A stretch of DNA of 64,000 nucleotides. Source: Sphingobacterium sp. LZ7M1 (GTDB lineage: Bacteria > Bacteroidota > Bacteroidia > Sphingobacteriales > Sphingobacteriaceae). Location of the stretch: positions 124,001 through 188,000 of the forward strand of contig NZ_CP101134.1 of NCBI RefSeq assembly GCF_024296865.1, read 5' to 3'. Under the pieces are notes generated by a model, which made no database searches, was not told the origin of the DNA, and worked only from the letters and a program-made list of their open reading frames with translations. Of this stretch, positions 1-64,000 are shown piece after piece; the stretch's first letter is position 1, and each line of letters opens with the position of its first letter. Both the position numbers and the translations under genes were made by a program.

Positions 1-6
1 CTTAAT

Positions 7-57
7 AATTTTGAGCCTATATTTTTATTGAACTTATAATAAAGGGCCTCAAAATTC
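7..57. repeat. Imperfect inverted repeat upstream of the first gene
   Basis: AATTTTGAGCC at 7-17 is matched by GGCCTCAAAATT at 46-57 in inverted orientation with one bulged base. It lies in the 100 bases before the first gene. No T-run follows on either strand, so it is not a clear terminator. It may belong to the 3' region of a gene outside the window or to a leader structure. No other signal was seen in bases 1-100. Confidence 0.3.
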
Positions 58-100
58 GTCTAAATAATAATGTATTGTATTGCTAACAAGAATTCTTAAC

Positions 101-790
101 ATGAAAAAAACTATTTTTTCTTTACTATTATTTGCAGTTTGTGGTTTTAAATCAGCGCAAGCACAATTCTCTCGTCCGATTAGTGTTGGTGTTGGAGCGG
201 GGCCTACGATCAATCTGACCGACTTGGCGAATGTCGAAACTAATTTAGCGGGTCATATTGATGTGGATGGATTGATTACTCCCTTTATTTCGGCCGGTAT
301 TCATGCAGAAAAAGGTGCTTTAGGAGGGAATGGTTATGCCAGTACTTTTAAGAATGACTACTATGCATTTAATGCGAATGCGAAGGTTAGGATTGGTCAA
401 TTTATGAACCTACCGGATAATTATAGCTATTATAATCTCCAATCAGATCCTTTCCACAAAATCCTTGCAAACATCTATTTAGGTGCCGGTGCTGGAGTTG
501 TGAAAAACAACATTAAAAACAACATCGATCCTAATTATGCAAATGCTGTTGTTGGGCAGGGTGGTGAAATTTCACAGGATCTGGATGGTTTCCAATTTGT
601 GGTTCCCATCAACCTAGGGGTTGATTTTCCAATTGGAAGAGGCTTGTATGGTCCGCAATGGGCAATCAACTTGAACTACCAACATACGATCACGACCAAA
701 GACAATCTGGACGGTGTGATCAACAGTAAACAAGATCACTATAGCTATATCTCAATAGGGGTTAAATATGCTTTGTTTCAGCGTAAATAA
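101..790 (+). CDS. Outer-membrane beta-barrel protein (small porin-like)
   Basis: A 229-residue exported protein. The ATG at 101 gives a classic signal peptide (MKKTIFSLLLFAVCGFKSAQAQ), and the upstream TTG at 80 would only add residues before it. The mature part alternates polar and hydrophobic residues, has Gly-rich turns, and ends in an aromatic-containing strand (YISIGVKYALFQRK), as small outer-membrane barrels do. It sits 44 bases upstream of gldK on the same strand, the place where PorP/SprF-type proteins often occur in T9SS loci. However, it is shorter than PorP/SprF (about 300 residues) and I see no clear PorP signature, so a T9SS role is only suggested by position. Confidence 0.7.
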   Translation: MKKTIFSLLLFAVCGFKSAQAQFSRPISVGVGAGPTINLTDLANVETNLAGHIDVDGLITPFISAGIHAEKGALGGNGYASTFKNDYYAFNANAKVRIGQFMNLPDNYSYYNLQSDPFHKILANIYLGAGAGVVKNNIKNNIDPNYANAVVGQGGEISQDLDGFQFVVPINLGVDFPIGRGLYGPQWAINLNYQHTITTKDNLDGVINSKQDHYSYISIGVKYALFQRK

Positions 791-833
791 GCATTCCTAA
801 ATCAATCATTTTCAACTACTATAAAATTAAACA

Positions 834-2129
834 ATGGAAAGTATGAATAGCGTATTCCTAAATCGAATATATACTGCAGCTTGCTTATTGCTTGTTTTTG
901 CTATTACAGGCTGTAACTCTTCAAACAATTTTTACAAAGCCCCAAAAGTATCTGCATTCCGTGGCGGAAAATTGCCAGCTCCTCCGGGGATGGTGTATAT
1001 CCCTTCGGGAACAATCTTGTTCAAAGGTTCTTTGGACAGCGGTAATGTGGGCAAGAACGTCAGTTTGAGTGCTTTTTTTATCGATGAGACTGAAGTTACC
1101 AACAAGCAATATCGCCAGTTCGTAAACTGGGTAGCGGATTCGATCGCAGTTACTGATTATTTGCAGGATGACCAGTATTTTCTGGATATCGCAAGTGAAA
1201 GCGGTGAAGGAAGGCGAATTAACTGGAAAAAGGTAAGGAGTATTTCTCCTATCTGGATGAGTTCAGATCCTACCATCGCCGAGCGCATTGCTCCCATGTT
1301 GGAGATGAAAGGTTCGACGAGGGCCTTGAATCCGGAAGTGATCAAATACCGTTTCTCCTTTTTGAAAACCAAAGGCAACCTGAAAAAAGAATATGTGACG
1401 GATACAGTTTCGGTAGTTACAGCAGAAGACATTTGGTCGAGAGACTTTCCAAATGCCCAATTAACCTCCCTAGATGCCAATTATTTCACCCACCAATCTT
1501 TTGATTATTATCCCGTAGTCGGCGTTTCATGGAGACAGGCTCGTGCCTATTCGGATTGGAGAGGTAAGGAAATGATGGCCAACTTGATGAAAAATTCCTA
1601 CTTGAGCGGTTACCAACTGACATTCAGTCTTCCTACGGAAGCCCAGTGGCAATATGCTGCAGAAGGTAAAATCGACCCTCGCGATACGATTGCAGGGACG
1701 AAAATGACCATTGATGGTAATGATGGAAAAGAGAAACTGGCTGTAAACTATAAACAGGGTGAGGGTACCTATTCTAGGGATGGTGCAACATTTACCTTGC
1801 CGGTTAAATCTTATACGCCTAATAAATTCGGTGTGTACAACATGGCTGGTAATGTTTCAGAATGGACCCTGGATGCATATTCGCCTTCGGCTGTTGCGTT
1901 TGTGAACGACCTGAACCCAGTATTGCTTTATGATGCAGATGAACAGGATGCCGATGCATTGAAGAGAAAAGTTGTTCGTGGTGGATCTTGGAAAGACAAT
2001 GGTGAGCAATTGAACAGCGAAACCAGAAACTATTCAGTGGATTATGAACCACATTCATATATAGGGTTTAGATGTGTGATGTCGGCATTCGAGTTGCCAA
2101 CAGTACAGAGCAAGACCCGTAAATATTAA
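834..2129 (+). CDS. gldK: Gliding motility / type IX secretion lipoprotein GldK (PorK)
   Basis: A 431-residue lipoprotein. The signal ends in the lipobox TGC with Cys27 as lipidation site. Residues about 50-420 form an FGE-sulfatase (formylglycine-generating-enzyme-like) fold, visible as GMVYIPSG, DETEVTNKQYRQFV, VVGVSWRQARAY, LPTEAQWQYAAEG, MAGNVSEW, VVRGGSW and a final IGFRC. In T9SS, GldK/PorK forms the periplasmic ring with GldN beneath the outer membrane. The gene leads the gldK-N-L-M cluster, with gldN starting 33 bases downstream. The start at 834 was chosen because it gives a full lipoprotein signal; Met4 (843) is also possible. Confidence 0.95.
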   Translation: MESMNSVFLNRIYTAACLLLVFAITGCNSSNNFYKAPKVSAFRGGKLPAPPGMVYIPSGTILFKGSLDSGNVGKNVSLSAFFIDETEVTNKQYRQFVNWVADSIAVTDYLQDDQYFLDIASESGEGRRINWKKVRSISPIWMSSDPTIAERIAPMLEMKGSTRALNPEVIKYRFSFLKTKGNLKKEYVTDTVSVVTAEDIWSRDFPNAQLTSLDANYFTHQSFDYYPVVGVSWRQARAYSDWRGKEMMANLMKNSYLSGYQLTFSLPTEAQWQYAAEGKIDPRDTIAGTKMTIDGNDGKEKLAVNYKQGEGTYSRDGATFTLPVKSYTPNKFGVYNMAGNVSEWTLDAYSPSAVAFVNDLNPVLLYDADEQDADALKRKVVRGGSWKDNGEQLNSETRNYSVDYEPHSYIGFRCVMSAFELPTVQSKTRKY

Positions 2130-2162
2130 CATCAATCTGTGAACGATTTAAAGATTATTAAA

Positions 2163-3350
2163 ATGAAAAATTGGATGATGGTAGTGGCCATGGCGTTTGG
2201 AATATCTCCAATAATGGCACAAAGTATCGATACGATACCTGATAGCACCGTAATTAACCAGACAGTAATCCAAATGCGGGATGATTCTACGATGCAAGTA
2301 CCGCAGGGAGAGATCCTGTCTGACACGATACCGACTACAGATGGCTTTTACCAAGTGAACAACTTGGAAGATGCTGTCCCTTTTGCCTATCCGGAGGTAA
2401 ACCTGAAGAACATTAGGTTTTACAAAAGGGTATGGCGGGATATTGACCTGAAGGATGAACGTAACTTTATCTATGCCGTTCCTGGGAATTCCTTGATGGA
2501 AGTGATCATGAAAGGTATAGAAACAGGTAAACTGACGCCGTACAACCCTGAGGATGATTCCTTCAAAGGGAAGCTTTCGGCAAGTGAGGGTATGGCAAGG
2601 TTTGCCGATTCGGTATTGGTGCCAATCTTTGATGATGAAGGTAACCAGATTGATTCAAGGATGACCTTGAATGAATTTAATCCGGAACGTGTAACCAAAT
2701 TCAGGATCAAGGAGGACATCTTCTTTGATAAACAGCGTGGTCGCCTAGAAACTAGGATCATTGGTGTTGCTCCTTTGATGGACATTACTACTTCTTCGGA
2801 ATTGGCGACTTCGGTAGGTTCTACACCAGCTTTCTGGTTGTATTTCCCTCAGTTGCGCTATAGTCTAGTCAAAGTTGATATTTCTGACCCCGACCGTGGC
2901 CTTTATGATATGACCATGGACGACCTATTTGTGCAGCGTAAGTTTGCCAGCAAGATTGTCCGTGAATCTTCTCCCGGCATGTTGCAACAGGCAACCTTTG
3001 CGGGAACGGACAGTTTGCAAACCGATAACTCCCAAGTGCTGGAAGACAAGCTCGACTCTTATAAAAAGAAATTGTGGACTACGCCTAAAGGTGTGAAAGC
3101 CGAAAACCTGGAAGGTCATGAACAAGACCTGAAGATTGAGGAAGAGCAGAAGAGACAAAAGGAATTGATGGAGCAGCAGCACCAACAAAGACAAAACCAA
3201 CAGCAGCAACAAAGTGAGCAGCAGTTGGAGGAATTGTTGAAACAGAGTGAGCAGAACAATCAAGAAACCGAAAGTGGTACCGAGGAAGGCAGCACGGAGG
3301 AAGGCTCCTCCACGGAAGAAGGAAGTTATAACGAAGAAAGTCAATTTTAG
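2163..3350 (+). CDS. gldN: Gliding motility / type IX secretion ring protein GldN (PorN)
   Basis: A 395-residue periplasmic protein. The ATG at 2163 directly precedes a signal peptide (MKNWMMVVAMAFGISPIMAQ); an in-frame GTG at 2139 is less likely. The core (about residues 60-290) has the GldN pattern: aromatic and acidic residues around FYKRVWRDIDLKDERN, then LMEVIMKGIETGKLTPY and ITTSSELATSVG. GldN partners GldK in the periplasmic ring of the T9SS. From about residue 320 there is a hydrophilic tail, first rich in Gln/Glu/Lys and then Glu/Ser/Gly/Thr-rich, that looks disordered. It lies second in the locus, between gldK and gldL, whereas the well-studied clusters place gldN last. Confidence 0.93.
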   Translation: MKNWMMVVAMAFGISPIMAQSIDTIPDSTVINQTVIQMRDDSTMQVPQGEILSDTIPTTDGFYQVNNLEDAVPFAYPEVNLKNIRFYKRVWRDIDLKDERNFIYAVPGNSLMEVIMKGIETGKLTPYNPEDDSFKGKLSASEGMARFADSVLVPIFDDEGNQIDSRMTLNEFNPERVTKFRIKEDIFFDKQRGRLETRIIGVAPLMDITTSSELATSVGSTPAFWLYFPQLRYSLVKVDISDPDRGLYDMTMDDLFVQRKFASKIVRESSPGMLQQATFAGTDSLQTDNSQVLEDKLDSYKKKLWTTPKGVKAENLEGHEQDLKIEEEQKRQKELMEQQHQQRQNQQQQQSEQQLEELLKQSEQNNQETESGTEEGSTEEGSSTEEGSYNEESQF

Positions 3351-3396
3351 AATCCAATAAACATCCCACTTATACAGGGTTAGCAAAATTTACATT

Positions 3397-4209
3397 ATGA
3401 GTAGAAAGAAAGACAATTCAAGATGGCTACATGTTGCCATTTCTTGGGGAGCAAGTATCGTAATTATCGGTGTATTATTTAAAATCCTTCATCTAGGAGG
3501 GTCATGGGCAAATTACATGATCGGATTAGGTCTGACGGTAGAAGCAATTCTATTCTTTTTGATGGGTTTCAATCCTCCACCTCAAGAACCAGATTGGTCA
3601 AGAGTGTATCCTGAATTGGATGAAAAGTTTCAAGGTGAATTGCCGGTGCGATCTGCACAGGTGGTGAATGCTCCGCAAGGACCTTCTGCAACTGCAGCCT
3701 TGGATAAAATGTTCGCAGATGCAAATATTGAGCCTGCTACCATTGAGAACCTTGGAAGAGGTTTGCGCGATTTTGGTGAAAAAGTGTCTGCCATCAACAG
3801 GATCAGCGATGTTTCCCTGGCTACGGATGAGTTTACCCAGAAGTTGAGATCTGCGACCAGCAAATTTGACAACTTAGGTGTAGCTTTCGAGAAAGCTTCT
3901 GCTAACCTGGTAGCCATGGCTAATACCAACACGGATACAACCGGCTATCATGAGCAAGTACAGAACCTGACTTCCAACTTGCGCCAGTTGAATACGATGT
4001 ACGAAAAAGAACTTCGTGATTCGGCTTCTCACTTACAGTCGATGAACCATTTCTATGAGAATTTAAGTTTTACAATGAAAAACTTCAATGAATCTTTGGA
4101 TGATTCCAAAGCTTTCAAAGACGAGGTAAACAAATTAGCGAAAAACCTCAACGCACTGAATGCGGTGTATGGCAATATGTTGAGCGCTATGAACCAGCCT
4201 CGAGTGTAA
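3397..4209 (+). CDS. gldL: Gliding motility / type IX secretion motor protein GldL (PorL)
   Basis: A 270-residue inner-membrane protein. Two transmembrane helices lie near the N-terminus (about residues 11-28, WLHVAISWGASIVIIGVL, and 36-57, including GLGLTVEAILFFLMGFNPP). A long cytoplasmic region follows with heptad-like helices (residues 100-265). GldL with GldM forms the proton-driven rotary motor that powers gliding and T9SS export. The second helix carries a membrane-embedded Glu (VEAIL), consistent with proton coupling in GldL. It is 46 bases after gldN and 30 bases before gldM, so co-transcription is likely. Confidence 0.95.
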   Translation: MSRKKDNSRWLHVAISWGASIVIIGVLFKILHLGGSWANYMIGLGLTVEAILFFLMGFNPPPQEPDWSRVYPELDEKFQGELPVRSAQVVNAPQGPSATAALDKMFADANIEPATIENLGRGLRDFGEKVSAINRISDVSLATDEFTQKLRSATSKFDNLGVAFEKASANLVAMANTNTDTTGYHEQVQNLTSNLRQLNTMYEKELRDSASHLQSMNHFYENLSFTMKNFNESLDDSKAFKDEVNKLAKNLNALNAVYGNMLSAMNQPRV

Positions 4210-4239
4210 TTCATCCAAGTAAAATTTTAAAAAAGAAAT

Positions 4240-5772
4240 ATGGCATTAGGAAGAGAGACGCCAAGGCAACGGATGATAAACATTCTTTATCTCGTGTTAC
4301 TTGCCTTGCTCGCATTAAATGTACCCGATTCAATATTGGATGCCTTTAAGAATATCAACAACAGTTTGGAGACTTCAAAATCCAACGTAAATAACTCTGT
4401 CCAGCAATTGTTCGCAGCATTTGAAAGCACCAAGTTAAAGGATGAACCCGGTAGGGCAAAACCTATTTACGATAAGGCTAAGAATGCACAGGCAATTATC
4501 AACGACTTAAACCAGTACATCAACGGTATCAAAGAGGATTTCGTAAAACAAGGTGGCGGCTATGATGAAAAAACCGGTGACCTGAAGATGCGCGAGAATG
4601 AAGATATCGCCCCTAGTTTGATGATCAACCAGAAAAAAGGGGAAGAACTGAAAGAGAAGATCAACAGTACCCGTTCTAAGTTATTGGCGCTATTGACTCC
4701 GGAAGAACAGAAATCTGTTTCTTTCTCTCTGGAAGCCAGTGACCCTGAAAAAGCAGTGAACGGAAAGCGCAAATGGGAAGAGATCAACTTTGGAAGTGGT
4801 ACGCCCTTGACGGCAGCCATGACCATTTTGACGAAGATCCAAACGGATGCACAAAATGCGGAGTCGGATGTGGTGAAATTGATCTTAGGGAAAATGGATC
4901 AGGCGGTAGTGAACTTGGATAAGTTTGCTGCAGTAGCTGTAGCTCCTACTTCTTACTTGGTTCAAGGCCAACCTTATTCAGCTGAAGTCTTCTTGACGGC
5001 TTCGGATTCCAAGTCGCAACCGGCAATTTCGGTAAATGGAAATAATCTGGAGGTAGTGGATGGAAAAGGTGTTTACCGTGTTCCTACGAATCAGGAAGGG
5101 ATCTTTACTTGGTCAGGTGTGATCAAGGTGAAGCAGACTGATGGTTCGATCAAGGAATATCGCACCCCTCAACAGACTTATCAGGTATCAAGACCATCTG
5201 CTGTGGTATCGCCAGATAAAATGAACGTACTATATATCGGAGTAACTAACCCTATTTCGGTTTCAGCTCCAGGAACTCCGACCAATAAGATCAAGGTCAG
5301 CATGGCTGGAGGTAGCATCAGTGGTTCGGGTGGAAAATACAATGTAAAGGTGAGTTCTCCGGGGACAGCAAGGATTTCTGTTTCAGCTGAGGTTGCTCCT
5401 GGAAAAACCCAGACCTTGAGTACAACGGAGTTCCGTGTGAAAAGAATTCCAGATCCAATTGCGCAGTTTGCAGGTAAAACGGGCGGAGCAATGGCAACTG
5501 TGGCCATCAAAGCTCAGAATGCTATCTTCGCTAAACTGGATAACTTCGATTTTGATGCTTCTTTTAGAGTAACAAAATTCTCATTGATCATTGCTAAACC
5601 ACGTGCAGATGCCATTGTCCTTTCTACTTCAGGAGGGAAATTGAGTTCTGCCATGAAATCAGCTTTGAATGGTATCACCCCAGGTTCCCGCGTTATTTTT
5701 GATAATATAATTGCCGTAGGACCAGATGGTACCCCAAGACAATTGAATGCAGTAGCTTTAACAGCTAACTAA
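4240..5772 (+). CDS. gldM: Gliding motility / type IX secretion motor protein GldM (PorM)
   Basis: A 510-residue protein with one N-terminal transmembrane helix (MINILYLVLLALLALNVPDSILDAF) and a long periplasmic part. The opening MALGRETPRQRMINILYLVLLALLALN is the family hallmark. The periplasmic region is helical up to about residue 220 and then folds into beta domains (from VAPTSYLVQGQPYSAEVFL), matching the D1-D4 architecture known for GldM/PorM. It spans the periplasm and links the GldL motor to the GldK/N ring. It is the last gene of the cluster and is followed at once by a strong terminator. Confidence 0.95.
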   Translation: MALGRETPRQRMINILYLVLLALLALNVPDSILDAFKNINNSLETSKSNVNNSVQQLFAAFESTKLKDEPGRAKPIYDKAKNAQAIINDLNQYINGIKEDFVKQGGGYDEKTGDLKMRENEDIAPSLMINQKKGEELKEKINSTRSKLLALLTPEEQKSVSFSLEASDPEKAVNGKRKWEEINFGSGTPLTAAMTILTKIQTDAQNAESDVVKLILGKMDQAVVNLDKFAAVAVAPTSYLVQGQPYSAEVFLTASDSKSQPAISVNGNNLEVVDGKGVYRVPTNQEGIFTWSGVIKVKQTDGSIKEYRTPQQTYQVSRPSAVVSPDKMNVLYIGVTNPISVSAPGTPTNKIKVSMAGGSISGSGGKYNVKVSSPGTARISVSAEVAPGKTQTLSTTEFRVKRIPDPIAQFAGKTGGAMATVAIKAQNAIFAKLDNFDFDASFRVTKFSLIIAKPRADAIVLSTSGGKLSSAMKSALNGITPGSRVIFDNIIAVGPDGTPRQLNAVALTAN

Positions 5773-5775
5773 CAT

Positions 5776-5812
5776 AAACAAAGATGCCCGAGATTATCGG
5801 GCATCTTTGTTT
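5776..5812. terminator. Terminator after gldM (bidirectional)
   Basis: A perfect 16-bp stem (AAACAAAGATGCCCGA against TCGGGCATCTTTGTTT) with the loop GATTA, flanked by A and T runs. It sits between gldM (+) and the converging AraC gene (-), so it can end both transcripts. Confidence 0.9.
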
Positions 5813-5822
5813 TATACGCTGT

Positions 5823-6731
5823 TTAGTTGCTATTGATAGATCTAAATTCATTCGGGCTATTTCCAACGGCATTCTTGAAAAACCGGGAAAAGTGCTGAGG
5901 ATACTTAAAGCCTAGATCGTAGGCGATCTCATTGATGCTCTTATTTCGATCAAACAATAGATCTTTTGCTTCCTTGATCAACTTCTGATGTATATATTCT
6001 TGTGGAGATTTACCTGTTTCTTTTTTGATCAGGTCCCCGAAGTAATTTGCGGATAGATGTAATTGATCAGCGCAAAAGGATACGGAAGGCATTCCCAAGA
6101 GTTTTGGTTTATCAGAGTGAAAGTACTCATCCAAGAGCTCTTCAAAGCGATGCAAGATTCCCTTGTTGACATGTTCCCTTGTGATAAATTGGCGGTCATA
6201 GAAGCGCTCGCAGTAATTTAAGAACAATTCGATATTGGACACGATGAGCTGTTTGCTATGCTTGTCCATATTCTGCTCCAGTTCATATTCTATTTTAGAA
6301 AAACAGTCCAAGATAATATTTCTTTCCTTTTCGGATAGGTGCAAAGCTTCATTCACGGCATAGGAGAAGAAATGTAATTCCTTCATGCGTTTAGCTAGAC
6401 TTGTACCAGCCAACAGGTCCGGATGAAAGGCAAGGGCATATCCCTGAGGTTTATAGGCTTCAGTTCCATTCTCGCCGATGACTTGGCCCGGTGAAATAAA
6501 AATCAAGGTGCCTTCCTCATAATCGTAGTTTTCCAGACCATAACGCAGATCGCCACATTTGATCTTTTTCAGGAAAACTAAATAAAAGTCATACCTCATT
6601 TTTCGTAAGGTCCTAACATCAGCTTTATTCAGGTCAATTACACTGACCAACGGATGTAAGGTTTTGTTATTATTGAAAGCGTTGTATTCGCTGATATGGT
6701 CAAAGATTAGAATGTCCTGCATAGCTACCAT
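5823..6731 (-). CDS. AraC-family transcriptional regulator
   Basis: A 302-residue regulator. The N-terminal part resembles a cupin-like sensing domain (GTLIFISPGQVIGENG), and the C-terminal 100 residues carry two helix-turn-helix motifs: LSANYFGDLIKKETGKSPQEYIHQ and SINEIAYDLGFKYPQHFSRFFKNAVGNSPNEFR, the AraC signature. The start is at 6731, or Met4 at 6722. It is divergent from the four-gene DoxX/DUF2071/methyltransferase cassette beginning at 6906, with about 175 bases between them, so control of that cassette is the natural hypothesis. The effector is unknown. Confidence 0.9.
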   Translation of the reverse strand: MVAMQDILIFDHISEYNAFNNNKTLHPLVSVIDLNKADVRTLRKMRYDFYLVFLKKIKCGDLRYGLENYDYEEGTLIFISPGQVIGENGTEAYKPQGYALAFHPDLLAGTSLAKRMKELHFFSYAVNEALHLSEKERNIILDCFSKIEYELEQNMDKHSKQLIVSNIELFLNYCERFYDRQFITREHVNKGILHRFEELLDEYFHSDKPKLLGMPSVSFCADQLHLSANYFGDLIKKETGKSPQEYIHQKLIKEAKDLLFDRNKSINEIAYDLGFKYPQHFSRFFKNAVGNSPNEFRSINSN

Positions 6732-6905
6732 GTTTTTCTAGTCGAAAATAACAATCCTAGGATGATTTAGTTCAAGGTAGCTATTCAATCAGTAAAAATG
6801 GTATTAAAAACCGTAGTAGATATAATGTGTATAGGCGAGGAGGATAAAATATGTTATTTTTAATTGGCTGTTATACATCATACTGATATAGTACAAGCGA
6901 TATAC

Positions 6906-7307
6906 ATGGAAAGAGTTAGATTTTGGAATAAGGTTCTGGTCCTTTGCTTTTCGTTGGTTTGGTTAATCAACGGATTATTCTGTAAGGTATTGAACCTGGT
7001 ACCGAGGCATCAACAGATCGTCGCTGAGATCTTGGGAGAGACCTATGCAAGACCTCTGACTATTGCTATCGGAATTTCTGAAGTGTTCATGGCTATCTGG
7101 ATAATTTCAAGGAAATATAGCCGGCTGAGTGCTATTGCCCAGATCCTTTTGATTGTAAGCATGAATATCATGGAGTTTGTTCTTGCAGCCCATATGTTGC
7201 TCTGGGGCAGGTTCAACATTGTCTTTGCATTCTGTTTGGCAGCATTGATTTACTACCAGGAATTTGTTCTGCAAGCAGGTTTGGAAAGGAGTAACCGAAT
7301 TGCTTAA
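6906..7307 (+). CDS. DoxX-like small integral membrane protein
   Basis: A 133-residue membrane protein with four predicted helices: VLVLCFSLVWLINGLFCKVLNL, PLTIAIGISEVFMAIWIIS, AIAQILLIVSMNIMEFVLAAH and FNIVFAFCLAALIYYQEFVL. This layout fits the DoxX-like superfamily, though the family call is from pattern only. The ATG at 6906 is preferred over an in-frame TTG at 6864. It is the first gene of a cassette in which every junction overlaps: its stop codon falls inside the next gene if the TTG at 7300 is used. Its molecular function is not known. Confidence 0.7.
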   Translation: MERVRFWNKVLVLCFSLVWLINGLFCKVLNLVPRHQQIVAEILGETYARPLTIAIGISEVFMAIWIISRKYSRLSAIAQILLIVSMNIMEFVLAAHMLLWGRFNIVFAFCLAALIYYQEFVLQAGLERSNRIA

Positions 7308-8034
7308 CTTCCAAAATCATCCCTTTGCGGTTGAAGCTTATTTTGAGAGCTCAACGATCCTGACCTTTGCCGTTGCTAAAGAAGAATTGGAAAAATATGT
7401 TCCTAAGCCATTGACACTGGATCTATATGAAGATAAATGGGGCTTTTTGACGATAGCAATGGTCAAGACCAAGGATCTCAGACCAAAGGGATTTCCCAAG
7501 TTTCTAGGGAATGATTTCTTTCTGATAGGCTATAGAATCTTTGTAAGATATCAGACCAGTACCGGTAAAAACCTGCGCGGTCTCTATATCCTTAAATCTG
7601 AAACCAATAAATTGAAAATGGAGCTCTTAGGCAATCTCTTTACCCGTTATGCTTATACCACCACTGATATTTCACAAAAAATAGAAGGTCATCAAGTTGA
7701 AATACAATCCGATAAATCAAAATTTACCCTGCTGTATTCAAGAAAAACTGATGGCGAGATGAAACTCCCCGTCAACTCTGTATTTCCCTCATGGAAAGAA
7801 GCTCGACGTTTTGTAGGGCCATTACCCTTTACATTTGAGATCGATCAAACAAAGAACCAAGTTTTGATAATTGAAGGCGTGAGGGAGAACTGGACTGCTC
7901 AACCCATTGAATTAATCACTGCCGATTTTGATTTCATTGATCGTTTTAACTTTCAGCATATTCAACTCTCTAATGCCTTTGAGATCCGTGATGTTCCATA
8001 TTATTGGAAGAAAGGAGTATTTGATCCATGCTAA
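7300..8034 (+). CDS. DUF2071 (YqjF-like) protein
   Basis: A 244-residue soluble protein that I place in the DUF2071/YqjF group by its layout: VPKPLTLDLYEDKWGFLTIAMVKTKDLRPKGFPKF near the start, then GLYILKSETNK and the late PLPFTFEIDQ. There is no ATG near the 5' end. The TTG at 7300 is preferred because AAAGGAG (7285-7291) lies 8 bases upstream and because it overlaps the DoxX-like stop (7305-7307), which suggests translational coupling. An upstream TTG at 7264 is the alternative. Its 3' end overlaps the methyltransferase start by 7 bases. The biochemical role is unknown. Confidence 0.72.
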   Translation: MLNFQNHPFAVEAYFESSTILTFAVAKEELEKYVPKPLTLDLYEDKWGFLTIAMVKTKDLRPKGFPKFLGNDFFLIGYRIFVRYQTSTGKNLRGLYILKSETNKLKMELLGNLFTRYAYTTTDISQKIEGHQVEIQSDKSKFTLLYSRKTDGEMKLPVNSVFPSWKEARRFVGPLPFTFEIDQTKNQVLIIEGVRENWTAQPIELITADFDFIDRFNFQHIQLSNAFEIRDVPYYWKKGVFDPC

Positions 8035-8780
8035 CAAGGACAAATTTTCAAGGAGTTTGGAATATCGTACGCTTTAACTGGCATCAATACTTCATATTAT
8101 TTGTTGTCGCTCTGCTGTTGCTTATATGGGGGGCAATGAGCAGTGGAATGCTACAGCTTATTATCTATGTTCTTGTTCTCCTTTCATTCGCACAGGTTTT
8201 GGTCACTTTACTGGTTTCCTACTATGTATACGATCTTTCCGGCCTATATGAATTAAAACAGGTTGGTGATCTAAATTGCTTGAAGGTCCTAAACATCAGT
8301 GCTGGATTTGATGAGACCAGTGACATCCTGAAGCAGCAATTCCCCGACATTATTTTGCAGAAGGCGGATTTCTATGACCCATTACAACATACCGAGCTCT
8401 CCATAAAGAGGGCGAGGAAGGCTTATCCATCCAGTCAAGATACACTGCTAGTCAAGACAGAAGAACTTCCTTTTGCAGAGGCTTCCTTTGATAAGGTTAT
8501 CTGCATCTTTTCCGCACATGAGATCAGGAATGTGAATGAGCGGATAGCCTTTCTGAAAGAGTTAGCAAGGGTTTGTGATGCTAGGGGTGAAATTATTATT
8601 ATGGAGCATTTAAGGGATGTTCCAAACTTTTTGGCCTATAACATCGGATTTATGCACTTTTATCCGAAAAGCAATTGGGAGACCTGCTTTGCCACTGCTG
8701 GATTAAAGGTGACGGAAGAACTGAAAACAACTAAATTTGTCTCCATATTTAAACTTAAACCGAATGGAACTCCAAATTGA
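8028..8780 (+). CDS. Membrane-anchored class I SAM-dependent methyltransferase
   Basis: A 250-residue protein with two N-terminal transmembrane helices (about residues 21-39 and 42-67), followed by a methyltransferase domain. The domain shows motif I-like LKVLNISAGFDE, acidic QKADFYD, the motif after it LPFAEASFDKVICIFSAHEI, and ELARVCDARGEIIIMEH, the order seen in class I enzymes acting on small molecules or lipids. The motif I glycines are reduced (ISAGFDE instead of GxGxG), so activity is not certain. It overlaps both neighbours, which points to a co-regulated membrane pathway. The substrate is unknown. Confidence 0.75.
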   Translation: MLTRTNFQGVWNIVRFNWHQYFILFVVALLLLIWGAMSSGMLQLIIYVLVLLSFAQVLVTLLVSYYVYDLSGLYELKQVGDLNCLKVLNISAGFDETSDILKQQFPDIILQKADFYDPLQHTELSIKRARKAYPSSQDTLLVKTEELPFAEASFDKVICIFSAHEIRNVNERIAFLKELARVCDARGEIIIMEHLRDVPNFLAYNIGFMHFYPKSNWETCFATAGLKVTEELKTTKFVSIFKLKPNGTPN

Positions 8781-9168
8781 GATTATTGGTTACTTATTGA
8801 TACTCTTATCCTGCATCCATGTCATATTCCCGAAGTACTTTGGCTGGAAGGAAGACCTGGCCCCTCTGCAGCAGATCAATAGATCGATGATGAAAGTGCA
8901 CACCTTTTTTATTGCGCTTACAGTGTTCTTGATGGGGCTGCTTTGTGTTACATCTGCAGAAGATCTGTTACAAACTGAATTAGGAAGGAAGATTTGCTTA
9001 GGTTTAGGGCTTTTCTGGCTGATAAGGCTGTTTTTTCAATTTTTTATATACCCATCATCCTTATGGAAAGGAAGAAGATTGGAGACTGTAATCCATATTG
9101 TTGCTATTGTATTCTGGGTTTTCCTCAGTTACAGCTTTTTATGGGGATATTTTAGCAAGGGGAATTAA
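8764..9168 (+). CDS. Small integral membrane protein (hypothetical)
   Basis: A 134-residue protein with four likely helices (IEIIGYLLILLSCIHVIFP, TFFIALTVFLMGLLCVTSA, ICLGLGLFWLIRLFFQFFIY, TVIHIVAIVFWVFLSYSFLWGYF). The ATG at 8764 overlaps the end of the methyltransferase by 17 bases. I do not recognise a characterised family. As the last gene of the AraC-adjacent cassette, it probably works with the DoxX-like protein and the membrane methyltransferase. Confidence 0.65.
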   Translation: MELQIEIIGYLLILLSCIHVIFPKYFGWKEDLAPLQQINRSMMKVHTFFIALTVFLMGLLCVTSAEDLLQTELGRKICLGLGLFWLIRLFFQFFIYPSSLWKGRRLETVIHIVAIVFWVFLSYSFLWGYFSKGN

Positions 9169-9282
9169 GAAAACAACGCTTTTATTAATTCACAGATAAT
9201 TAACAACTACCTGACGTGTAATTATTTACCTAAACAACTGTTGTTCAAACAATTTTATTTTTTTCTTGCATTATTAATATTT

Positions 9283-9307
9283 TATTTTTGTAAACTTGTA
9301 GCTACAA
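9283..9307 (+). promoter_or_regulatory. Possible -7 box with adjacent 12-bp palindrome
   Basis: TATTTTTG at 9283-9290 fits the Bacteroidota -7 consensus TAnnTTTG. The perfect palindrome TTGTAGCTACAA follows at 9296-9307, where transcription would start. No well-spaced -33 TTG was found (the nearest is only 14 bases upstream), so the promoter call is weak. It precedes the small membrane protein at 9375. Confidence 0.35.
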
Positions 9308-9374
9308 AATGAAAAACATCTTTTGTACTACTATCAGTTGACAAGATTAGGATACTTAATTAATACTGGGCATT

Positions 9375-9632
9375 ATGGGAAGCAACAAGAAAATGAGTGA
9401 GGTTATCAGAGATTTGAACCTACAACGCAAGCTTACTTTCGCTATTATTTGTGGCGGAGCAATGGCTATGACCTTATTAATAACTACTGTTGGGCTTTTT
9501 GTTAAACAAGAAAAAACTTTAATACTTTCTGTTTTGGTGGCTGCTTCGATTTTAGTCATCCTTCCAGCGGTATTAAAGCTTATCAAACTCAATTCAATCT
9601 TAAAGTCTGGAATGGAACTTTCTAGGTCCTAA
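9375..9632 (+). CDS. Small two-helix membrane protein (hypothetical)
   Basis: An 85-residue protein with a basic N-terminus (about residues 1-20) and two hydrophobic helices (TFAIICGGAMAMTLLITTVGLFV and ILSVLVAASILVILPAVLKLI). It is a lone gene with its own upstream region (9169-9374), facing the leftward cluster that ends at 9707. I do not recognise a family. It might be a small regulator or stress membrane protein, but nothing in the sequence proves this. Confidence 0.5.
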   Translation: MGSNKKMSEVIRDLNLQRKLTFAIICGGAMAMTLLITTVGLFVKQEKTLILSVLVAASILVILPAVLKLIKLNSILKSGMELSRS

Positions 9633-9674
9633 TTCTAAAGATATTATTCCTGATTATTTCGGAAAAAACTAATT

Positions 9675-9697
9675 GGTCCAAAGCTAAGCCTTGGACC
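9675..9697. terminator. Weak terminator between converging genes
   Basis: GGTCCAA and TTGGACC form a perfect 7-bp stem with a 9-base loop between the stop at 9632 (+) and the end of the leftward gene at 9707. The flanks are A-rich on one side and T-rich on the other, but no long U-tract is present. Confidence 0.45.
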
Positions 9698-9706
9698 TCA
9701 TTTATT

Positions 9707-10597
9707 TTACTCCCTTGGCATTGTGCTAAAGTATAAGGGAGTTTTACCCTCCATTATTTTCCCGTTTTTATCTGAAGGAAATAACGTCAGGTTATTATTC
9801 ATGTCATCCATTTGGAAGACAAAATAATTATCTCCTTTATTTAATCCTTTAACAGGGGCAGTACCCGCATTGATTGGAATCAATAAGGTGTTATTGTCAA
9901 AATAGCTGACCTCAATTTCCGTTTCCTCGTTCAACAGGACAAAATCTTGATCTTCTGCAAAAAACAGGTTTAAACCTTTATCCATATAGGAAGGATTAGA
10001 GCCGTAAGTTGAAGGGTTAGCAGTTTGGATCAAGCCTTTTCCTTTGACGGCATCAGATTTCTTCATGACCAAAGGTTGGCCAAGAAATTCTTTACTAAAC
10101 TGTAAAGGAGGCGTGTCGGATTCTAACCACTCGTCATAAATACTGACCTCAAAGGAGAATGGTTTATTCCCTTTAAAAACCAAATAAGGCTCCTCCACAT
10201 GGAAATCTCCAGTTAGGCCCTTTATTTTTTCATCGATGAAAGTGGAAAATTGTGACTCATTATAATCGATGTTAATGATGCTAAGATCTTCGGGTTTATC
10301 ATAGTTAAATGAAACCGTCAATGCTACGGAGTTTCCATTTTCTTGAAGGCTGATCTCTTTATTTTTAAAGATGCTGAGTTCATTTGCCCAATTCAACTCC
10401 TTGTTCTTAAGTTTTTGGAACTCCTCCGTTTTCTGAACAGATTGCTCTTCGACGGTCGATATCAAGTTCTTTTGAACGATAACCACCTGCTTTTTAGTAG
10501 GATCCACACTTATCACGGCCTTCTCTGCAACCAAGCTGGGTTGCTCACGCATAAAAAAAGTCCCAATAATGATAAAGAATATTTTTACCTCATTCAT
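9707..10597 (-). CDS. Hypothetical exported or membrane-anchored protein
   Basis: A 296-residue protein with a short hydrophobic N-terminus (VKIFFIIIGTFFM) that could be a signal or anchor, then a long hydrophilic, beta-rich region. I do not recognise a domain. It is the last gene of a leftward four-gene cluster and starts 4 bases after the stop of its upstream neighbour, so it is almost certainly co-transcribed. The short and poorly cleavable leader makes the cellular location uncertain. Confidence 0.6.
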   Translation of the reverse strand: MNEVKIFFIIIGTFFMREQPSLVAEKAVISVDPTKKQVVIVQKNLISTVEEQSVQKTEEFQKLKNKELNWANELSIFKNKEISLQENGNSVALTVSFNYDKPEDLSIINIDYNESQFSTFIDEKIKGLTGDFHVEEPYLVFKGNKPFSFEVSIYDEWLESDTPPLQFSKEFLGQPLVMKKSDAVKGKGLIQTANPSTYGSNPSYMDKGLNLFFAEDQDFVLLNEETEIEVSYFDNNTLLIPINAGTAPVKGLNKGDNYFVFQMDDMNNNLTLFPSDKNGKIMEGKTPLYFSTMPRE

Positions 10598-10601
10598 TGT
10601 A

Positions 10602-11138
10602 TTAATCTTTGTCTTCTAAGCTGTTTAATAAGATTTCGAACATTTCATTAGCCTCCTTAAGGACCTCCTGGTTGATTTCCGTTGTACGACTAGTACGGCT
10701 CAATTTCCCTAATTTTTCAGAAATTTCTATGTATGCCATGACCGTCTTATCGCCCCATAAATAATCATAAATAAAAGCCACCCCTTTCGCGTCTGGCTCT
10801 AGGTGTGCCGCCAGATCCTTGATCCAAGAGATCATTGGCAAGATCTCCGTATAGTTTTCGGAAAACTGTAGGCCTAACAGATACCAATACCCATCTTTAT
10901 AGGCTTGTCTAGCAACTATATATTTATCTTCCAAGATATCCTCAAGAAAGTCTCCATTCGTAGGAACGATATATGCCGGAATATTTTTGAGGTCCATCTT
11001 GGAATGCATCACCCTAGAGTCCCACCATTCCAGCCAGTTACTGTTTATGGTACTTGCAATGGGTCTTGCCTTTAGGAAAGTATCAAGGTCTTCTTTCGAA
11101 ATCCTTACTTTGATATATAATGAACATTGTTCAGACAT
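10602..11138 (-). CDS. Hypothetical soluble protein
   Basis: A 178-residue protein without signal peptide or membrane helix. It is rich in Trp and acidic residues (SNWLEWWDSRV, YKDGYWYLLGLQF, MISWIKDLAAHLEPDAKGVAFIYDYLWGD), a composition seen in some cytosolic immunity-like or SUKH-like proteins, but no family is recognisable and no toxin gene lies beside it. It is third in the leftward cluster, between the DUF3592-like gene (10 bases upstream) and the exported protein (4 bases downstream). Confidence 0.6.
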   Translation of the reverse strand: MSEQCSLYIKVRISKEDLDTFLKARPIASTINSNWLEWWDSRVMHSKMDLKNIPAYIVPTNGDFLEDILEDKYIVARQAYKDGYWYLLGLQFSENYTEILPMISWIKDLAAHLEPDAKGVAFIYDYLWGDKTVMAYIEISEKLGKLSRTSRTTEINQEVLKEANEMFEILLNSLEDKD

Positions 11139-11148
11139 AATTTAGGGT

Positions 11149-11571
11149 TTAAATGATACCATATTTGAATAACACATAGCCAGTGCCAATTGTTAGCATC
11201 GGCAGGGCAAAAAGCATGAGGATAATACTGCCCAGGTGCAATCCCCAATAAGATACAATCCTTGCAGACTGCGGATCTGAAGCTTCATAGACCACAGGAA
11301 CCTTTTCACCTACCTTATATTGAGGCGGATTGGACCTGAAGTTAGGGCTAAAGGGATAGGTCTTTTCTCCCGCTTTTATTTCCATCACAGGTTGGTACAT
11401 CATCGAAGTACCCTTTTCGTCCGTGGAGCGCACTAATTTGTTCTCTATCACGACAGCACTCCCGTAAACACCTTTTGCCAACATTTTCTTTGTCTTTAAA
11501 TATAGGGAAATCGAAAACCCTAATAGGATCAGACCCAGAAATAATAATGACCAATGTATAATTGCAGACAT
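11149..11571 (-). CDS. DUF3592-like membrane protein
   Basis: A 140-residue protein with an N-terminal helix (IIHWSLLFLGLILLGFSISLYL), an extracytoplasmic or cytosolic beta domain (YGSAVVIENKLVRS to GEKVPVVYEASDPQSARIV) and a C-terminal helix (LGSIILMLFALPMLTIGTGYVLF). The spacing and the motif PPQYKVGEKVPVVYEASDPQ match DUF3592 proteins. It starts 1 base after the DUF4870-like gene ends. The function of this family is unknown. Confidence 0.7.
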   Translation of the reverse strand: MSAIIHWSLLFLGLILLGFSISLYLKTKKMLAKGVYGSAVVIENKLVRSTDEKGTSMMYQPVMEIKAGEKTYPFSPNFRSNPPQYKVGEKVPVVYEASDPQSARIVSYWGLHLGSIILMLFALPMLTIGTGYVLFKYGII

Positions 11572-11572
11572 A

Positions 11573-11911
11573 TCAATTTACTTTGTTGTTTTCAATAAAA
11601 GGGAATTTATCCATAAAATATTCTCCTATAAATGGAAGAGGCTTCTCAACATTATTAATAGCATGAAGAATGCCAACAATCATCAAAATAAAAATTAGCA
11701 GACTAAATAAGTTGAAAATAAAGGCAATAGATGGAGCTATAGCCATTAATATGGACAGAATGATCACGAACAAAAAGGAGGAGATGATTAACCCCAGACC
11801 TTGACGCAAATGGTAGGCGCTGAATTGATCCCTATTATTTTTCCCCGCAAAATAGGCCAGCAACCAAAGGATTCCCAGATAACTTAATACTGCTTGTGCT
11901 TTTGAACTCAT
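11573..11911 (-). CDS. DUF4870/Tic20-like small membrane protein
   Basis: A 112-residue protein with about three helices. The opening MSSKAQAVLSYLGILWLLAYFAGK, the central FSAYHLRQGLGL and the end IVGILHAINNVEKPLPFIGEYF fit the DUF4870 pattern, in which a conserved H-x-x-Q-x-L segment lies between helices. It is the first gene of the leftward cluster. Its start faces the 300-base region with the CTGTATA palindromes, so it may be regulated from there. Confidence 0.72.
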   Translation of the reverse strand: MSSKAQAVLSYLGILWLLAYFAGKNNRDQFSAYHLRQGLGLIISSFLFVIILSILMAIAPSIAFIFNLFSLLIFILMIVGILHAINNVEKPLPFIGEYFMDKFPFIENNKVN

Positions 11912-12213
11912 ATTCCTTCCTGAATTTAATAATGTGTGTGAAGCCTTTCTCTCTGTAACCTAATTACGGAACTCTAAAGCTCTCTTTTCTTCAATTTAAA
12001 TTTCTTAAACATTTTTGGAAACTTCAGCACACGGTTGAGCACAATCTGTATACAGGCTCCAACTCTGTATATACAAAGTATATACAGAAAACGCAACAAT
12101 CTGGCTTACAGGGCTATAATTCCTTGGCTAGGTTTTTGATTCTTTCCTGAAGAAACCATTCTATCAAAAAAAAATAATAGATTGCCAATTCCAATTTTTG
12201 TTCAATTATCCAT
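11912..12213. other. Divergent intergenic region
   Basis: About 300 bases separate the leftward DUF4870-like gene from the rightward TPR regulator. Apart from the palindromes at 12046-12087, I see no coding potential and no RNA gene. The region should hold both promoters, but no clear TAnnTTTG box was found. Confidence 0.6.
12046..12087. promoter_or_regulatory. Two CTGTATA palindromes, probable operator
   Basis: CTGTATACAG at 12046-12055 is a perfect 10-bp palindrome. Nine bases later the arm CTGTATATAC (12065-12074) is repeated in inverted orientation as GTATATACAG (12078-12087) around an AAA spacer, again without mismatch. Both share the half-site CTGTATA. The pair lies midway between divergent genes, typical of a dimeric regulator's binding sites. 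No nearby regulator is an obvious partner; the TPR/HTH protein at 12214 is one candidate. Confidence 0.6.
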
Positions 12214-14022
12214 ATGAGAAATATCCTGATCCTTTTTCTTTTGCTTAATACGGTTACGGTATGGGGACAAAGCCTACTCGATGGCACTGAGGATGTGGTG
12301 AAGCAAGTGGAGCTCCTAAACCTGAAAAATCAGGACGATAAATCTTTAGAAATCCTTAACCAAGCCCTTAAGAATCCCGCCAATGGACCCGATGATCTTA
12401 TCTATCTGAATACCTTCAAGAGCGGAATCCTATTGGAAAGGGACAGCTTGAAACTGGGAAGTCAAGCCGTAGATATCGTCATCGAGCAACAGGACAAAAC
12501 CAATAGCCCCATCAGCAAAGCGATGGCTTTAAGAGCGAAAGCATTCTTAAATAGCTACCTGAACCTGACTGATGAAGTCATCAAGGATTCCAAGGAAGCC
12601 CTCAAGCTTTTGGAAAATGAAAAGAACGTAGATAATCTCAATTATTATTTCAACTACTTGATCTATGCGACTTACACAGGTTGGGATGAAAACGACAAAA
12701 TGCAGCATTATATCCAAGAATGTGATAAATACGCCAAAAAGACCAATAATAAGAACTACATCGCCAATGTCCATCTCGGTTTTGCCAGCGTGTACTTAAA
12801 TAGATATAGGAAGACCAATGAACAAAAGGATATCGATAGCAATTTCTACCACCTGGAAAAGGCCTATCAACTCTTTGAGCAATTTCCTGCCGAGGTGAGC
12901 AGCAATACCTTTGTTGTGGCATCCATTAATTTGGCCAACTATTATCTGGAGTTTGATAATGGCCCGATTGCCAAGAGAAAGGAACAAGCCTATAAGTATT
13001 TGGATGAAGCGGAAATAGAACTTAAAAACGATCGCGCGAGGTTCAGCAGATGGATCAACATATACGGCATCAAAAGTGATTTTGCTATCAAAGAAGGAAA
13101 TATTGCCTTGGCAGAACAATATCTGATCCAGGGAGTCAGCCGATTGGACTCCCGAAGGGATAATTCCCTGTTCCGATTGGAATACCTGCTCTATAAGCAT
13201 CTTGCAGACCTTTCTGAGAAAAAGGGTGATATCACCTCTGCGCTGAATTACCAGAAAAAGTCGGAAAGCGTCCTGAAACAGAACTTCGATCAGGAGCAGA
13301 TTACCAATACCCAAAAGCTGGAAATCCAGTATGAAACCGAGAAAAAAGATCAACAACTAAAGCTTTTGGGAGAAACGGCTGATTTGCGCCAGAGACAGAA
13401 CTACCTCTATGGTGGATTGGCTATACTGGCCACCCTTGGCTTGGCCTTTATGTTTAGGTCCTATCACTTCAAACTTCGTTATTCCATCGAACGCGAAAAG
13501 AAATTGGCGATGGAAAAAGAAGATGCTGAGTTGAATGCCGAAATGCAGGTAAAGTTGGAGAGGGAAGAGCAAGCTAGGTTAAAGGCCGAGCAGGATCTTT
13601 TGGAGCTGAAACATCAACAGCTACAAAAAGAAGCCCTTGCCAATTCACTGATCATTGAGCACAAAAATGATATGCTCAAGCAGATCCAATCCAAATTGCA
13701 GGATGGTGATTCGCGCGATATTCAACGTTTGTTGCGTGAAGAAACCCTCTTGAATGCAGATTTCGATGATATTAAATGGCAGATCCAGCAATTGCACCCG
13801 ACTTTCTTCTCTCAATTGATTGAAAAAGCGAACCAAAAACTGACTCCATTAGATCTGCGGTACTGTGCATACATCTATTTACAGATGTCAACCAAGCAGA
13901 TTGCCCAGGTGCTGCACATTGAAGCCCAATCAGTCCGGATGTTCAAATATAGATTGAAACAGAAGTTTGGTCTTTCCAAAGACAGTGACCTTGAATCCTT
14001 CCTGCAAGAAGTTGGGTCTTAA
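12214..14022 (+). CDS. TPR-containing sensor with C-terminal LuxR-like HTH
   Basis: A 602-residue protein of a type common in Bacteroidota. It has a signal peptide (residues 1-18), alpha-helical tetratricopeptide-like repeats up to about 380, one transmembrane helix near residues 392-410 (QNYLYGGLAILATLGLAFMF), a charged coiled coil (about 420-490) and a C-terminal DNA-binding domain. In that domain, LDLRYCAYIYLQMSTKQIAQVLHIEAQSVRMFKYRLKQKFGLS shows the helix-turn-helix of the GerE/LuxR type. It likely senses periplasmic conditions and regulates DNA from the membrane. The next gene starts 12 bases later, so the two are probably one unit. Confidence 0.85.
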   Translation: MRNILILFLLLNTVTVWGQSLLDGTEDVVKQVELLNLKNQDDKSLEILNQALKNPANGPDDLIYLNTFKSGILLERDSLKLGSQAVDIVIEQQDKTNSPISKAMALRAKAFLNSYLNLTDEVIKDSKEALKLLENEKNVDNLNYYFNYLIYATYTGWDENDKMQHYIQECDKYAKKTNNKNYIANVHLGFASVYLNRYRKTNEQKDIDSNFYHLEKAYQLFEQFPAEVSSNTFVVASINLANYYLEFDNGPIAKRKEQAYKYLDEAEIELKNDRARFSRWINIYGIKSDFAIKEGNIALAEQYLIQGVSRLDSRRDNSLFRLEYLLYKHLADLSEKKGDITSALNYQKKSESVLKQNFDQEQITNTQKLEIQYETEKKDQQLKLLGETADLRQRQNYLYGGLAILATLGLAFMFRSYHFKLRYSIEREKKLAMEKEDAELNAEMQVKLEREEQARLKAEQDLLELKHQQLQKEALANSLIIEHKNDMLKQIQSKLQDGDSRDIQRLLREETLLNADFDDIKWQIQQLHPTFFSQLIEKANQKLTPLDLRYCAYIYLQMSTKQIAQVLHIEAQSVRMFKYRLKQKFGLSKDSDLESFLQEVGS

Positions 14023-14034
14023 AAATCCTCGCCT

Positions 14035-15231
14035 ATGAAAATCACCCTAACTATCAAATGGAGCTATAAAGCGATCCTGATTTCGGTTCTTAGCTGTTCA
14101 TTTTTTAGCTCCTGCAAAGCTCAGGTCAATGAAAATTACATTTCGATCGACAAAGTTCCCGAATTGACTGAAAAGGAAAACTATAGTTTCGATATTCCAT
14201 TTCAGCCATCGAAGATAAAAAACGCTGCAAATGGGACGGAAGCCGATATCCTATATCAAAATAATGATCTCTCCTTTAGCTTTTTCAATGACGTATTGTT
14301 TCTCAGCCCCCAAAAAGGTCTGATTGTAGGTGGTACCAATCTCAGCATACGTGCTACAACCGATGCGGGGAAAAACTGGAAGGGCTTAGACTTTTCCAGG
14401 TTTGCAAATGCTTTCCATAGTATAGCCAAGACCAAAGAGCACATCTTTGTTTTAGGAGAAAGTAAATATGTATTCAGGACCGACCAGAATCTTGAAAAAT
14501 GGGAGGTATTCAATTCCCAATCCTTATACTCCTCGGAGGCAAGCATTGCTTGGTATAAGCTCCGTTTCTTAAATGATAGTTTTGGAATAGTGGTAGGTCA
14601 AAGGAAAGACAACGGAAGACCTATCATGATGTCGACCAAAGATGCAGGGAACACCTGGGAAGCGATAAATTTGGAAGGGTCGGTTCTCAAGGATTATGCC
14701 TTGGTTGAACTATCTATCTTGGACCAAAAGACATGGATTATTTTGGATGATTCCATTGGGATAACCTATATCACTACTGATGCTGGTAAAACCTGGCAGG
14801 ATATCACTTCCAATATGCAATACAATACGGATGCGACGCTGCGATCCTTATGGTCGGTCAATCCCAATGAATTGTTTGCAGCAGGTTCCAGATCCTTTTG
14901 GAGATCGACCGACTTGGCCAAAAACTGGACAAGACTGGATTTTCCAAAACCTTTCAACCCAATCGAGATCTATAACGAAGGCGATTATTTAACCCTTACC
15001 GATATCACCGGATTAGGTCAAGAAATCTATGTGACCAGCATGGCTTCCGATAATGACGATGGACGTACAGCCTTTGCCTATAAATTGGATCGAGAAGATA
15101 TGACTTTGAAACCATTATTGCGTTCTGATAGTTCCACCTTTATCGGGGAATCACATGCCATTTATGCTTTAGATAAAGAGCATATTTATCTCTTGGACCG
15201 GGATAAACTATATCGGGTTCAGGATAAATAA
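14035..15231 (+). CDS. YCF48/BNR-repeat lipoprotein
   Basis: A 398-residue lipoprotein with lipobox SSC (Cys27). The body contains repeated T-D-A-G-K-x-W motifs (ATTDAGKNWKGL, STKDAGNTWEAI, TTDAGKTWQDI, RSTDLAKNWTRL), the signature of YCF48/BNR-type beta-propeller proteins. These often act in protein assembly or carbohydrate binding at the cell surface. It follows the TPR/HTH regulator by 12 bases and could be its sensory or effector partner. No T-tract terminator follows on this strand. Confidence 0.8.
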   Translation: MKITLTIKWSYKAILISVLSCSFFSSCKAQVNENYISIDKVPELTEKENYSFDIPFQPSKIKNAANGTEADILYQNNDLSFSFFNDVLFLSPQKGLIVGGTNLSIRATTDAGKNWKGLDFSRFANAFHSIAKTKEHIFVLGESKYVFRTDQNLEKWEVFNSQSLYSSEASIAWYKLRFLNDSFGIVVGQRKDNGRPIMMSTKDAGNTWEAINLEGSVLKDYALVELSILDQKTWIILDDSIGITYITTDAGKTWQDITSNMQYNTDATLRSLWSVNPNELFAAGSRSFWRSTDLAKNWTRLDFPKPFNPIEIYNEGDYLTLTDITGLGQEIYVTSMASDNDDGRTAFAYKLDREDMTLKPLLRSDSSTFIGESHAIYALDKEHIYLLDRDKLYRVQDK

Positions 15232-15232
15232 G

Positions 15233-15265
15233 CACATAAAAAAAGGAGGCCATTCAGCCTCCTTT
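15233..15265 (-). terminator. Terminator of the susC/susD operon
   Basis: AAAGGAGGC (15242-15250) and GCCTCCTTT (15257-15265) form a perfect stem with a 6-base loop. On the minus strand the stem is followed by a run of eight T, so it ends transcripts coming from susD. On the plus strand no T-run follows. Confidence 0.88.
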
Positions 15266-15284
15266 CCCATGAATCATTTATTTA

Positions 15285-16661
15285 CTAATAACCTGGATTC
15301 TGTGTCAATCCTCCACCTAAAGATATTTGGGCTGTAGGTATTGGATAGACCATAAACTCCTCCTTGGTTAATGTCTTGTACTTTTTCATCGCCAATTTTG
15401 TCCGAACAAAATCGAACCAGGTCTCACCCTCAAACATCAGTTCGCGTTCTTTTTCTTCCTGAACAGCAGTGATGAAATTTGCAAGGCTGCCAAAGGAACC
15501 AATTGCTTTGGATACTCCGGCACGATCCTGGACCATCTTTAATGAATTATAAGCAGCCTGGCTTACGCTATTGTCTACCCTTGCCTTCGCTTCTGCATGG
15601 ATTAGATACAGTTCTGCCAATCGGATGACCGTAACATTTTGGCTTGAGGGCGAAAAGTTTGGAAACTTACCCATGAAGTAGTTGTCATTGCTTCCTTTTT
15701 TGATGGTAAATGCTTTTCGCTTATCAGCATCTTCATACAGGTCCAGTACCGTTGAATCCTTTGCAAAGAACAAAACCGATGGATTATCATTGGCTACTGC
15801 TGCCAATGGATTGGTCACCTGATCATCAAATTGCAGTTCAAAGATTGCTTCGTTTGTATTCTGGGTTGTCCAGATGGTACTGAAATCTGACACCAAACTG
15901 AAACCTCCCGAAGTAATCACTTCATTGGCCAAGTCAGCGGCTTTCTTGTAATCATTGGTAAAGGCAGCTTGGTATAGATATACCTTGGCCAATAAGGCTT
16001 TTGCACCCCAATGCGAGGCTCTTCCTCTACCTGCATCGCCAGTATAAGGGTTTTCCTTCGGTAAGGCAGCGATAGCCTCAGTTAGGTCCTTGACGATCTG
16101 TGCGTAGGTATCCTCTTTCTTTGCCTGAGGAGTTTTTATATCATCACCTTCTTTCGTCGCTTTTAATTTTAGGGGAACCCTTTCAAAAGCTCTGACCAAG
16201 AAAAAGTAATTTAAGGCTCTGATGAATTTTGCCTCTCCGATAAAGATCTTTTTCTTTTCTTCCGAGATCATGGAACCGTCCATGTTGGGAACTTCATCGA
16301 TCACGTTGTTTGCCGCATTGATCGTTGCGTACAAGGCCTGCCACATATTGGAAGTCCAAGGATTGATAGCTTGGATTTCATGGCTGGCGAAGGTCTCATA
16401 CTCTGGATAGACCGCAGAATGCCTTACATGCACCGCTGAAAATTCAGGAACGACCAAGGTGGACTGACCATAGGAAAAAGGACTGGTCATGGTCCTATAT
16501 GCACCGATTACGGCAGCATTTGCATTCGTTTCCGAGTTGAAAAACTCATCTTCTGCAATCTGTCCCAAAGGATCTTTGTCTAAAAACTTGTTGCATGAAC
16601 TCAGTGAAACCGCTGTCAATGCAACGAAACATATGGATAATATTCTATTTTTCATTTTCAT
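15285..16661 (-). CDS. SusD/RagB-family outer-membrane lipoprotein
   Basis: A 458-residue lipoprotein with the signal MKMKNRILSICFVALTAVSL and lipobox SSC (Cys23). The mature start NKFLDKDPLGQIAEDEFFNSE and the TPR-like helices, including RASHWGAKALLAKVYLY and the later VIRLAELYLIHAEAKAR, are standard SusD hallmarks. The family binds the nutrient on the cell surface and forms the lid of the SusC channel. It starts 11 bases after the SusC-type gene ends, and both are read leftward. No glycoside hydrolase is next to the pair, so the ligand cannot be named. Confidence 0.95.
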   Translation of the reverse strand: MKMKNRILSICFVALTAVSLSSCNKFLDKDPLGQIAEDEFFNSETNANAAVIGAYRTMTSPFSYGQSTLVVPEFSAVHVRHSAVYPEYETFASHEIQAINPWTSNMWQALYATINAANNVIDEVPNMDGSMISEEKKKIFIGEAKFIRALNYFFLVRAFERVPLKLKATKEGDDIKTPQAKKEDTYAQIVKDLTEAIAALPKENPYTGDAGRGRASHWGAKALLAKVYLYQAAFTNDYKKAADLANEVITSGGFSLVSDFSTIWTTQNTNEAIFELQFDDQVTNPLAAVANDNPSVLFFAKDSTVLDLYEDADKRKAFTIKKGSNDNYFMGKFPNFSPSSQNVTVIRLAELYLIHAEAKARVDNSVSQAAYNSLKMVQDRAGVSKAIGSFGSLANFITAVQEEKERELMFEGETWFDFVRTKLAMKKYKTLTKEEFMVYPIPTAQISLGGGLTQNPGY

Positions 16662-16672
16662 ATTCGCGACTC

Positions 16673-19600
16673 TTAGAAAGTTAAGTTAATACCTGTTGTG
16701 AAAATCCTTGGTTGTGGATAACTTCCATAGTCATAACCGTAAATTAAACCTGTGTTTGCTCCGCCGTGGCTAGAACTAACCTCTGGGTCATATCCTCTGT
16801 ATTTGGTAAATACGTAGGCATTCTGAACCGTTACGTAGAAACGTAATCTCTTCATCTTGATGCGTTCCGCAATCTCGTTAGGAAGGGAATAACCTAAGGT
16901 GATATTTCTGATCCTGAAGAAAGAGCCATCTTCTACAAATCGTGAGGAAACCGCTCCATTGTCTAAGCTTCCCGGTGCTGGTCTTGGAACATCCGTGATG
17001 TCTCCCGGTTCGCGCCATCTGTCTACAAAATCAACAAACTGGTTAGAACTCGGGTTGAAGCCCTCTAGACCCGATGCCAAGTTGTAGTTGAAGATATCAT
17101 TGCCATAAGAGAATTGACCTAAAATGCTCAAGTCAAAATTCTTGTACTCAAAGTTATTGCTGATACCACCAAAGAACTGTGGATTCGGATCACCGATCAT
17201 CACATGGTCTTCATAATTTGTAGGTGCTACTGCTTCACCATTCTTGCCTAGGTAATCGATCATACCTGTTTCTGGATTAACACCCAAAGCTTTCCAGCCA
17301 TAGAAAACACCTAATGGCATTCCTGGAACAGCTCTGTTCAGATCACCTACACCACCGCGCATTTCAGTCAGTCCTTCTGGCAAAGCCAAAACTTTATTTC
17401 TATTGAAAGTCATGTTCAGGGATGTGCTCCATTTGAATTCGCCCACTAAGTTTTTGCTGCTTAATTCAAATTCGAAACCTTTGTTTTCAATATCTCCAGA
17501 GTTGGTGAAACGGTTGATAAATCCTGAACTGGTCAAGATCGGTAGACCGATCAACAGATCCGTGGTCTTCTTGTAGTAGTAATCTGCCAATAAGGAAATC
17601 CTATCATTGAAGAAACCAGCATCTACACCCACGTTCCATTGTCTTGTGGTTTCCCATTTCAAACCCTTGTCACCAAGTACGTTTGGAATAAAACCGGCTT
17701 GGCCCATGTAGTTGTTTCCGCTTGAGTATAATGAACGGCTGGCATAGTTACCGATGTTCTGGTTACCGGTGATACCCCAGCTGGCTCTCAATTTCAAGTC
17801 GCTGAACGTGCTGTTGTCTTTCAGGAAGTCTTCCTCAGAAATCCTCCAAGCTGCAGCCATGGATGGGAAAACTGCCCAACGGTTGTCAGAACCGAAGCGT
17901 GATGAACCGTCCATACGAACATTCGCATTGACAATATATTTGTCTTTGTACACATAAGATGCTCTTGCAAAACCTGATGCAATGGCCCATTCTTCTGGAT
18001 ATGCATTGGCTCCGGTGATCACACCCCCTGCAGTTACATAAGGGATATCATTGTTCGGGAATCCGGTCCTTTGTGCATGGGTAAATTCTAAACGAGAACC
18101 TTGAACCGAGAAACCTCCCAATGCATTGATATAATGGTCTCCCATGGTCTTGTCAAAGGTCAAGGTCGTCTCATTGATCCATAATTGGTCACGCGTACTT
18201 CTGCTTGCTCCTATACCACCCTGACTGGCATATGAACGCAAACCAGTTGGGGGCATAAAGAAAGTCTCATCAATAAAGCTTAAATCTGTACCAAAACTGG
18301 TCTTCAACAATAATTCAGGGATGATGTTATATTCTGCACTGGCATTTGCCAAGATGCGGTAAGTCTGTGCCTTATTTGTTGGCAATTCAAGCATGGCAAC
18401 TGGGTTCTCCCTGGTCAACCTGACTTGGTCATAGTAATAATTGCCATTCTCACCATATACCGGAATATTCGGTGGAGAGAAGATCCCCGATTTGGTCGAT
18501 CCTTCTTTCGAATTCTCTTCCTGTACACGATGGTTTGTCGCTCTGGTCAAATTGATCGAGGTCGCGAATCTTAACTTGTCACTGTGTTGGTGATTTAAGT
18601 TCAAGCGCCCACTTAAGCGGTCAAAATCTGAAGAAAGCAATACACCGCCTTGTTTCATGTAACCAACCGAAGTATAATATTGTGTCTTATCGCTTCCACC
18701 ACTTGCTGCAAGCTCGTAGTTCCTGGTTGGAGAAGTCCTGAAAATTGCATTTTGCCAATCGGTATTGATACCTGGGTTAGCAAAGATTTGATCAGGGATA
18801 GGCTTTGACGGATCTTGCTCTTGCAAGATTCTATAATAGTCTTTCATGTAATCTTGGTACTGTGCCGTATTCATGAAGTCATAATATCTTTCTTTCGGAA
18901 CTTGGGAGAAACCTTCATACATGTTGAATGTAAACTGGCTCTGTCCAGCAAGTCCTTTTTTCGTAGTGATCAATACCACACCATTAGCCGCTCTGGAACC
19001 GTAGATGGATGAAGAGGCCGCATCTTTCAGGACCTCAATGGATTGAACATCCGAAGGGTTGATGGATGACAGCACATTGATCCCTTGGGTACCACCACCG
19101 AAATCAAACGTGGAACCACCTGTAAAGTTGGTCGTACTGTTCACGGGGATTCCATCTACCACATATAGTGGATCAGAACTGGCATTGATGGAGGTTGTAC
19201 CACGAACACGGATACTGATACCACCACCTGGTGAACCCGATTTTTGGGTAACCTGTACACCACCGGCTTTACCTTGGATGGCCTGGGTTACACTAGGCAA
19301 TACCTCATCTTCGATTTCATTGGCACCGATACTGGATACCGCCGTTGGTAGGGTTGCTCTTTTCATCGTTCCATAACCTACAGCAACCACCTGAACGGAT
19401 TCAATCGTATTGGTTTCTGTCGCCATCACAACTTGGATATCCTTTCGGTTTCCCACAGTCTGGGTAATGGTCTTGTAGCCTACGGACGAAAAACGGATCC
19501 TACTTTTTGCATCGGCAGCGATCTGGAATTTACCATTTTCATCGGTACTGGCACTTAGATCCGTTCCGACTACTTTCACGGTAATTCCCGGAAGAGGGCC

Positions 19601-20161
19601 TGATGGGCCGCTAACTGTACCTGTGATCACATTTTGACCAGTAGGTGCTGCAACAGCCGCATCGGTCTGTGCGGTACTGTCTGTCGCAACTGCCGTCTGT
19701 GTACTGTCGGTCTGTACTTGGGTACTGTCCGTTTGGGTTGCCGAACTATCGGTTTGTTCTGTGCCTTCTGTTTCAGCAGCTTCCGTTTCTGGAGTTGCAA
19801 CCAGCATCTTCACGTCCAACTGTTTTTGGTTGTTGACATGAACTTCCTGTGTGGCAAATCCCGATTTTAAAAAGACCAACATCCCATTTGGGTTGGCCGC
19901 GATTTTGTATTCGCCATTTTCATTGGATAGCACACTGTTTGTTGTCCCCTGCTCTGTTACCACTACGCCCTCAATGGCTGTTCCAGTGGAGTCAGTAATC
20001 TTACCAATGATATCTAAGGAATCAATGGAAGGATGGTGGGGATTGATTTTAAAGTTTGTTTCTAGTTTGTGATTCTTTTCTGTGGCGCTTGCCCGTCCTT
20101 GATGGCAAAAGAGCATGAGAGCACATGCTAAGAAAAGCGAACGGTAAAGGATTTGCATCAT
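16673..20161 (-). CDS. SusC/RagA-family TonB-dependent transporter with duplicated N-terminal domain
   Basis: A 1162-residue outer-membrane transporter. A signal peptide (1-26) is followed by a first carboxypeptidase-regulatory-like domain (about 50-115, IIGKITDSTGTAIEGVVV), a linker of about 55 residues rich in Thr, Asp, Ser and Gln (TDSTQ repeats), and a second such domain (about 175-250, VITGTVSGPSGPLPGITVKV). Then come the plug (VQVVAVGYGTMKRATLPTAV, with the SusC motif IRVRGTTSINASSDPLYVVDG) and the barrel, ending YPQPRIFTTGINLTF. One such domain is usual; two with a linker is unusual. It is followed by its susD partner. Confidence 0.95.
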   Translation of the reverse strand: MMQILYRSLFLACALMLFCHQGRASATEKNHKLETNFKINPHHPSIDSLDIIGKITDSTGTAIEGVVVTEQGTTNSVLSNENGEYKIAANPNGMLVFLKSGFATQEVHVNNQKQLDVKMLVATPETEAAETEGTEQTDSSATQTDSTQVQTDSTQTAVATDSTAQTDAAVAAPTGQNVITGTVSGPSGPLPGITVKVVGTDLSASTDENGKFQIAADAKSRIRFSSVGYKTITQTVGNRKDIQVVMATETNTIESVQVVAVGYGTMKRATLPTAVSSIGANEIEDEVLPSVTQAIQGKAGGVQVTQKSGSPGGGISIRVRGTTSINASSDPLYVVDGIPVNSTTNFTGGSTFDFGGGTQGINVLSSINPSDVQSIEVLKDAASSSIYGSRAANGVVLITTKKGLAGQSQFTFNMYEGFSQVPKERYYDFMNTAQYQDYMKDYYRILQEQDPSKPIPDQIFANPGINTDWQNAIFRTSPTRNYELAASGGSDKTQYYTSVGYMKQGGVLLSSDFDRLSGRLNLNHQHSDKLRFATSINLTRATNHRVQEENSKEGSTKSGIFSPPNIPVYGENGNYYYDQVRLTRENPVAMLELPTNKAQTYRILANASAEYNIIPELLLKTSFGTDLSFIDETFFMPPTGLRSYASQGGIGASRSTRDQLWINETTLTFDKTMGDHYINALGGFSVQGSRLEFTHAQRTGFPNNDIPYVTAGGVITGANAYPEEWAIASGFARASYVYKDKYIVNANVRMDGSSRFGSDNRWAVFPSMAAAWRISEEDFLKDNSTFSDLKLRASWGITGNQNIGNYASRSLYSSGNNYMGQAGFIPNVLGDKGLKWETTRQWNVGVDAGFFNDRISLLADYYYKKTTDLLIGLPILTSSGFINRFTNSGDIENKGFEFELSSKNLVGEFKWSTSLNMTFNRNKVLALPEGLTEMRGGVGDLNRAVPGMPLGVFYGWKALGVNPETGMIDYLGKNGEAVAPTNYEDHVMIGDPNPQFFGGISNNFEYKNFDLSILGQFSYGNDIFNYNLASGLEGFNPSSNQFVDFVDRWREPGDITDVPRPAPGSLDNGAVSSRFVEDGSFFRIRNITLGYSLPNEIAERIKMKRLRFYVTVQNAYVFTKYRGYDPEVSSSHGGANTGLIYGYDYGSYPQPRIFTTGINLTF

Positions 20162-20213
20162 ATGTTAATTATTTATCAGGGTAATTTTCTTAATAGAATT
20201 CCGCTCAAAAGTT

Positions 20214-20263
20214 GGTTATCAAAACTTGTTGCGAGAACAAGGATTAGTGCTTTATTGATAACC
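20214..20263. repeat. Nested inverted repeat in the susC upstream region
   Basis: GGTTATCAA (20214-20222) and TTGATAACC (20255-20263) are perfect 9-bp inverted arms. Inside them CTTGTT (20225-20230) and AACAAG (20236-20241) form a second stem. The block lies 52-102 bases upstream of the susC start on the minus strand, so it could fold in the leader RNA or act as an operator. Confidence 0.45.
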
Positions 20264-20692
20264 ATTATATCAAGTTTGTTACATTGATACGTAATACTTA
20301 AACGCCAACAAACCTTTTTTGTTGTTAAAAAATGTGAAATAATTAAAATAACAACAATTTAAGACAAAAGATACTTTTATTAAATACTTAATAATTAAGC
20401 TAAAATGGATAGAATTCCGGCTAGAAACGGCATCCAATAATTCACTTAAAAGCTGTATTTTTCTGTGAAAACTTTTTCGGGATTAAAGAAAAATGGAGTG
20501 AGTTTGGGGAAGATTCTTCGAGAATGGTTTTACCCATATTCGAGCCATATTGCTAAAATTCGGAATGTGTCTCGAATAAGGTCCAATTCAGATCAACAAC
20601 TTATTTAGGGATTTACTTGGATTAAAAATTGGTCATTTTTATTGCCAAAGATTTCATGCTTGAATAAATTTCCTTGACCGGATCAATATACA

Positions 20693-20729
20693 TAAAAAAA
20701 ACAGCAGCAGCTTGGGGCTACTACTGTTT
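20693..20729 (-). terminator. Terminator of the TIM-barrel gene
   Basis: On the minus strand AAACAGTAGTAGC pairs with GCTGCTGCTGTTT (two G-U pairs) around a 5-base loop and is followed by a run of T. It lies just after the stop of the leftward gene at 20753. Confidence 0.8.
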
Positions 20730-20752
20730 CAGATCTTATATTTTATAGGCGA

Positions 20753-21805
20753 TTAAATACCTAATATTTCTCTATTGAAGTTTTCATCAGCTCCAGTTGC
20801 TGCGAAATCGTCGAATGCTTTATCGGTAACTTTGATAATATGGTTCTTGATAAATTCTGCACCTTCTGTTGCACCATCAACCGAATTTTTCAAGGCACAT
20901 TCCCATTCCATTACTGCCCATCCATCAAAATCATAAGCAGCCAGTTTACTAAAGATTCCCTTGAAGTCCACCTGTCCATCTCCTAATGAACGGAACCTTC
21001 CTGCGCGTTCTACCCAGCCTGAGTAACCGCCATAAACACCTTGTTTACCCGTTGGGTTAAACTCCGCATCTTTAACATGGAACATCTTGATACGCTCATG
21101 GTAATGATCGATATAGCTTAAATAATCCATGCCCTGTAATAATAGATGGGATGGATCGTATAGTAAGCAAGCTCTTGGGTGATTGTTTGCCGCTTCTAGA
21201 AAGCGCTCATAACTTACCCCATCATGTAGGTCTTCACCGGGATGGATTTCGTAACAAACATCCACGCCATTTTTGTCGAATTCATCCAAAATTGGAAGCC
21301 ATCTTTTTGCTAATTCCTTGAAGCCTGTTTCGACTGCACCGGCAGGACGTTGAGGCCAAGGATAGACCATATGCCATAACAAGGCTCCACTGAATGTCGC
21401 ATGGGCATTAAGGCCCAGGTTAGCTGAAGCTTTGGCCGCTAACTTCAATTGGTCGATAGCCCATTCGGTTCTGGCCTTAGGGTTATTTCTATATTTTTCA
21501 GGAGCGAATCCATCAAAAAGTTTATCATAGGCAGGGTGAACCGCCACTAATTGACCTTGAAGGTGGGTAGATAACTCTGTAATCTCAACCCCTTGTTCTT
21601 TAAGTTTTCCCTTGATTTCATCTGCATAGGTTTTGCTTTCCGCAACTTTCTGCACATCAAAGAAGTTTGGTTCATTAGTCGGGATCTGTACACCTTTAAA
21701 ACCCAATGAGCTCGCCCATTTACTAATGGTTTCTAAATTATTGTACGGTGCTTCATCGGCTATAAATTGGGCTAGGAAAATGCCCGGTCCTTTTAATGTT
21801 TTCAT
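20753..21805 (-). CDS. Sugar phosphate isomerase/epimerase-like TIM-barrel protein
   Basis: A 350-residue protein of the xylose-isomerase-like TIM-barrel superfamily (AP-endonuclease-2 fold). Typical elements are SLGFKGVQIPT, ITELSTHLQGQLVAVHP, NGVDVCYEIHPGEDLHDG, CLLYDPSHLLLQGMDYL, IKMFHVKDAEFNPTG and FDGWAVMEWEC. The Glu, Asp, His and Glu positions in these strands match the metal-binding residues of the family. There is no signal peptide, so it is cytosolic. Its stop is followed by a terminator. The AraC regulator upstream is on the same strand 65 bases away. The exact substrate, perhaps a sugar or inositol derivative, is not determined. Confidence 0.85.
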   Translation of the reverse strand: MKTLKGPGIFLAQFIADEAPYNNLETISKWASSLGFKGVQIPTNEPNFFDVQKVAESKTYADEIKGKLKEQGVEITELSTHLQGQLVAVHPAYDKLFDGFAPEKYRNNPKARTEWAIDQLKLAAKASANLGLNAHATFSGALLWHMVYPWPQRPAGAVETGFKELAKRWLPILDEFDKNGVDVCYEIHPGEDLHDGVSYERFLEAANNHPRACLLYDPSHLLLQGMDYLSYIDHYHERIKMFHVKDAEFNPTGKQGVYGGYSGWVERAGRFRSLGDGQVDFKGIFSKLAAYDFDGWAVMEWECALKNSVDGATEGAEFIKNHIIKVTDKAFDDFAATGADENFNREILGI

Positions 21806-21870
21806 AAAAAAATAGTTTGACTAAATATAACAATTCAATCCGTTATATAGTGTATTTGAAACACTAAATT

Positions 21871-22656
21871 CTATTTCAGTAACAAATCATTTGCAAAATC
21901 TGTAGGTCTTTTGCCCGTCGTCTGGAGAAAGGTGTTGGAAAAGGAAGCGATGCTTTTATAGCCTACGGCATAACTTATTTCGCTGATGCTCCTTTCTCTG
22001 GCAAGGATTAATTCAATGGAACGGATGATGCGGGCGGTCTTGACAAATTGCAAGAATGAGGTATGTAGATGCTGCTCAAACAATCGGCTCAAGCTCCGTA
22101 CACCGAGATTGAATTTTTTCGCAACGACTTCCAATCGCAGATCGGTATGGAGCATATTGCTGATATAGGAAAGTATGGGCTTGAGTTGATGTTGATTGGA
22201 TGTTGGCAAGGATAAACTGAACCGCATGGGACTCAATTGAGGAAGTAGCTGAACCATGGAATGAAGAAAGTTGTGTTGTTCCTCTCCTTTGTTGAAAACC
22301 GAAGTTCCGCAGAATTTTAGGCTTTCAATAATCAAGGGATGTGCTGGGAAAATCCCGATTTCCTGATGGAAAGGTTTGAGCTGTTTCTTACTTAATGGGA
22401 TATAAAGGTTCCGGACCAGTACATGTTGTTCACGCTGATGGCTAAATTTGTGCTCCAAATGTGGAGGTATCCATACATAGTGATAGGAAGGAATAAAATA
22501 AGCCTTTTCTCTTGTATGCAAATAGGTTAGACCACCCTCCAAAAGGGTAAGCTGGGCTTTGGCGTGAGAATGGAAATCGAAATGTTCGGGTTTCATCTGA
22601 AAGGTCAAGACCTGCTGATCCTCTGTACTTACCCATTTTAAGAAATCCTTTTCCAT
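21871..22656 (-). CDS. AraC-family transcriptional regulator with N-terminal cupin
   Basis: A 261-residue regulator. The N-terminal cupin is visible in FDFHSHAKAQLTLLEGGLTYLHT and YVWIPPHLEHKF. The C-terminal AraC domain contains LRLEVVAKKFNLGVRSLSRLFEQH and SISEISYAVGYKSIASFSNTFLQTTGKRPTDF. It is divergent from the MFS gene starting at 22756 (about 100 bases between) and upstream of the TIM-barrel gene. Control of the MFS exporter is likely, because divergent cupin-AraC/MFS pairs are common. Confidence 0.9.
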   Translation of the reverse strand: MEKDFLKWVSTEDQQVLTFQMKPEHFDFHSHAKAQLTLLEGGLTYLHTREKAYFIPSYHYVWIPPHLEHKFSHQREQHVLVRNLYIPLSKKQLKPFHQEIGIFPAHPLIIESLKFCGTSVFNKGEEQHNFLHSMVQLLPQLSPMRFSLSLPTSNQHQLKPILSYISNMLHTDLRLEVVAKKFNLGVRSLSRLFEQHLHTSFLQFVKTARIIRSIELILARERSISEISYAVGYKSIASFSNTFLQTTGKRPTDFANDLLLK

Positions 22657-22755
22657 AGTAAGGTCAAAGATAGAAAGGTTTGGCTAGAAAAATATAATTT
22701 ATGTCCCATTATATAAAAAACAGCTAGTGTTAATTGTGGACCTTTGTGCCTCAAT

Positions 22756-23943
22756 ATGAATACGAATAAAATTTGGACGAGGGATTTTATATTATCCTGT
22801 TTAGGCTGTTTCTTTCTTTTTGTAAACTTCTATATGCTGTTATCATCCATGCCATTGGCGATCAAGCAGCATATGGGCGGTACTGCTCGAGACATGAGTT
22901 TGGTTGTTTCCGTTTATCTGTTGGGGATTGTATTGTTACGTCCGTTTTCCGGGGTGATTTCAGATCGAATCGGATCTAAAAAGATTTCCGTTATTACCCT
23001 GTTTTTATTTGTGGTCTGTTCATTTATGTATCTTGGGATTCATGCCATAGTACCATTGCTGCTTGTTCGGATGATACACGGGGTTTTCCATTCGCTTGCC
23101 ACAACGGCACATGCCGCCATGGCCATCACTATGGTTCCCAATAGCAGAAAGGGCGAGGGAGTTGGCTATTATGGCTTGGCGATGAGCCTCTCCATGGTGC
23201 TTGGGCCAGCTTTGGGACTGTATATCTTAAATTCATTTGGCTTCGAGGTCTTGATCCTTGTGGCGTCAATCTTCTCGGTCATAAGTTGGCTATTGACCTT
23301 GTTCATAAAAAATCCAGAAACAGTTAAACACGCAGTACCTGCCAAAGTTGGAAAGCAGAAATTCAGTTTTTCAAACTTTATTGAAATGAAGGCCGTCCCG
23401 GTCTGCATTTCAGCGATGTTGTTTGCTTTCTCATATTCCTCCATTATCTCCTTTATGGCGGTTTATACGACCGAGTTAGGCATGCCGATAGCGGCTATGT
23501 ATTATTTTATCACCTTCGCTATCAGCATCATGGTAACCCGCCCCATCATAGGGAAGTTATTGGATTCCAAGGGACCTAGTTATTTGATCATACCTTCATT
23601 GATCATATTTGCCCTTGGCCTGATGATCATGGGATCAGCTACTTCCATGTTCCAGATCTTACTTTCCGGTGTGATTCTAGGGGTAGCTTACGGTGCGATA
23701 TTCCCAAGTTTCCAGACCATCACCATCAAATTAAGTCCTGTGGACAAAGCCGGTTCGGCTACAGCAACCTTCTTTCTGTTTTATGACAGTGGATTTGGTT
23801 TGGGAGCCTTTGCTCTGGCCGTCGTGGCATCCTATTTTGGCTATGCAAAAATGTATATGATCGTAAGCGGGTTGATCCTCTTGACCTTGCTTTTATATTA
23901 TCTATTATATCATCGAAAACAACAGACCTCAATAGCGAATTAA
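22756..23943 (+). CDS. Major facilitator superfamily transporter
   Basis: A 395-residue membrane protein with about 12 helices. The motif between helices 2 and 3 (RPFSGVISDRIGSKK) matches the MFS loop signature G-x-x-x-D-R-x-G-x-(K/R)-(K/R). Helix 4-5 shows RMIHGVFHSLATTAHAAMA and GYYGLAMSLSMVLGPALG, typical of drug or sugar efflux members. The ATG at 22756 is preferred over a TTG at 22744. It is divergent from the AraC gene and ends in a clean terminator. The substrate is unknown. Confidence 0.9.
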   Translation: MNTNKIWTRDFILSCLGCFFLFVNFYMLLSSMPLAIKQHMGGTARDMSLVVSVYLLGIVLLRPFSGVISDRIGSKKISVITLFLFVVCSFMYLGIHAIVPLLLVRMIHGVFHSLATTAHAAMAITMVPNSRKGEGVGYYGLAMSLSMVLGPALGLYILNSFGFEVLILVASIFSVISWLLTLFIKNPETVKHAVPAKVGKQKFSFSNFIEMKAVPVCISAMLFAFSYSSIISFMAVYTTELGMPIAAMYYFITFAISIMVTRPIIGKLLDSKGPSYLIIPSLIIFALGLMIMGSATSMFQILLSGVILGVAYGAIFPSFQTITIKLSPVDKAGSATATFFLFYDSGFGLGAFALAVVASYFGYAKMYMIVSGLILLTLLLYYLLYHRKQQTSIAN

Positions 23944-23963
23944 TTAATTCAATAGCGATGGAT

Positions 23964-24000
23964 ACACCTTTGATAATATTTTTCAAAGGTGTTTTTTTTA
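23964..24000 (+). terminator. Terminator after the MFS gene
   Basis: ACACCTTTGA (23964-23973) and TCAAAGGTGT (23983-23992) form a perfect 10-bp stem followed by eight T. Confidence 0.93.
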
Positions 24001-24162
24001 TCCAATTTTCAGCCTTAACTCTTGGTTATGAGCATAAAATCGATAGAATGTTATTCTATTACAAAGGCTTCATTCATTTTCTTAACAGTTCTTGGCATAA
24101 TGATTGGAAGTATGCCCGAGGAGTAAATTGAAAATTTATATAGAAACTATTTTACAAGCATT

Positions 24163-24573
24163 ATGAAAAAGTTAATGATTTTGGGGTTAATGGCAATAGG
24201 ATTGGCTTCTTGTAGCAAGGAGACGTTAAACTATGCTGAACGTGATACTGCATTGAATTTACTTCGTGCAAACAAGTGGTTTTCTGTAGTGGAAACGACC
24301 AAAGAAGAGGGTAAAGAACCAGAGGTAGATACCTTGGTAGGTGACGATGAAACACAATACATCGAATTCAGGGCAAACAACAACGCATACATTATGCTGA
24401 AGGATGCAAATTTTGCTCCTGCAATTCCCTATTCAATGCCAGAAAAGAAAACGTTAATTTTTGATGGGGTAACTTATCAAATCCAAGAGAGCTTGATTGG
24501 TTCAATCAAGAAATTCACTGGTGTTAATGTAACTGGTACAACAACTAGAACAATAGTATTTACGAGACGTTAG
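24163..24573 (+). CDS. Small hypothetical lipoprotein
   Basis: A 136-residue lipoprotein. The signal MKKLMILGLMAIGLASC gives Cys17 as lipidation site. The mature part is short and acidic, with no recognisable domain. It may be lipocalin-like by its length and alternating strands (FSVVETTKEE, TQYIEFRANNNAYIML, TLIFDGVTYQI), but this is only a guess. It is a lone gene ended by a hairpin, next to the non-coding repeat mosaic. Confidence 0.65.
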   Translation: MKKLMILGLMAIGLASCSKETLNYAERDTALNLLRANKWFSVVETTKEEGKEPEVDTLVGDDETQYIEFRANNNAYIMLKDANFAPAIPYSMPEKKTLIFDGVTYQIQESLIGSIKKFTGVNVTGTTTRTIVFTRR

Positions 24574-24595
24574 GTTAAACTTAATTTTGAGAACT

Positions 24596-24626
24596 GGCAC
24601 ATGCGTTTTACGGGTGTGCCTTTTTT
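24596..24626 (+). terminator. Terminator after the small lipoprotein gene
   Basis: GGCACA (24596-24601) and TGTGCC (24615-24620) form a 6-bp stem with a 13-base loop, followed by six T. Confidence 0.75.
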
Positions 24627-24639
24627 GTTTTTAGGGCTA

Positions 24640-25440
24640 GCCAAATGGTTTTCTTCGTTACTTTTGAAGCCCAAAAGTAACCAAAAGGCTTCGGCTCATT
24701 TAAGATGGCTTTTCGCACCATCCATCACACATGAAAAGAATGCCTTGATGTCGAGGATGCCGTTCTTCAAAATTCTCCCTTTTGATGGGAGAATTTCTTG
24801 AAAGCATCCAAGGCCAAACCCATCGCACAGGGCAACGGCATTCTTTCCATTTTTCCGCCATTGGAAATGAGCCGGGGGCAAAGAGCTTCCTTCGGAAGGT
24901 GAAATGTTTGTAGAAAACCCCTAGCGGGGTGGAATATTTTTCTATACCCTTTTTGTGTCACCCTGAGGGCTCCCCGAAGGGTCTCGAAACTATCCAAACT
25001 TCATTTGAAATAGTTTTCTCATCTTACGATTTCGAAATGACGGCGATCCTAAAAAAATAAAAATAGATTCTTCGTTTCACTCTGAATCCCTCCTTAGCGC
25101 ATTTTTATTCTGAACGATCAGTGAGGAATCTGTACGGTTCTCCTCCTCTAGATCTTGTCATTCTTAACCGAAGGTTAAGAAACCGTACGCCAATACTATC
25201 CGTAATATTTAAATTGATTAGGTCTGTAATATTCCGAGACCCTTCCTTCGTCAGAGTAACACAGAAAGGGACATTTTTTTGCGCTGTACAACCTCCAGAG
25301 GGGGTGGCTTTTTCAAATCTTGGTCCATCCTCTTATCCTTTGCATCTTGGTTCATTCCATGATCTTGGTCCATCCTCTCATCCCGTACCCTGAGCGAAGC
25401 CGATGGGCATCCTGGTTCAAAACCCGTTGAAAGAGCGGCT
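24640..25440. repeat. Non-coding mosaic of inverted and interspersed repeats
   Basis: About 800 bases with short ORFs on both strands but no protein-like one. Visible units are GTTACTTTTG/CAAAAGTAAC (24657-24681), GGGAGAATT hairpins around 24772-24795, CACCCTGAGGGCTC...GAAGGGTCTC at 24958-24986 with an inverted relative GAGACCCTTCCTTCG near 25231-25245, a CTGAACGATCAGTGAGGAATCT element near 25110-25131, TTTCGAAATGACGG near 25030, and a hairpin-prone CCCTGAGCGAAGCCGATGGG near 25388-25407. This pattern resembles the degenerate intergenic repeats scattered in many Bacteroidota genomes. No transposase is present. Confidence 0.6.
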
Positions 25441-25447
25441 GCGGTTC

Positions 25448-26665
25448 TTATTTCCTGTTCTTTTCTTCAATCCACTGGGATAGGTATTTGCTGGAAAGGA
25501 ATTGATTGGACCAGAGAATTTGGCCTATCATGTTTTTGCGACGGTGGGTATCGGGTGCTTGTTGGATTTTTTCAAGGGCGGTTATGAAGTCTTTACCCCA
25601 ATCTGGATCGATCAAGGATTCTAAAATCTGCTGTGATCTATTTGCTGCACTTTCCCATGCATGCTGGTCTTTATACAGCGAGACGGCTTTGTCAACAATT
25701 TCATCGGTTTCATCTGCAATTTCACCTGGCCATTCATGGCCGTTAAACATGGCTTCTGCGCCGACCTTGCTACTGATTGATGGAATCCCAGCGAACAAGC
25801 CATCGATAAATTTGCCTTTCAGTCCTGCGCCGAAAGGTATTGGAGCCAATAAAATGCGGTATTTTTTTAGGGTATCTACTGCATGCTCGGCCCTTCCCAT
25901 AATACGGAAGCCTTGCTTTGGCTGGTTGAGTTGCCAAACCTTTTCGCTGGGATAGGCGCCATAGATATGCACTTCTGCTTTAGGTAATTGCTTTCGAATC
26001 GAAGGCCAGATTTCCTTGATGCGTTGTACGGTTTTCCAGTTAGGTTCATGGAGGAAATTGCCGATAAAGGTAAAATGTTCCCGATCCTCAAATCCTAATT
26101 GTTCCTGTTCTTGATGTTGGATCTGGAAAGGTAAATAGCTTAATATTTGTGGATTGATGGCAAACTCTTCCTGAAGGAGCTTCATTTCATATTCGGATAT
26201 GATCAAACTGAGATCCGAGCGGTAAATGGCGGTCAATTCCCGTTTCGCCAGGTCGGAATAGAGCATGTCAGCGTTGAAATCTAATCCTTTTTTATAGGCT
26301 TCTTGGCGTGCTTGCCTAACGAAATGCAGGTCTTCGGTGTCCAAAATGCGTATAGCCTGAGGACAGGCCTGCGCCACCCTCCAGCTATATTGCTCTTCGA
26401 TCATGAAACGGTCGAAAAGTACAAAGTCTGGATTTAGATCTTTGATAAATTCATCAAAGGAGGAGTCGTTCAGTTTGATCTCAACCTCAGCTACAGCTTT
26501 GGCTTCTAAGGGGAAGCTATGTTCAGATTTACTGGCGGCTGAGGCAAAGGTGATTTCAAATCCTTGGGAATTAAATAGATCGATGAGTTGCAGCATTCGC
26601 CAACCTGCCGCAGAGGAGGTCGGTTCAGGCCATACCAAACCGATGATAAGCATTCTTTTTCCCAT
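25448..26665 (-). CDS. Glycosyltransferase (GT4-like)
   Basis: A 405-residue protein with the GT-B layout. The N-terminal part has RMLIIGLVWPEPTSSAAGWRMLQLIDLF, typical of glycosyltransferases that start with a Rossmann strand and a Gly-rich loop. The C-terminal part shows FIGNFLHEPNWKTVQRI, VHIYGAYP, the linker FRIMGRAEH and IPFGAGLKGKFIDGLFAGIPSISSKVGAE, a GT4 sugar-nucleotide-binding pattern. Upstream Met1 (26680) is possible but Met6 (26665) starts right at the first strand. It shares a short gap with miaE, read in the opposite direction. Donor and acceptor are unknown. Confidence 0.85.
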   Translation of the reverse strand: MGKRMLIIGLVWPEPTSSAAGWRMLQLIDLFNSQGFEITFASAASKSEHSFPLEAKAVAEVEIKLNDSSFDEFIKDLNPDFVLFDRFMIEEQYSWRVAQACPQAIRILDTEDLHFVRQARQEAYKKGLDFNADMLYSDLAKRELTAIYRSDLSLIISEYEMKLLQEEFAINPQILSYLPFQIQHQEQEQLGFEDREHFTFIGNFLHEPNWKTVQRIKEIWPSIRKQLPKAEVHIYGAYPSEKVWQLNQPKQGFRIMGRAEHAVDTLKKYRILLAPIPFGAGLKGKFIDGLFAGIPSISSKVGAEAMFNGHEWPGEIADETDEIVDKAVSLYKDQHAWESAANRSQQILESLIDPDWGKDFITALEKIQQAPDTHRRKNMIGQILWSNQFLSSKYLSQWIEEKNRK

Positions 26666-26716
26666 GCTGCAAATTAGCATTATTTCATGTATTTAGGGGG
26701 ATGATTTTGTTTTCAT

Positions 26717-26724
26717 TACCTTTG
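26717..26724 (+). promoter_or_regulatory. -7 promoter box of miaE
   Basis: TACCTTTG matches the Bacteroidota -7 consensus TAnnTTTG. It lies 18 bases before the miaE ATG, giving a short leader. No clear -33 TTG was found at the usual spacing. Confidence 0.45.
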
Positions 26725-26741
26725 TGGAAATTTTCAATGCT

Positions 26742-27323
26742 ATGTTAGGACTAAAACTTTTGACAGACCCAAGATGGGCCAATATCGCGGAATCTAATTT
26801 GGAAGAGATCTTGACGGATCATGCCTGGTGTGAACAGAAGGCAGCTTCGAATGCCATTTCATTGATTACCCAGAATTCTGAACTTGAGGATCTGGTGCAT
26901 GAGCTGACTGCCATAGCCATTGAAGAGATGGAGCATTTCAAGATGGTGATCGATATCATCAAGGAGCGTGGTTATGAACTAGGTCGCGAAAGAAAGGATG
27001 ATTATGTTGGCCAGTTGATGAAATTTGCCAAGAAAGATGGTTCCAGAAACCAAGCTTTTATCGATAGGCTATTGTTCGCTGCGATGATCGAAGCAAGGAG
27101 CTGTGAACGATTCAGGGTATTGTCCAAGAATATCAAGGATCAGGATCTGGCGAAGTTCTATCATGATCTTATGGTTTCGGAAGCGAACCATTACACCACC
27201 TTCCTGAATTTTGCCAAGAAATACACAAAAGATGTGGATGTAGATAAGCGCTGGAAAGAATGGTTGGAGTTTGAAGGAAATCTTATCCAATCCTACGGTA
27301 AGAAAGAACAGATCCACGGATAA
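26742..27323 (+). CDS. miaE: tRNA-(ms2io6A)-hydroxylase MiaE
   Basis: A 193-residue diiron protein. The start MLGLKLLTDPRWANIAESNLEEILTDHAWCEQKAASNA is the family N-terminus, so the ATG at 26742 is chosen over a GTG at 26724. Helices carry the diiron ligands E-x-x-H in AIEEMEHFKMV, with further Glu in IEARSCERF and His in VSEANHYTTF. MiaE hydroxylates the isopentenyl group of ms2i6A at tRNA position 37. It converges on the RNA-modifying rlmN, and the two share one terminator. Confidence 0.92.
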   Translation: MLGLKLLTDPRWANIAESNLEEILTDHAWCEQKAASNAISLITQNSELEDLVHELTAIAIEEMEHFKMVIDIIKERGYELGRERKDDYVGQLMKFAKKDGSRNQAFIDRLLFAAMIEARSCERFRVLSKNIKDQDLAKFYHDLMVSEANHYTTFLNFAKKYTKDVDVDKRWKEWLEFEGNLIQSYGKKEQIHG

Positions 27324-27334
27324 AAAGGATATTA

Positions 27335-27364
27335 AAAAAGGCATTTCGAAAGAAATGCCTTTTT
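27335..27364. terminator. Shared terminator of miaE and rlmN
   Basis: AAAAAGGCATTTC and GAAATGCCTTTTT form a perfect 13-bp stem around a GAAA tetraloop between the convergent genes; A- and T-runs allow use in both directions. Confidence 0.93.
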
Positions 27365-27370
27365 CTATTT

Positions 27371-28441
27371 TTATGCCTCACTGGCTTCTTTATCTTTATC
27401 CTTGATGGCCAATTGACCACAGGCCGCATCGATATCTTTTCCTCTACTTCTGCGCACATTGGTGATCACGCCTTGGCTACGTAAGTAAGTGGCAAACTGA
27501 TCGATCTTATCCGCTTCTGCATTCACGAAATCTGCCAAAGCAATTGGGTTGTATTCGATGATATTGACCTTACAAGGTACATTCTTGCAGAATTTTGCCA
27601 ACTCTTTGGCATCCTGTAGTTCATCATTGAAATTATGGAAAACAATGTATTCGAAAGTAATCGGGCTCTTTGTTTTAGCATAGAAATATTTCAATGCCTC
27701 AGCCAGTGCTGCCAATGAGTTCTGTTCATTGATCGGCATGATTTCATTCCTTTTGTCATCGTTTGCCGCGTGCAGTGAAAGTGCAAGATTAAAGCGAACT
27801 TCATCGTCCCCTAATTTCTTGATCATTTTGGCGATTCCGGCAGTGGAAACTGTAATTCGTTTCGCCGCCATATTCAGACCATCTGGGGAAGTGATGCGAT
27901 CCACCGATTTCATCATGTTGCTGTAGTTCAACAAAGGTTCACCCATACCCATATAGACGATATTGGTCAATGGATGTCCATATTTTTCTTCAGCCTGTTT
28001 TGCGATCAGTACTACTTGATCATAGATCTCATCGGCATTCAAGTTTCGCTTACGGTCCATATAACCGGTAGCACAGAATTTGCAGGTCAAGCTACAGCCC
28101 ACCTGAGAACTCACGCAGGCCGTCATGCGGTCATCTGCAGGAATCAGGACTCCTTCAATTACGTTGTTGTCGTATAAGCTGAATGTACTTTTTATGGTTT
28201 TATCCGAGCTGATCTGGGATTGTTTTACCTTAACGGCGTTGATGGTAAAATTGGCCTTCAGGGTTTCGCGCAATGACTTGCTCAGGTTGCTCATTTCATC
28301 GAAATCAGTACAGGATTTTTGCCATAGCCATTCGTAAATCTGCTTGGCACGAAAACCCTGTTCACCCATTTCAACAAGTGCATCCTTTAATTGAGCTAAA
28401 CTCAAGCTCCTGATATCTACCGTTTTTACTGCTTTTTCCAC
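27371..28441 (-). CDS. rlmN: Dual-specificity RNA methyltransferase RlmN
   Basis: A radical-SAM enzyme of about 356 residues that methylates A2503 of 23S rRNA and A37 of some tRNAs. The radical SAM cluster motif CSLTCKFC (CxxxCxxC) is at about residue 115, preceded by SSQVG, and followed by MGMGEPLLNY and NLALSLHAAND. The N-terminus has IRSLSLAQLKDAL and FRAKQIYEWLW, as in the family. The GTG at 28441 is the proposed start because a -7 box lies directly before it; an upstream ATG at 28459 would add MMYLCN. The conserved second Cys occurs near the end (DIDAACGQL). Confidence 0.93.
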   Translation of the reverse strand: MEKAVKTVDIRSLSLAQLKDALVEMGEQGFRAKQIYEWLWQKSCTDFDEMSNLSKSLRETLKANFTINAVKVKQSQISSDKTIKSTFSLYDNNVIEGVLIPADDRMTACVSSQVGCSLTCKFCATGYMDRKRNLNADEIYDQVVLIAKQAEEKYGHPLTNIVYMGMGEPLLNYSNMMKSVDRITSPDGLNMAAKRITVSTAGIAKMIKKLGDDEVRFNLALSLHAANDDKRNEIMPINEQNSLAALAEALKYFYAKTKSPITFEYIVFHNFNDELQDAKELAKFCKNVPCKVNIIEYNPIALADFVNAEADKIDQFATYLRSQGVITNVRRSRGKDIDAACGQLAIKDKDKEASEA

Positions 28442-28445
28442 GTTA

Positions 28446-28453
28446 CAAAGATA
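28446..28453 (-). promoter_or_regulatory. -7 promoter box of rlmN
   Basis: On the minus strand TATCTTTG (complement CAAAGATA) matches TAnnTTTG and ends five bases before the GTG at 28441, so the transcript may have little or no leader. No clear -33 element was found. Confidence 0.45.
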
Positions 28454-28605
28454 CATCAAAAATTATAAGCTAGAAGTAATAATATTCTTGTAGAGCCAAT
28501 CAAGGTGTTATGCAATAAATTATCATTATCAATTTGTTATCTCTTTTCTTTGCTTCGTTAAATTTCTTTCCGAATATTTATTATTGGGCATATAATCATT
28601 GGCTG

Positions 28606-29034
28606 ATGGATAAAGGAAAGGTAATCAGGATTTTGATGTGCATGCTACCCATCTTTATTCTGTCTTGTAAGCAGGTGAGAACCAATTTTTGTATTCGAGA
28701 TTTTAAGAAAGAATTTAGGCGGAGTGTATCCGAAGGGAAGATTGATTTCCAGCAGATGAACTGTTTTCCTTGGGACACCTTGATGATCTTGGCTCCCTAT
28801 CATTACAGTGATCAGATCAAAGAAGAAACTGGTCTGGTTATCCCGGGGTATTTAAGTAGTGTAAATGCAGAAAAAGCCTTTTTGGTATTTTTGGAGAGGA
28901 GAAATATCCAAAGGATCATTCCCATTTCGCAGCAGGATCTGGATCTCGGTTCCTATATCCGCCAAAAAGCTTTTTCTGCAAGTTTCCTGGTTATGGACAG
29001 GAAAGATTGTAGCTCAATTATTCTTGAGAATTAA
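28606..29034 (+). CDS. Small hypothetical lipoprotein
   Basis: A 142-residue protein. From the ATG at 28606 the N-terminus MDKGKVIRILMCMLPIFILSC gives a lipobox with Cys21; the upstream extension to 28534 adds no signal. The mature part has no domain I recognise. Its 3' end overlaps the convergent DUF4349 gene by 17 bases. The function is unknown. Confidence 0.55.
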   Translation: MDKGKVIRILMCMLPIFILSCKQVRTNFCIRDFKKEFRRSVSEGKIDFQQMNCFPWDTLMILAPYHYSDQIKEETGLVIPGYLSSVNAEKAFLVFLERRNIQRIIPISQQDLDLGSYIRQKAFSASFLVMDRKDCSSIILEN

Positions 29035-29905
29035 TCTTCTTTGCTTTCCTGTTTTTTCTGATTCTCTGGATTGCCCACAACACGAGGATAACAATTGTCC
29101 ACACTGGCCATAAGCTGATGATGCCTAAAGCTATGGTCTGGATCATATTCCAGCCAAAAACCAATGAATCCTTGATTTTTACCCAAAAGGAATTACTGCC
29201 CATTGGGAGATTAGCTTGGTATTCAAAAAGATTGATGGTAATTGTGCTGTAGTCTACCTGATTGCTCAGATTACGCATGGTCGCTTCACTACTCTCAATA
29301 TCTTCCTGCAATTGTCGGATCTGTTCTTGGATTTCAAGCAGATCCTTTACATTTTTCGCACTGCTGACCATATTCTGATAGCGTTCAAGGAATGCTCTTT
29401 TGCTTTTAAGCCTTGACTCTATATCATAATATTCAATAGAAACATCTCTTGCACTGATGTTTTTCTCGGTTACTTTATCCTCTCCATTTTCCAGTTCATT
29501 CAAGAAATGGTCAAAGGCATTTGCTGGGACACGGATGCTGAGGTTATAGGAGGTGAAATCATTGTTGTTATTCGTGATTTCTTGTTCGTAGTAAGCATTG
29601 TGTTTTTTTAACAGCGCATCCAGACTGGCTTTACTTTGCTCAATTTTTTTGGATTCTAGTGATATGTTCCCTGTACGGATGATCTTGGCTTTTGAATTTT
29701 GTTGATTCTGAAGCGGCTCATTTTGTGGGGCTTCATTTCTATCAGCGGAAGTGCTTTTCAACATTCTGGCTTCTGGAGCAGGTATGTTATCTTCAAGGGT
29801 TACAATTTCTACATTCGCAGCGTTAGCTTGAGATTCATTCTGTTTATTTGAGCATGCTCCCATTGCTAGTAGCATAACGAGGAGCCAAAAATAATTTCTT
29901 TTCAT
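29018..29905 (-). CDS. DUF4349 lipoprotein
   Basis: A 295-residue protein. A lipobox (MGAC, Cys18) is followed by a spacer, the DUF4349 domain (about 80-245: KIIRTGNISLESKKIEQSKASLDALL, SYNLSIRVPANAFDHFLNELE, ISARDVSIEYYDIESRLKSKRAF), a coiled-coil stretch (LEIQEQIRQLQEDIESSEATMRNL) and a C-terminal transmembrane helix (ALGIISLWPVWTIVILVLWAI). This is the usual order for the family, which is anchored in an envelope membrane. The function is unknown. Confidence 0.88.
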   Translation of the reverse strand: MKRNYFWLLVMLLAMGACSNKQNESQANAANVEIVTLEDNIPAPEARMLKSTSADRNEAPQNEPLQNQQNSKAKIIRTGNISLESKKIEQSKASLDALLKKHNAYYEQEITNNNNDFTSYNLSIRVPANAFDHFLNELENGEDKVTEKNISARDVSIEYYDIESRLKSKRAFLERYQNMVSSAKNVKDLLEIQEQIRQLQEDIESSEATMRNLSNQVDYSTITINLFEYQANLPMGSNSFWVKIKDSLVFGWNMIQTIALGIISLWPVWTIVILVLWAIQRIRKNRKAKKINSQE

Positions 29906-29951
29906 ATTGTAAGTTTATAGGGTGATGCAGGAATTTTGGAAATTCCATAAA

Positions 29952-29999
29952 TTGAAACAAATAAAAAAAGGGCCATGGCCCTTTTTTTATTTGTTTCAA
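29952..29999 (-). terminator. 48-bp perfect palindrome, terminator of the LLM gene
   Basis: Two 23-bp arms meet at a central AT and match without a mismatch; the centre is GGGCCATGGCCC, flanked by seven A and seven T and by TTGAAACAAAT arms. It lies just after the stop of the leftward flavin-dependent oxidoreductase gene, so it works as its terminator. It is longer than a terminator needs to be. Confidence 0.85.
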
Positions 30000-30006
30000 C
30001 AATAGT

Positions 30007-31038
30007 TTATTTCAATGCAGCTTTCACTTTTGGAATGATTTGGTTTCCGTAAAGTTCAATGGCTTTCATCATTTTACTGTGATCTGGGCTGCCCACATCG
30101 GTATGTGCAGAGAACCTGGTCAATCCAAAGGTTTCTTGGATCTGCAAGATTTTGTCTACGGATTCATTGACATCGGCCACGATAAGGTGCCCATGGTTTG
30201 AACGTCCATAATCATATTGTGTTCTTTGGTATGGAGGCCATCCTCTTGATGCTCCGATTCGGTTCATCTGTGCAGAATAATATGGATAATACCAATCAGC
30301 GATTTCTTTGGAATTTTCTCCGAAGAAGGAATGCATATGCACACCGACTTGGTATTTGCTCATGTCGTGACCATTATCTTGGTAAGCTTGTTCATAGATT
30401 TCAAACAATGGTTTGAAATTGATCGGTGAGCCGCCAATAATGGCAAACATGACCGGTAGGCCCAATCTACCTGCGCGGATTACGGATTCGGTTGTACCAC
30501 CAACTGCAATCCAGATCGGTAATTTATCATTGACCGCTCTTGGGTAGATGCTTTGATTGATCAAGCTAGCACGGTGTTTACCAGTCCAGTTGACGGTCTG
30601 TGAATTGTTGATACGAAGCAGAAGGTCTAGTTTTTCTTCAAATAGTGAGCTGTAGTCTTTTAAGTCATATCCAAACAGTGGGAATGATTCAATGAAAGAC
30701 CCACGTCCGGCCATGATTTCTGCCCTACCATTTGAAATCAAGTCCACGGTTGCAAAATCCTGGTATAGTTTGACCGGGTCAGACGAGCTCAATACAGAAA
30801 CTGCTGATCCTAGTTTGATTTTTTTGGTCACGGTTGCTGCTGCAGCAAGCACAATTTCAGGTGCCGCAACGGCGTAATCTGCACGGTGGTGTTCACCCAT
30901 TCCAAAGAAATCAACACCCACTTCATCCATCAATTTGATTTCTTCTATTATTTCCTGTAGCCTTTGTTTCGGCGCTTGTATTTTCCCAGTTTGAGAATCA
31001 ATTTGCAAGTCCCCAAACATGCCTATTCCTAATTCCAT
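30007..31038 (-). CDS. LLM-class flavin-dependent oxidoreductase
   Basis: A 343-residue TIM-barrel enzyme of the luciferase-like monooxygenase family. It starts MELGIGMFGDLQ, then EIKLMDEVGVDFFGMGEHHRADYAVAAPEIVLAAAA, which is the flavin-binding pattern, and IKLGSAVSVLSSSDPVKLYQDFATVDLISNGRAEIMAGRG. The late PIWIAVGGTTESVIRAGRLGLPV is also typical. It uses reduced flavin from a partner reductase to oxidise a substrate that the sequence does not reveal. No signal peptide is present. It is a lone gene closed by the 48-bp palindrome. Confidence 0.92.
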   Translation of the reverse strand: MELGIGMFGDLQIDSQTGKIQAPKQRLQEIIEEIKLMDEVGVDFFGMGEHHRADYAVAAPEIVLAAAATVTKKIKLGSAVSVLSSSDPVKLYQDFATVDLISNGRAEIMAGRGSFIESFPLFGYDLKDYSSLFEEKLDLLLRINNSQTVNWTGKHRASLINQSIYPRAVNDKLPIWIAVGGTTESVIRAGRLGLPVMFAIIGGSPINFKPLFEIYEQAYQDNGHDMSKYQVGVHMHSFFGENSKEIADWYYPYYSAQMNRIGASRGWPPYQRTQYDYGRSNHGHLIVADVNESVDKILQIQETFGLTRFSAHTDVGSPDHSKMMKAIELYGNQIIPKVKAALK

Positions 31039-31194
31039 CTGTTTTTCCTTTCTTATATTAGTCTACAAAAATACAACCTGAATTGTTCTTAACTGTTGAT
31101 TTATGATAAGAAGTGAAAGTGTAATGAATTCTTAACCTAATTGCAGTTATTTTTTAATGAAGAGGATTTATTTTTAAGCTCTTAACTGCTTGAA

Positions 31195-31884
31195 ATGCTT
31201 CAATACTGGCGTTCGTTTCTCCATTTATTTTATCCAGAGTTGTGCATGGGTTGTAACGCGGCCTTGATTGCACAAGAAGAGATTATCTGTACTTCCTGTT
31301 TATTTCATCTTCCTTATACGGCATTCCATATGGATTCAAATAATGAAGCCATGCAATTACTGAAGGGGAAGTTTCCGTTCGAATTTGCTGCCTGCATGTT
31401 GCATTTGCGATCAGGCTCCATTGTGGAAAAATTGATCTATAACCTGAAGTATAATAATCACCCTCAAGTGGGGGAATATTTGGGGACGAAGTATGGAACA
31501 AGCTTACGGGAATCTCCATACTTTGCTAAGATAGATATGATCGTTCCGGTTCCGCTCCATCCTAAAAGATTGCTGAAACGGGGATATAACCAAAGCGAAT
31601 GCATTGCAGCGGGTTTGTCGCTGGGCATGGATGTTGCGGTCAATACTCGATTGCTACATCGTGGGAGATATCAAAAAAGTCAGACCAAGATGTACCGATC
31701 AGACCGTATCGGCAATGTTGCAGATTCCTTTTATTGTAAAAATGGAGAGCAATGGGCTGATAGCCATATCCTTTTGGTAGACGATGTGTTGACCACCGGC
31801 GCGACGATGGCGGCTGCTGCGGAAGCATTGATCAACCACATTCCCCATTGTAAGATTTATATTGTCAGCATCGGTCGGGCCTAA
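31195..31884 (+). CDS. comF: ComF-family phosphoribosyltransferase-like protein
   Basis: A 229-residue protein. Four Cys at the N-terminus (17, 20, 32, 35: CMGCNA, CTSC) form the zinc finger typical of ComF. The C-terminal half is a PRTase domain with the PRPP loop ILLVDDVLTTGATM and, before it, VPVPLHPKRLLKRGYNQSE. ComF helps take up and process transforming DNA in competent bacteria. No other competence gene is near. It is preceded by about 150 bases without a clear promoter box. Confidence 0.92.
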   Translation: MLQYWRSFLHLFYPELCMGCNAALIAQEEIICTSCLFHLPYTAFHMDSNNEAMQLLKGKFPFEFAACMLHLRSGSIVEKLIYNLKYNNHPQVGEYLGTKYGTSLRESPYFAKIDMIVPVPLHPKRLLKRGYNQSECIAAGLSLGMDVAVNTRLLHRGRYQKSQTKMYRSDRIGNVADSFYCKNGEQWADSHILLVDDVLTTGATMAAAAEALINHIPHCKIYIVSIGRA

Positions 31885-31923
31885 ACTTGCTTATTGCAGG
31901 GCCAGACCATGGACGCTTCAGGA

Positions 31924-32310
31924 TCAGGAATATTGAAACTTTCTGTTGTATAATAACAGATAGCTAAAAAGAGCCATTCCAATTCCTACATAATCAGCGA
32001 AAATATCCCACCAATCAGCTCGTCTTGAATCTGTAAAATACATCTGGGCTCCTTCGGTAAAGAAAGCGAAGAAAGAGGCCACACAGAAAACGATGATAAA
32101 GGTTTTAACTTTTGTTGCTCTTCTTTTGGTATCAACCACTCTTCCAAAAAGGATTAAAGTAGTCAATAAGTAGAAGCTACCGGTATGGACCAGCTTGTCA
32201 AATCCTTGAAAAAAACCTTCCGTTGGAAAGTCATTCGCGGGCAACAATAAGAGGAGCATCATGATAATGGCCCAAATAATTGCCCATGCATAGTTTATTA
32301 TCCAATTCAT
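31924..32310 (-). CDS. VanZ-family membrane protein
   Basis: A 128-residue protein with four helices. The pattern GFDKLVHTGSFYLLTTLILFGR followed by FFAFFTEGAQMYFTDSRRADWWDIFADYVGIGMALF is the VanZ-like signature (E-x-x-Q and R-x-x-D-x-x-D). The family's function is unclear apart from a link to glycopeptide tolerance in enterococci. It converges on comF, with 39 bases between. Confidence 0.85.
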   Translation of the reverse strand: MNWIINYAWAIIWAIIMMLLLLLPANDFPTEGFFQGFDKLVHTGSFYLLTTLILFGRVVDTKRRATKVKTFIIVFCVASFFAFFTEGAQMYFTDSRRADWWDIFADYVGIGMALFSYLLLYNRKFQYS

Positions 32311-32449
32311 TGTTGATAAAAATCGTATTTAAATGTCAGATTAAAAAGCTTTTGCATCAATTTTTTTGTCTTCCAACAAGCTGTTGGATATTTTGATAAA
32401 AAATTATTGGGCTGTAAATCAATTGATTATGATGTTATCATGAAAAAAT

Positions 32450-32494
32450 ATAGTACTATGTATTGCAAAGTACCATCCAAAGGATATATCTTTG
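32450..32494 (+). promoter_or_regulatory. padR-pspC promoter with palindromic operator
   Basis: The perfect palindrome ATAGTACTAT (32450-32459) is followed by TTG (32463-32465), a 21-base spacer and TATCTTTG (32487-32494), which fits the Bacteroidota -33/-7 promoter. AGTACC shortly after the TTG gives a second partial half-site. The palindrome overlaps the -33 side, so a bound PadR dimer would block the promoter. Confidence 0.6.
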
Positions 32495-32501
32495 TATTGT
32501 T

Positions 32502-32837
32502 ATGATAGCTGAAAATACACAAACCCAAATGAGGAAAGGAATACTGGAATACTGTATTCTTTCAATTATTTCTCGGGGAGAAATATATGCCTCAGACATT
32601 ATCAGCGAATTAAAAAAAGCTGAATTGTTGGTGGTTGAAGGAACACTATATCCATTACTTACCAGATTGAAAAATAACGGTCTATTAAGTTACATCTGGA
32701 AAGAGTCTACTTCAGGTCCACCAAGAAAATATTACCAGATTACTTCCGAGGGGATGGAAGTATTGAAACGATTGGATGTTACTTGGAAAGAATTGGTCTT
32801 TGCGGTGGAGACATCCTTAGAAAACAGAGAAATTTAA
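32502..32837 (+). CDS. PadR-family transcriptional regulator
   Basis: A 111-residue regulator. The core MRKGILEYCILSIISRGEIYASDIISELKKAELLVVEGTLYPLLTRLKNNGLL is the PadR winged helix, and the wing is visible in PPRKYYQITSEGMEVL. The ATG at 32502 matches the usual family start; an upstream TTG at 32463 is ignored because it overlaps the promoter. It is followed 24 bases later by the PspC gene, a pairing common in Bacteroidota, so autoregulation of this operon is likely. Confidence 0.92.
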   Translation: MIAENTQTQMRKGILEYCILSIISRGEIYASDIISELKKAELLVVEGTLYPLLTRLKNNGLLSYIWKESTSGPPRKYYQITSEGMEVLKRLDVTWKELVFAVETSLENREI

Positions 32838-32861
32838 CTATACCATTAACTAAATACAGCC

Positions 32862-34631
32862 ATGAACAAAACTATAATCATCAATATAAACAGTATCGTC
32901 TTTCATATCGAGGAAGATGCATATGAAATTCTTCGATCCTATATGATCGAAATCAAAAGGCACTTCGGGAATTCTGAAGATAGCCGAGAGATTCTTGAAG
33001 ACATTGAGAACCGTATTGCGGAAATGTTTTCTGAACGTATCCAAACAGGTCGCAAGGAAGTGATCAACCGTGAGGATGTCGATCAGGTGATTGCGCAAAT
33101 GGGAAGGGTAAGTGACTTTGAGTCTGAAATCGGCGATGAGCCACGCGTAGAAAACGAATCTAGAGCTGCTTTTGCAGATCAGGCTGATCCTGCGGGCAAC
33201 TTCCAATCTGAGCAACGAGCTGAACAAGAACCAGGACATGAGCAAGCAGCTGATCCTAGTTTCACAGAATACTTGACTTCGAAGAAGTTAATGCGTGACA
33301 TGGACGACAAGGTTCTGAGCGGGGTATGTAGTGGATTATCACATTATTTCAATATCGAAGCGAAGTGGGTAAGGATCATCTTTATTTTGTTCTTCTTGTT
33401 CGGTGGATCAGGAGTGCTCTTGTACTTCGTACTGTGGGCCGTAATGCCGAAGGCAGTGACGCGTGCCGATAAATTGGCGATGCGTGGTGAACAGGCCAAC
33501 CTGCACAATTTCAAGAAGTCTTTCGATGAAGAAATGAAAGGAGTTCGCGAAAATTTTTCGGGGGCCGGCGAGCATATTAGTCGAGGAGCTCGTTCGGTTG
33601 GAGACTCTTTAGGATCTTTTTTCTCGGTCATTGGAAAAATCTTAGCCGTGTTGGTGTTGATCTGGGCAGGCTTGAGCATCATTGGTCTCTTTGTGTTCTT
33701 TGTATTCAACGTGTTGAATATTATGGGCTACCAAAACCCAATGTTTTTCCCTCCACTTGAGGTGTTAGACCCTGCTTCAGCCTTGTTTGCCATCCTAGCG
33801 GGAACCCTTGCCATCATCATCCCATTATTGGCGCTGTTCTTCTTGTTATTGCGTGTTGTCTTCAAGACAAAACCAATGAACAACTATGCAAGTATGTCCC
33901 TATTGGCGGCTTGGATTGTATCTATCGTCATGATTTTATACTTCGTGGTGGTGACCAATCAAGATTTTGTGGAAGAGAGCACCATTTCCGTAGAGAAAAC
34001 ATTGGACAAAAAAGACACCTATGTGATATCAGAGAATGATGTTCGCGTCATCAAAGCTTCCGATGAGGACTTTAGCAAGAATAAAATCAACCCTGACAAA
34101 GGAGGGATGTTGATCGGTAATTACCTGCGTAATGATATTTCTGTCCACATTGAGTCGATTGACTCCTTGAAGACACCATATATACAATATAACTATATCG
34201 CAAAAGGATCTTCCTATGCAGCAGCATCGGCTAGAGCTTCCAAGATTTCTTATAGGGTCAACCAAAATGCAGAGAACTTAATGTTCGATAGTCATTTTGC
34301 ACTGGAAGACAAACAATTGATCCGTGATCAGCATGTGAGAATGAACCTTTACTTGCCAGTTGGAACTAAAGTTCTATTGAACAAGAATATGGAGTGGAAA
34401 GTACGCGATATATGGGCAAATGAATGTCACGGAAAAGAAGAATCTAAATTTTCTGAGTGGATCATGACGAAAAATGGCTTGAAATGCATCTTAAAATTAG
34501 AAGAGGAGAAAGCCAAGGAAGCAGAAGAGTTGAAGAAGGAAGCGGAGGAAGAATTAGAAAAGACAAAAAAAGAAGATAAGAAAGCAACCTCTGAGGAAGA
34601 AGAATCGTCTTCAGAGGAGAATAACGCATAA
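32862..34631 (+). CDS. PspC-domain membrane stress protein
   Basis: A 589-residue protein. An N-terminal soluble region (1-75, with ILEDIENRIAEMF) is followed by a disordered stretch rich in Glu, Ala and Gln. The PspC domain is at about 142-200 (MRDMDDKVLSGVCSGLSHYFNIEAKWVRIIF, VLWAVMPKA). Three or four more helices lie between residues 255 and 370, then a beta-rich region of about 150 residues, and a Lys/Glu-rich coiled-coil tail ending in acidic SEEEESSSEENNA. It forms an operon with padR and probably responds to envelope stress. Confidence 0.88.
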   Translation: MNKTIIININSIVFHIEEDAYEILRSYMIEIKRHFGNSEDSREILEDIENRIAEMFSERIQTGRKEVINREDVDQVIAQMGRVSDFESEIGDEPRVENESRAAFADQADPAGNFQSEQRAEQEPGHEQAADPSFTEYLTSKKLMRDMDDKVLSGVCSGLSHYFNIEAKWVRIIFILFFLFGGSGVLLYFVLWAVMPKAVTRADKLAMRGEQANLHNFKKSFDEEMKGVRENFSGAGEHISRGARSVGDSLGSFFSVIGKILAVLVLIWAGLSIIGLFVFFVFNVLNIMGYQNPMFFPPLEVLDPASALFAILAGTLAIIIPLLALFFLLLRVVFKTKPMNNYASMSLLAAWIVSIVMILYFVVVTNQDFVEESTISVEKTLDKKDTYVISENDVRVIKASDEDFSKNKINPDKGGMLIGNYLRNDISVHIESIDSLKTPYIQYNYIAKGSSYAAASARASKISYRVNQNAENLMFDSHFALEDKQLIRDQHVRMNLYLPVGTKVLLNKNMEWKVRDIWANECHGKEESKFSEWIMTKNGLKCILKLEEEKAKEAEELKKEAEEELEKTKKEDKKATSEEEESSSEENNA

Positions 34632-34689
34632 GGGGCAATAGAATACTAACATAAAAAAACTAATCAAAATTACATTAATACCTAAGAAA

Positions 34690-37116
34690 ATGGGAAGAAT
34701 AATTACCATACTGATCCTCTTTCTGGCGGCAGTGGCTAGCAAAGCTATAGCCAGCCCTGAGGCGCAGGATACAGATATCAAGGGGCGGGTCCTGAACCAG
34801 GACAAACAACCATTAGCCTCAGCATCAGTATATTTAATGTCATCGACGGCGAATGTATTGATCAAAAGTGCGGTTACAGATGAGAATGGGGTTTATACCA
34901 TCATCAAAGCTCCGAAAGGATCCTATTATATCGAAGTTAGTTCAGTAGGCTACAGCAAGGGCAAATCTGCAGTCTTTGAATTAGGCGATAAAACCTATGA
35001 AGTTGAAGATATCGTGATGGGGACAAGCAGTCAAGCGATTGAGGCAGTTACTGTTCAAGGACAATTACCAATGGTCCAGAATGTAAATGGCAAATTAGTG
35101 TTGAACGTAGAGAATTCAACATTGGCGGCCGGTAACAATGCCTTGGAAGTTGTAAAACGTGCGCCTGGGGTAAGTGTGGATAAGGATGATAATCTGCAAT
35201 TGATGGGGCAGCAAGGGGTGAATGTCACTATTGATGGCAGACAGACCTTTATGACCGGAGAGCAATTGACGAACTTCTTAAAGTCAACCGATGCCGGTCA
35301 GATCAAGAGTGTAGAGGTGACTACGACAAGGTCTGCTAAAGACGATGCAGAAGGTGCCGTAGGTACCATCAATATCGTGCTGAAAAAGAACAGGACCGAA
35401 GGTTTCAATGGATCATTTGTGGCGAGTGCGGCACATGGTAAGCACTTCAGAGGGAATAGCTCGTTGAACCTGAACTATAAAAAGAACAATACCACTTTAT
35501 TTGGTTCCTATGCGTATACCAATAATAAAGAGGAGAATGAAATCCAGATCATGCGTGAGATCAGCGGTGGTAACAAAACCACATTTTTCGATCAAAATGC
35601 ATCGATGATCGAGGACAACAACAACCATAACTATAGGTTAGGTATTGAGCAGAAGACCTCTGACCGCAATACCATGATGCTTCAGTTATCTGGAAACAGA
35701 TATGCAGAAGATTCTGAAAACAGGAGTAGAACTGATATCGGCTTTACACCGACAAGTATTGACTCGGTTTTGAGATCGCCATCATTCAATAAGATGAGTT
35801 TGGATAGGATGTCCTTAAACTTCAACAACGAATTCAAGATGGATACCCTCGGTCAGAAATTGACTTTAGATCTTGACTGGAGCACCTTTGAAAACCGTTC
35901 GAACATGAACTATACCTATAGGACTGAGAAATTGGATGGTGAACTTTATAAACCAGAGGAGCGTGAGCGAAGCAATATGCCAACGGATATCGATATCTAT
36001 GTGGGTAAATTGGATTACGTAAAACCATTCAAAAAAGGAAGTCTAGAGGCCGGTGTGAAATACAGTAATGTGAAATCCGACAACAATATGGTTTTCGATC
36101 AATTGAATGGGGATACTTGGGAAAATGTAGCTAATAAGTCTAACCACTTTATCTATACAGAGCAAATCTCTGCTGGATACTTAGATTATAGCCGACCTTT
36201 TGGAAAATGGACTGCGAAGGTTGGTCTGCGTGCAGAATACACCATTTCTGATGGTAATTCAGTGACCAATAATGATCGGGTAAAGCGTGATTATCTAGAC
36301 TTTTTCCCATCTGCAAATATTGGATATAACCTAAGTGAGAATCATATTTTTTCTTTAGGCTATGCCAAGAAGATCACACGTCCAAATTATCGTTTCTTGA
36401 ATCCGTTCAGGTATTATATTGATAAATTGACCTATCAACAGGGTAACCCTTATATCAATCCGCAATATACGCATGGATTTACATTGAACTATACCTTGAT
36501 GAAGATGTTCAACTTTACTTTGGGTACCGATATAACCAATGATGCAATGGTTGAAAGTATGGGGCAGGATTCCGTTACGAATACAACCTGGGTAACCAGA
36601 GAGAACCTTGGTAAATCCTTGACTTCTTATTTAAACTTGAACCTGCCATTCAGAATTGGCAAGATCTGGACCATGAACAACAATATTACCGGTATCTATA
36701 TGCACTTTAAGGGTCCGATTGCAGGACATGAGGTGGATAATGGATCGTTCTTCGTACAGGCAAACAGTTTCAATAGCTTCAAGTTGAATCCACAGTGGTC
36801 ATTAGAAGCATCCATCAACGGAAATACACCTTTTGTATACAACTTGTTTAAGATACATGGAAGGGTTTCAGGAGATATCGGGGCTAACTATAACTTCAAA
36901 GACCAGAAAAGCTCATTGAAATTGGCTGTAACCGACGTGTTCCGAAGCAATAGAAATAACTTGTCTACTGACTTCCACGAGTTTCAATCGAGGATCCGTC
37001 AGTACCATGACAATCAAACAGTACGCCTTACTTTCACTTACAAATTCGGAAACCTAAAACAACAGATCCGAAAAAGCGACTCGAGAAACGAGGAAAAAGA
37101 CAGAGTAGGCAACTAA
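34690..37116 (+). CDS. TonB-dependent receptor-like outer-membrane barrel protein
   Basis: An 808-residue outer-membrane protein. A signal peptide (1-22) is followed by a carboxypeptidase-regulatory-like domain (about 28-110, IKGRVLNQDKQPLASASVYL), a plug-like region (about 115-235: MVQNVNGKLVLNVENSTLAAGNNALEVVKRAPGVSVD) and a large barrel. The pattern fits the OMP_b-brl_3 group, which often carries no TonB box. It starts 58 bases after pspC and could be part of that operon. The C-terminus ends in a short basic tail (QQIRKSDSRNEEKDRVGN) after the last strand TVRLTFTYKFG. The ligand is unknown. Confidence 0.85.
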   Translation: MGRIITILILFLAAVASKAIASPEAQDTDIKGRVLNQDKQPLASASVYLMSSTANVLIKSAVTDENGVYTIIKAPKGSYYIEVSSVGYSKGKSAVFELGDKTYEVEDIVMGTSSQAIEAVTVQGQLPMVQNVNGKLVLNVENSTLAAGNNALEVVKRAPGVSVDKDDNLQLMGQQGVNVTIDGRQTFMTGEQLTNFLKSTDAGQIKSVEVTTTRSAKDDAEGAVGTINIVLKKNRTEGFNGSFVASAAHGKHFRGNSSLNLNYKKNNTTLFGSYAYTNNKEENEIQIMREISGGNKTTFFDQNASMIEDNNNHNYRLGIEQKTSDRNTMMLQLSGNRYAEDSENRSRTDIGFTPTSIDSVLRSPSFNKMSLDRMSLNFNNEFKMDTLGQKLTLDLDWSTFENRSNMNYTYRTEKLDGELYKPEERERSNMPTDIDIYVGKLDYVKPFKKGSLEAGVKYSNVKSDNNMVFDQLNGDTWENVANKSNHFIYTEQISAGYLDYSRPFGKWTAKVGLRAEYTISDGNSVTNNDRVKRDYLDFFPSANIGYNLSENHIFSLGYAKKITRPNYRFLNPFRYYIDKLTYQQGNPYINPQYTHGFTLNYTLMKMFNFTLGTDITNDAMVESMGQDSVTNTTWVTRENLGKSLTSYLNLNLPFRIGKIWTMNNNITGIYMHFKGPIAGHEVDNGSFFVQANSFNSFKLNPQWSLEASINGNTPFVYNLFKIHGRVSGDIGANYNFKDQKSSLKLAVTDVFRSNRNNLSTDFHEFQSRIRQYHDNQTVRLTFTYKFGNLKQQIRKSDSRNEEKDRVGN

Positions 37117-37147
37117 TAAAGAACTTTGTTTCAATGTTTAGTTAATG

Positions 37148-37184
37148 AGGTCCTAGACTCCCAGTCTGGGGCCTTGGTTTTTTT
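37148..37184 (+). terminator. Terminator after the outer-membrane barrel gene
   Basis: A continuous 12-bp stem (AGGTCCTAGACT against AGTCTGGGGCCT, two G-U pairs) with loop CCC, followed by seven T. Confidence 0.85.
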
Positions 37185-37204
37185 AGAAGGTAGAGGTGAG
37201 AATT

Positions 37205-37266
37205 GAGATATGAGACATGAGATATTAAGGTCGATATCTCAAGTCTCATATCTCACATCTCATGTC
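37205..37266. repeat. GAGATATGAGACATGAGATAT inverted-repeat cluster
   Basis: Arms of 21 bp at 37205-37225 and 37234-37254 match with one mismatch and an 8-base loop. A further partial copy (ACATCTCATGTC) follows at 37255-37266. The unit is a purine-rich GAGAYATGAG word. It lies just before the LOG gene and looks like a mobile intergenic repeat rather than a terminator. Confidence 0.6.
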
Positions 37267-37284
37267 TATTACCTACCTTTAGAC

Positions 37285-37872
37285 ATGAAACTAAATCAAA
37301 TCGTTGTTTTTTGTGCTTCGAGTCCTGGCTTTGATGGGACTTTTGTGAAAGCTGCAGAGGAAGTTGGGAAAGTTTTTGTGGACCGTGGGATAACCTTAGT
37401 TTATGGTGGAGGTAGAGTTGGCTTGATGGGAGCGGTTGCGGATGCGGTCATGGAAAACGGAGGTCAGGTTATAGGGGTAATTCCTCAGTTTTTGAACAGT
37501 AAGGAGATTGGTCATAGTGATATTACGCAGTTGATCGAAGTGGATACCATGCATGAGAGAAAGGCGAAGATGAATGCCTTATGTGATGCGGTCATTGCGC
37601 TTCCCGGTGGTTTTGGAACAATGGAGGAGCTGTTTGAAATGACGACCTGGGGTCAATTGGGCCTGCATAAAAAACCTATCGGGATCCTGAATGTAGATGG
37701 TTTTTATGATCATTTGATTGCATTTATCCAACATATGGTTGATACGGGGCTGTTGAAGGAGGAAAACCAAAGGATGATCATGTATTCGGACAAGATTGAA
37801 GACTTGTTGGAACAAATGGAGGCCTATGAAGCTCCACCTGTTCCAAAATGGTTGAATCTGGAAAAATCTTGA
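37285..37872 (+). CDS. LOG-family protein (TIGR00730)
   Basis: A 195-residue Rossmann-fold enzyme. It starts MKLNQIVVFCASSPG and has GITLVYGGGRVGLMGAVADAVMENGGQVIGVIP, followed by the PGGxGTxxE motif (PGGFGTMEELFE), the signature of LOG phosphoribohydrolases that release nucleobases from nucleoside monophosphates. The ATG at 37285 is chosen because the upstream residues are encoded by the repeat. It ends 1 base before the stop of the convergent uxaC. Confidence 0.9.
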   Translation: MKLNQIVVFCASSPGFDGTFVKAAEEVGKVFVDRGITLVYGGGRVGLMGAVADAVMENGGQVIGVIPQFLNSKEIGHSDITQLIEVDTMHERKAKMNALCDAVIALPGGFGTMEELFEMTTWGQLGLHKKPIGILNVDGFYDHLIAFIQHMVDTGLLKEENQRMIMYSDKIEDLLEQMEAYEAPPVPKWLNLEKS

Positions 37873-37873
37873 T

Positions 37874-39286
37874 CTAACCTTGTTTCTTGAAAGGGAAATA
37901 GGCTTTGGCATTGTAATAACAGATGTCCTGTACGATCTTGCCAATCCATTTTATATCATGCGGTAATTCACCATTGACGATATCCTCTGCGAAAATATTG
38001 CAGAGTAACCTTCTAAAATATTCATGTCTTGGGAATGACAGGAAACTACGGGAGTCGGTCAACATCCCTACAAATCGGCTGATCAACCCAATGTTTGAAA
38101 GACTGTTGATCTGTTTTGTCATCCCGTCTTTTTGGTCATGGTACCACCATGCTGAACCATATTGTATCTTGCCAGCTGTAGTTCCATCATTGAAATTGCC
38201 ACACATTGCGGCAAACAGGTCATTGTCGGATGCATTCAGATTGTATAGGATTGTTTTGCCCAATTTTTCTTTCGCTGCCAAGCGGTCTAAGAATTTTACC
38301 AAGCCCAAACCTTGGGAATAGTCGCCGATACTATCAAATCCGGTATCAGGTCCCAGTTTTTTCAAGGAGCCGGAATTTGTGTTACGGAAAGCCCCTACAT
38401 GAAATTGCTGAACCCAATTCTTTTCATTGTCCCATTCTGCAAAATGAAGCAATAATGCGGATTTAAATTTATTGATTTCCTCTAGCGTCAAATCATTCCC
38501 CTGTCTAACCTTAGTGAAGATGTTGGAGATTTCACTCTCTGTGAAATCTTCTGCATATAGGTGACTCAAGCCATGGTCAGAAACACAACAGCCGTTCTGG
38601 GCAAAGAAGTCATGTCGGGATTTTAGGGCATCGAGGTAATCTTGCAGATTGTTGATATCGCTATTGGCTACCTCTCCTAGTCGGTTTACATATTGGTTGA
38701 AAGCTTCTTTGTTCTCCGGACTCATAGCCTTATCAGGTCGAAAAGCGGGGAACATATCAAATTTACCTGGGTTCTTGGCATAAGCCTGATGGAACTCCAG
38801 CGAGTCGATAGGGTCATCTGTGGTACAGATGGTTTCCACTTTCATCTGTTCCAATAACCCATGGACCGACATATTGGGTTGTGCCAAATCTTGGTTGGCT
38901 TTTTCGAAAACAGCATCAGCATTGTCGGCAGATAGGAGGTCATGAATGCCAAAATAGCGTTGCAATTCGAGATGGGTCCAATGGTATAATGGGTTTCTTA
39001 AGGTATAAGGGACTGTTTCGGCCCATTTATGAAACTTTTCTTGGTCACTTGCGGCACCTGTAATAAATTTTTCGTCGATCCCATTTGCGCGCATGGCTCT
39101 CCATTTGTAATGGTCGCCATGTAACCAAATTTCAGTGATATTTGAAAATTGTTTATTGGCAGCCACCTCGTTAGGTGGTAAGTGATTATGATAATCTATA
39201 ATAGGTAGTTCTTTTGCATAGTCATGGTAAAGCTCTTCTGCCACTCGGCTTTGCAAAAGAAAATTTTCATCCAAGAATGGTTTCAT
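37874..39286 (-). CDS. uxaC: Glucuronate isomerase UxaC
   Basis: A 470-residue enzyme that converts D-glucuronate to D-fructuronate (and galacturonate to tagaturonate) at the top of the Ashwell pathway. The sequence has IIDYHNHLPPNEVAANKQF, ITEIWLHGDHYKWRAMRANGI, MKVETICTTDDPIDSLEFH and DARSFL-like TDSRSFLSFPRHEYFRRLLCN, all typical of UxaC. Its length is normal for the family. No other uronate gene is next to it, so the pathway is probably dispersed. It converges on the LOG gene with 1 base between stops. Confidence 0.95.
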   Translation of the reverse strand: MKPFLDENFLLQSRVAEELYHDYAKELPIIDYHNHLPPNEVAANKQFSNITEIWLHGDHYKWRAMRANGIDEKFITGAASDQEKFHKWAETVPYTLRNPLYHWTHLELQRYFGIHDLLSADNADAVFEKANQDLAQPNMSVHGLLEQMKVETICTTDDPIDSLEFHQAYAKNPGKFDMFPAFRPDKAMSPENKEAFNQYVNRLGEVANSDINNLQDYLDALKSRHDFFAQNGCCVSDHGLSHLYAEDFTESEISNIFTKVRQGNDLTLEEINKFKSALLLHFAEWDNEKNWVQQFHVGAFRNTNSGSLKKLGPDTGFDSIGDYSQGLGLVKFLDRLAAKEKLGKTILYNLNASDNDLFAAMCGNFNDGTTAGKIQYGSAWWYHDQKDGMTKQINSLSNIGLISRFVGMLTDSRSFLSFPRHEYFRRLLCNIFAEDIVNGELPHDIKWIGKIVQDICYYNAKAYFPFKKQG

Positions 39287-39416
39287 ACGCTATGATTGTT
39301 AGATTTTAAGTTTAGAATTGACAGAGCTTGAAAATAAGTAATTCTGCGCAAAAAGCTAACAAAAAGCTATTAAAAATGTTATATTTATAATAAAAGGATA
39401 AACACAAGCATTGAAT

Positions 39417-40238
39417 ATGAAAACTACCTTATTAATTACATTGATAGTCTTTTGCTCACAACTGGGCTTTAGTCAGACGAAATTGACTCAACTTTGGGAG
39501 TCTAAGGAACAGCTTCCTACCCCAGAATCGGTATTATATTCGCCAGAGAAATCGGCTTTGTACGTGTCATTGATAGACGGAGATGGCGTTGCAAAGGATG
39601 GAAAGGGCGGAGTGGCCATTTTGAATTTGGACGGAAGTCTAAAGGATGCGACTTGGGTGCAAGGACTGAATGCTCCTAAAGGTTTGGCCATGCATAAAGA
39701 CTTGCTTTATGTTGCTGATATTGATGAAGTCGTGGTGATCGACATGATTACCGGTAATGTCATCAACCAAATTAAGATCCCTGATGCACAATTCTTGAAT
39801 GATGTCACTGTGGACAACAATGGAAAGGTCTATGTCTCTGATACCAGGAAAGGAGAGATTCACCTGATCCATAATAATAAACCATCTCTTTTCATGAAAG
39901 ATGTAAAGGATGTCAATGGCCTACGTGTTATTGATGGTGTGTTGTATGCGATGGCAGGTCCTGAATTATGGAAAATTGACGCCAATAAAAATCATACTGT
40001 TGTGGCTAAAGGATTGCAATTGGGTGGTGATGGATTAGAGCCTGTTGGTGATGGCAGTTATTTGGTGACTTGTTGGGGAGGATTAATCTATCATATCGCA
40101 GCAAACGGAACGGTAACTGAACTGTTAGATGTAAGGGATAAGATGAAAACTGCGGATTTAGGATACAACCAAAAAGAGAAAATCTTGTATGTTCCAACCT
40201 TCTTGAACAATAGCGTTGTGGCGTATAAGTTAGACTAA
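39417..40238 (+). CDS. SMP-30/gluconolactonase-like beta-propeller protein
   Basis: A 273-residue exported protein. The signal MKTTLLITLIVFCSQLGFSQ starts at the ATG at 39417 (the ORF could begin at 39411). The mature part has blades with LYVSLIDGDGVAK, LYVADIDEVVVIDMIT, NDVTVDNNGKVYVSDTRKGEI and ILYVPTFLNNSVVAYKL, the pattern of SMP-30/NHL propellers that hydrolyse lactones. The metal ligands (E, N, D) of the lactonases cannot be checked without a structure. It is divergent from uxaC, which could suggest shared sugar-acid metabolism. Confidence 0.75.
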   Translation: MKTTLLITLIVFCSQLGFSQTKLTQLWESKEQLPTPESVLYSPEKSALYVSLIDGDGVAKDGKGGVAILNLDGSLKDATWVQGLNAPKGLAMHKDLLYVADIDEVVVIDMITGNVINQIKIPDAQFLNDVTVDNNGKVYVSDTRKGEIHLIHNNKPSLFMKDVKDVNGLRVIDGVLYAMAGPELWKIDANKNHTVVAKGLQLGGDGLEPVGDGSYLVTCWGGLIYHIAANGTVTELLDVRDKMKTADLGYNQKEKILYVPTFLNNSVVAYKLD

Positions 40239-40256
40239 AACAATAATTAAGACATA

Positions 40257-40292
40257 AAAAAAGGATTCAAGCCATAACTTGAATCCTTTTTT
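40257..40292. terminator. Terminator between convergent genes
   Basis: AAAAAAGGATTCAAG and CTTGAATCCTTTTTT form a perfect 15-bp stem with a 6-base loop, flanked by A and T runs, between the SMP-30-like (+) and TlpA-like (-) genes. Confidence 0.92.
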
Positions 40293-40293
40293 A

Positions 40294-40959
40294 TTATTTC
40301 AGGATCTCCCTGAGTTTATTGTTGAGTTCGTCGCCATGCAGGTTTCGTGCTACAACTTTTCCTTCAGGATCCACCAAGATATTTTGCGGAATGGCTTTCA
40401 CGCCATAAGCTAGACTTGCTGAGTTGTTCCAGCCCTGAAGATCGGAAACATGCTTCCAAGTCAGGTTGTCATCTTTTACTGCTTTTGCCCAAGGTTCAAA
40501 TTCCTTGTCAAATGATACTCCTAAGATTTCGAAGTTTTTATCCTTGAATTCAGCATAAGTCTTGACCAACTTAGGGTTTTCTTCACGGCAGGGAGGACAC
40601 CAGGAAGCCCAAAAATCAATGAGTACATATTTACCTTTCAGATCCGATAGGGAATAAGGTTCACCTGCTAAATCAAATTGGGTGATGCTTGGCGATTTTT
40701 TGCCAGGCAGGGTATTCTTTAGGGCGTCCAAATAGCGATCAAATATTTTACCTTCGGTGGATTTCTTGACTTTTTTATCCAACGTCTTGAATAGATCGGC
40801 CAATTCCTGGTATTCTGGGAAATAGCCACCCACTCTTTGGATTAGACGGATTGAGCTTACCTCCTTGGGATTTGCCTTTACTTGTGCAATGAGTTCTTCC
40901 TTGGTTTGTGCGAACAAAAGGCTCGGTATAAATGCTATTAAAAATATTAATTTCTTCAT
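40294..40959 (-). CDS. TlpA-family thiol-disulfide oxidoreductase
   Basis: A 221-residue exported protein. The signal MKKLIFLIAFIPSLLFAQ fixes the start at 40959; the ORF extends to 41004 but the extra residues are not a leader. A helical N-terminal part (about 20-80) precedes the thioredoxin domain with LKGKYVLIDFWASWCPPCREENPKL (CPPC active site near residue 120), the cis-Pro segment GVKAIPQNILVDPEGKV and a C-terminal helix. It reduces or oxidises disulfides in the periplasm, probably for cytochrome or envelope protein maturation. Confidence 0.9.
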   Translation of the reverse strand: MKKLIFLIAFIPSLLFAQTKEELIAQVKANPKEVSSIRLIQRVGGYFPEYQELADLFKTLDKKVKKSTEGKIFDRYLDALKNTLPGKKSPSITQFDLAGEPYSLSDLKGKYVLIDFWASWCPPCREENPKLVKTYAEFKDKNFEILGVSFDKEFEPWAKAVKDDNLTWKHVSDLQGWNNSASLAYGVKAIPQNILVDPEGKVVARNLHGDELNNKLREILK

Positions 40960-40987
40960 TTTGTGAATTATGATTTCCAAAATTATC

Positions 40988-41019
40988 AATAATCTACCAA
41001 ACAAGTAGATTATTTTTTT
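40988..41019. repeat. Hairpin with T-run between tlpA-like gene and nagB
   Basis: AATAATCTAC (40988-40997) and GTAGATTATT (41005-41014) form a perfect 10-bp stem with a 7-base loop, followed by a T-run on the plus strand. Terminator-like on the plus strand, but no plus-strand gene ends here. On the minus strand it would lie in the leader of the TlpA-like gene. Confidence 0.45.
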
Positions 41020-41223
41020 AAAATTCTCATAGATAGAGTCAATTATTTAAAATTATATTAATAAATAAATATCCGTCTGTTTTAATAATTATTGATTAAA
41101 ATAATTGCTGTAGCTGTGATTTTCGTTGAAAACGTTTACAAAATCAAAAAGATTTGCATTTTATGCACGTACAGCCTTATAAATTGTTAAATTTGAGGCT
41201 CACTAAGGTATTTTTCAATTTAA

Positions 41224-43143
41224 ATGGCAAGATTAAATTTATTAGAGGAAACCCGCTTTGAGAAAGTTCCAGTAACGGTATACCCCTCTCAAGACGAAGC
41301 TTCTGTTAAAGTTGCTGAGCGCATCGCTGCTATCATTAAAGATAAGCATGCAAAAGGGGAAAAGGCAGTTTTAGGTCTAGCGACCGGAGCAACGCCAGTA
41401 AAAGTCTACAAAGAACTTGTGAGAATGCACAAGGAAGAGGGATTAAGCTTCCAAAACGTTGTTACTTTCAACTTGGATGAGTATTACCCGATGCTTCCGA
41501 CTGCAGAACAAAGTTATGTAGCATTCATGAACAAGCATTTGTTCAATCATGTTGATATTCCCAAAGAGAACATCAATATTCCAGATGGAACACTTGCAGA
41601 AGACAAGGTTCAGGCTTTCTGTGAAGGCTATGAACAGAAAATCTCCAGCTTGGGAGGTTTAGATATCCAATTATTGGGTATTGGTCGTACAGGACACATT
41701 GGTTTCAATGAACCAGGGTCTGCGCCAAACTCAGGTACTCGCTTGGTCACCTTAGATGACCTTACAAGAAGAGATGCTTCACGCGACTTCGGTGGTAAGG
41801 AAAATGTACCAACAAAAGCGATTACCATGGGTGTAGGTACGATTTTCAAAGCCAAGGAAATTGTATTGATGGCATGGAACGAGAAGAAAGCTGAAATCGT
41901 GAAGAAAGCGGTTGAAGGGGAAATTTCTTCTGATATTCCTGCGACTTATCTTCAGATGTCTGATCATGTTGAGTTTGTGTTGGATGAAGATGCTGCTTCA
42001 GCCTTGACCCGCTTTAACCTTCCTTGGTTGGCGCATGATGTGGTATGGACAGACAAATTAGTTAAAAAAGCAGTTGTTTGGCTTTCATTGCATTTGGATA
42101 AAGCTATCCTGAAACTTACCGATGATGACTATAACAATAATGGTATGGCTCAATTAATTACTGAGCAAGGTACTGCTTATAGCATCAACATCCGTATTTT
42201 CAATGAATTACAACGTACCATTACAGGTTGGCCAGGTGGTAAACCAGGTGTGGATGATTCTAACCGCCCTGAAAGAGCTGAACCAGCACAAAAGAATGTA
42301 ATCTTATTTTCTCCACACCCTGATGATGATGTGATCTCAATGGGAGGTACTTTCATTCGTTTGGCTGATCAAGGTCATAATGTACATGTGGCTTATCAAA
42401 CTTCTGGTAATACCGCTGTTTGGGACGATGATGTGTTACGTTATTTGGAATTCGTTCAAGACTATGCGGTAGTCGTGGAAGATGATAATGGCGTTACGCG
42501 TAAGATCTATGATGAGGCTCGTGAATTCTTTAAAGTTAAAAAGCCTAATCAAGTAGACCCTGAAATTATCAGAACGATCAAAGGACTTATCCGTAAGGGT
42601 GAAGCTATTGCTGGAGCTCGTTTCGTAGGGCTTCCTGATGAGAATATCCACTTTATGGACCTTCCGTTCTATGATCGCGGTAAATTCTCTAAGGAGATCG
42701 ATTTTGAAGATGATATTCAGCAGACCATGGAATTGCTTCGCCAAGTGAAACCTCAACAGGTTTTTGCTGCCGGTGACTTTGCAGATCCACATGGTACCCA
42801 TAAAGTTTGTTTCGATATTATCCTGGAAGCTTTATTGCGATTGAGAGAAACCGACGAATGGACTAAAGATTGTTGGTTATGGTTATATAGAGGTGCATGG
42901 CACGAATATCCGATCCATGATATCGAAATGGCGGTTCCACTTTCTCCACAAGAGGTGAAACGCAAAAGGTTGGCAATCTTCAAACACCAATCTCAAAAAG
43001 ATCTTCCTGTATTCCCAGGAGATGATCCAAGAGAGTTTTGGGTTCGTGCTGAAGATCGTACTAGCGAAACAGCTGGATTGTACCACCAATTAGGATTAGC
43101 GAACTATGAAGCTATCGAAGCTTTTGTTCGTTGGAAATTCTAA
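41224..43143 (+). CDS. nagB: Glucosamine-6-phosphate deaminase fused to a PIG-L deacetylase-like domain
   Basis: A 639-residue fusion. Residues 1-280 are NagB: KAVLGLATGATPVKVYKELVRM, NLDEYYPM and GIGRTGHIGFNEPGSAP (about 153-168) form the sugar-phosphate site. From about residue 355 a PIG-L/LmbE-like domain follows, with FSPHPDDDVISMGGT (residue 364 region), QTSGNTAVWDDD and GDFADPHGTHKVCFD as metal-binding stretches. NagB converts GlcN6P to Fru6P and ammonia; the second domain may deacetylate a GlcNAc derivative. The fusion is full length with no frame break, and is a known arrangement in Bacteroidota. A strong terminator follows. Confidence 0.93.
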   Translation: MARLNLLEETRFEKVPVTVYPSQDEASVKVAERIAAIIKDKHAKGEKAVLGLATGATPVKVYKELVRMHKEEGLSFQNVVTFNLDEYYPMLPTAEQSYVAFMNKHLFNHVDIPKENINIPDGTLAEDKVQAFCEGYEQKISSLGGLDIQLLGIGRTGHIGFNEPGSAPNSGTRLVTLDDLTRRDASRDFGGKENVPTKAITMGVGTIFKAKEIVLMAWNEKKAEIVKKAVEGEISSDIPATYLQMSDHVEFVLDEDAASALTRFNLPWLAHDVVWTDKLVKKAVVWLSLHLDKAILKLTDDDYNNNGMAQLITEQGTAYSINIRIFNELQRTITGWPGGKPGVDDSNRPERAEPAQKNVILFSPHPDDDVISMGGTFIRLADQGHNVHVAYQTSGNTAVWDDDVLRYLEFVQDYAVVVEDDNGVTRKIYDEAREFFKVKKPNQVDPEIIRTIKGLIRKGEAIAGARFVGLPDENIHFMDLPFYDRGKFSKEIDFEDDIQQTMELLRQVKPQQVFAAGDFADPHGTHKVCFDIILEALLRLRETDEWTKDCWLWLYRGAWHEYPIHDIEMAVPLSPQEVKRKRLAIFKHQSQKDLPVFPGDDPREFWVRAEDRTSETAGLYHQLGLANYEAIEAFVRWKF

Positions 43144-43165
43144 TCTAGGTATAAATAGATATTAG

Positions 43166-43200
43166 ATAAGCTGTCCTCGAAAGGGACAGCTTATTTTTTT
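43166..43200 (+). terminator. Terminator after nagB
   Basis: ATAAGCTGTCC and GGACAGCTTAT form a perfect 11-bp stem with a 7-base loop, followed by a T-run. Confidence 0.92.
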
Positions 43201-43286
43201 GGTAAAAATTTCGGATTGTGAATGTTTTTATCGGATTGTTTATTTTTTTAATGTTACCCCGACATTACTTTTGCAGCACTATTTAG
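43201..43286 (+). promoter_or_regulatory. Promoter of TonB receptor 1 with paired GATTG direct repeats
   Basis: Two copies of TCGGATTGT lie at 43211-43219 and 43231-43239, exactly 20 bases apart. They are followed by TACTTTTGC (43266-43274), a match to the Bacteroidota -7 box, then AGCACTATTTA. A homologous arrangement occurs at 46701-46785 upstream of receptor 2: GGTAAAATTT, paired GATTG repeats and TACATTTGCAGCAGTATTTA. Direct repeats two helical turns apart fit an AraC-type activator dimer. Confidence 0.65.
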
Positions 43287-43306
43287 AATCAGTACAAATA
43301 AATACC

Positions 43307-45724
43307 ATGAAAACATCATATCTACTTGCTCTGCTTGGAGCGACTACGATCTACACTGCCGCCAATGCTCAAACGACTGTAAAAGGGAAAGTTAGTAGCA
43401 ATAACAATGAATCGATCTCCGGACTGAACATCAAAGTCAAGGATAAAGTTACCATGTCTGATGAGAATGGTTACTTTGAACTATATGTTCCTTATAAAGG
43501 TACCTTCAATCTGGAAGTAACTGGCGTTGGGTATGTAAAGGAGTCGGTATTCGTTAATCCAAAGGAAACAAACACAAATCTGGGGACCATCGTAATAAAG
43601 CCAGCTAATCACAACATCCAAGAAGTGGAAGTGACAGGATATAATTCTTTAAATGATAAAGTCCTTAATGTTGGAAAGGCTGGAATCCTAGACCGTGATC
43701 TTCCGCAAGCGGTTCAGATTGTCAATGCGCAAGTGATCGAAGATCAGCAAATCAATAGGTTGAGCGATGCCTTAAAGAATGCCAATGGGGTAGCTATGGG
43801 AGCAAATCGTGGTGGTGTTAATGAGAATTTCTTTGCGCGAGGTTATAGCCTAGGGTCCAATAATATCTTTAAGAACGGTGCACGTACGAACAATGGTGGA
43901 TCCATTGAAGCCAGTACTTTAGAGTCTGTTGAGATCTTAAAAGGGAGTGCTGCTATTCTGTATGGAGGTGTTACTGGAGGGGCAGTAGTAAACTTGGTGA
44001 CCAAAAAGCCCAAATTTGAATATGGTGGAGAGGTATCCATGCGTATGGGGAGTTATAACCAATACAAGCCTATCGTGGATGTGTATGGCCCGATTTCAGA
44101 TAAACTAGCTTTTCGGGTTGTCGGAACAGGAGAATATGCAGAAAATTATAGGGATTATGTTGAAAGCAAGAGATATTATATCAATCCTTCCCTATTATAT
44201 AAGATGTCGGAGAAATCCAGTTTGAACTTTATGTTTGATTACTTGAAATCAGATTATACGCCTGATTTTGGAATAGGTTCAGTGGATGGAAAGATCAATA
44301 AGGAGGTCGGTAGAAATACCTTTATCAATACGCCTTGGGCATTCAATAAAACCAATTCTTCGAATGGACAGATAAATTTTGAGCATGTCTTTTCAGATAA
44401 CTGGAATTTACAGGCCATAGCCAGTTACCAACAATATGGTCGCGATTATTATGGATCTGAACGTATCCAAGCCAAAGCTACAGGAATGGCCGCCCGTGCT
44501 TTAAACAGGACTGAGCAAGATGAACTAAGTTTCAACCAGCAATTGAACGTGAAAGGGAATGTGCAAACGGGAAATATAAAACATCAGATCTTAATTGGAG
44601 CTGATGCAGATCAATCCAATACCAAAAACTATGCTTTCAATATCTATGGGGCGGGATTGGACAATAAGCCAAGTACAGCATACGATAGCATCAATGTTTT
44701 TAATCCCTATACCGCTATGATGCGTTCAGATATGCCAGGTGTTGATTTGAAAACAAGAACTACAACAGATATCAACCGTTATGGAGTCTTTGCACAAGAC
44801 TTGATTTCCTTGACTAAGGAGTTTAAAATCCTTGCTGGGATCCGATATACTTATCAAAAAACCAAGAATGCAGAGGTGTATGACTATGCAACTGGAGAAA
44901 CGACAATAACGCCTAACAAAGGTAAAGATGGCGAAGATATGGGAAGTAAGGTAGATAAAGCATGGTCTCCAAAGTTGGCCTTGATCTATCAACCTATTTC
45001 GACCATGAGCATCTATGCTAGTTATGCGAATAACTTCACTTCAAACTCAGGTTATGATTTAAATTTCCAACCTATGGGACCATCATTGATCGATCAGTAT
45101 GAAGCTGGTGTTAAGAATGATTTCTTCAATGGCAGACTATCGGCAAACCTGACCTGGTACAGAATTCAGAACAATAAGTTTGCACAGACCATCATTGAAG
45201 CTGACGGAACGGTAAAAGATCCTAACATGAAAGAATTTACCGGAAAGACTGCCTCTGATGGTGTTGAGTTAGATTTGACCGGTAAAATTGCCGAAGGCCT
45301 GAACGTTATGGCCGGATATAGTTACAACTTTATGCGTTATTTGGAAACCAATGAAAACGGAAATGTAGAAGGGGTTCGCTTGGTAGGAACAACAGCGCAT
45401 TCTGCGAATGGAACTGTATTCTATACCCTTCAAAATGGAAGTTTAAAAGGGTTGAAACTAGGATTCTCGACATTCTATACAGGTAAGAGAAATGCAGGTT
45501 GGAACAACAGCAAAGTAAATGAGAAAGAAGGTGTAAACAGACTGATCGCAGTGGATCCATTTACGACATTTGATTTCTCAGCTGGATATACCTATAAAAA
45601 CTGGAGCATCTTAGGAAAGGTTAGCAATATCGGAAATGCCTTTAACTATTACGTGCATGAGAACTATAGTGTAAACCCGATTCCACCAAGAAGTTTTACC
45701 GGTACATTGAGTTATAAATTTTAA
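43307..45724 (+). CDS. TonB-dependent siderophore receptor 1
   Basis: An 805-residue outer-membrane receptor. The ATG at 43307 gives a signal peptide (MKTSYLLALLGATTIYTAANA); the longer ORF from 43199 overlaps the promoter and is rejected. The carboxypeptidase-regulatory-like domain covers about 20-110 (TTVKGKVSSNNNESISGLNIKV). The plug starts at about 128 (LPQAVQIVNAQVIEDQQINRLSDALKNANGV, FFARGYSLGSNNIFKNGAR) and is the pattern of TonB-siderophore receptors. The barrel ends RSFTGTLSYKF. Together with the AraC, DUF4374 and PepSY genes downstream it suggests iron-siderophore uptake. The ligand is unknown. Confidence 0.92.
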   Translation: MKTSYLLALLGATTIYTAANAQTTVKGKVSSNNNESISGLNIKVKDKVTMSDENGYFELYVPYKGTFNLEVTGVGYVKESVFVNPKETNTNLGTIVIKPANHNIQEVEVTGYNSLNDKVLNVGKAGILDRDLPQAVQIVNAQVIEDQQINRLSDALKNANGVAMGANRGGVNENFFARGYSLGSNNIFKNGARTNNGGSIEASTLESVEILKGSAAILYGGVTGGAVVNLVTKKPKFEYGGEVSMRMGSYNQYKPIVDVYGPISDKLAFRVVGTGEYAENYRDYVESKRYYINPSLLYKMSEKSSLNFMFDYLKSDYTPDFGIGSVDGKINKEVGRNTFINTPWAFNKTNSSNGQINFEHVFSDNWNLQAIASYQQYGRDYYGSERIQAKATGMAARALNRTEQDELSFNQQLNVKGNVQTGNIKHQILIGADADQSNTKNYAFNIYGAGLDNKPSTAYDSINVFNPYTAMMRSDMPGVDLKTRTTTDINRYGVFAQDLISLTKEFKILAGIRYTYQKTKNAEVYDYATGETTITPNKGKDGEDMGSKVDKAWSPKLALIYQPISTMSIYASYANNFTSNSGYDLNFQPMGPSLIDQYEAGVKNDFFNGRLSANLTWYRIQNNKFAQTIIEADGTVKDPNMKEFTGKTASDGVELDLTGKIAEGLNVMAGYSYNFMRYLETNENGNVEGVRLVGTTAHSANGTVFYTLQNGSLKGLKLGFSTFYTGKRNAGWNNSKVNEKEGVNRLIAVDPFTTFDFSAGYTYKNWSILGKVSNIGNAFNYYVHENYSVNPIPPRSFTGTLSYKF

Positions 45725-45742
45725 CCAATATCTATAAAGAGT

Positions 45743-45778
45743 AAAGCTGTTTACAATGAAGTAAACAGCTTTTTTTTT
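45743..45778 (+). terminator. Terminator after TonB receptor 1
   Basis: AAAGCTGTTTAC and GTAAACAGCTTT form a perfect 12-bp stem with a 6-base loop, followed by a run of T. Confidence 0.92.
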
Positions 45779-45800
45779 AATAAAATAGATGGAGTAATTC

Positions 45801-46745
45801 TTAGAAAATAGGTAAGTTGCTCAACAACTCAGGGATGGCCTGTACGCCTTCATGAGCCACTAAGAAAGTGTATCGAAGTGAGTTGGGGATAATTCCAAAA
45901 TACTTTTTAAAGGCGGTGGTGAAATGGGTGGAATGCTTATAGCCTGTCATCCTTGCCACATCAGAAATACGGTATTTGCCCATCAGGATCAGCTTTTTCG
46001 CATGCTCCATTTTCATTTCAGTAATATAGTTCATGATGGTCTTTCCATAGAACTGCTTGAAATGTTTCTTTAGGTATTGCTCATTGGTGCCCACTGATTT
46101 TGCCAATTCTGAAATGGTATGGTTTTTTGAAAGATCTTCATCAATTAGCTTTTTAGCCATTTGGATCTTTTCATAATGATTCTTATTGGCAATGATTTCC
46201 TTGTTTTCATTTTCCACAAAGAGGCTCTCCACCTGATGGATAATGACTTCCAGCAAAAGGGACTGGATCTTTAATTGATTGATATAGGAATCAGCTTCGT
46301 ACAGCTCGAAAATTTGTTGCAAAGCAAGAGCAATCCTGCCGTCCGCTTTAGTTAGCAATCCATGTTGAAACCGTTCTTGGTCTGCAATGTACTTGTCATG
46401 GAAGACTAAGAGCTTATCACTGGGGATTAACATCAGAAGGATGCGGTTGTCTAGACAGATGCTCTTCAAATCAAATAGGTCACCTTTATTCATGTGGATC
46501 AACATGTTGTCGCCCGCTTGTAAAAGGTAATTGTCCTGCTGGATCTGAATGGAACAATTTGCAGAATCTTCTAGTAGCAATAGATTTAAATAACCATCAA
46601 TAGGAGAAGTGAAACTGAATTTTTGCCTGCCTTTGAGTACCGTAAAATACATTAAAGTGCCTAATTCCAACATATTGGTAGAAATACCATTGGTTGTTTC
46701 AGGTAAAATTTCCGATTGCGTAGTATTTTTTTCTGATTGCGTCAT
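45801..46745 (-). CDS. AraC-family regulator of the two-receptor locus
   Basis: A regulator of up to 314 residues. An N-terminal sensing part (FSFTSPIDGYLNLLLLEDSANCSIQIQQDNYLLQAGDNMLIHM) is followed by the AraC DNA-binding domain (NHTISELAKSVGTNEQYLKKHFKQFYGKTIMNYI and YRISDVARMTGYKHSTHFTTAFKKYFGIIPNSLR). The first 12 residues contain a TQSE duplication encoded by the operator direct repeats, so the true start may be Met25 at 46673. It lies between the two receptor genes and is divergent from the second, which fits an iron- or siderophore-responsive regulator of both. Confidence 0.88.
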   Translation of the reverse strand: MTQSEKNTTQSEILPETTNGISTNMLELGTLMYFTVLKGRQKFSFTSPIDGYLNLLLLEDSANCSIQIQQDNYLLQAGDNMLIHMNKGDLFDLKSICLDNRILLMLIPSDKLLVFHDKYIADQERFQHGLLTKADGRIALALQQIFELYEADSYINQLKIQSLLLEVIIHQVESLFVENENKEIIANKNHYEKIQMAKKLIDEDLSKNHTISELAKSVGTNEQYLKKHFKQFYGKTIMNYITEMKMEHAKKLILMGKYRISDVARMTGYKHSTHFTTAFKKYFGIIPNSLRYTFLVAHEGVQAIPELLSNLPIF

Positions 46746-46785
46746 TTTGCTATTTAGAATAATTCTACATTTGCAGCAGTATTTA
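46701..46785 (+). promoter_or_regulatory. Promoter of TonB receptor 2 with paired GATTG direct repeats
   Basis: TTCCGATTGCG (46710-46720) and TTCTGATTGCG (46731-46741) are direct repeats with a period of 21 bases. TACATTTGC (46766-46774) is the -7 box, followed by AGCAGTATTTA. The block repeats the order and spacing found at 43201-43286; in both, the first GATTG lies 52 bases upstream of the -7 box. It overlaps the annotated 5' end of the AraC gene. Confidence 0.65.
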
Positions 46786-46834
46786 TTTAGACTTGTTCTA
46801 AAGAAAGTCGAAGTTACTGTATTAATCTGGAATA

Positions 46835-49258
46835 ATGAAACAATTTTACCTCACCATATTATTTTTATTTACCTGTATTATTGTATTTGCCCAAAATTCA
46901 ACAATAACCGGTAAAGTTCATTTGGTAGATGGGACGCCTGTTTCAAAAGCTACAGTGCGAATTGAGGGCACTCCAATTGCAAGCATTTCCGATGATGAAG
47001 GTTTGTATACATTGGAGCAAGTTCCTTATGGAAAACAGACCATCTTAGTGACCTCCATTGAGATTAAATCGAAGAGACTTCCTATTGATGTCAATAAGGC
47101 CAACTATGATTTACATATCCATATTGACCCAAGAGGAGAAATCAGTCTTGATGAGGTGCGGGTACAAGGGAATTCCGTAAAAAGAGAAATTGAGACCAAG
47201 GGGTTTGCTGTCAATGTGATCGAAACGAAAGAAGCTTCCACAAGAAATATTCAAACTAATGAACTCTTGGACCGTACTGTAGGAGTAAGGGTCCGTCAAA
47301 GTGGAGGTCTAGGTTCGGAGGTACAATATAACTTAAATGGGATGACTGGTCGATCGGTCGGGATATTCATTGATGGGATAGAAATTTCGACCTATGGTTC
47401 CTCATTTAACTTAAATAATATACCTCCTTCGATGATTGATCGCATCGAGGTATATAAAGGGGTTCTTCCTGCTCATTTAACAGGGGACTTGCTTGGAGGA
47501 GCAATCAATATTGTTCTTAAAAAAGGTACTTCGAGCAATAACTTATCTGCCTCTGTTTCTTATGGCTCATTCAATACTACCCAATCAGATATTTCTGGCC
47601 TTTATAGAAACGCGAAAACAGGTTTTACCACTAGGGTTTCAGGAAGTTTCTTGAATTCAGACAACGATTATGAAATCTGGGGTAAATTCTCCAAATATAT
47701 AGAACCCAATGGCGTTGTACGTCGTAACTATAGGACCAAACGATTCTTTGATGGCTATAGAGCATTATCTGGAAGATTTGAGTTTGGATTTACTGATGTA
47801 AAATGGGCGGATGCTTTCTTTTTAGGATATAATATCTCTGATTCTCATAAAGAGATTCAGCATGGCCAGACCATGGGGACTCCTTATATGGGCAGAACCT
47901 CTGATGCCACGGCTAATGTGTTGAGTTTGACTTATAATAAGAAGAACTTATTTGTGCCAGGCCTATCCTTGAATACCAATGCTGTCCATAGTTTTAGGAG
48001 CACCAATATCCTCGATACTATTCCTTGGGCCTACAATTGGGACGGACAGATCCGCCTTGATTTAAATGGTGATCCTATTCGTCGACTGGATGGAGCACAG
48101 CAGGGGAAACCTGCGATGACGGATATTGATCGTCAGGTAACCAATATCAGGACGAACTTGAGTTATGATATTCTTTCTGGACATAGATTCTCCGTGAACC
48201 ATGTTTTTTATACCGTAGATAGAAAAGACAAAAACTTGTTGATAAAAGATGGTAATACCGGCATCAACAGTTCGAATGATCTTGCAAAGAATGTCGTGTC
48301 GTTCAATTATGAAGCTCAAACGTTCCATAATAAGTTGACAACAAATCTGTTCTACAAGATTTATCAACAATCTATTGCTAGCCATTCTTATACAGGGGTA
48401 ATTGAAAACGGGCAGACGAAGATCGTTGAGAATGTCAGCAAGGACAACCGTGTAAATTATGGTTATGGTCTTGCGGCATCTTATAAATTGTTCAATCGAT
48501 TGGTACTTCTGGCCTCAGGAGAACGTGCGGTAAGAATGCCGGTTGATATGGAAACTTTTGGAAGTCCGGAAGATAATGTTCTGGCCAATCCGGGGATCTC
48601 ACCCGAAATCAGCGACAACTATAATGCGGGGTTTAGGTTAGGGACTTATGATTTCGGTGATCATAGATTTTCGGTTGGAACCAATGTTTTTTGGAGGAAC
48701 ACGAAAGACAGGATCATGCCGAGAGCTAATGAAATGATCAACAGCCAAGAAATTGAACTTACCCAATATGTCAATTTGGGGCTTTCTCAGTCCGTGGGCT
48801 TTGAAGGTGAACTGACCTATGCCCATAAGGACAAGCTTACGTTATTGTTCAATTTTTCCAAATTCAATTCCTTGTTTAAGCAAGAGTTTGATCCTACTTC
48901 AGGTCAACCGATGACCTATTACAACAAACAGATTCCTAATGAGCCTTTCTATACCATGAATGGAAATGTTCATTATAGATTAGATAATATCATTCAAAAA
49001 TCCTCTCAGTTAAACCTGTTCTACAATATTGGTTATGTGGCGCCTTTCAGCACAGTATGGCCAGATTCTGATTGGTTTATTACACCGGCACAGTACGCAC
49101 AGAATTTGGGTATGAGCTATGTTTTTCCTAACAAGAAACTCATTCTGGCACTGGATGTCAAGAACGTATTCAATGCTGAACTTTATGATAATTTCGGCGT
49201 TCAGAAGCCTGGTAGGGGATTTTATTTGAAACTGAACTACTCAATTAACAATATATAA
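46835..49258 (+). CDS. TonB-dependent receptor 2
   Basis: An 807-residue outer-membrane receptor with signal peptide MKQFYLTILFLFTCIIVFAQ, a regulatory-like domain (about 21-105: TITGKVHLVDGTPVSKATVRI), and a plug with ETKEASTRNIQTNELLDRTVGVRVRQSGGLGSEV and GRSVGIFIDGIEISTYGSSFNLNNIPPSMIDRIEVYKGVLPA, a standard TonB receptor order. The barrel ends PGRGFYLKLNYSINNI. It is divergent from the AraC gene and leads a probable unit with the DUF4374 and PepSY genes, whose starts follow after 21 and 78 bases. It differs in the plug from receptor 1, so the ligands may differ. Confidence 0.92.
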   Translation: MKQFYLTILFLFTCIIVFAQNSTITGKVHLVDGTPVSKATVRIEGTPIASISDDEGLYTLEQVPYGKQTILVTSIEIKSKRLPIDVNKANYDLHIHIDPRGEISLDEVRVQGNSVKREIETKGFAVNVIETKEASTRNIQTNELLDRTVGVRVRQSGGLGSEVQYNLNGMTGRSVGIFIDGIEISTYGSSFNLNNIPPSMIDRIEVYKGVLPAHLTGDLLGGAINIVLKKGTSSNNLSASVSYGSFNTTQSDISGLYRNAKTGFTTRVSGSFLNSDNDYEIWGKFSKYIEPNGVVRRNYRTKRFFDGYRALSGRFEFGFTDVKWADAFFLGYNISDSHKEIQHGQTMGTPYMGRTSDATANVLSLTYNKKNLFVPGLSLNTNAVHSFRSTNILDTIPWAYNWDGQIRLDLNGDPIRRLDGAQQGKPAMTDIDRQVTNIRTNLSYDILSGHRFSVNHVFYTVDRKDKNLLIKDGNTGINSSNDLAKNVVSFNYEAQTFHNKLTTNLFYKIYQQSIASHSYTGVIENGQTKIVENVSKDNRVNYGYGLAASYKLFNRLVLLASGERAVRMPVDMETFGSPEDNVLANPGISPEISDNYNAGFRLGTYDFGDHRFSVGTNVFWRNTKDRIMPRANEMINSQEIELTQYVNLGLSQSVGFEGELTYAHKDKLTLLFNFSKFNSLFKQEFDPTSGQPMTYYNKQIPNEPFYTMNGNVHYRLDNIIQKSSQLNLFYNIGYVAPFSTVWPDSDWFITPAQYAQNLGMSYVFPNKKLILALDVKNVFNAELYDNFGVQKPGRGFYLKLNYSINNI

Positions 49259-49279
49259 TTACTCTTAATAATTAATAAC

Positions 49280-50626
49280 ATGAAAACGAATCTATTAAAG
49301 TATGCAATACTTGCCACTGGTTTGATATTTAGCAGTTGTTCAAAAGACGGAGAAGGTCCGAAAGAAGTAACTGAAGACGATATACGTTGGATCACTGTTT
49401 CAGGTGCGTTGATGGATGAGGAGCCAGGTGATGGTAATGCCGGAACTATGGTATTCAGTATGAAGCCTGAGGAAGCAAAAAGTCCAGCATTTTCAGTCGA
49501 TGTATTTGCGAATGGTCAGCACGTGAAATCTTCAAGAACAGCGCGTCTGCAAGCATCAGCTGATGGAAAGTATTTATATAATATCCAATATACAGGTGAT
49601 GATGGCGGTAATTTCAACAAATTCAGGGTTCGTGGTGGAAAGAACTTTACCCCGGAAGGCCCTGAAGTAGAGACAGCTACATATGTAAGTACAGCTCCAC
49701 GTTGGTTGAAAGCAGCAGAAGGGGTTGGTATTGCAGTTAGAGCAGCAGCAAATGATGCAGTTTATACAGGTCAAGCGCCAAACTTTGTATACCAAGAAAG
49801 AACAGCAAAAACGGATGTTATTTCATTGGATTTAAATGATCCCAAGATTACAAAAACCACCAAATTCGACTTGAAATTAACTGCTGAAGAAGTTGCAGCT
49901 GGTTATTATGTAAGCCGTATCGATGTTCCTGTAATCAATAAAGCTGGGAATAAAGTATTTATTGGAGCAGCAGTTTCAAAACACAATACTTCAAAATTCA
50001 CCCTTGGAACTGATGGAAAACCTACTTGGGAAAATGATAGAAATGGTTTGAAAAGCTGGGCTAAAACTTTGGTGTTAGACTACCCTTCTTTAACAAATCC
50101 TAAAATCCTTACTTCTAACAAAACAAGAGGTAATACCAATGGATACCGTAGTACTCTTCAGTATGTAGGTACAGATGGTCATGTTTACCAAGCTACCTCA
50201 GGCGAAGCAGTAGGCGGTGGTGGTTCTAAGATCTTACGAATCGATGGTACAAGCAATGAATATGATGCTTCATACGCATTTAGTTTAGATCAGGCTTTAG
50301 GGGTTAAAGATTCATACATCGAAACATGGAAATATGTAGGTGATGGAATAGGATACGTTGTGTACAATGTAGCTGGTAAGGGTGGATATATTGCGTGGGT
50401 AGATCTAAAAAATAATACCGCTAGAAAATATAACATTCCAAACCAAGACGAATTGAATTTCCGTCAGATCCAAAATATTGCATTGGAAGGGGATGATGTA
50501 TTTATAGCTATCGCACCAGTGGGTAAAGATGGAAACATCTATGTGTTCAACAGAAAATCTGGAGAGATGTCAGTAGGGGCAAAACTTGTGAATAAAACGG
50601 GTAACCAGTATATCGGAATTTATTAA
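49280..50626 (+). CDS. DUF4374 lipoprotein
   Basis: A 448-residue lipoprotein (lipobox SSC, Cys20) with the DUF4374 layout: ITVSGALMDEEPGDGNAGTMVFSM near the start, then ADGKYLYNIQYTGDDGG, and the end GNIYVFNRKSGEMSVGAKLV. The fold is probably a beta-propeller. In Bacteroidota this family is usually encoded next to TonB receptors and PepSY proteins for siderophore or heme uptake, which is the context here. It is likely a surface accessory of receptor 2, starting 21 bases after it. Confidence 0.85.
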   Translation: MKTNLLKYAILATGLIFSSCSKDGEGPKEVTEDDIRWITVSGALMDEEPGDGNAGTMVFSMKPEEAKSPAFSVDVFANGQHVKSSRTARLQASADGKYLYNIQYTGDDGGNFNKFRVRGGKNFTPEGPEVETATYVSTAPRWLKAAEGVGIAVRAAANDAVYTGQAPNFVYQERTAKTDVISLDLNDPKITKTTKFDLKLTAEEVAAGYYVSRIDVPVINKAGNKVFIGAAVSKHNTSKFTLGTDGKPTWENDRNGLKSWAKTLVLDYPSLTNPKILTSNKTRGNTNGYRSTLQYVGTDGHVYQATSGEAVGGGGSKILRIDGTSNEYDASYAFSLDQALGVKDSYIETWKYVGDGIGYVVYNVAGKGGYIAWVDLKNNTARKYNIPNQDELNFRQIQNIALEGDDVFIAIAPVGKDGNIYVFNRKSGEMSVGAKLVNKTGNQYIGIY

Positions 50627-50645
50627 GATATCAACAAAATATTAT

Positions 50646-50680
50646 ATCAGGTGTGCAGAATCTTGCTCACCTGATTTTTT
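50646..50680 (+). terminator. Hairpin between DUF4374 and PepSY genes
   Basis: ATCAGGTG and CACCTGAT form an 8-bp stem with inner GC pairs and a following T-run. It lies inside the probable operon, so it may act as a partial terminator that lowers expression of the PepSY gene. Confidence 0.7.
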
Positions 50681-50704
50681 CATTACAGTAGTATAAAGAG
50701 AAAA

Positions 50705-52102
50705 ATGAGTAAAAGAGTACAAAAAAAATCAACATGGATGAAAGTAAGGAAACTTTTCAACGACATCCATTTGTGGGGAGGGTTGATATCGGGGATCGTG
50801 GTTTTTATCGTTTGTATCACCGGTACAATCTACACCTATAACACTGAAATCAGGGCATTGGCAATGCCTGAATTCAATAAAGTAAAAGTTGAAGGACAGA
50901 AGAAAAATGCAGATCAATTGTTGGCCGCTATTACGCCGGAAGTAAAAGGTAAAATAGTAGGTGTAAAAGTACCATATGCCGATAATGCTCCTACATTCTT
51001 CATGTACAATAAAAAAGAAAAGGACGGGGAAGGGAAGGAAAAAGAAGGAAAACCTGAAAATTCCAAAGGTCAAGAAGGACAAAAACCTGGGGACAGGACG
51101 GATGTAAAGGAAGGTGCAACAGCTGAAAAACCTCTAAGACCCGGAGAAGCAAAAGTTTGGGAAAGCAAAGGTCCGCAGAGAGCTGCCCCTGCTGGTCCTG
51201 GAGGGCCTGCTGGAGGTCGTGGTCCGAGAGCAAACCAGTTGGCCGTAAATCCTTATACAGGTCAGGTAATCGGTGATCCTTCGGATGTGAAAACCAAGAC
51301 CGCAGAGTTTATGCAAAAGATGTTCGGTTTGCACCGTTGGTTATTGTTGAATGAAATTGAAGAGCCGATCATTGAAGGTGTTGAAAACAGAAAGCTTGGT
51401 TCTTGGATTACGGGAACAGCTACCTTATTGTTTTTGTTAGGCGTGATTACAGGTATCGTCATTTGGTTTCCTAATAAAATGAGAGCATGGAAAAACGGAT
51501 TAAACATCCGTTGGTCGGCGAATTGGAAAAGGCTCAATCATGACCTTCACAATACACTGGGTTTCTACAGCTGTATCATTCTGTTCTTGATGGCCGTTAC
51601 GGGCCCCTTTTGGTCATTTGATTGGTATCGTGCGGGCTGGCAAAAAACATGGGGAACCTATAAATCTCCAGATGCTCCAAAAGAAGAGAAAGCTCCTGTC
51701 CTATCTACATTACCTGCGGATGGAAAAAAACCGAAGAGCATTGAAGAGACCATTTTGGCCGTTAATAAAGTCCTGCCTTATGATGGCGATGTCACTATCA
51801 ACTTTGCAAAAGATAGCGTAGGGACAGTTTCAATCAGTAAAAACAGAACAGGTTTCTTTGCTCCTTCAGCTGGAGATAAATTAACCTTGGACCAGTATAG
51901 TGGTGAAGTGCTGGAGAGAGATGTCTTCCGCGAGAAACCATTTAACCAGAGAGCTTCTGCTTCCATAAAGGCATTGCATATCGGGGATATCTATGGACCA
52001 TTTACAAAAATGCTTTATTTTATTTCCTGTCTGATCGCAACCTCATTGCCGATAACAGGCGTGATGATCTGGATCAATAAAATGAAGAAAACAAAAAAGT
52101 AA
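50705..52102 (+). CDS. PepSY-associated transmembrane protein (iron uptake)
   Basis: A 465-residue inner-membrane protein with four helices: residues about 22-42 (IHLWGGLISGIVVFIVCITGTIY), 235-255 (ITGTATLLFLLGVITGIVIWF), 285-305 (TLGFYSCIILFLMAVTGPFW) and 430-455. This is the PepSY-TM arrangement of proteins that help reduce ferric siderophores or flavins. Between helices 1 and 2 there is a low-complexity insert rich in Lys, Glu, Gly and Pro (KEKDGEGKEKEGK to AGPGGPAGG), about 75 residues. It follows DUF4374 by 78 bases and is separated by a hairpin. Confidence 0.88.
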   Translation: MSKRVQKKSTWMKVRKLFNDIHLWGGLISGIVVFIVCITGTIYTYNTEIRALAMPEFNKVKVEGQKKNADQLLAAITPEVKGKIVGVKVPYADNAPTFFMYNKKEKDGEGKEKEGKPENSKGQEGQKPGDRTDVKEGATAEKPLRPGEAKVWESKGPQRAAPAGPGGPAGGRGPRANQLAVNPYTGQVIGDPSDVKTKTAEFMQKMFGLHRWLLLNEIEEPIIEGVENRKLGSWITGTATLLFLLGVITGIVIWFPNKMRAWKNGLNIRWSANWKRLNHDLHNTLGFYSCIILFLMAVTGPFWSFDWYRAGWQKTWGTYKSPDAPKEEKAPVLSTLPADGKKPKSIEETILAVNKVLPYDGDVTINFAKDSVGTVSISKNRTGFFAPSAGDKLTLDQYSGEVLERDVFREKPFNQRASASIKALHIGDIYGPFTKMLYFISCLIATSLPITGVMIWINKMKKTKK

Positions 52103-52128
52103 TAGTAACAATTTCTCTTTATATCAAT

Positions 52129-52161
52129 TGGGTTTGGCTGGCATGGTCAAACCCATTTTTT
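52129..52161 (+). terminator. Terminator after the PepSY gene
   Basis: TGGGTTTG and CAAACCCA form a perfect 8-bp stem with an 11-base loop, followed by six T. Confidence 0.85.
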
Positions 52162-52233
52162 GTTTAAAACAGAAATGCCCAGCCATTCAGCTGAGCAGTC
52201 CGTTTGTTTTAAAATTAGCGGTTTTTTTTTGAG

Positions 52234-52581
52234 TTATTTATTATCGCTGCCCATACGTCCGATCAACATTTCGATAATCGCAACGATGATGGCAAAAAAG
52301 AACGCAGGCCAAAACCCTGCTACATCAAATTTCGAACCCATGATTTTATCTGAAAGCATAATCATCAGAACTGTAATGATAAATGATACCAGACCAAATG
52401 TTAACCAATTCAATGGGAAAGTAAATAAACGTAGAATTCCACCTACAATCGCATTCACCAAGCCAATAACTAAACCCGTTAGGATAGCCCATCCAAAACC
52501 AGCAACAGTTACTCCAGGAATAATCCATGATGCGATTGCAACTACTAAACCTGTAACTAATAGACTAATAATGAACCTCAT
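52234..52581 (-). CDS. Phage-holin-like (DUF/superfamily IV) membrane protein
   Basis: A 115-residue protein with four helices: MRFIISLLVTGLVVAIASWIIPGV, GWAILTGLVIGLVNAIVGGILRLFTFPLNWLTFG, LVSFIITVLMIMLSDKIM, and FWPAFFFAIIVAIIEMLIG. The order with ITGLVIGLVNA and FTFPLNWLTFGL fits the YvlD/phage_holin_4_2 family of small membrane proteins. No phage gene is near, so a phage origin is not supported; its role may be envelope-related. It is a lone leftward gene. Confidence 0.8.
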   Translation of the reverse strand: MRFIISLLVTGLVVAIASWIIPGVTVAGFGWAILTGLVIGLVNAIVGGILRLFTFPLNWLTFGLVSFIITVLMIMLSDKIMGSKFDVAGFWPAFFFAIIVAIIEMLIGRMGSDNK

Positions 52582-52733
52582 AACTTAAATAATTTGTGTA
52601 GTTAAAAATGGTTCAAAATTAATGCCAATAAAGCGGTTTATTGGACGGTATTTTTAGGGGTAACAAAAATAATATTATGCTAACATAGAAAAATATGTGT
52701 ATATTCATCCAACAATTTTAAACATCAAAGGTT

Positions 52734-53147
52734 ATGAGACAAATAGTTGCAACATTCTGCGCCCTATTATTCTCCATGGTATTATTCGCACAAAATAATG
52801 ATCCAATTATTGGGAAATGGCAAAATCCAATTGGGGAGGGAAGAATCGAAATCTACAAGAAGAACGACAAGTTTTTTGGCAAGCTTTATTGGGTTAAAGA
52901 TGCCTCAAAAAAAGATGTGAAAAATCCTGATCCCAAATTGAGGAGCAGGAATATCCAAGGCTTAGAAATCTTAACCGATTTCAGTAAAGAAAGTAAAACC
53001 TATGTAGATGGTCAGATCTATGACCCTAAATCAGGAAAAACCTATAGCTGTAAAATGACCCTAAAGGGTGATGACCAGCTAGATATCCGTGGCTACATCG
53101 GAATTAGCCTCATCGGGCGTACTGAAACCTGGAAGAGAGTTAAGTAA
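52734..53147 (+). CDS. DUF2147 exported protein
   Basis: A 137-residue protein with a signal peptide (MRQIVATFCALLFSMVLFAQ) and the DUF2147 domain: PIIGKWQNPIGEGRIEIYKKNDKFFGKLYWV, LEILTDFSKES, YVDGQIYDPKSGKTYSCKMTL and IRGYIGISLIGRTETWKRV. The family is a small periplasmic or surface beta-barrel of unknown function. It is a lone gene with its own terminator. Confidence 0.9.
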   Translation: MRQIVATFCALLFSMVLFAQNNDPIIGKWQNPIGEGRIEIYKKNDKFFGKLYWVKDASKKDVKNPDPKLRSRNIQGLEILTDFSKESKTYVDGQIYDPKSGKTYSCKMTLKGDDQLDIRGYIGISLIGRTETWKRVK

Positions 53148-53172
53148 TCAAGAAAAAGAACTCAAAAAGGAT

Positions 53173-53209
53173 AATGCCCCCAATAGACCATCTATTCGGG
53201 GCATTTTTC
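53173..53209 (+). terminator. Terminator after DUF2147
   Basis: AATGCCCC and GGGGCATT pair around a second inner stem (AATAG with CTATT), followed by five T. Confidence 0.85.
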
Positions 53210-53324
53210 TTCGAGAATGGAGCTATAGTTCTGGCTTTCATGGGATAATGAATTTAGGGCAAACGTTTTCGTAAGGGGGTGATATAAAAAAAGGTTATAT
53301 TTATTGCGGATTAATTGAAATACT

Positions 53325-54515
53325 ATGTATAAAACTCTAAAACCAGCCCTTGAAAAAGAACTTGCAGAAATTAAGGATGCAGGTTTGTACAAAGAAGAAC
53401 GCATTATTGTAACTCCTCAAGGAGCAGATATCAAAATCAGTACAGGACAGGAAGTAATCAACTTCTGTGCGAATAACTACTTGGGACTGTCCTCACATCC
53501 AAAAGTTGTGGCGGCAGCAAAAGCGGCAATCGATAGTCATGGCTATGGAATGTCTTCGGTACGTTTTATTTGTGGTACTCAAGATGTCCACAAAGAATTA
53601 GAAGCTAAGATTTCAAAGTTCTTAGGAACTGAGGACACCATTTTATATGCAGCAGCATTTGATGCAAATGGAGGTGTATTCGAGCCCTTGTTAGGTCCTG
53701 AAGATGCAATCATCTCTGATGAGTTGAACCATGCTTCCATCATTGATGGAGTTCGCCTGTGTAAAGCGCAAAGATTCCGATACAAAAACTGTGATATGGA
53801 AGATCTAGAAGCACAATTAAAGGCTGCTTCTGGCGCAAGACATAAAATTATCGTAACGGATGGTGCTTTCTCCATGGATGGATCCGTAGCGCCATTGGAT
53901 AAGATCTGTGACCTAGCCGATAAGTATGAAGCTTTAGTTATGATCGATGAATCACATTGTTCTGGTTTTATCGGAAAAACAGGCCGCGGAACCCACGAAT
54001 TGTTCAATGTAATCGACCGTGTAGATATTATCACCGGAACTTTAGGGAAAGCTTTAGGAGGTGCATCTGGAGGATTCACTTCTGGTCGCAAGGAAATTGT
54101 CGATATGCTTCGCCAGCGTTCTCGCCCATACCTTTTCTCCAACACTTTGGCACCTGCTATCGCCGGCGCATCTGTTGCTGTCTTGGATATGTTGAGCGAA
54201 ACAACTGAACTCCGTGATAAGCTAGAAGATAACACCAAATACTTCCGTGAGAAAATGACCGAAGCTGGATTTGATATCAAACCAGGCTTCCATCCTATCG
54301 TCCCAGTAATGCTTTATGATGCTAAATTAGCGCAAGAGTTTGCTTCCAAGATGTTGGATGAAGGAATTTATGTTATTGGATTCTATTATCCGGTAGTGCC
54401 TCAAGGAAAAGCACGTATCCGTGTGCAGATTTCAGCAGGACACGAAAAAGCACATTTAGACAAAGCTATTGCAGCCTTTACAAAAGTAGGTAAGGAATTG
54501 GGCGTGATTAAGTAA
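53325..54515 (+). CDS. kbl: Glycine C-acetyltransferase (2-amino-3-ketobutyrate CoA ligase)
   Basis: A 396-residue PLP enzyme of the alpha-oxoamine synthase family. It splits 2-amino-3-ketobutyrate with CoA into glycine and acetyl-CoA in threonine breakdown. The sequence has [18 protein letters not shown], the PLP-binding lysine in [13 protein letters not shown] (near residue 243), [18 protein letters not shown] and [17 protein letters not shown]. The length is normal. The end [20 protein letters not shown] is the usual C-terminus. No threonine dehydrogenase is beside it in this window. Its terminator is shared with the M3 peptidase. Confidence 0.95.
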
Positions 54516-54534
54516 TTCACGCCTGATACAACAT

Positions 54535-54570
54535 AAAAAAAGCGCCTGGGTTATCCCAGGCGCTTTTTTT
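54535..54570. terminator. Shared terminator of kbl and the M3 peptidase
   Basis: AAAAAAAGCGCCTGGG and CCCAGGCGCTTTTTTT form a perfect 16-bp stem around TTAT between the convergent genes. Confidence 0.95.
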
Positions 54571-54571
54571 A

Positions 54572-56698
54572 TTAGTTCAATCCTCTCTTTTTCATCAGGT
54601 GGATTGGGTCCGGATCCGCACCGCGGAATTTGCGGTACATCTCAGCAGGATTTCCTGTGCCACCTCTTTCAAGGATGTTGCTACGGAAGGAAGCTGCTGT
54701 ATTCTGATCATAAAGACCTTTCTCTTTAAATGCAGCGAATGCATCTGAATCTAATACCTCAGACCAGATATAGCTATAATAACCTGCAGAATAACCACCA
54801 CTGAAGATGTGTTGGAAATAAGTACTTCTATAACGAGGGATAATAGCATCGATCAATCCAATTTTATCCATTGCCGATTTTTCAAACTCATCTGCTTTGG
54901 CTTTGATTGGAGCAGTAGCGCTATGGTAGTTCATATCCAACATAGATGCTGCTAAATATTCAATGGTCGCAAATCCTTGGTCGAAGGTCCCAGCCTTTTG
55001 CATTTTTTCGATCAATGCATCAGGGATAGCTTCTTTAGTTTGGAAATGCTTCGCGTATGTTTTCAATACTTCAGGATCAGCAGCCCAATTTTCCATGATC
55101 TGCGAAGGAAGTTCAACGAAATCACGAGGAACTGAAGTACCTGCTAAGCTTCTGTATTTTACGTTTGAGAACAAACCATGTAGGGCGTGGCCAAATTCAT
55201 GGAATAAAGTTGTTGCTTCATCAAATGTCAACAATGCAGGGCTATCACCAACGGGTTTTGTAAAGTTACATACGATAGAGATCACAGGAGCAAGACGTTT
55301 TCCGTTCTCACGAGCTTGAGATCTGTAAGATGTCATCCATGCGCCAGAACGTTTTGAAGCACGAGGGAAGAAATCAGCATATAACAAACCTAAATGAGAA
55401 CCATCCTTATCACGAACCTCATAAACCTCAACCTCTGGGTGGTAAACTGGTACATTGTTCAGAGCGACAAAAGAAATCCCCCACAATTTGTTCGCAGTAG
55501 CAAAAGCACCTTCGCGAACGTCGGTTAAACTGAAATAAGGTTTAATTTCCTCCTCATTCAGAGCATAACGTTTTTGACGGATTTTCTCTTGGTAATATCT
55601 CCAGTCGTATGGAGCCACTTTGAATGTATCTTTGGCAGCTTCGATTTCTTTTTGAATATCCGCAGCTTCAGTTTTAGCTTTTGCTAAAGCTGGAGTCCAG
55701 ATTTTGTTCAACAGGGCATTCACGTTAGCAGGATTTTCTGCCATAGACTCCTCAAGCACATAAGCAGCATGAGAAGAATAACCCAATAATTTTGCTTTAT
55801 CTAGGCGTAGGTTGGCAATCTTGATCAAGATTTCTTTTGTGTCAGCATCATTGCCATTATTACCGCGCAATTGGTAAGCATCCCAAATCTTTTTGCGCAA
55901 TTCACGGTTATCCGCATATTGCAAGAATGGCATTACAGAAGGGTTCTGTAATGTAAATAACCATTTGCCATCCTTTCCTTTAGCTTTTGCCTCTGCAGCT
56001 GCCGCGGCCTTCAATTCTTTTGGTAATCCGGCTAAATCTTCCTCTTTGTCAACAACCATTTCAAAGGCATTGGTTTCAGCCAATAGGTTCTGACCATATT
56101 GAGTCGATAAAACAGAAAGTTCAGCATTGATTTTCTTTAATTTCTCTTTATCCTCATCTTTCAGGTTTGCTCCCGAACGAACAAATCCTTTGTATGTTTC
56201 TTCTAATAATTTTTGATCTTCTGCATCTAAACCAGCATTTGCTCTTTGGTCATAAACGGTTTTCACGCGTTTGAAAAGCTCTGGGTTCAAATTGATCTCA
56301 TCCCTATGCGCCGACATTACCGGGGCAAGGTCCTTTGCAATGGCTTGAATCGTGTCGTTTGTGTTAGCACTGTTTAAGTTGTAAAACACTGTCGACACAC
56401 GGTTCAATAGTTGTCCTGCATTCTCTAATGCAAGGATGGTATTGGCGAAAGTAGCAGGTTCATCGATCTTCAAAATAGAATCAATTTCTGCCTCATGTAC
56501 TTTCAAAGCCTCTTTAAAAGCAGGTCTGAAGTGTTCATCTTTGATCAGGTCAAAAGGAGGGACTTCAAAGTTAGTTTCGTACTTGGCTAATAATGGATTT
56601 TTCAAATCTACAGCTTCCTCTTTTTTAGTTTCGTTGTTACACCCTACTAACAAGCTGGCTATCACCATGCAGTAAGGTAAAAAAACTTTTTTATTCAT
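54572..56698 (-). CDS. dcp: M3-family metallopeptidase (dipeptidyl carboxypeptidase Dcp) lipoprotein
   Basis: A 708-residue peptidase. The zinc site HEFGH is at about residue 496 in TLFHEFGHALHGLF, with the following E in ELPSQIMENWA. The signal ends in a lipobox (LLVGC, Cys20), so it is attached to an envelope membrane. The N-terminal helical part (LLAKYETNFEVPPFDLIKDEHFRPAF) and the end FRGADPDPIHLMKKRGL match Dcp and oligopeptidase A. It cleaves short peptides, usually releasing dipeptides from the C-terminus. It converges on kbl. Confidence 0.94.
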   Translation of the reverse strand: MNKKVFLPYCMVIASLLVGCNNETKKEEAVDLKNPLLAKYETNFEVPPFDLIKDEHFRPAFKEALKVHEAEIDSILKIDEPATFANTILALENAGQLLNRVSTVFYNLNSANTNDTIQAIAKDLAPVMSAHRDEINLNPELFKRVKTVYDQRANAGLDAEDQKLLEETYKGFVRSGANLKDEDKEKLKKINAELSVLSTQYGQNLLAETNAFEMVVDKEEDLAGLPKELKAAAAAEAKAKGKDGKWLFTLQNPSVMPFLQYADNRELRKKIWDAYQLRGNNGNDADTKEILIKIANLRLDKAKLLGYSSHAAYVLEESMAENPANVNALLNKIWTPALAKAKTEAADIQKEIEAAKDTFKVAPYDWRYYQEKIRQKRYALNEEEIKPYFSLTDVREGAFATANKLWGISFVALNNVPVYHPEVEVYEVRDKDGSHLGLLYADFFPRASKRSGAWMTSYRSQARENGKRLAPVISIVCNFTKPVGDSPALLTFDEATTLFHEFGHALHGLFSNVKYRSLAGTSVPRDFVELPSQIMENWAADPEVLKTYAKHFQTKEAIPDALIEKMQKAGTFDQGFATIEYLAASMLDMNYHSATAPIKAKADEFEKSAMDKIGLIDAIIPRYRSTYFQHIFSGGYSAGYYSYIWSEVLDSDAFAAFKEKGLYDQNTAASFRSNILERGGTGNPAEMYRKFRGADPDPIHLMKKRGLN

Positions 56699-56858
56699 TC
56701 TCTTCTAGTTTGTTTCAAATTTTGTGCAAAGGTACTAATTCTTTACTTAAGTATCCCATTCTTTGTAGCCAACAAACTACTAAGAATTTCTAAAATATTT
56801 GTTTAATTAGCTGTAACAAAAGTGAGTCGTTTGCGTCTAATTACTAAAGCTTTAACTT

Positions 56859-57947
56859 ATGAAGGATTTCTTTTTCTGGTGTGCTGGGGTACATAAGGAA
56901 ACCTTGGACCGCTTCCCTGAGGAGCAGAATAAATATATAAGCATTGGTGCAACGATATTTTTCACTGGACTGTTTGCAGCGTTGGCAGGTGGCTATGCCC
57001 TGTATTTCGTGTTTAGCGGTAGTTCATTTGCCATCTTTTTCGCCCTGCTTTTCGGTATGATCTGGGGTCTGGCCATCTTTAATCTGGACAGGTATATCGT
57101 ATTGAGTATAGACAAGAGCCGCAGTGGCTGGATGCAATTATTGCAGGCCCTTCCCCGTATCTTGTTGGCCATCCTGATCGGTATGATCATTTCCAGGCCT
57201 CTGGAACTGAAAATCTTTGATAAAGAAATCAAAGAACACCTACGGGCGGAATATCTGGTTCAACAGAACGCCAAAATTGACACCCTAAACAAGACTTTCG
57301 AAAATAAATACCGTGTTGAATATGCTCAGCTCAAGAATCTGACCACACATGCCGATTCACTTGAAGCGAGTATCAAGACCTCTAGACAGCAATTGAACCA
57401 TGAAATCTTCGGAACCAAAACCGATGAGACTTCAGGGGTGATGGGCTATGGTCCTTATGCAAAAATGAAGGAGGAAAACCTCAATAAACAACAGGCTTAT
57501 CTAGATAGTTTGCGAGGTCGATTGCAGACCAAAGAGTCGGAGTTGTTACAACGAAAAGCCTCGGAAGGTCTGATGAGCCAACGGATTCTGTCGGATAAAT
57601 CCCTGGATAGTGCTGTAAATGTCGCTGGTTTTGCTGACCGAAATGCCGCCTTGAGCAATCTTCACAAAAAACCGGACGGAACAGTGAATAAATCCACTGA
57701 AAATGCGGTAATTTTTATTGCTTTGCTATTTATCTTCTTCGAATGTTTGCCAGTTTTCGTCAAATTGATGAGTGGTCGTGATGCTTATGACAATGCCCTA
57801 AAAAATCAAAAAGAGGTGCATAATTATGAATCCAATACAGGAGTAACCGTGGAGAAAACCGCTATCGATAAAATAGACGATTATCGAATCGACGCTTCCA
57901 TCAAGCGTAGAATGGACAAACTCCAGAAAGAATTTGTCGAAGATTAA
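56859..57947 (+). CDS. DUF4407 membrane protein
   Basis: A 362-residue protein. Four helices are predicted: two close together at about 26-65 (YISIGATIFFTGLFAALAGGYALYF, SFAIFFALLFGMIWGLAIFNLDRYIV), one at about 95-112 (LLQALPRILLAILIGMIISRPLEL) and one near 285-305 (AVIFIALLFIFFECLPVFV). A long coiled-coil segment lies between the last two (about 125-265). The start MKDFFFWCAGVHKETLDRFPEEQNKYISIG and NLDRYIVLSIDKS are the DUF4407 hallmarks. The function is unknown. Confidence 0.88.
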   Translation: MKDFFFWCAGVHKETLDRFPEEQNKYISIGATIFFTGLFAALAGGYALYFVFSGSSFAIFFALLFGMIWGLAIFNLDRYIVLSIDKSRSGWMQLLQALPRILLAILIGMIISRPLELKIFDKEIKEHLRAEYLVQQNAKIDTLNKTFENKYRVEYAQLKNLTTHADSLEASIKTSRQQLNHEIFGTKTDETSGVMGYGPYAKMKEENLNKQQAYLDSLRGRLQTKESELLQRKASEGLMSQRILSDKSLDSAVNVAGFADRNAALSNLHKKPDGTVNKSTENAVIFIALLFIFFECLPVFVKLMSGRDAYDNALKNQKEVHNYESNTGVTVEKTAIDKIDDYRIDASIKRRMDKLQKEFVED

Positions 57948-57989
57948 ACCGCCTATCTAAAGATTTCAGTATACTTGCCATTCAATTAA

Positions 57990-58029
57990 AACTTTCATAA
58001 TTGTATCCAAAAAAGGGATTATGAAAGTT
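57990..58029. repeat. 12-bp inverted repeat upstream of the P1 peptidase gene
   Basis: AACTTTCATAAT (57990-58001) and ATTATGAAAGTT (58018-58029) are perfect inverted arms with a 16-base spacer, just before the gene at 58078. No T-run follows, so it is not a terminator. It could be an operator or leader hairpin. Confidence 0.45.
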
Positions 58030-58077
58030 CTGATTGGTCTATGAAGCATAAACCATCAATAAAAACCAACAATTGAT

Positions 58078-59253
58078 ATGAGCAAGAGAAATATGCTATT
58101 AACGCTTGCGTTAATGACCATTTTTAACCTAGGACAAGCACAAGAAAAAAGAGGTAGGATCAGGGACTTCGGCATTCAGATCGGTATTCTTCAAACAGGA
58201 ACAAACAATGCCATTACCGATGTCGCTGGTGTAACCGTAGGTCAGAAAACTATCATTAAAGGTGATTCCGTACGCACCGGAGTGACCGCGATCATTCCAC
58301 ATCAGGGAAATATCTTTCAGCAAAAAGTTCCAGCAGCTGTGTTTGTAGGAAATGGCTTTGGAAAAATGATGGGGATATCCCAGATTGAAGAACTCGGAAA
58401 TATCGAAACGCCAATTTTATTGACCAATACCCTGAATGCACCTAAAGTTGCCAATGGCCTTATCGATTATATGCTTTCCTTACCTGGAAATGAAAACGTA
58501 AGATCGGTTAACTCCGTTGTAGGAGAGACCAATGATGGTGGATTGAATGATATCCGTGGCCGACATGTGGAAGCCGCAGATGTATTAGAAGCCATAAAAA
58601 GTGCTAGTACAGGAAGAGTATCAGAAGGGAATGTGGGGGCAGGAACTGGAACGGAATGCTTAGGCTATAAAGGTGGGATTGGAACCGCATCAAGGAAGCT
58701 CCCAGCTTCTCGGGGAGGGTATACTGTTGGGGTGTTGGTACAGACGAATTTCGGTGGAGTCCTGAGCATCCATGGTGCTCCCGTCGGACGTGAGCTCCAC
58801 AACTATTACATGCAAGAACCCAAAGAAGCCCATAAAGTGGATGGATCATGTATGATCGTTATTGCAACGGACGCTCCACTTTCTGCTAGAAATCTGGAGA
58901 GATTAGCCAAACGTTCCTATATTGCATTCGGAAATGTTGGTTCATTCTCTTCCAATGGAAGTGGTGATTATTCCATCGCTTTCTCCACGAGCCCTACAAA
59001 CTTAATTCCTCACGAAAGCAAAAACATAGCCTTAGAAACAACCGAAGTAGGCAACGATTATATGTCTCCGTTGTTTATGGCAGTTTGGGAAGCAACTGAA
59101 GAAGCAATCTTAAACTCCATGTTTATGGCTGAGGATATGAAGGGAATTAGAGGCCGGACCGTAAAGGCAATCCCAATCAAGGAAACACTAAATATTTTGA
59201 AAAAGTACAAGGCGCTAGACTATGATAAACTTCCTAAAGCTGTTCAGAAATAA
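58078..59253 (+). CDS. P1-family (DmpA-like) aminopeptidase
   Basis: A 391-residue exported enzyme (signal MSKRNMLLTLALMTIFNLGQAQ). It has the DmpA layout: NAITDVAGVTVGQKTI, VRTGVTAIIPH, VVGETNDGGLNDIRG, NVGAGTGTECLGYKGGIGTAS and the autocleavage/nucleophile motif SSNGSGDYSIAFS near residue 295. The enzyme cuts itself before the Ser and then removes N-terminal residues, including D-amino acids and beta-amino acids in some members. It overlaps the beta-lactamase-fold gene by 32 bases, so they are translated together. Confidence 0.9.
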   Translation: MSKRNMLLTLALMTIFNLGQAQEKRGRIRDFGIQIGILQTGTNNAITDVAGVTVGQKTIIKGDSVRTGVTAIIPHQGNIFQQKVPAAVFVGNGFGKMMGISQIEELGNIETPILLTNTLNAPKVANGLIDYMLSLPGNENVRSVNSVVGETNDGGLNDIRGRHVEAADVLEAIKSASTGRVSEGNVGAGTGTECLGYKGGIGTASRKLPASRGGYTVGVLVQTNFGGVLSIHGAPVGRELHNYYMQEPKEAHKVDGSCMIVIATDAPLSARNLERLAKRSYIAFGNVGSFSSNGSGDYSIAFSTSPTNLIPHESKNIALETTEVGNDYMSPLFMAVWEATEEAILNSMFMAEDMKGIRGRTVKAIPIKETLNILKKYKALDYDKLPKAVQK

Positions 59254-60334
59254 GACGAAGTTAGTCACTTTATGCGCTGCTTTTATTTCAATAGGTTTTA
59301 GCAGTTCGGCTCAGGATAAATCCCTAACGCTGGATCAGGTCGCTAAGCAACATCATATTCCAGCTATACAGCTCAATTATCAAAAAAATGGAAAAAACCA
59401 TCTCTATCAGTATGGCATAAAGAATCTGGATAGTAATTACCTAATTGATCAAAATACAGTCTTTCAGGCTGCATCCCTGACCAAGGTCGTAGCGACCTAT
59501 ACTTTTTTGAGGTTGAAGGACAAAGGCTTGATCGAACTGGATAAACCTCTTTGGAGCTATTACCAATATGATCGCCTAAAAAATAACCCAAACAGAGATA
59601 AGATCACGGCAAGAATGGTGTTGACCCACCGTACCGGCTTCCTAAATTGGGAAGGAGATGTTCCTTCGGATGCATGGAGAAAGTCTCCCCTAACCTCCCA
59701 ATTCGAGCCAGGAACTGATTATATGTATTCTGGTGAAGGATTTTATTTCCTGCAGGAGACCATGGAGCACATCTCGGGAAAAACCTTTCAAAAATTGGTC
59801 GAAGAGGAAGTTCTGATTCCCATGAAAATGAAAAACTCGGCGATTGTATGGAAAGATGAGCTGGAGGCCAATGCCGCCTATGGACATTACGAAGATAATA
59901 AGCCGAGGAAGCTAGGGAAATATAGAAAGAGCAATGCTGCATATACCCTATATACCACGGCTGAAGATTATAGCAATTTCATCAAGAAATATATCTTTGA
60001 TGGTTTTGGTCTGAAGAAAAAGACCCATCAATTAGCTTTGAGCCATCTGGCAGATGCTAAGAAAGCCCAGGAAATCAGCCCGGATGATAAATATGTTCCC
60101 TGTGCCTTAGGTATGCGGATGCAGATCAATGAATTAGGAACTGCTTATTGGCATACCGGATCAAATCCAGGCTTTCGCTGTTTCTTTTTGGCCTATCCCA
60201 AAAGCAAGGAAATACTGGTTGCTTTTACCAATACTGATAATGGATTTGTAGCGATTCCCGATATATTGGCGTTATTTTTGAACAATAATCAGACATTCTG
60301 GATGTATAAATGGCGCCAGGGTGAGTTAGACTAA
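59222..60334 (+). CDS. Serine hydrolase, beta-lactamase/D-aminopeptidase fold
   Basis: A 370-residue exported protein. The catalytic pattern of this fold is present: SxxK as AASLTK near residue 85, YSG as MYSGEGFYFL near 168-172, and HTG as AYWHTGSNPGF near 308-314. This is the group of class C beta-lactamases, esterases and D-amino-acid amidases. Its start at 59222 lies inside the previous gene (32-base overlap), and the racemase starts 13 bases after its stop. The context suggests work on D-amino-acid peptides or esters rather than on lactam antibiotics, but the substrate is not proven. Confidence 0.88.
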   Translation: MINFLKLFRNKTKLVTLCAAFISIGFSSSAQDKSLTLDQVAKQHHIPAIQLNYQKNGKNHLYQYGIKNLDSNYLIDQNTVFQAASLTKVVATYTFLRLKDKGLIELDKPLWSYYQYDRLKNNPNRDKITARMVLTHRTGFLNWEGDVPSDAWRKSPLTSQFEPGTDYMYSGEGFYFLQETMEHISGKTFQKLVEEEVLIPMKMKNSAIVWKDELEANAAYGHYEDNKPRKLGKYRKSNAAYTLYTTAEDYSNFIKKYIFDGFGLKKKTHQLALSHLADAKKAQEISPDDKYVPCALGMRMQINELGTAYWHTGSNPGFRCFFLAYPKSKEILVAFTNTDNGFVAIPDILALFLNNNQTFWMYKWRQGELD

Positions 60335-60347
60335 AAAGGATAAGATT

Positions 60348-61100
60348 ATGATTGGAATTGTTGGAGGTGTCGGTCCATTGGCTGGTGTCGATATCTTAAA
60401 AAAAATAATAGAAGAGACCAATGCAAGAAGAGATCAAGATCACTTACCGGTATTATTATCTTCGCAATCGCATAGAATACCTGATAGAACTGACTATCTT
60501 ATAGGTAAAGAACCTATTAATCCAGGCCTTGCGATTTCTGAAATAGCTTTAGAACTGGAAAGAGCAGGGGCTACCGTTGTAGGGATACCTTGCAATACGG
60601 CCCATTCTCCTCGGATTTTTGAGGTGATCCAAGAGGAATTGGCCAAGCACAATTCTAAAATCCAACTTCTGCATATGGTGGCTGAAACAGCCAAGTTCAT
60701 TCAGGAAAAATTTCCTGGATCAACGGTCGGTGTGCTTTCCACAATCGGAACCCGCAACACCGGTCTATATAAACAGGTTATTGAGAGCTATAATCTGACC
60801 TGTATCGAGCCAAACGATGTGCTTCAGAATAAAGTCCATTCGGCCATTTATGATGAAACCTATGGGATCAAGGCTTTTTCCTCGCCGGTTACCAATCGGG
60901 CGCATGATCAGTTGGTCGCGGCCATCCATGAGTTGAAGGGGCAAGGTGCTCAAGTGATTATCTTGGGATGTACAGAATTGCCTTTGGCCTTGCGTGAAAA
61001 AACTTATTATGGTTTGCCTGTCATTGATCCGAACCGCATCTTAGCAAGGTCGTTGATCCATGCAATAAATCCTACGAAATTGAACCCTGTAGCGGATTAG
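60348..61100 (+). CDS. Aspartate/glutamate racemase-family protein
   Basis: A 250-residue cytosolic protein with MIGIVGGVGPLAGVDILKKII at the start. The two catalytic Cys are seen in VGIPCNTAHSPRIF (about residue 82) and IILGCTELPLAL (about residue 208), the arrangement of two-base Asp/Glu racemases. It lies in one transcript with the P1 peptidase and the serine hydrolase, 13 bases after the latter. It probably interconverts D- and L-amino acids released by its partners. Whether it acts on Asp, Glu or another amino acid cannot be said. Confidence 0.9.
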   Translation: MIGIVGGVGPLAGVDILKKIIEETNARRDQDHLPVLLSSQSHRIPDRTDYLIGKEPINPGLAISEIALELERAGATVVGIPCNTAHSPRIFEVIQEELAKHNSKIQLLHMVAETAKFIQEKFPGSTVGVLSTIGTRNTGLYKQVIESYNLTCIEPNDVLQNKVHSAIYDETYGIKAFSSPVTNRAHDQLVAAIHELKGQGAQVIILGCTELPLALREKTYYGLPVIDPNRILARSLIHAINPTKLNPVAD

Positions 61101-61143
61101 GACTAGCTTACGTATTATGTAGACATAATAAAATTTGAAAAAC

Positions 61144-61653
61144 ATGAAACAAAGTAAAGTACCAGCTCTTTTGATTTTAATGCTAGGCTTATTCTTAATG
61201 CCAAATGCATCTAATGCCCAAGAAATGTTAGTGAAAGTAAATACCGATATTTTCCCAGCTCCTGAAAAAGGCTTTAAAAGAATGGTCATTGAAGTACCTT
61301 ACTCTGAAGCGGACAACAATAAAAAGATTGAATTCAGTGTAGGTAAGATGATGGAAGTTGACGGTTGTAACCATTTTGGATTAAATGGCACGATCGAAAC
61401 TAAAGATTTGGAAGGTTGGGGATACAATTACTATGTATTCAAAACCAACGGAGATGTAATTTCTACCCAAATGGCATGTCCTGGTGCACCTGCAAGAAAT
61501 CTTTTCGTATCGGCGCAGCCTACTCTGGTACAATACAATGGTAAAATGCCGATCGTAGTCTATGTTCCTGAAGAATATGATGTACGATTCAAGATCTATA
61601 CAAGTACAGACGAGGTTTACCGTGCGATGGAAGACAAACCTAGCAAAAAGTAA
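61144..61653 (+). CDS. eco: Ecotin-family serine protease inhibitor
   Basis: A 169-residue periplasmic inhibitor. The signal MKQSKVPALLILMLGLFLMPNASNAQ starts at the ATG at 61144; an upstream TTG at 61135 is ignored. The body matches ecotin: FPAPEKGFKRMVIEVP, VDGCNHFGLNG, LEGWGYNYYVF and STQMACPG, with the disulfide pair Cys in VDGC and MAC. The reactive loop has Gln where E. coli ecotin has Met84 at P1 (STMM there, STQM here; residue 109 of the precursor). It is 43 bases after the racemase and probably belongs to the same transcript. Confidence 0.93.
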   Translation: MKQSKVPALLILMLGLFLMPNASNAQEMLVKVNTDIFPAPEKGFKRMVIEVPYSEADNNKKIEFSVGKMMEVDGCNHFGLNGTIETKDLEGWGYNYYVFKTNGDVISTQMACPGAPARNLFVSAQPTLVQYNGKMPIVVYVPEEYDVRFKIYTSTDEVYRAMEDKPSKK

Positions 61654-61676
61654 TCCCTCGATTCAATAAAAGACTT

Positions 61677-61714
61677 AAAAACCCAGACATGAATATGACC
61701 TGGGTTTTTGTTTT
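61677..61714 (+). terminator. Terminator after ecotin
   Basis: AAAAACCCAG and CTGGGTTTTT form a perfect 10-bp stem with a 13-base loop, followed by a T-rich run. Confidence 0.88.
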
Positions 61715-61744
61715 ATTGCTTATTTTTATTCTTCAGGCAATAAT

Positions 61745-63154
61745 ATGGCAAATAATACCCTTTCAGAAATAGACAAAATCTACCAGTCCCAACTTAAAAA
61801 CAAATCGGCTATAAAACATAGTACCGCTTATAAAAGAATAGGTTGGATCAAGAAATTATTAGATACCATCAATAGGGAAGAAAAGGCCATTGAGCAGGCT
61901 CTATACCAAGATTTTCATAAATCTGGAATTGAAACGGCCATTACTGAGATTTTGGTGGTACAGCTGGAGCTGAAACATATCGCCAAGAAACTACGTGGCT
62001 GGATGAAGGACAAGAAGGTTCGTCGTTCATTGGTGATGCCCAATGTCAGCGCCTATTTGCATTATGAGCCCAAAGGAAACGCATTGATCATCACGCCATG
62101 GAATTACCCCTTTCAGCTCCCGTTAGTCCATCTGGCGGCCTGTATTGCCGCAGGTAACACAGCTATACTAAAGCTCTCTGAATTTTCTCCGAATAGCAAC
62201 CAAGTCCTTAAAAAAATAATAGCCGAAGTCTTTCCAACTGATCATATTGCAGTCATTGAAGGAGCTGTTGAGGAAACGACCCATCTCCTGAACCTAAAGT
62301 TCGATCATATCCATTTTACAGGTTCGTCCAAAGTGGGAAAGATCGTTATGGAAGCTGCAAGTAAGCACCTCACGGATATTACCTTGGAACTTGGTGGCAA
62401 GTCTCCAGCGGTAATCGATAAGAATGTGAATCTGAGGCAGGTCGTTAAAAACCTGATCTGGGCCAAGTTTATCAATGCAGGGCAGACCTGTATTGCTCCA
62501 GATTACATCCTTGCCCATAGGCATCAGAAACAGCAGCTTGAAGAGGTTTTTAAGATCGAAATCGAAGAAGCTTTCGGTAAGGATGCGTTTAATTCACCGG
62601 ATTATGCCCGAATAATTAACGAAAAACAGTTTGAAAGGCTTAACCAAGCTCTAGACTCAGCAAAACAATTAGGAGCTAATATCATTGCTGGAGGCAAGAC
62701 CGATGGAAGGACCAAGTACATTGCACCAACGGTAATCACCAATGTGGCCGCCAATAATCCGCTCATGACGGATGAGATCTTTGGCCCCATTCTGCCCATC
62801 GTATATTATGCACAGATTCAAGAAGCCATTGACTTTATCAATGCTAAGGAAAAGCCATTAGCATTGTACGTGTTCAGCAAAGATTCAAATTTCAATAAAC
62901 ATATTATCCGGAATAGCAGTGCTGGATCAACCTGCATAAATGATGCGGTCATACAGATCATGCAACCTAACCTTCCTTTTGGAGGAGTAAACAATTCTGG
63001 TTTGGGACAATCCACGGGTTGGTATGGCTTTAAAGCGTTCTCACATGAAAGAGCCGTTGCCGATGTCAAGATCATCCCGCTGTCTTCTATGTTCTGGTAT
63101 CCTTACACGGAAAAGACCAGTAGGATGTTGCAATGGATTAGGCGTTTATTCTAG
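61745..63154 (+). CDS. Aldehyde dehydrogenase
   Basis: A 469-residue ALDH3-like enzyme. NAD(P)-binding elements are PKGNALIITPWNYPFQLPL and HFTGSSKVGKIV. The catalytic Glu is in LELGGKSP (about residue 217) and the nucleophile Cys in NAGQTCIAPDY (about 248). It oxidises aliphatic or aromatic aldehydes to acids. The C-terminal PYTEKTSRMLQWIRRLF is typical for class 3 members and may be membrane-associated. Its 3' end overlaps the Rieske gene by 4 bases in convergent orientation. Confidence 0.95.
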   Translation: MANNTLSEIDKIYQSQLKNKSAIKHSTAYKRIGWIKKLLDTINREEKAIEQALYQDFHKSGIETAITEILVVQLELKHIAKKLRGWMKDKKVRRSLVMPNVSAYLHYEPKGNALIITPWNYPFQLPLVHLAACIAAGNTAILKLSEFSPNSNQVLKKIIAEVFPTDHIAVIEGAVEETTHLLNLKFDHIHFTGSSKVGKIVMEAASKHLTDITLELGGKSPAVIDKNVNLRQVVKNLIWAKFINAGQTCIAPDYILAHRHQKQQLEEVFKIEIEEAFGKDAFNSPDYARIINEKQFERLNQALDSAKQLGANIIAGGKTDGRTKYIAPTVITNVAANNPLMTDEIFGPILPIVYYAQIQEAIDFINAKEKPLALYVFSKDSNFNKHIIRNSSAGSTCINDAVIQIMQPNLPFGGVNNSGLGQSTGWYGFKAFSHERAVADVKIIPLSSMFWYPYTEKTSRMLQWIRRLF

Positions 63155-63516
63155 CCAAATATCTTGTTCCAAAGGCTCTTCTTGATGCCTACATAAAAAT
63201 CCCCGTCTTCCTTTTTCAAAGGATAGATCCGGATAAAGTTATGTTGAGGTTCATCTCCTTTGCCAGACTCCAGATTGAATCGATGCCGGTGAAAGGGACA
63301 GACCAATTTACCTTCTTCGCACCATCCTTTTGTCAGATCTGCTCCTGCATGCGGACAGCGACTTGAGGTAACCGATAGGACATCTCCCTCTTTGATCAAA
63401 CAGAGCTTTTTACCAGCCACATGCAAAGCCTTGACATAATTACGGCTCTCATCAATTTTCACAGGCACTTTATGCCATTCTAAATCATCATCTTCAAAAT
63501 TCTCCATCAGCTGCAA
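63151..63516 (-). CDS. Rieske [2Fe-2S] protein
   Basis: A 121-residue protein with Rieske cluster ligands Cys54-x-His56 (CPHAG) and Cys73-x-x-His76 (CPFHRH). The region between is short, and the protein has no signal peptide, so it resembles the ferredoxin-type Rieske components of oxygenases and nitrite reductases. The start could be Met1 (63516) or Met4 (63507). A stand-alone Rieske domain with no oxygenase nearby may carry electrons for a partner elsewhere. Confidence 0.9.
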   Translation of the reverse strand: MQLMENFEDDDLEWHKVPVKIDESRNYVKALHVAGKKLCLIKEGDVLSVTSSRCPHAGADLTKGWCEEGKLVCPFHRHRFNLESGKGDEPQHNFIRIYPLKKEDGDFYVGIKKSLWNKIFG

Positions 63517-63554
63517 GATTTAATAATTTATAGCAAGTTAAGAAATGACATCAA

Positions 63555-63588
63555 CAAAAAAGAGGCAAACCCTTGGGTATGCCTCTTA
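63555..63588 (-). terminator. Terminator of typA
   Basis: On the minus strand AAGAGGC and GCCTCTT pair around an inner CCC/GGG stem and are followed by a run of T, just after the typA stop at 63611. Confidence 0.85.
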
Positions 63589-63610
63589 TATTTTCAGCTA
63601 AAGTTTAATT

Positions 63611-64000
63611 CTAAACGAATTTCTTAGCATTTACTTTACGTTCGTTTTCAGTAAGGTAGATCTTACGCAAGCGGATACTTTGAGGAGTAACCTCGATGTA
63701 TTCGTCAGCTTGGATATATTCCATACATTCTTCCAAAGAGAATTTAATTGCTGGAGCAATACGTGTATTATCATCAGAACCAGATGCACGCATGTTTGTC
63801 AATTGCTTTCCTTTAGTCACGTTGATTGTTAAATCGTTGTCACGGATATGCTCTCCCAAAACCTGTCCTTCATAGATCTCAACACCTGGATCAACGAAGA
63901 AACGACCACGGTCTTGTAATTTATCGATTGAATAAGCCGTTGTAGAACCTGTATCTAATGAGATCAATACACCAGCCATACGACCTGGAATTGTTCCTTT
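63611..64000 (-). CDS. typA: Translational GTPase TypA/BipA, C-terminal part (runs off the window)
   Basis: The C-terminal 130 residues of TypA/BipA; the gene continues past base 64000, so its start is outside the window. The visible part reads GTIPGRMAGVLISLDTGSTTAYSIDKLQDRG, FFVDPGVEIYEGQVLGEHIRDNDLTINVTKGKQLTNMRASGSDDNTRIAPAIKFSLEECMEYIQADEYIEVTP and the end LRKIYLTENERKV, all typical of this GTPase. It binds the ribosome and helps in cold or stress growth. Confidence 0.94.
   Translation of the reverse strand, partial: KGTIPGRMAGVLISLDTGSTTAYSIDKLQDRGRFFVDPGVEIYEGQVLGEHIRDNDLTINVTKGKQLTNMRASGSDDNTRIAPAIKFSLEECMEYIQADEYIEVTPQSIRLRKIYLTENERKVNAKKFV

Follow-up and report, generated by a model that had tools for sequence, protein, structure and literature searches.

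We found that two TonB-dependent receptor genes of Sphingobacterium sp. LZ7M1 share a paired direct repeat, TTTCNGATTG, in their promoters, and that this pair is a strong candidate operator for an AraC-type protein whose gene lies between them. Based on operator identity, rigid geometry, conservation, co-occurrence with the AraC gene, and retention when genes moved, all of which are sequence comparisons, we infer (probability about 0.8) that both operons are activated, in class-II fashion, by the AraC protein bound at the pair and that Fur-type palindromes shut the promoters in iron sufficiency. The features below are numbered within the window, the whole 64,000-nucleotide stretch that was analysed (contig NZ_CP101134.1, positions 124,001 to 188,000).

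41224..43143, + strand: NagB/PIG-L fusion gene (Pfam PF01182, PF02585), a flanking syntenic marker
43164-43196: terminator-like hairpin of the NagB/PIG-L gene, abutting the receptor 1 promoter (terminator scan: 3 sites in the stretch, 3.0 expected)
43209..43228, + strand: candidate half-site O1 of receptor 1, TTTCGGATTGTGAATGTTTT; mean 1.63 bits per position in 21 aligned receptor 1 promoters, 0.23 just upstream
43229..43248, + strand: candidate half-site O2 of receptor 1, TATCGGATTGTTTATTTTTT; 20 bp from O1, the best spacing in 19/20 ortholog promoters
43266..43273, + strand: -7 box of the receptor 1 promoter, TACTTTTG
43281..43299, + strand: weaker Fur-type palindrome of receptor 1, ATTTAGAATCAGTACAAAT; 15 nt after the -7 T, 2 mismatches to ATTTAGANNNNNTCTAAAT
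43307..45724, + strand: receptor 1, TonB-dependent siderophore receptor (TIGR01783, 276.3 bits, cut-off 223.5)
45801..46745, - strand: AraC-type regulator (HTH_18 and HTH_AraC); its start codon is the end of the receptor 2 O2
46709..46729, + strand: candidate half-site O1 of receptor 2, TTTCCGATTGCGTAGTATTTT; mean 1.49 bits per position in 39 aligned receptor 2 promoters, 0.15 upstream
46730..46749, + strand: candidate half-site O2 of receptor 2, TTTCTGATTGCGTCATTTTG; 21 bp from O1, the best spacing in 34/38 ortholog promoters
46752..46770, + strand: Fur-type palindrome 1 of receptor 2, ATTTAGAATAATTCTACAT; 1 mismatch, overlaps the -7 box
46766..46773, + strand: -7 box of the receptor 2 promoter, TACATTTG
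46785..46803, + strand: Fur-type palindrome 2 of receptor 2, ATTTAGACTTGTTCTAAAG; 1 mismatch
46835..49258, + strand: receptor 2, XusA-like TonB-dependent receptor (PDB 9gbc_A, XusAB complex, chain residues 4-790 of 796, E 5.9e-87)
49280..50626, + strand: XusB-like lipoprotein (lipobox read by eye; AF2 model pLDDT 89.5)
50705..52102, + strand: XusC-like PepSY transmembrane protein (PF03929, E 1.6e-58)

Direct reading of the receptor 1 promoter gave TCGGATTG at 43211 and again at 43231, 20 bp apart. In the receptor 2 promoter the two copies are TCCGATTG (46711) and TCTGATTG (46732), with a spacing of 21 bp. A preliminary description of this DNA had proposed paired TYNGATTG units. The repeat is real, but its unit is tighter than claimed: TCNGATTG is present in all four copies. 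The distance of 52 bases from the first GATTG to the -7 T, claimed for both promoters, was confirmed. A longer recurring order of elements had also been described, of which the paired repeat and the -7 box stand and two others fall away as operator parts. The GGTAAAAT(T)T box (start 46702) is incidental; it had 15 matches with up to 1 mismatch in the window against 12.1 expected, and orthologs do not conserve it. AGCASTATTTA belongs to the start site and continues into a Fur-type palindrome.

The pair is rare in the 4.59-Mb genome. In a genome search, TCNGATTG-N11..14-TCNGATTG occurred four times: at the two receptor promoters (N12 and N13) and in two further places, both N14 and both within long open frames. 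A looser pattern gave a third genome match, at C1:304667, which a profile of the promoters does not report. That profile returned exactly the two receptor sites (E 1.1e-13 and 1.1e-10), both of which are in its training set. None of 300 paired dinucleotide shuffles of both promoters reached the observed four-copy match, a statistic picked after the repeat had been seen. Together, the genome counts, the shuffles and the profile rule out a chance origin of the paired repeat.

The position of the pair points to how it might work. A passage of PMC9723704 gives TAnnTTTG at -12 to -5 as the promoter consensus in Flavobacterium psychrophilum. Both promoters here have a good -7 box, and no -33 box can be recognised in either; a sigma-70 scan was uninformative (13 promoter-like sites, 12.3 in shuffles). 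The candidate operator is a tandem direct repeat near the -35/-33 region, as in the AraC/XylS family. Two AraC protomers would sit on O1 and O2, two helical turns apart, with O2 extending from about -48 to about -29, the place of a -33 element. Because O2 takes that place beside a good -7 box, with no -33 box to be recognised, the protein would be a class-II activator. One regulator would then co-activate receptor 1 and the Xus-like operon of receptor 2, the XusB-like lipoprotein and the PepSY protein. By analogy with PchR, we likewise infer that its effector is probably an imported ferric siderophore.

The palindromes that cover the -7 box and the start site, absent from the preliminary description, are candidate Fur boxes, a name given by form and context. 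Their placement is conserved: the receptor 1 half-box lies at +13 to +17 in 19/21 receptor 1 promoters, that of palindrome 1 has the same offset in 39/39 receptor 2 promoters, and the downstream half-box (palindrome 2) lies at +17 to +25 in 37/39. Four other receptor-like loci in this genome also have Fur-type boxes. The motif at up to 3 mismatches occurs 9 times in the window against 8.7 expected; in the whole genome the pattern has 12 sites, compared with 7 when it is reversed, so that the motif alone is weak. The literature searched, as far as its text was available, yielded no published Fur box for Flavobacterium or Bacteroidetes. If these palindromes shut the promoters at sufficient iron, control would be two-keyed, requiring both low iron and the presence of siderophore.

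It is possible that AraC binds the pair and mainly represses the receptors until siderophore is present. Members of the AraC family can activate and repress, and the PchR paper cited by PMC10281387 has both activator and repressor in its title. However, the site upstream of -7, in the -33 place of promoters with no -33 box, would favour activation, and the Fur-type boxes would already supply repression. We consider a mainly repressive role unlikely.

Comparison with Sphingobacterium and relatives was the conservation half of a refutation test set beforehand, and the proposal came through it: orthologous promoters keep the repeats, whose occurrence follows that of the AraC gene. Aligned promoters of each receptor have sharp conservation islands at O1 and O2, with autocorrelation peaks at 20 (receptor 1) and 21 (receptor 2), and the pair is kept genus-wide at these two spacings. 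The distance from O1 to the -7 box is 52 in 19/20 receptor 1 and 37/38 receptor 2 ortholog promoters. There were exceptions: weak receptor 2 pairs with a best spacing of 20 at four loci (L129, L138, L163 and L165), a degenerate receptor 1 operator at L129, and loss of the pair at its expected place at L164 (score 11).

The pair was also retained when genes moved. At all nine loci where receptor 2 no longer adjoins the AraC gene, the pair was still there, scoring 18-19 of 20, and where receptor 1 had been swapped for a receptor only 28-30% identical it was still there in 4/5. In strain CZ-2, a rearrangement has left receptor 1, with its operator, ~308 kb from the AraC gene. The NagB gene lies beside the moved receptor and is missing from the AraC locus (L168), so the block was split.

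A first strict pattern matched in 74/93 genomes; 98/128 matches were far from an AraC gene, and it was therefore replaced by the promoter profile. Training of the profile used 34 of 60 aligned promoters, and many of these came from species later searched, so that its matches are not independent evidence. Of its strong matches across the 93 genomes, 74/77 were within 8 kb of an AraC ortholog, and these 74 came from 51 genomes, most of these co-occurrences not being independent because of synteny. At E up to 0.01, 26/111 matches were away from AraC, and 5/64 genomes with the AraC gene had no match near it. Among the 29 genomes without a close AraC, only one (G154) had a strong site; there the operator is flanked on one side by an AraC homolog whose DNA-binding domain is related, and on the other by a SusC/RagA-type receptor.

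These counts bear on whether another regulator binds the pair and AraC is merely its neighbour. In favour of that reading, the genome has 42 further HTH_18 matches. Against it, the strong sites cluster near AraC orthologs, the one exceptional genome has a related AraC homolog adjoining its site, and an AraC-type protein would fit the length of the repeat and the place where it lies. We regard a different regulator as quite improbable. Identity comparisons were less informative. Operator score was not correlated with AraC identity across 38 receptor 2 promoters (rho 0.18, p 0.27). Across 45 loci, with kinship uncorrected, its correlation with the DNA-binding domain was weak (rho 0.34, p 0.02) and smaller than that with the N-terminal domain (rho 0.46). 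We make no claim of AraC-operator coevolution from identity.

The AraC gene does lie between the two receptors, as first described, and next to a TonB siderophore receptor, as in PchR-type systems. Its product has a C-terminal domain with two helix-turn-helix motifs (PF12833, E 8.7e-20, and PF00165; the helices are in the model) and an N-terminal beta-rich domain, the part that serves ligand binding or dimerisation in the AraC/XylS family, with eight strands at residues 33-108 of the structure model. Fold matches were to ToxT, Rns and the AraC dimerisation domain; over the whole chain the rmsd is about 20, a high value, so the domains are placed differently in the model. None of the NCBIfam matches was above cut-off among the 25 of 31 listed, which are mostly C-terminal. 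Confidence is low for residues 1-22, which are therefore probably disordered.

The overlap of the receptor 2 operator with the AraC start was absent from the preliminary description. The CAT in O2, read on the opposite strand, is the codon at which AraC starts, and this ATG is in frame and open in 23/26 divergent loci. Since the operator sits in its first codons, AraC probably limits its own transcription at receptor 2. Such autoregulation would not be general, because 8/9 loci with a relocated receptor 2 have no operator at AraC's own start.

The same overlap could mean that the receptor 2 repeat does no more than encode a repeated N-terminus of AraC (MTQSEK..TQSE), its likeness to receptor 1 being coincidental; a spacing of 21 is a whole number of codons. 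But the same pair is found in receptor 1 promoters, outside AraC. Relocated receptor 2 promoters keep it away from AraC, and AraC at those loci has no TQSE repeat in its N-terminus; at L162 the old N-terminal frame has stop codons and the operator is kept. A probably disordered segment in the model also speaks against such constraint. On the first three observations we reject AraC coding constraint as the source of the repeat, an origin we consider very improbable. The relocated copies show that what is conserved at receptor 2 is the DNA and not the protein sequence. Element order is identical in both promoters, but it is scarcely credible that one is a recent copy of the other with no shared regulation: the two promoter sets share no sequence between O2 and the -7 box, and the difference in spacing (20 vs 21) is maintained in the genus.

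The genes under the proposed AraC control appear to serve siderophore uptake. The preliminary description had suggested siderophore or heme. The TIGR01783 score of receptor 1, above cut-off, and the Xus-like receptor 2 operon support a siderophore role, and PDB matches of receptor 1 include FptA, FpvA and FoxA. In contrast, the heme receptor model TIGR01785 gave 58.4 bits for receptor 1 (cut-off 316.85) and no match for receptor 2 at E 0.001, so a heme role is not supported. The gene labelled DUF4374 was rightly placed by fold, its seven best PDB matches being XusB chains (best E 4.1e-16). By sequence the label fails: none of 24 orthologs matched any Pfam family at E 0.01, and a profile match to Bacteroides fragilis XusB reached only E 0.012. 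The PepSY gene was identified correctly. Receptor 2, the XusB-fold lipoprotein and the PepSY protein are predicted to form a Xus-like xenosiderophore system.

Escherichia coli AraC at araBAD uses direct-repeat half-sites with a separation of ~21 bp, of which the proximal one adjoins or overlaps the -35 region; it has another ligand, another site sequence and another class of promoter. PchR acts jointly with Fur, a likeness to the Fur-type control proposed here. In the passages of PMC10281387, PchR, regulator of FptA in Pseudomonas aeruginosa, is likewise a cytosolic one-component regulator of the AraC family that controls a TonB siderophore receptor, and senses ferric-pyochelin, much as we presume a ferric-siderophore effector here. 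Unlike PchR, the system here has a Bacteroidota -7 promoter, two receptor operons, a rigid 52-bp register and an operator inside the regulator's own first codons. Bacteroides XusABC, as described in passages of PMC13142918, is the same trio of TonB receptor XusA, XusB-fold lipoprotein and PepSY XusC. Here, an AraC gene and Fur-type boxes precede the trio, a second siderophore receptor has the same operator code, and the XusB-like protein, which has no Pfam match, is 11-13% identical to XusB over the fold match. In the available text of PMC13142918, "AraC" and "regulat-" occur 0 times. The xus genes of B. thetaiotaomicron go up 489- to 676-fold in low iron according to a passage of PMC10434189, and the passages of neither paper name a regulator. 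Siderophore-linked AraC regulators and Fur are already known; in the literature searched (titles and abstract beginnings) we found neither this operator nor any other named AraC/siderophore operator from Bacteroidota or Sphingobacterium.

Two other, paralogous AraC-receptor modules of this genome have the same geometry with different repeats. Across relatives, the DNA-binding domain of the module studied here is about 67-99% identical, and the sensor domain mostly about 25-39%. We lean slightly towards the view that siderophore-receptor promoters of Sphingobacterium are one interchangeable chassis, an AraC-type activator plus a start-site Fur-type box, with each module having its own operator code. 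The activator's tandem site, its halves 20-22 bp apart and its register to the -7 box nearly fixed, would lie partly inside the first codons of the activator gene. In the studied module, the DNA-binding domain and operator would stay while the sensor domain changes and the receptors give way to others, even to one of SusC/RagA type, so that the locus could be re-tuned to new foreign substrates without rewiring. Such a module would offer a natural experiment in the joint evolution of a regulator, its operator and swapped receptors. Xus-type systems are how Bacteroidota steal the siderophores of other organisms, and a Xus-like locus now gains a named candidate regulator, a precise candidate operator, a proposed two-key promoter design and testable predictions.

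We found that R1 and R2, the two TonB receptor genes that flank an AraC-type gene in the window, have the same paired repeat in their promoters. The genome is a single contig of 4.59 Mb, and the genes of the locus are:

41224-43143, NagB/PIG-L gene, flanking the locus on the R1 side
43307-45724, + strand, R1, receptor 1 (TIGR01783, TonB-dependent siderophore receptor)
45801-46745, - strand, AraC-type gene, between R1 and R2
46835-49258, + strand, R2, receptor 2 (match to PDB 9gbc_A)
49280-50626, lipoprotein gene, XusB-like by modelled fold
50705-52102, PepSY gene, following the lipoprotein gene

DUF2147 and KBL-like genes form the far flank. R1 scored above the cut-off for TIGR01783 (276.3 bits; cut-off 223.5). 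R2 aligned to residues 4-790 of 796 of PDB chain 9gbc_A (E 5.9e-87); 9GBC is the B. thetaiotaomicron XusAB complex, according to the accessible text of PMC13142918. None of 24 lipoprotein orthologs had a Pfam match. The seven best PDB matches of the lipoprotein AlphaFold2 model (pLDDT 89.5) were all XusB chains, the top one ferrichrome-bound B. fragilis XusB (E 4.1e-16). Because R2 matches XusA, the lipoprotein model matches XusB and the PepSY gene adjoins, these three genes are a predicted Xus-like xenosiderophore operon. The closest AraC protein in the named collection, from which the window's own genome was possibly excluded, was that of Sphingobacterium mizutaii NCTC 12149 (97%).

The preliminary description had proposed a GATTG pair common to both receptor promoters, and this was borne out. 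The unit TCNGATTG occurs twice upstream of R1 (at 43211 and 43231, spacing 20 bp) and twice upstream of R2 (at 46711 and 46732, spacing 21 bp), and in each promoter the first GATTG stands precisely 52 bases ahead of the -7 box (TAnnTTTG). None of 300 paired dinucleotide shuffles of both promoters reached this four-copy identity. A genome search found only four exact TCNGATTG pairs with a gap of 11-14: those of R1 and R2, and two with an N14 gap within open frames 626 and 556 codons long. A 68-position promoter profile matched this genome exactly twice, at the R1 and R2 sites, both of which were in its training set. A terminator-like hairpin 3' of NagB (window 43164-43196) ends ~12 bases before O1, the upstream half-site, of R1; the R1 promoter is therefore tightly packed.

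In the comparison of related genomes that the preliminary description had proposed, the pair, its spacing and the 52-base register were kept in most orthologous promoters. A contig scan gave 46 loci. Usable promoters, those with an intact receptor start, numbered 20 for R1 (from 20 loci) and 38 for R2 (from 37); loci whose R1 or R2 start was not intact were excluded, and O1 was searched for only within the stretch 40-75 bases ahead of the -7 box. The distance from O1 to the first base of the -7 box (-7 T) was 52 in 19/20 R1 and 37/38 R2 promoters, and the best repeat spacing was 20 in 19/20 R1 and 21 in 34/38 R2 promoters. Mean information, window copy included, was 0.23 bits upstream, 1.63 in O1, 1.41 in O2 (the downstream half-site) and 1.65 in the -7 box for R1, and 0.15, 1.49, 1.36 and 1.65 bits for R2. 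Autocorrelation peaked at 20 for the R1 profile (6.19; runner-up 3.84) and at 21 for R2 (5.73; runner-up 3.41). The half-site consensus was about TTTCnGATTnTnAAncTTTT.

Because of synteny, many of the cases surveyed across the genus are mutually dependent, and moved and swapped genes weigh most. R2 lies away from AraC in nine loci (L145, L148, L149, L151-L155 and L158), and all nine relocated promoters have the pair at spacing 21 with an operator score of 18-19 of 20. R1 has been exchanged for a receptor of only 28-30% identity in five loci (L129, L133, L135, L144 and L145); four of them keep the operator, and the L129 copy is degenerate. In L128, R2 is only 44% identical, yet its operator has the full score (20 of 20). 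The NagB-R1 block (L274:5942-10630) of Sphingobacterium sp. CZ-2 (G016; AraC locus L168) is split off with the R1 operator intact; on a circular chromosome its distance from AraC would be ~308 kb. This split is a natural trans test. A SusC/RagA-type receptor (489.8 bits against TIGR04056; cut-off 368.25) takes the place of R2 beside an AraC homolog in G154 (L275:6637-9687), with the operator kept, Fur-type boxes also kept as judged by eye, and an AraC DNA-binding domain 58% identical. G203 (L280:4630-7686) has the same arrangement with a degenerate O1. In L141, R1 has shrunk to a 63-residue C-terminal remnant (9016-9204), and a second R2 (1210-3624) is accompanied by an XusB-like gene, its operator having decayed to a score of 16.

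The R2 operator overlaps the AraC start. The CAT ending the conserved GATTGCGTCAT in O2 is the AraC start codon on the opposite strand. Among 26 divergent loci, 23 have this ATG in frame with the reading frame open (the exceptions are L160, L162 and L164), and the operator therefore encodes the AraC N-terminus MTQSEK..TQSE. A protein-level constraint on this N-terminus as cause of the repeat is contradicted by the relocated R2 promoters, which retain the pair, and by the AraC genes left behind, which begin without the protein repeat (MENSCAL- or alike). For these reasons, sequence comparison shows that DNA, not protein, is conserved at the overlap. Residues 1-22 of the AraC model have low confidence. 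AraC starts in eight of the nine relocated loci have a best pair of only 12-14 of 20, which makes autoregulation via this operator probable only where AraC and R2 are divergent. In the ninth, L145, the R1 operator sits at the AraC start; six of the nine have a Fur-type box there. L162 has stop codons in the old AraC N-terminal frame and keeps the R2 operator overlapping it; its AraC seems to start further downstream.

The profile had 77 matches at E up to 1e-6 in 93 genus genomes, 74 of them <8 kb from an AraC ortholog (51 genomes); the other three were in G172 (AraC on another contig), G016 and G154. With the limit relaxed to E 0.01, and with search filters that drop some weak matches, 85 were near AraC, in 59 of the 64 genomes that have the ortholog, and 26 were elsewhere. 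Four of the 29 genomes that lack a close AraC retain an R2 of ~50% identity (L235-L238). The code there is changed, with two units 21 bp apart legible in nearly the same register (scores 16 in L235-L237, 14 in L238); AraC identity is 31% in L236 and L237, and the L235 AraC aligned over its C-terminal part only. The pair was absent at distant receptors (32-35%) of four further genomes and at a second G182 receptor (L239-L243; scores 12-13).

Two other modules in this genome, which has 43 HTH_18 and 85 Plug matches, share the R1/R2 promoter geometry with other repeat codes. L048 (1428-1519; near 842.8 kb) and L054 (1427-1519; near 4021.1 kb) are divergent AraC-receptor pairs with a tandem repeat (21 and 22 bp, respectively), a -7 box and a Fur-type box. 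We examined 16 L048-type and 14 L054-type loci, with partial matches L212, L217, L226 and L234 outside the set. Fifteen aligned L048-type promoters have the repeat ATCCnTTnTTTGnTAT at spacing 21 (autocorrelation 6.25; runner-up 2.98) and nine L054-type promoters a TTTCGCTATTT-type unit at spacing 22 (5.65; runner-up 2.97), both in nearly the same place as the R1/R2 pair. L218, L229, L230, L231, L232 and L233 lacked a -7 box by the pattern used or had another layout, and were excluded from alignment. Upstream of AraC in L230, L231 and L233 (L054-type) is a different layout around an ATTTAGA..TCTAATT palindrome.

Palindromes near ATTTAGA-N5-TCTAAAT, putative Fur sites by form and context, lie at 46752-46770 (over the R2 -7 box), 46785-46803 and, weaker, 43281-43299. 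Their half-boxes are fixed in place (R2 box 1, 39/39; R2 box 2, 37/39; R1, 19/21), and the R1, L048 and L054 boxes all start 15 nt after the -7 T. With up to 3 mismatches the palindrome was not enriched in the window (9 vs 8.7 in shuffles). With up to 1 mismatch the whole genome has 12 sites vs 7 for the reversed pattern. Ten are outside this locus: four adjoin receptor-like genes (L048, where N-terminal domains alone matched, L051, L052 and L054), two are upstream of DUF6686 genes (L045 and L049), which may belong to the iron regulon, and four (L046, L047, L050 and L053) have, by eye, neighbours of neither kind.

The -33 element of such promoters is expected where O2 falls, and in class-II AraC-type activator geometry the site takes the place of that element. 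The R1/R2 promoters have no recognisable -33 element. With TAnnTTTG taken as -12 to -5, where the accessible text of PMC9723704 places it, O2 spans about -48 to -29, a position that matches the geometry of a class-II AraC-type activator. The AraC-type protein would bind a ferric siderophore and activate both receptor operons, with Fur as a putative iron brake on both. In more distant AraC orthologs the sensor domain is mostly 25-39% and the DNA-binding domain 67-82% identical over the aligned part (L164 has no N-terminal match). This much greater sensor divergence would fit ligands that change while the operator stays constant, though AraC-family proteins commonly diverge faster in their N-terminal domain.

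In the accessible text of the Xus paper (PMC13142918), a word search for a regulator gave no hits for AraC or regulat-, and the part of PMC10434189 available tabulates one AraC gene, BT1385, without a tie to xus. We did not find such an operator among the papers listed on AraC siderophore control in Bacteroidota or Sphingobacterium, a set that covers subscription journals thinly and leaves absence from print unproven. Siderophore-sensing AraC proteins at receptor promoters are already known, the model being PchR (PMC10281387, as excerpted), and the AraC-type protein here would have the same role.
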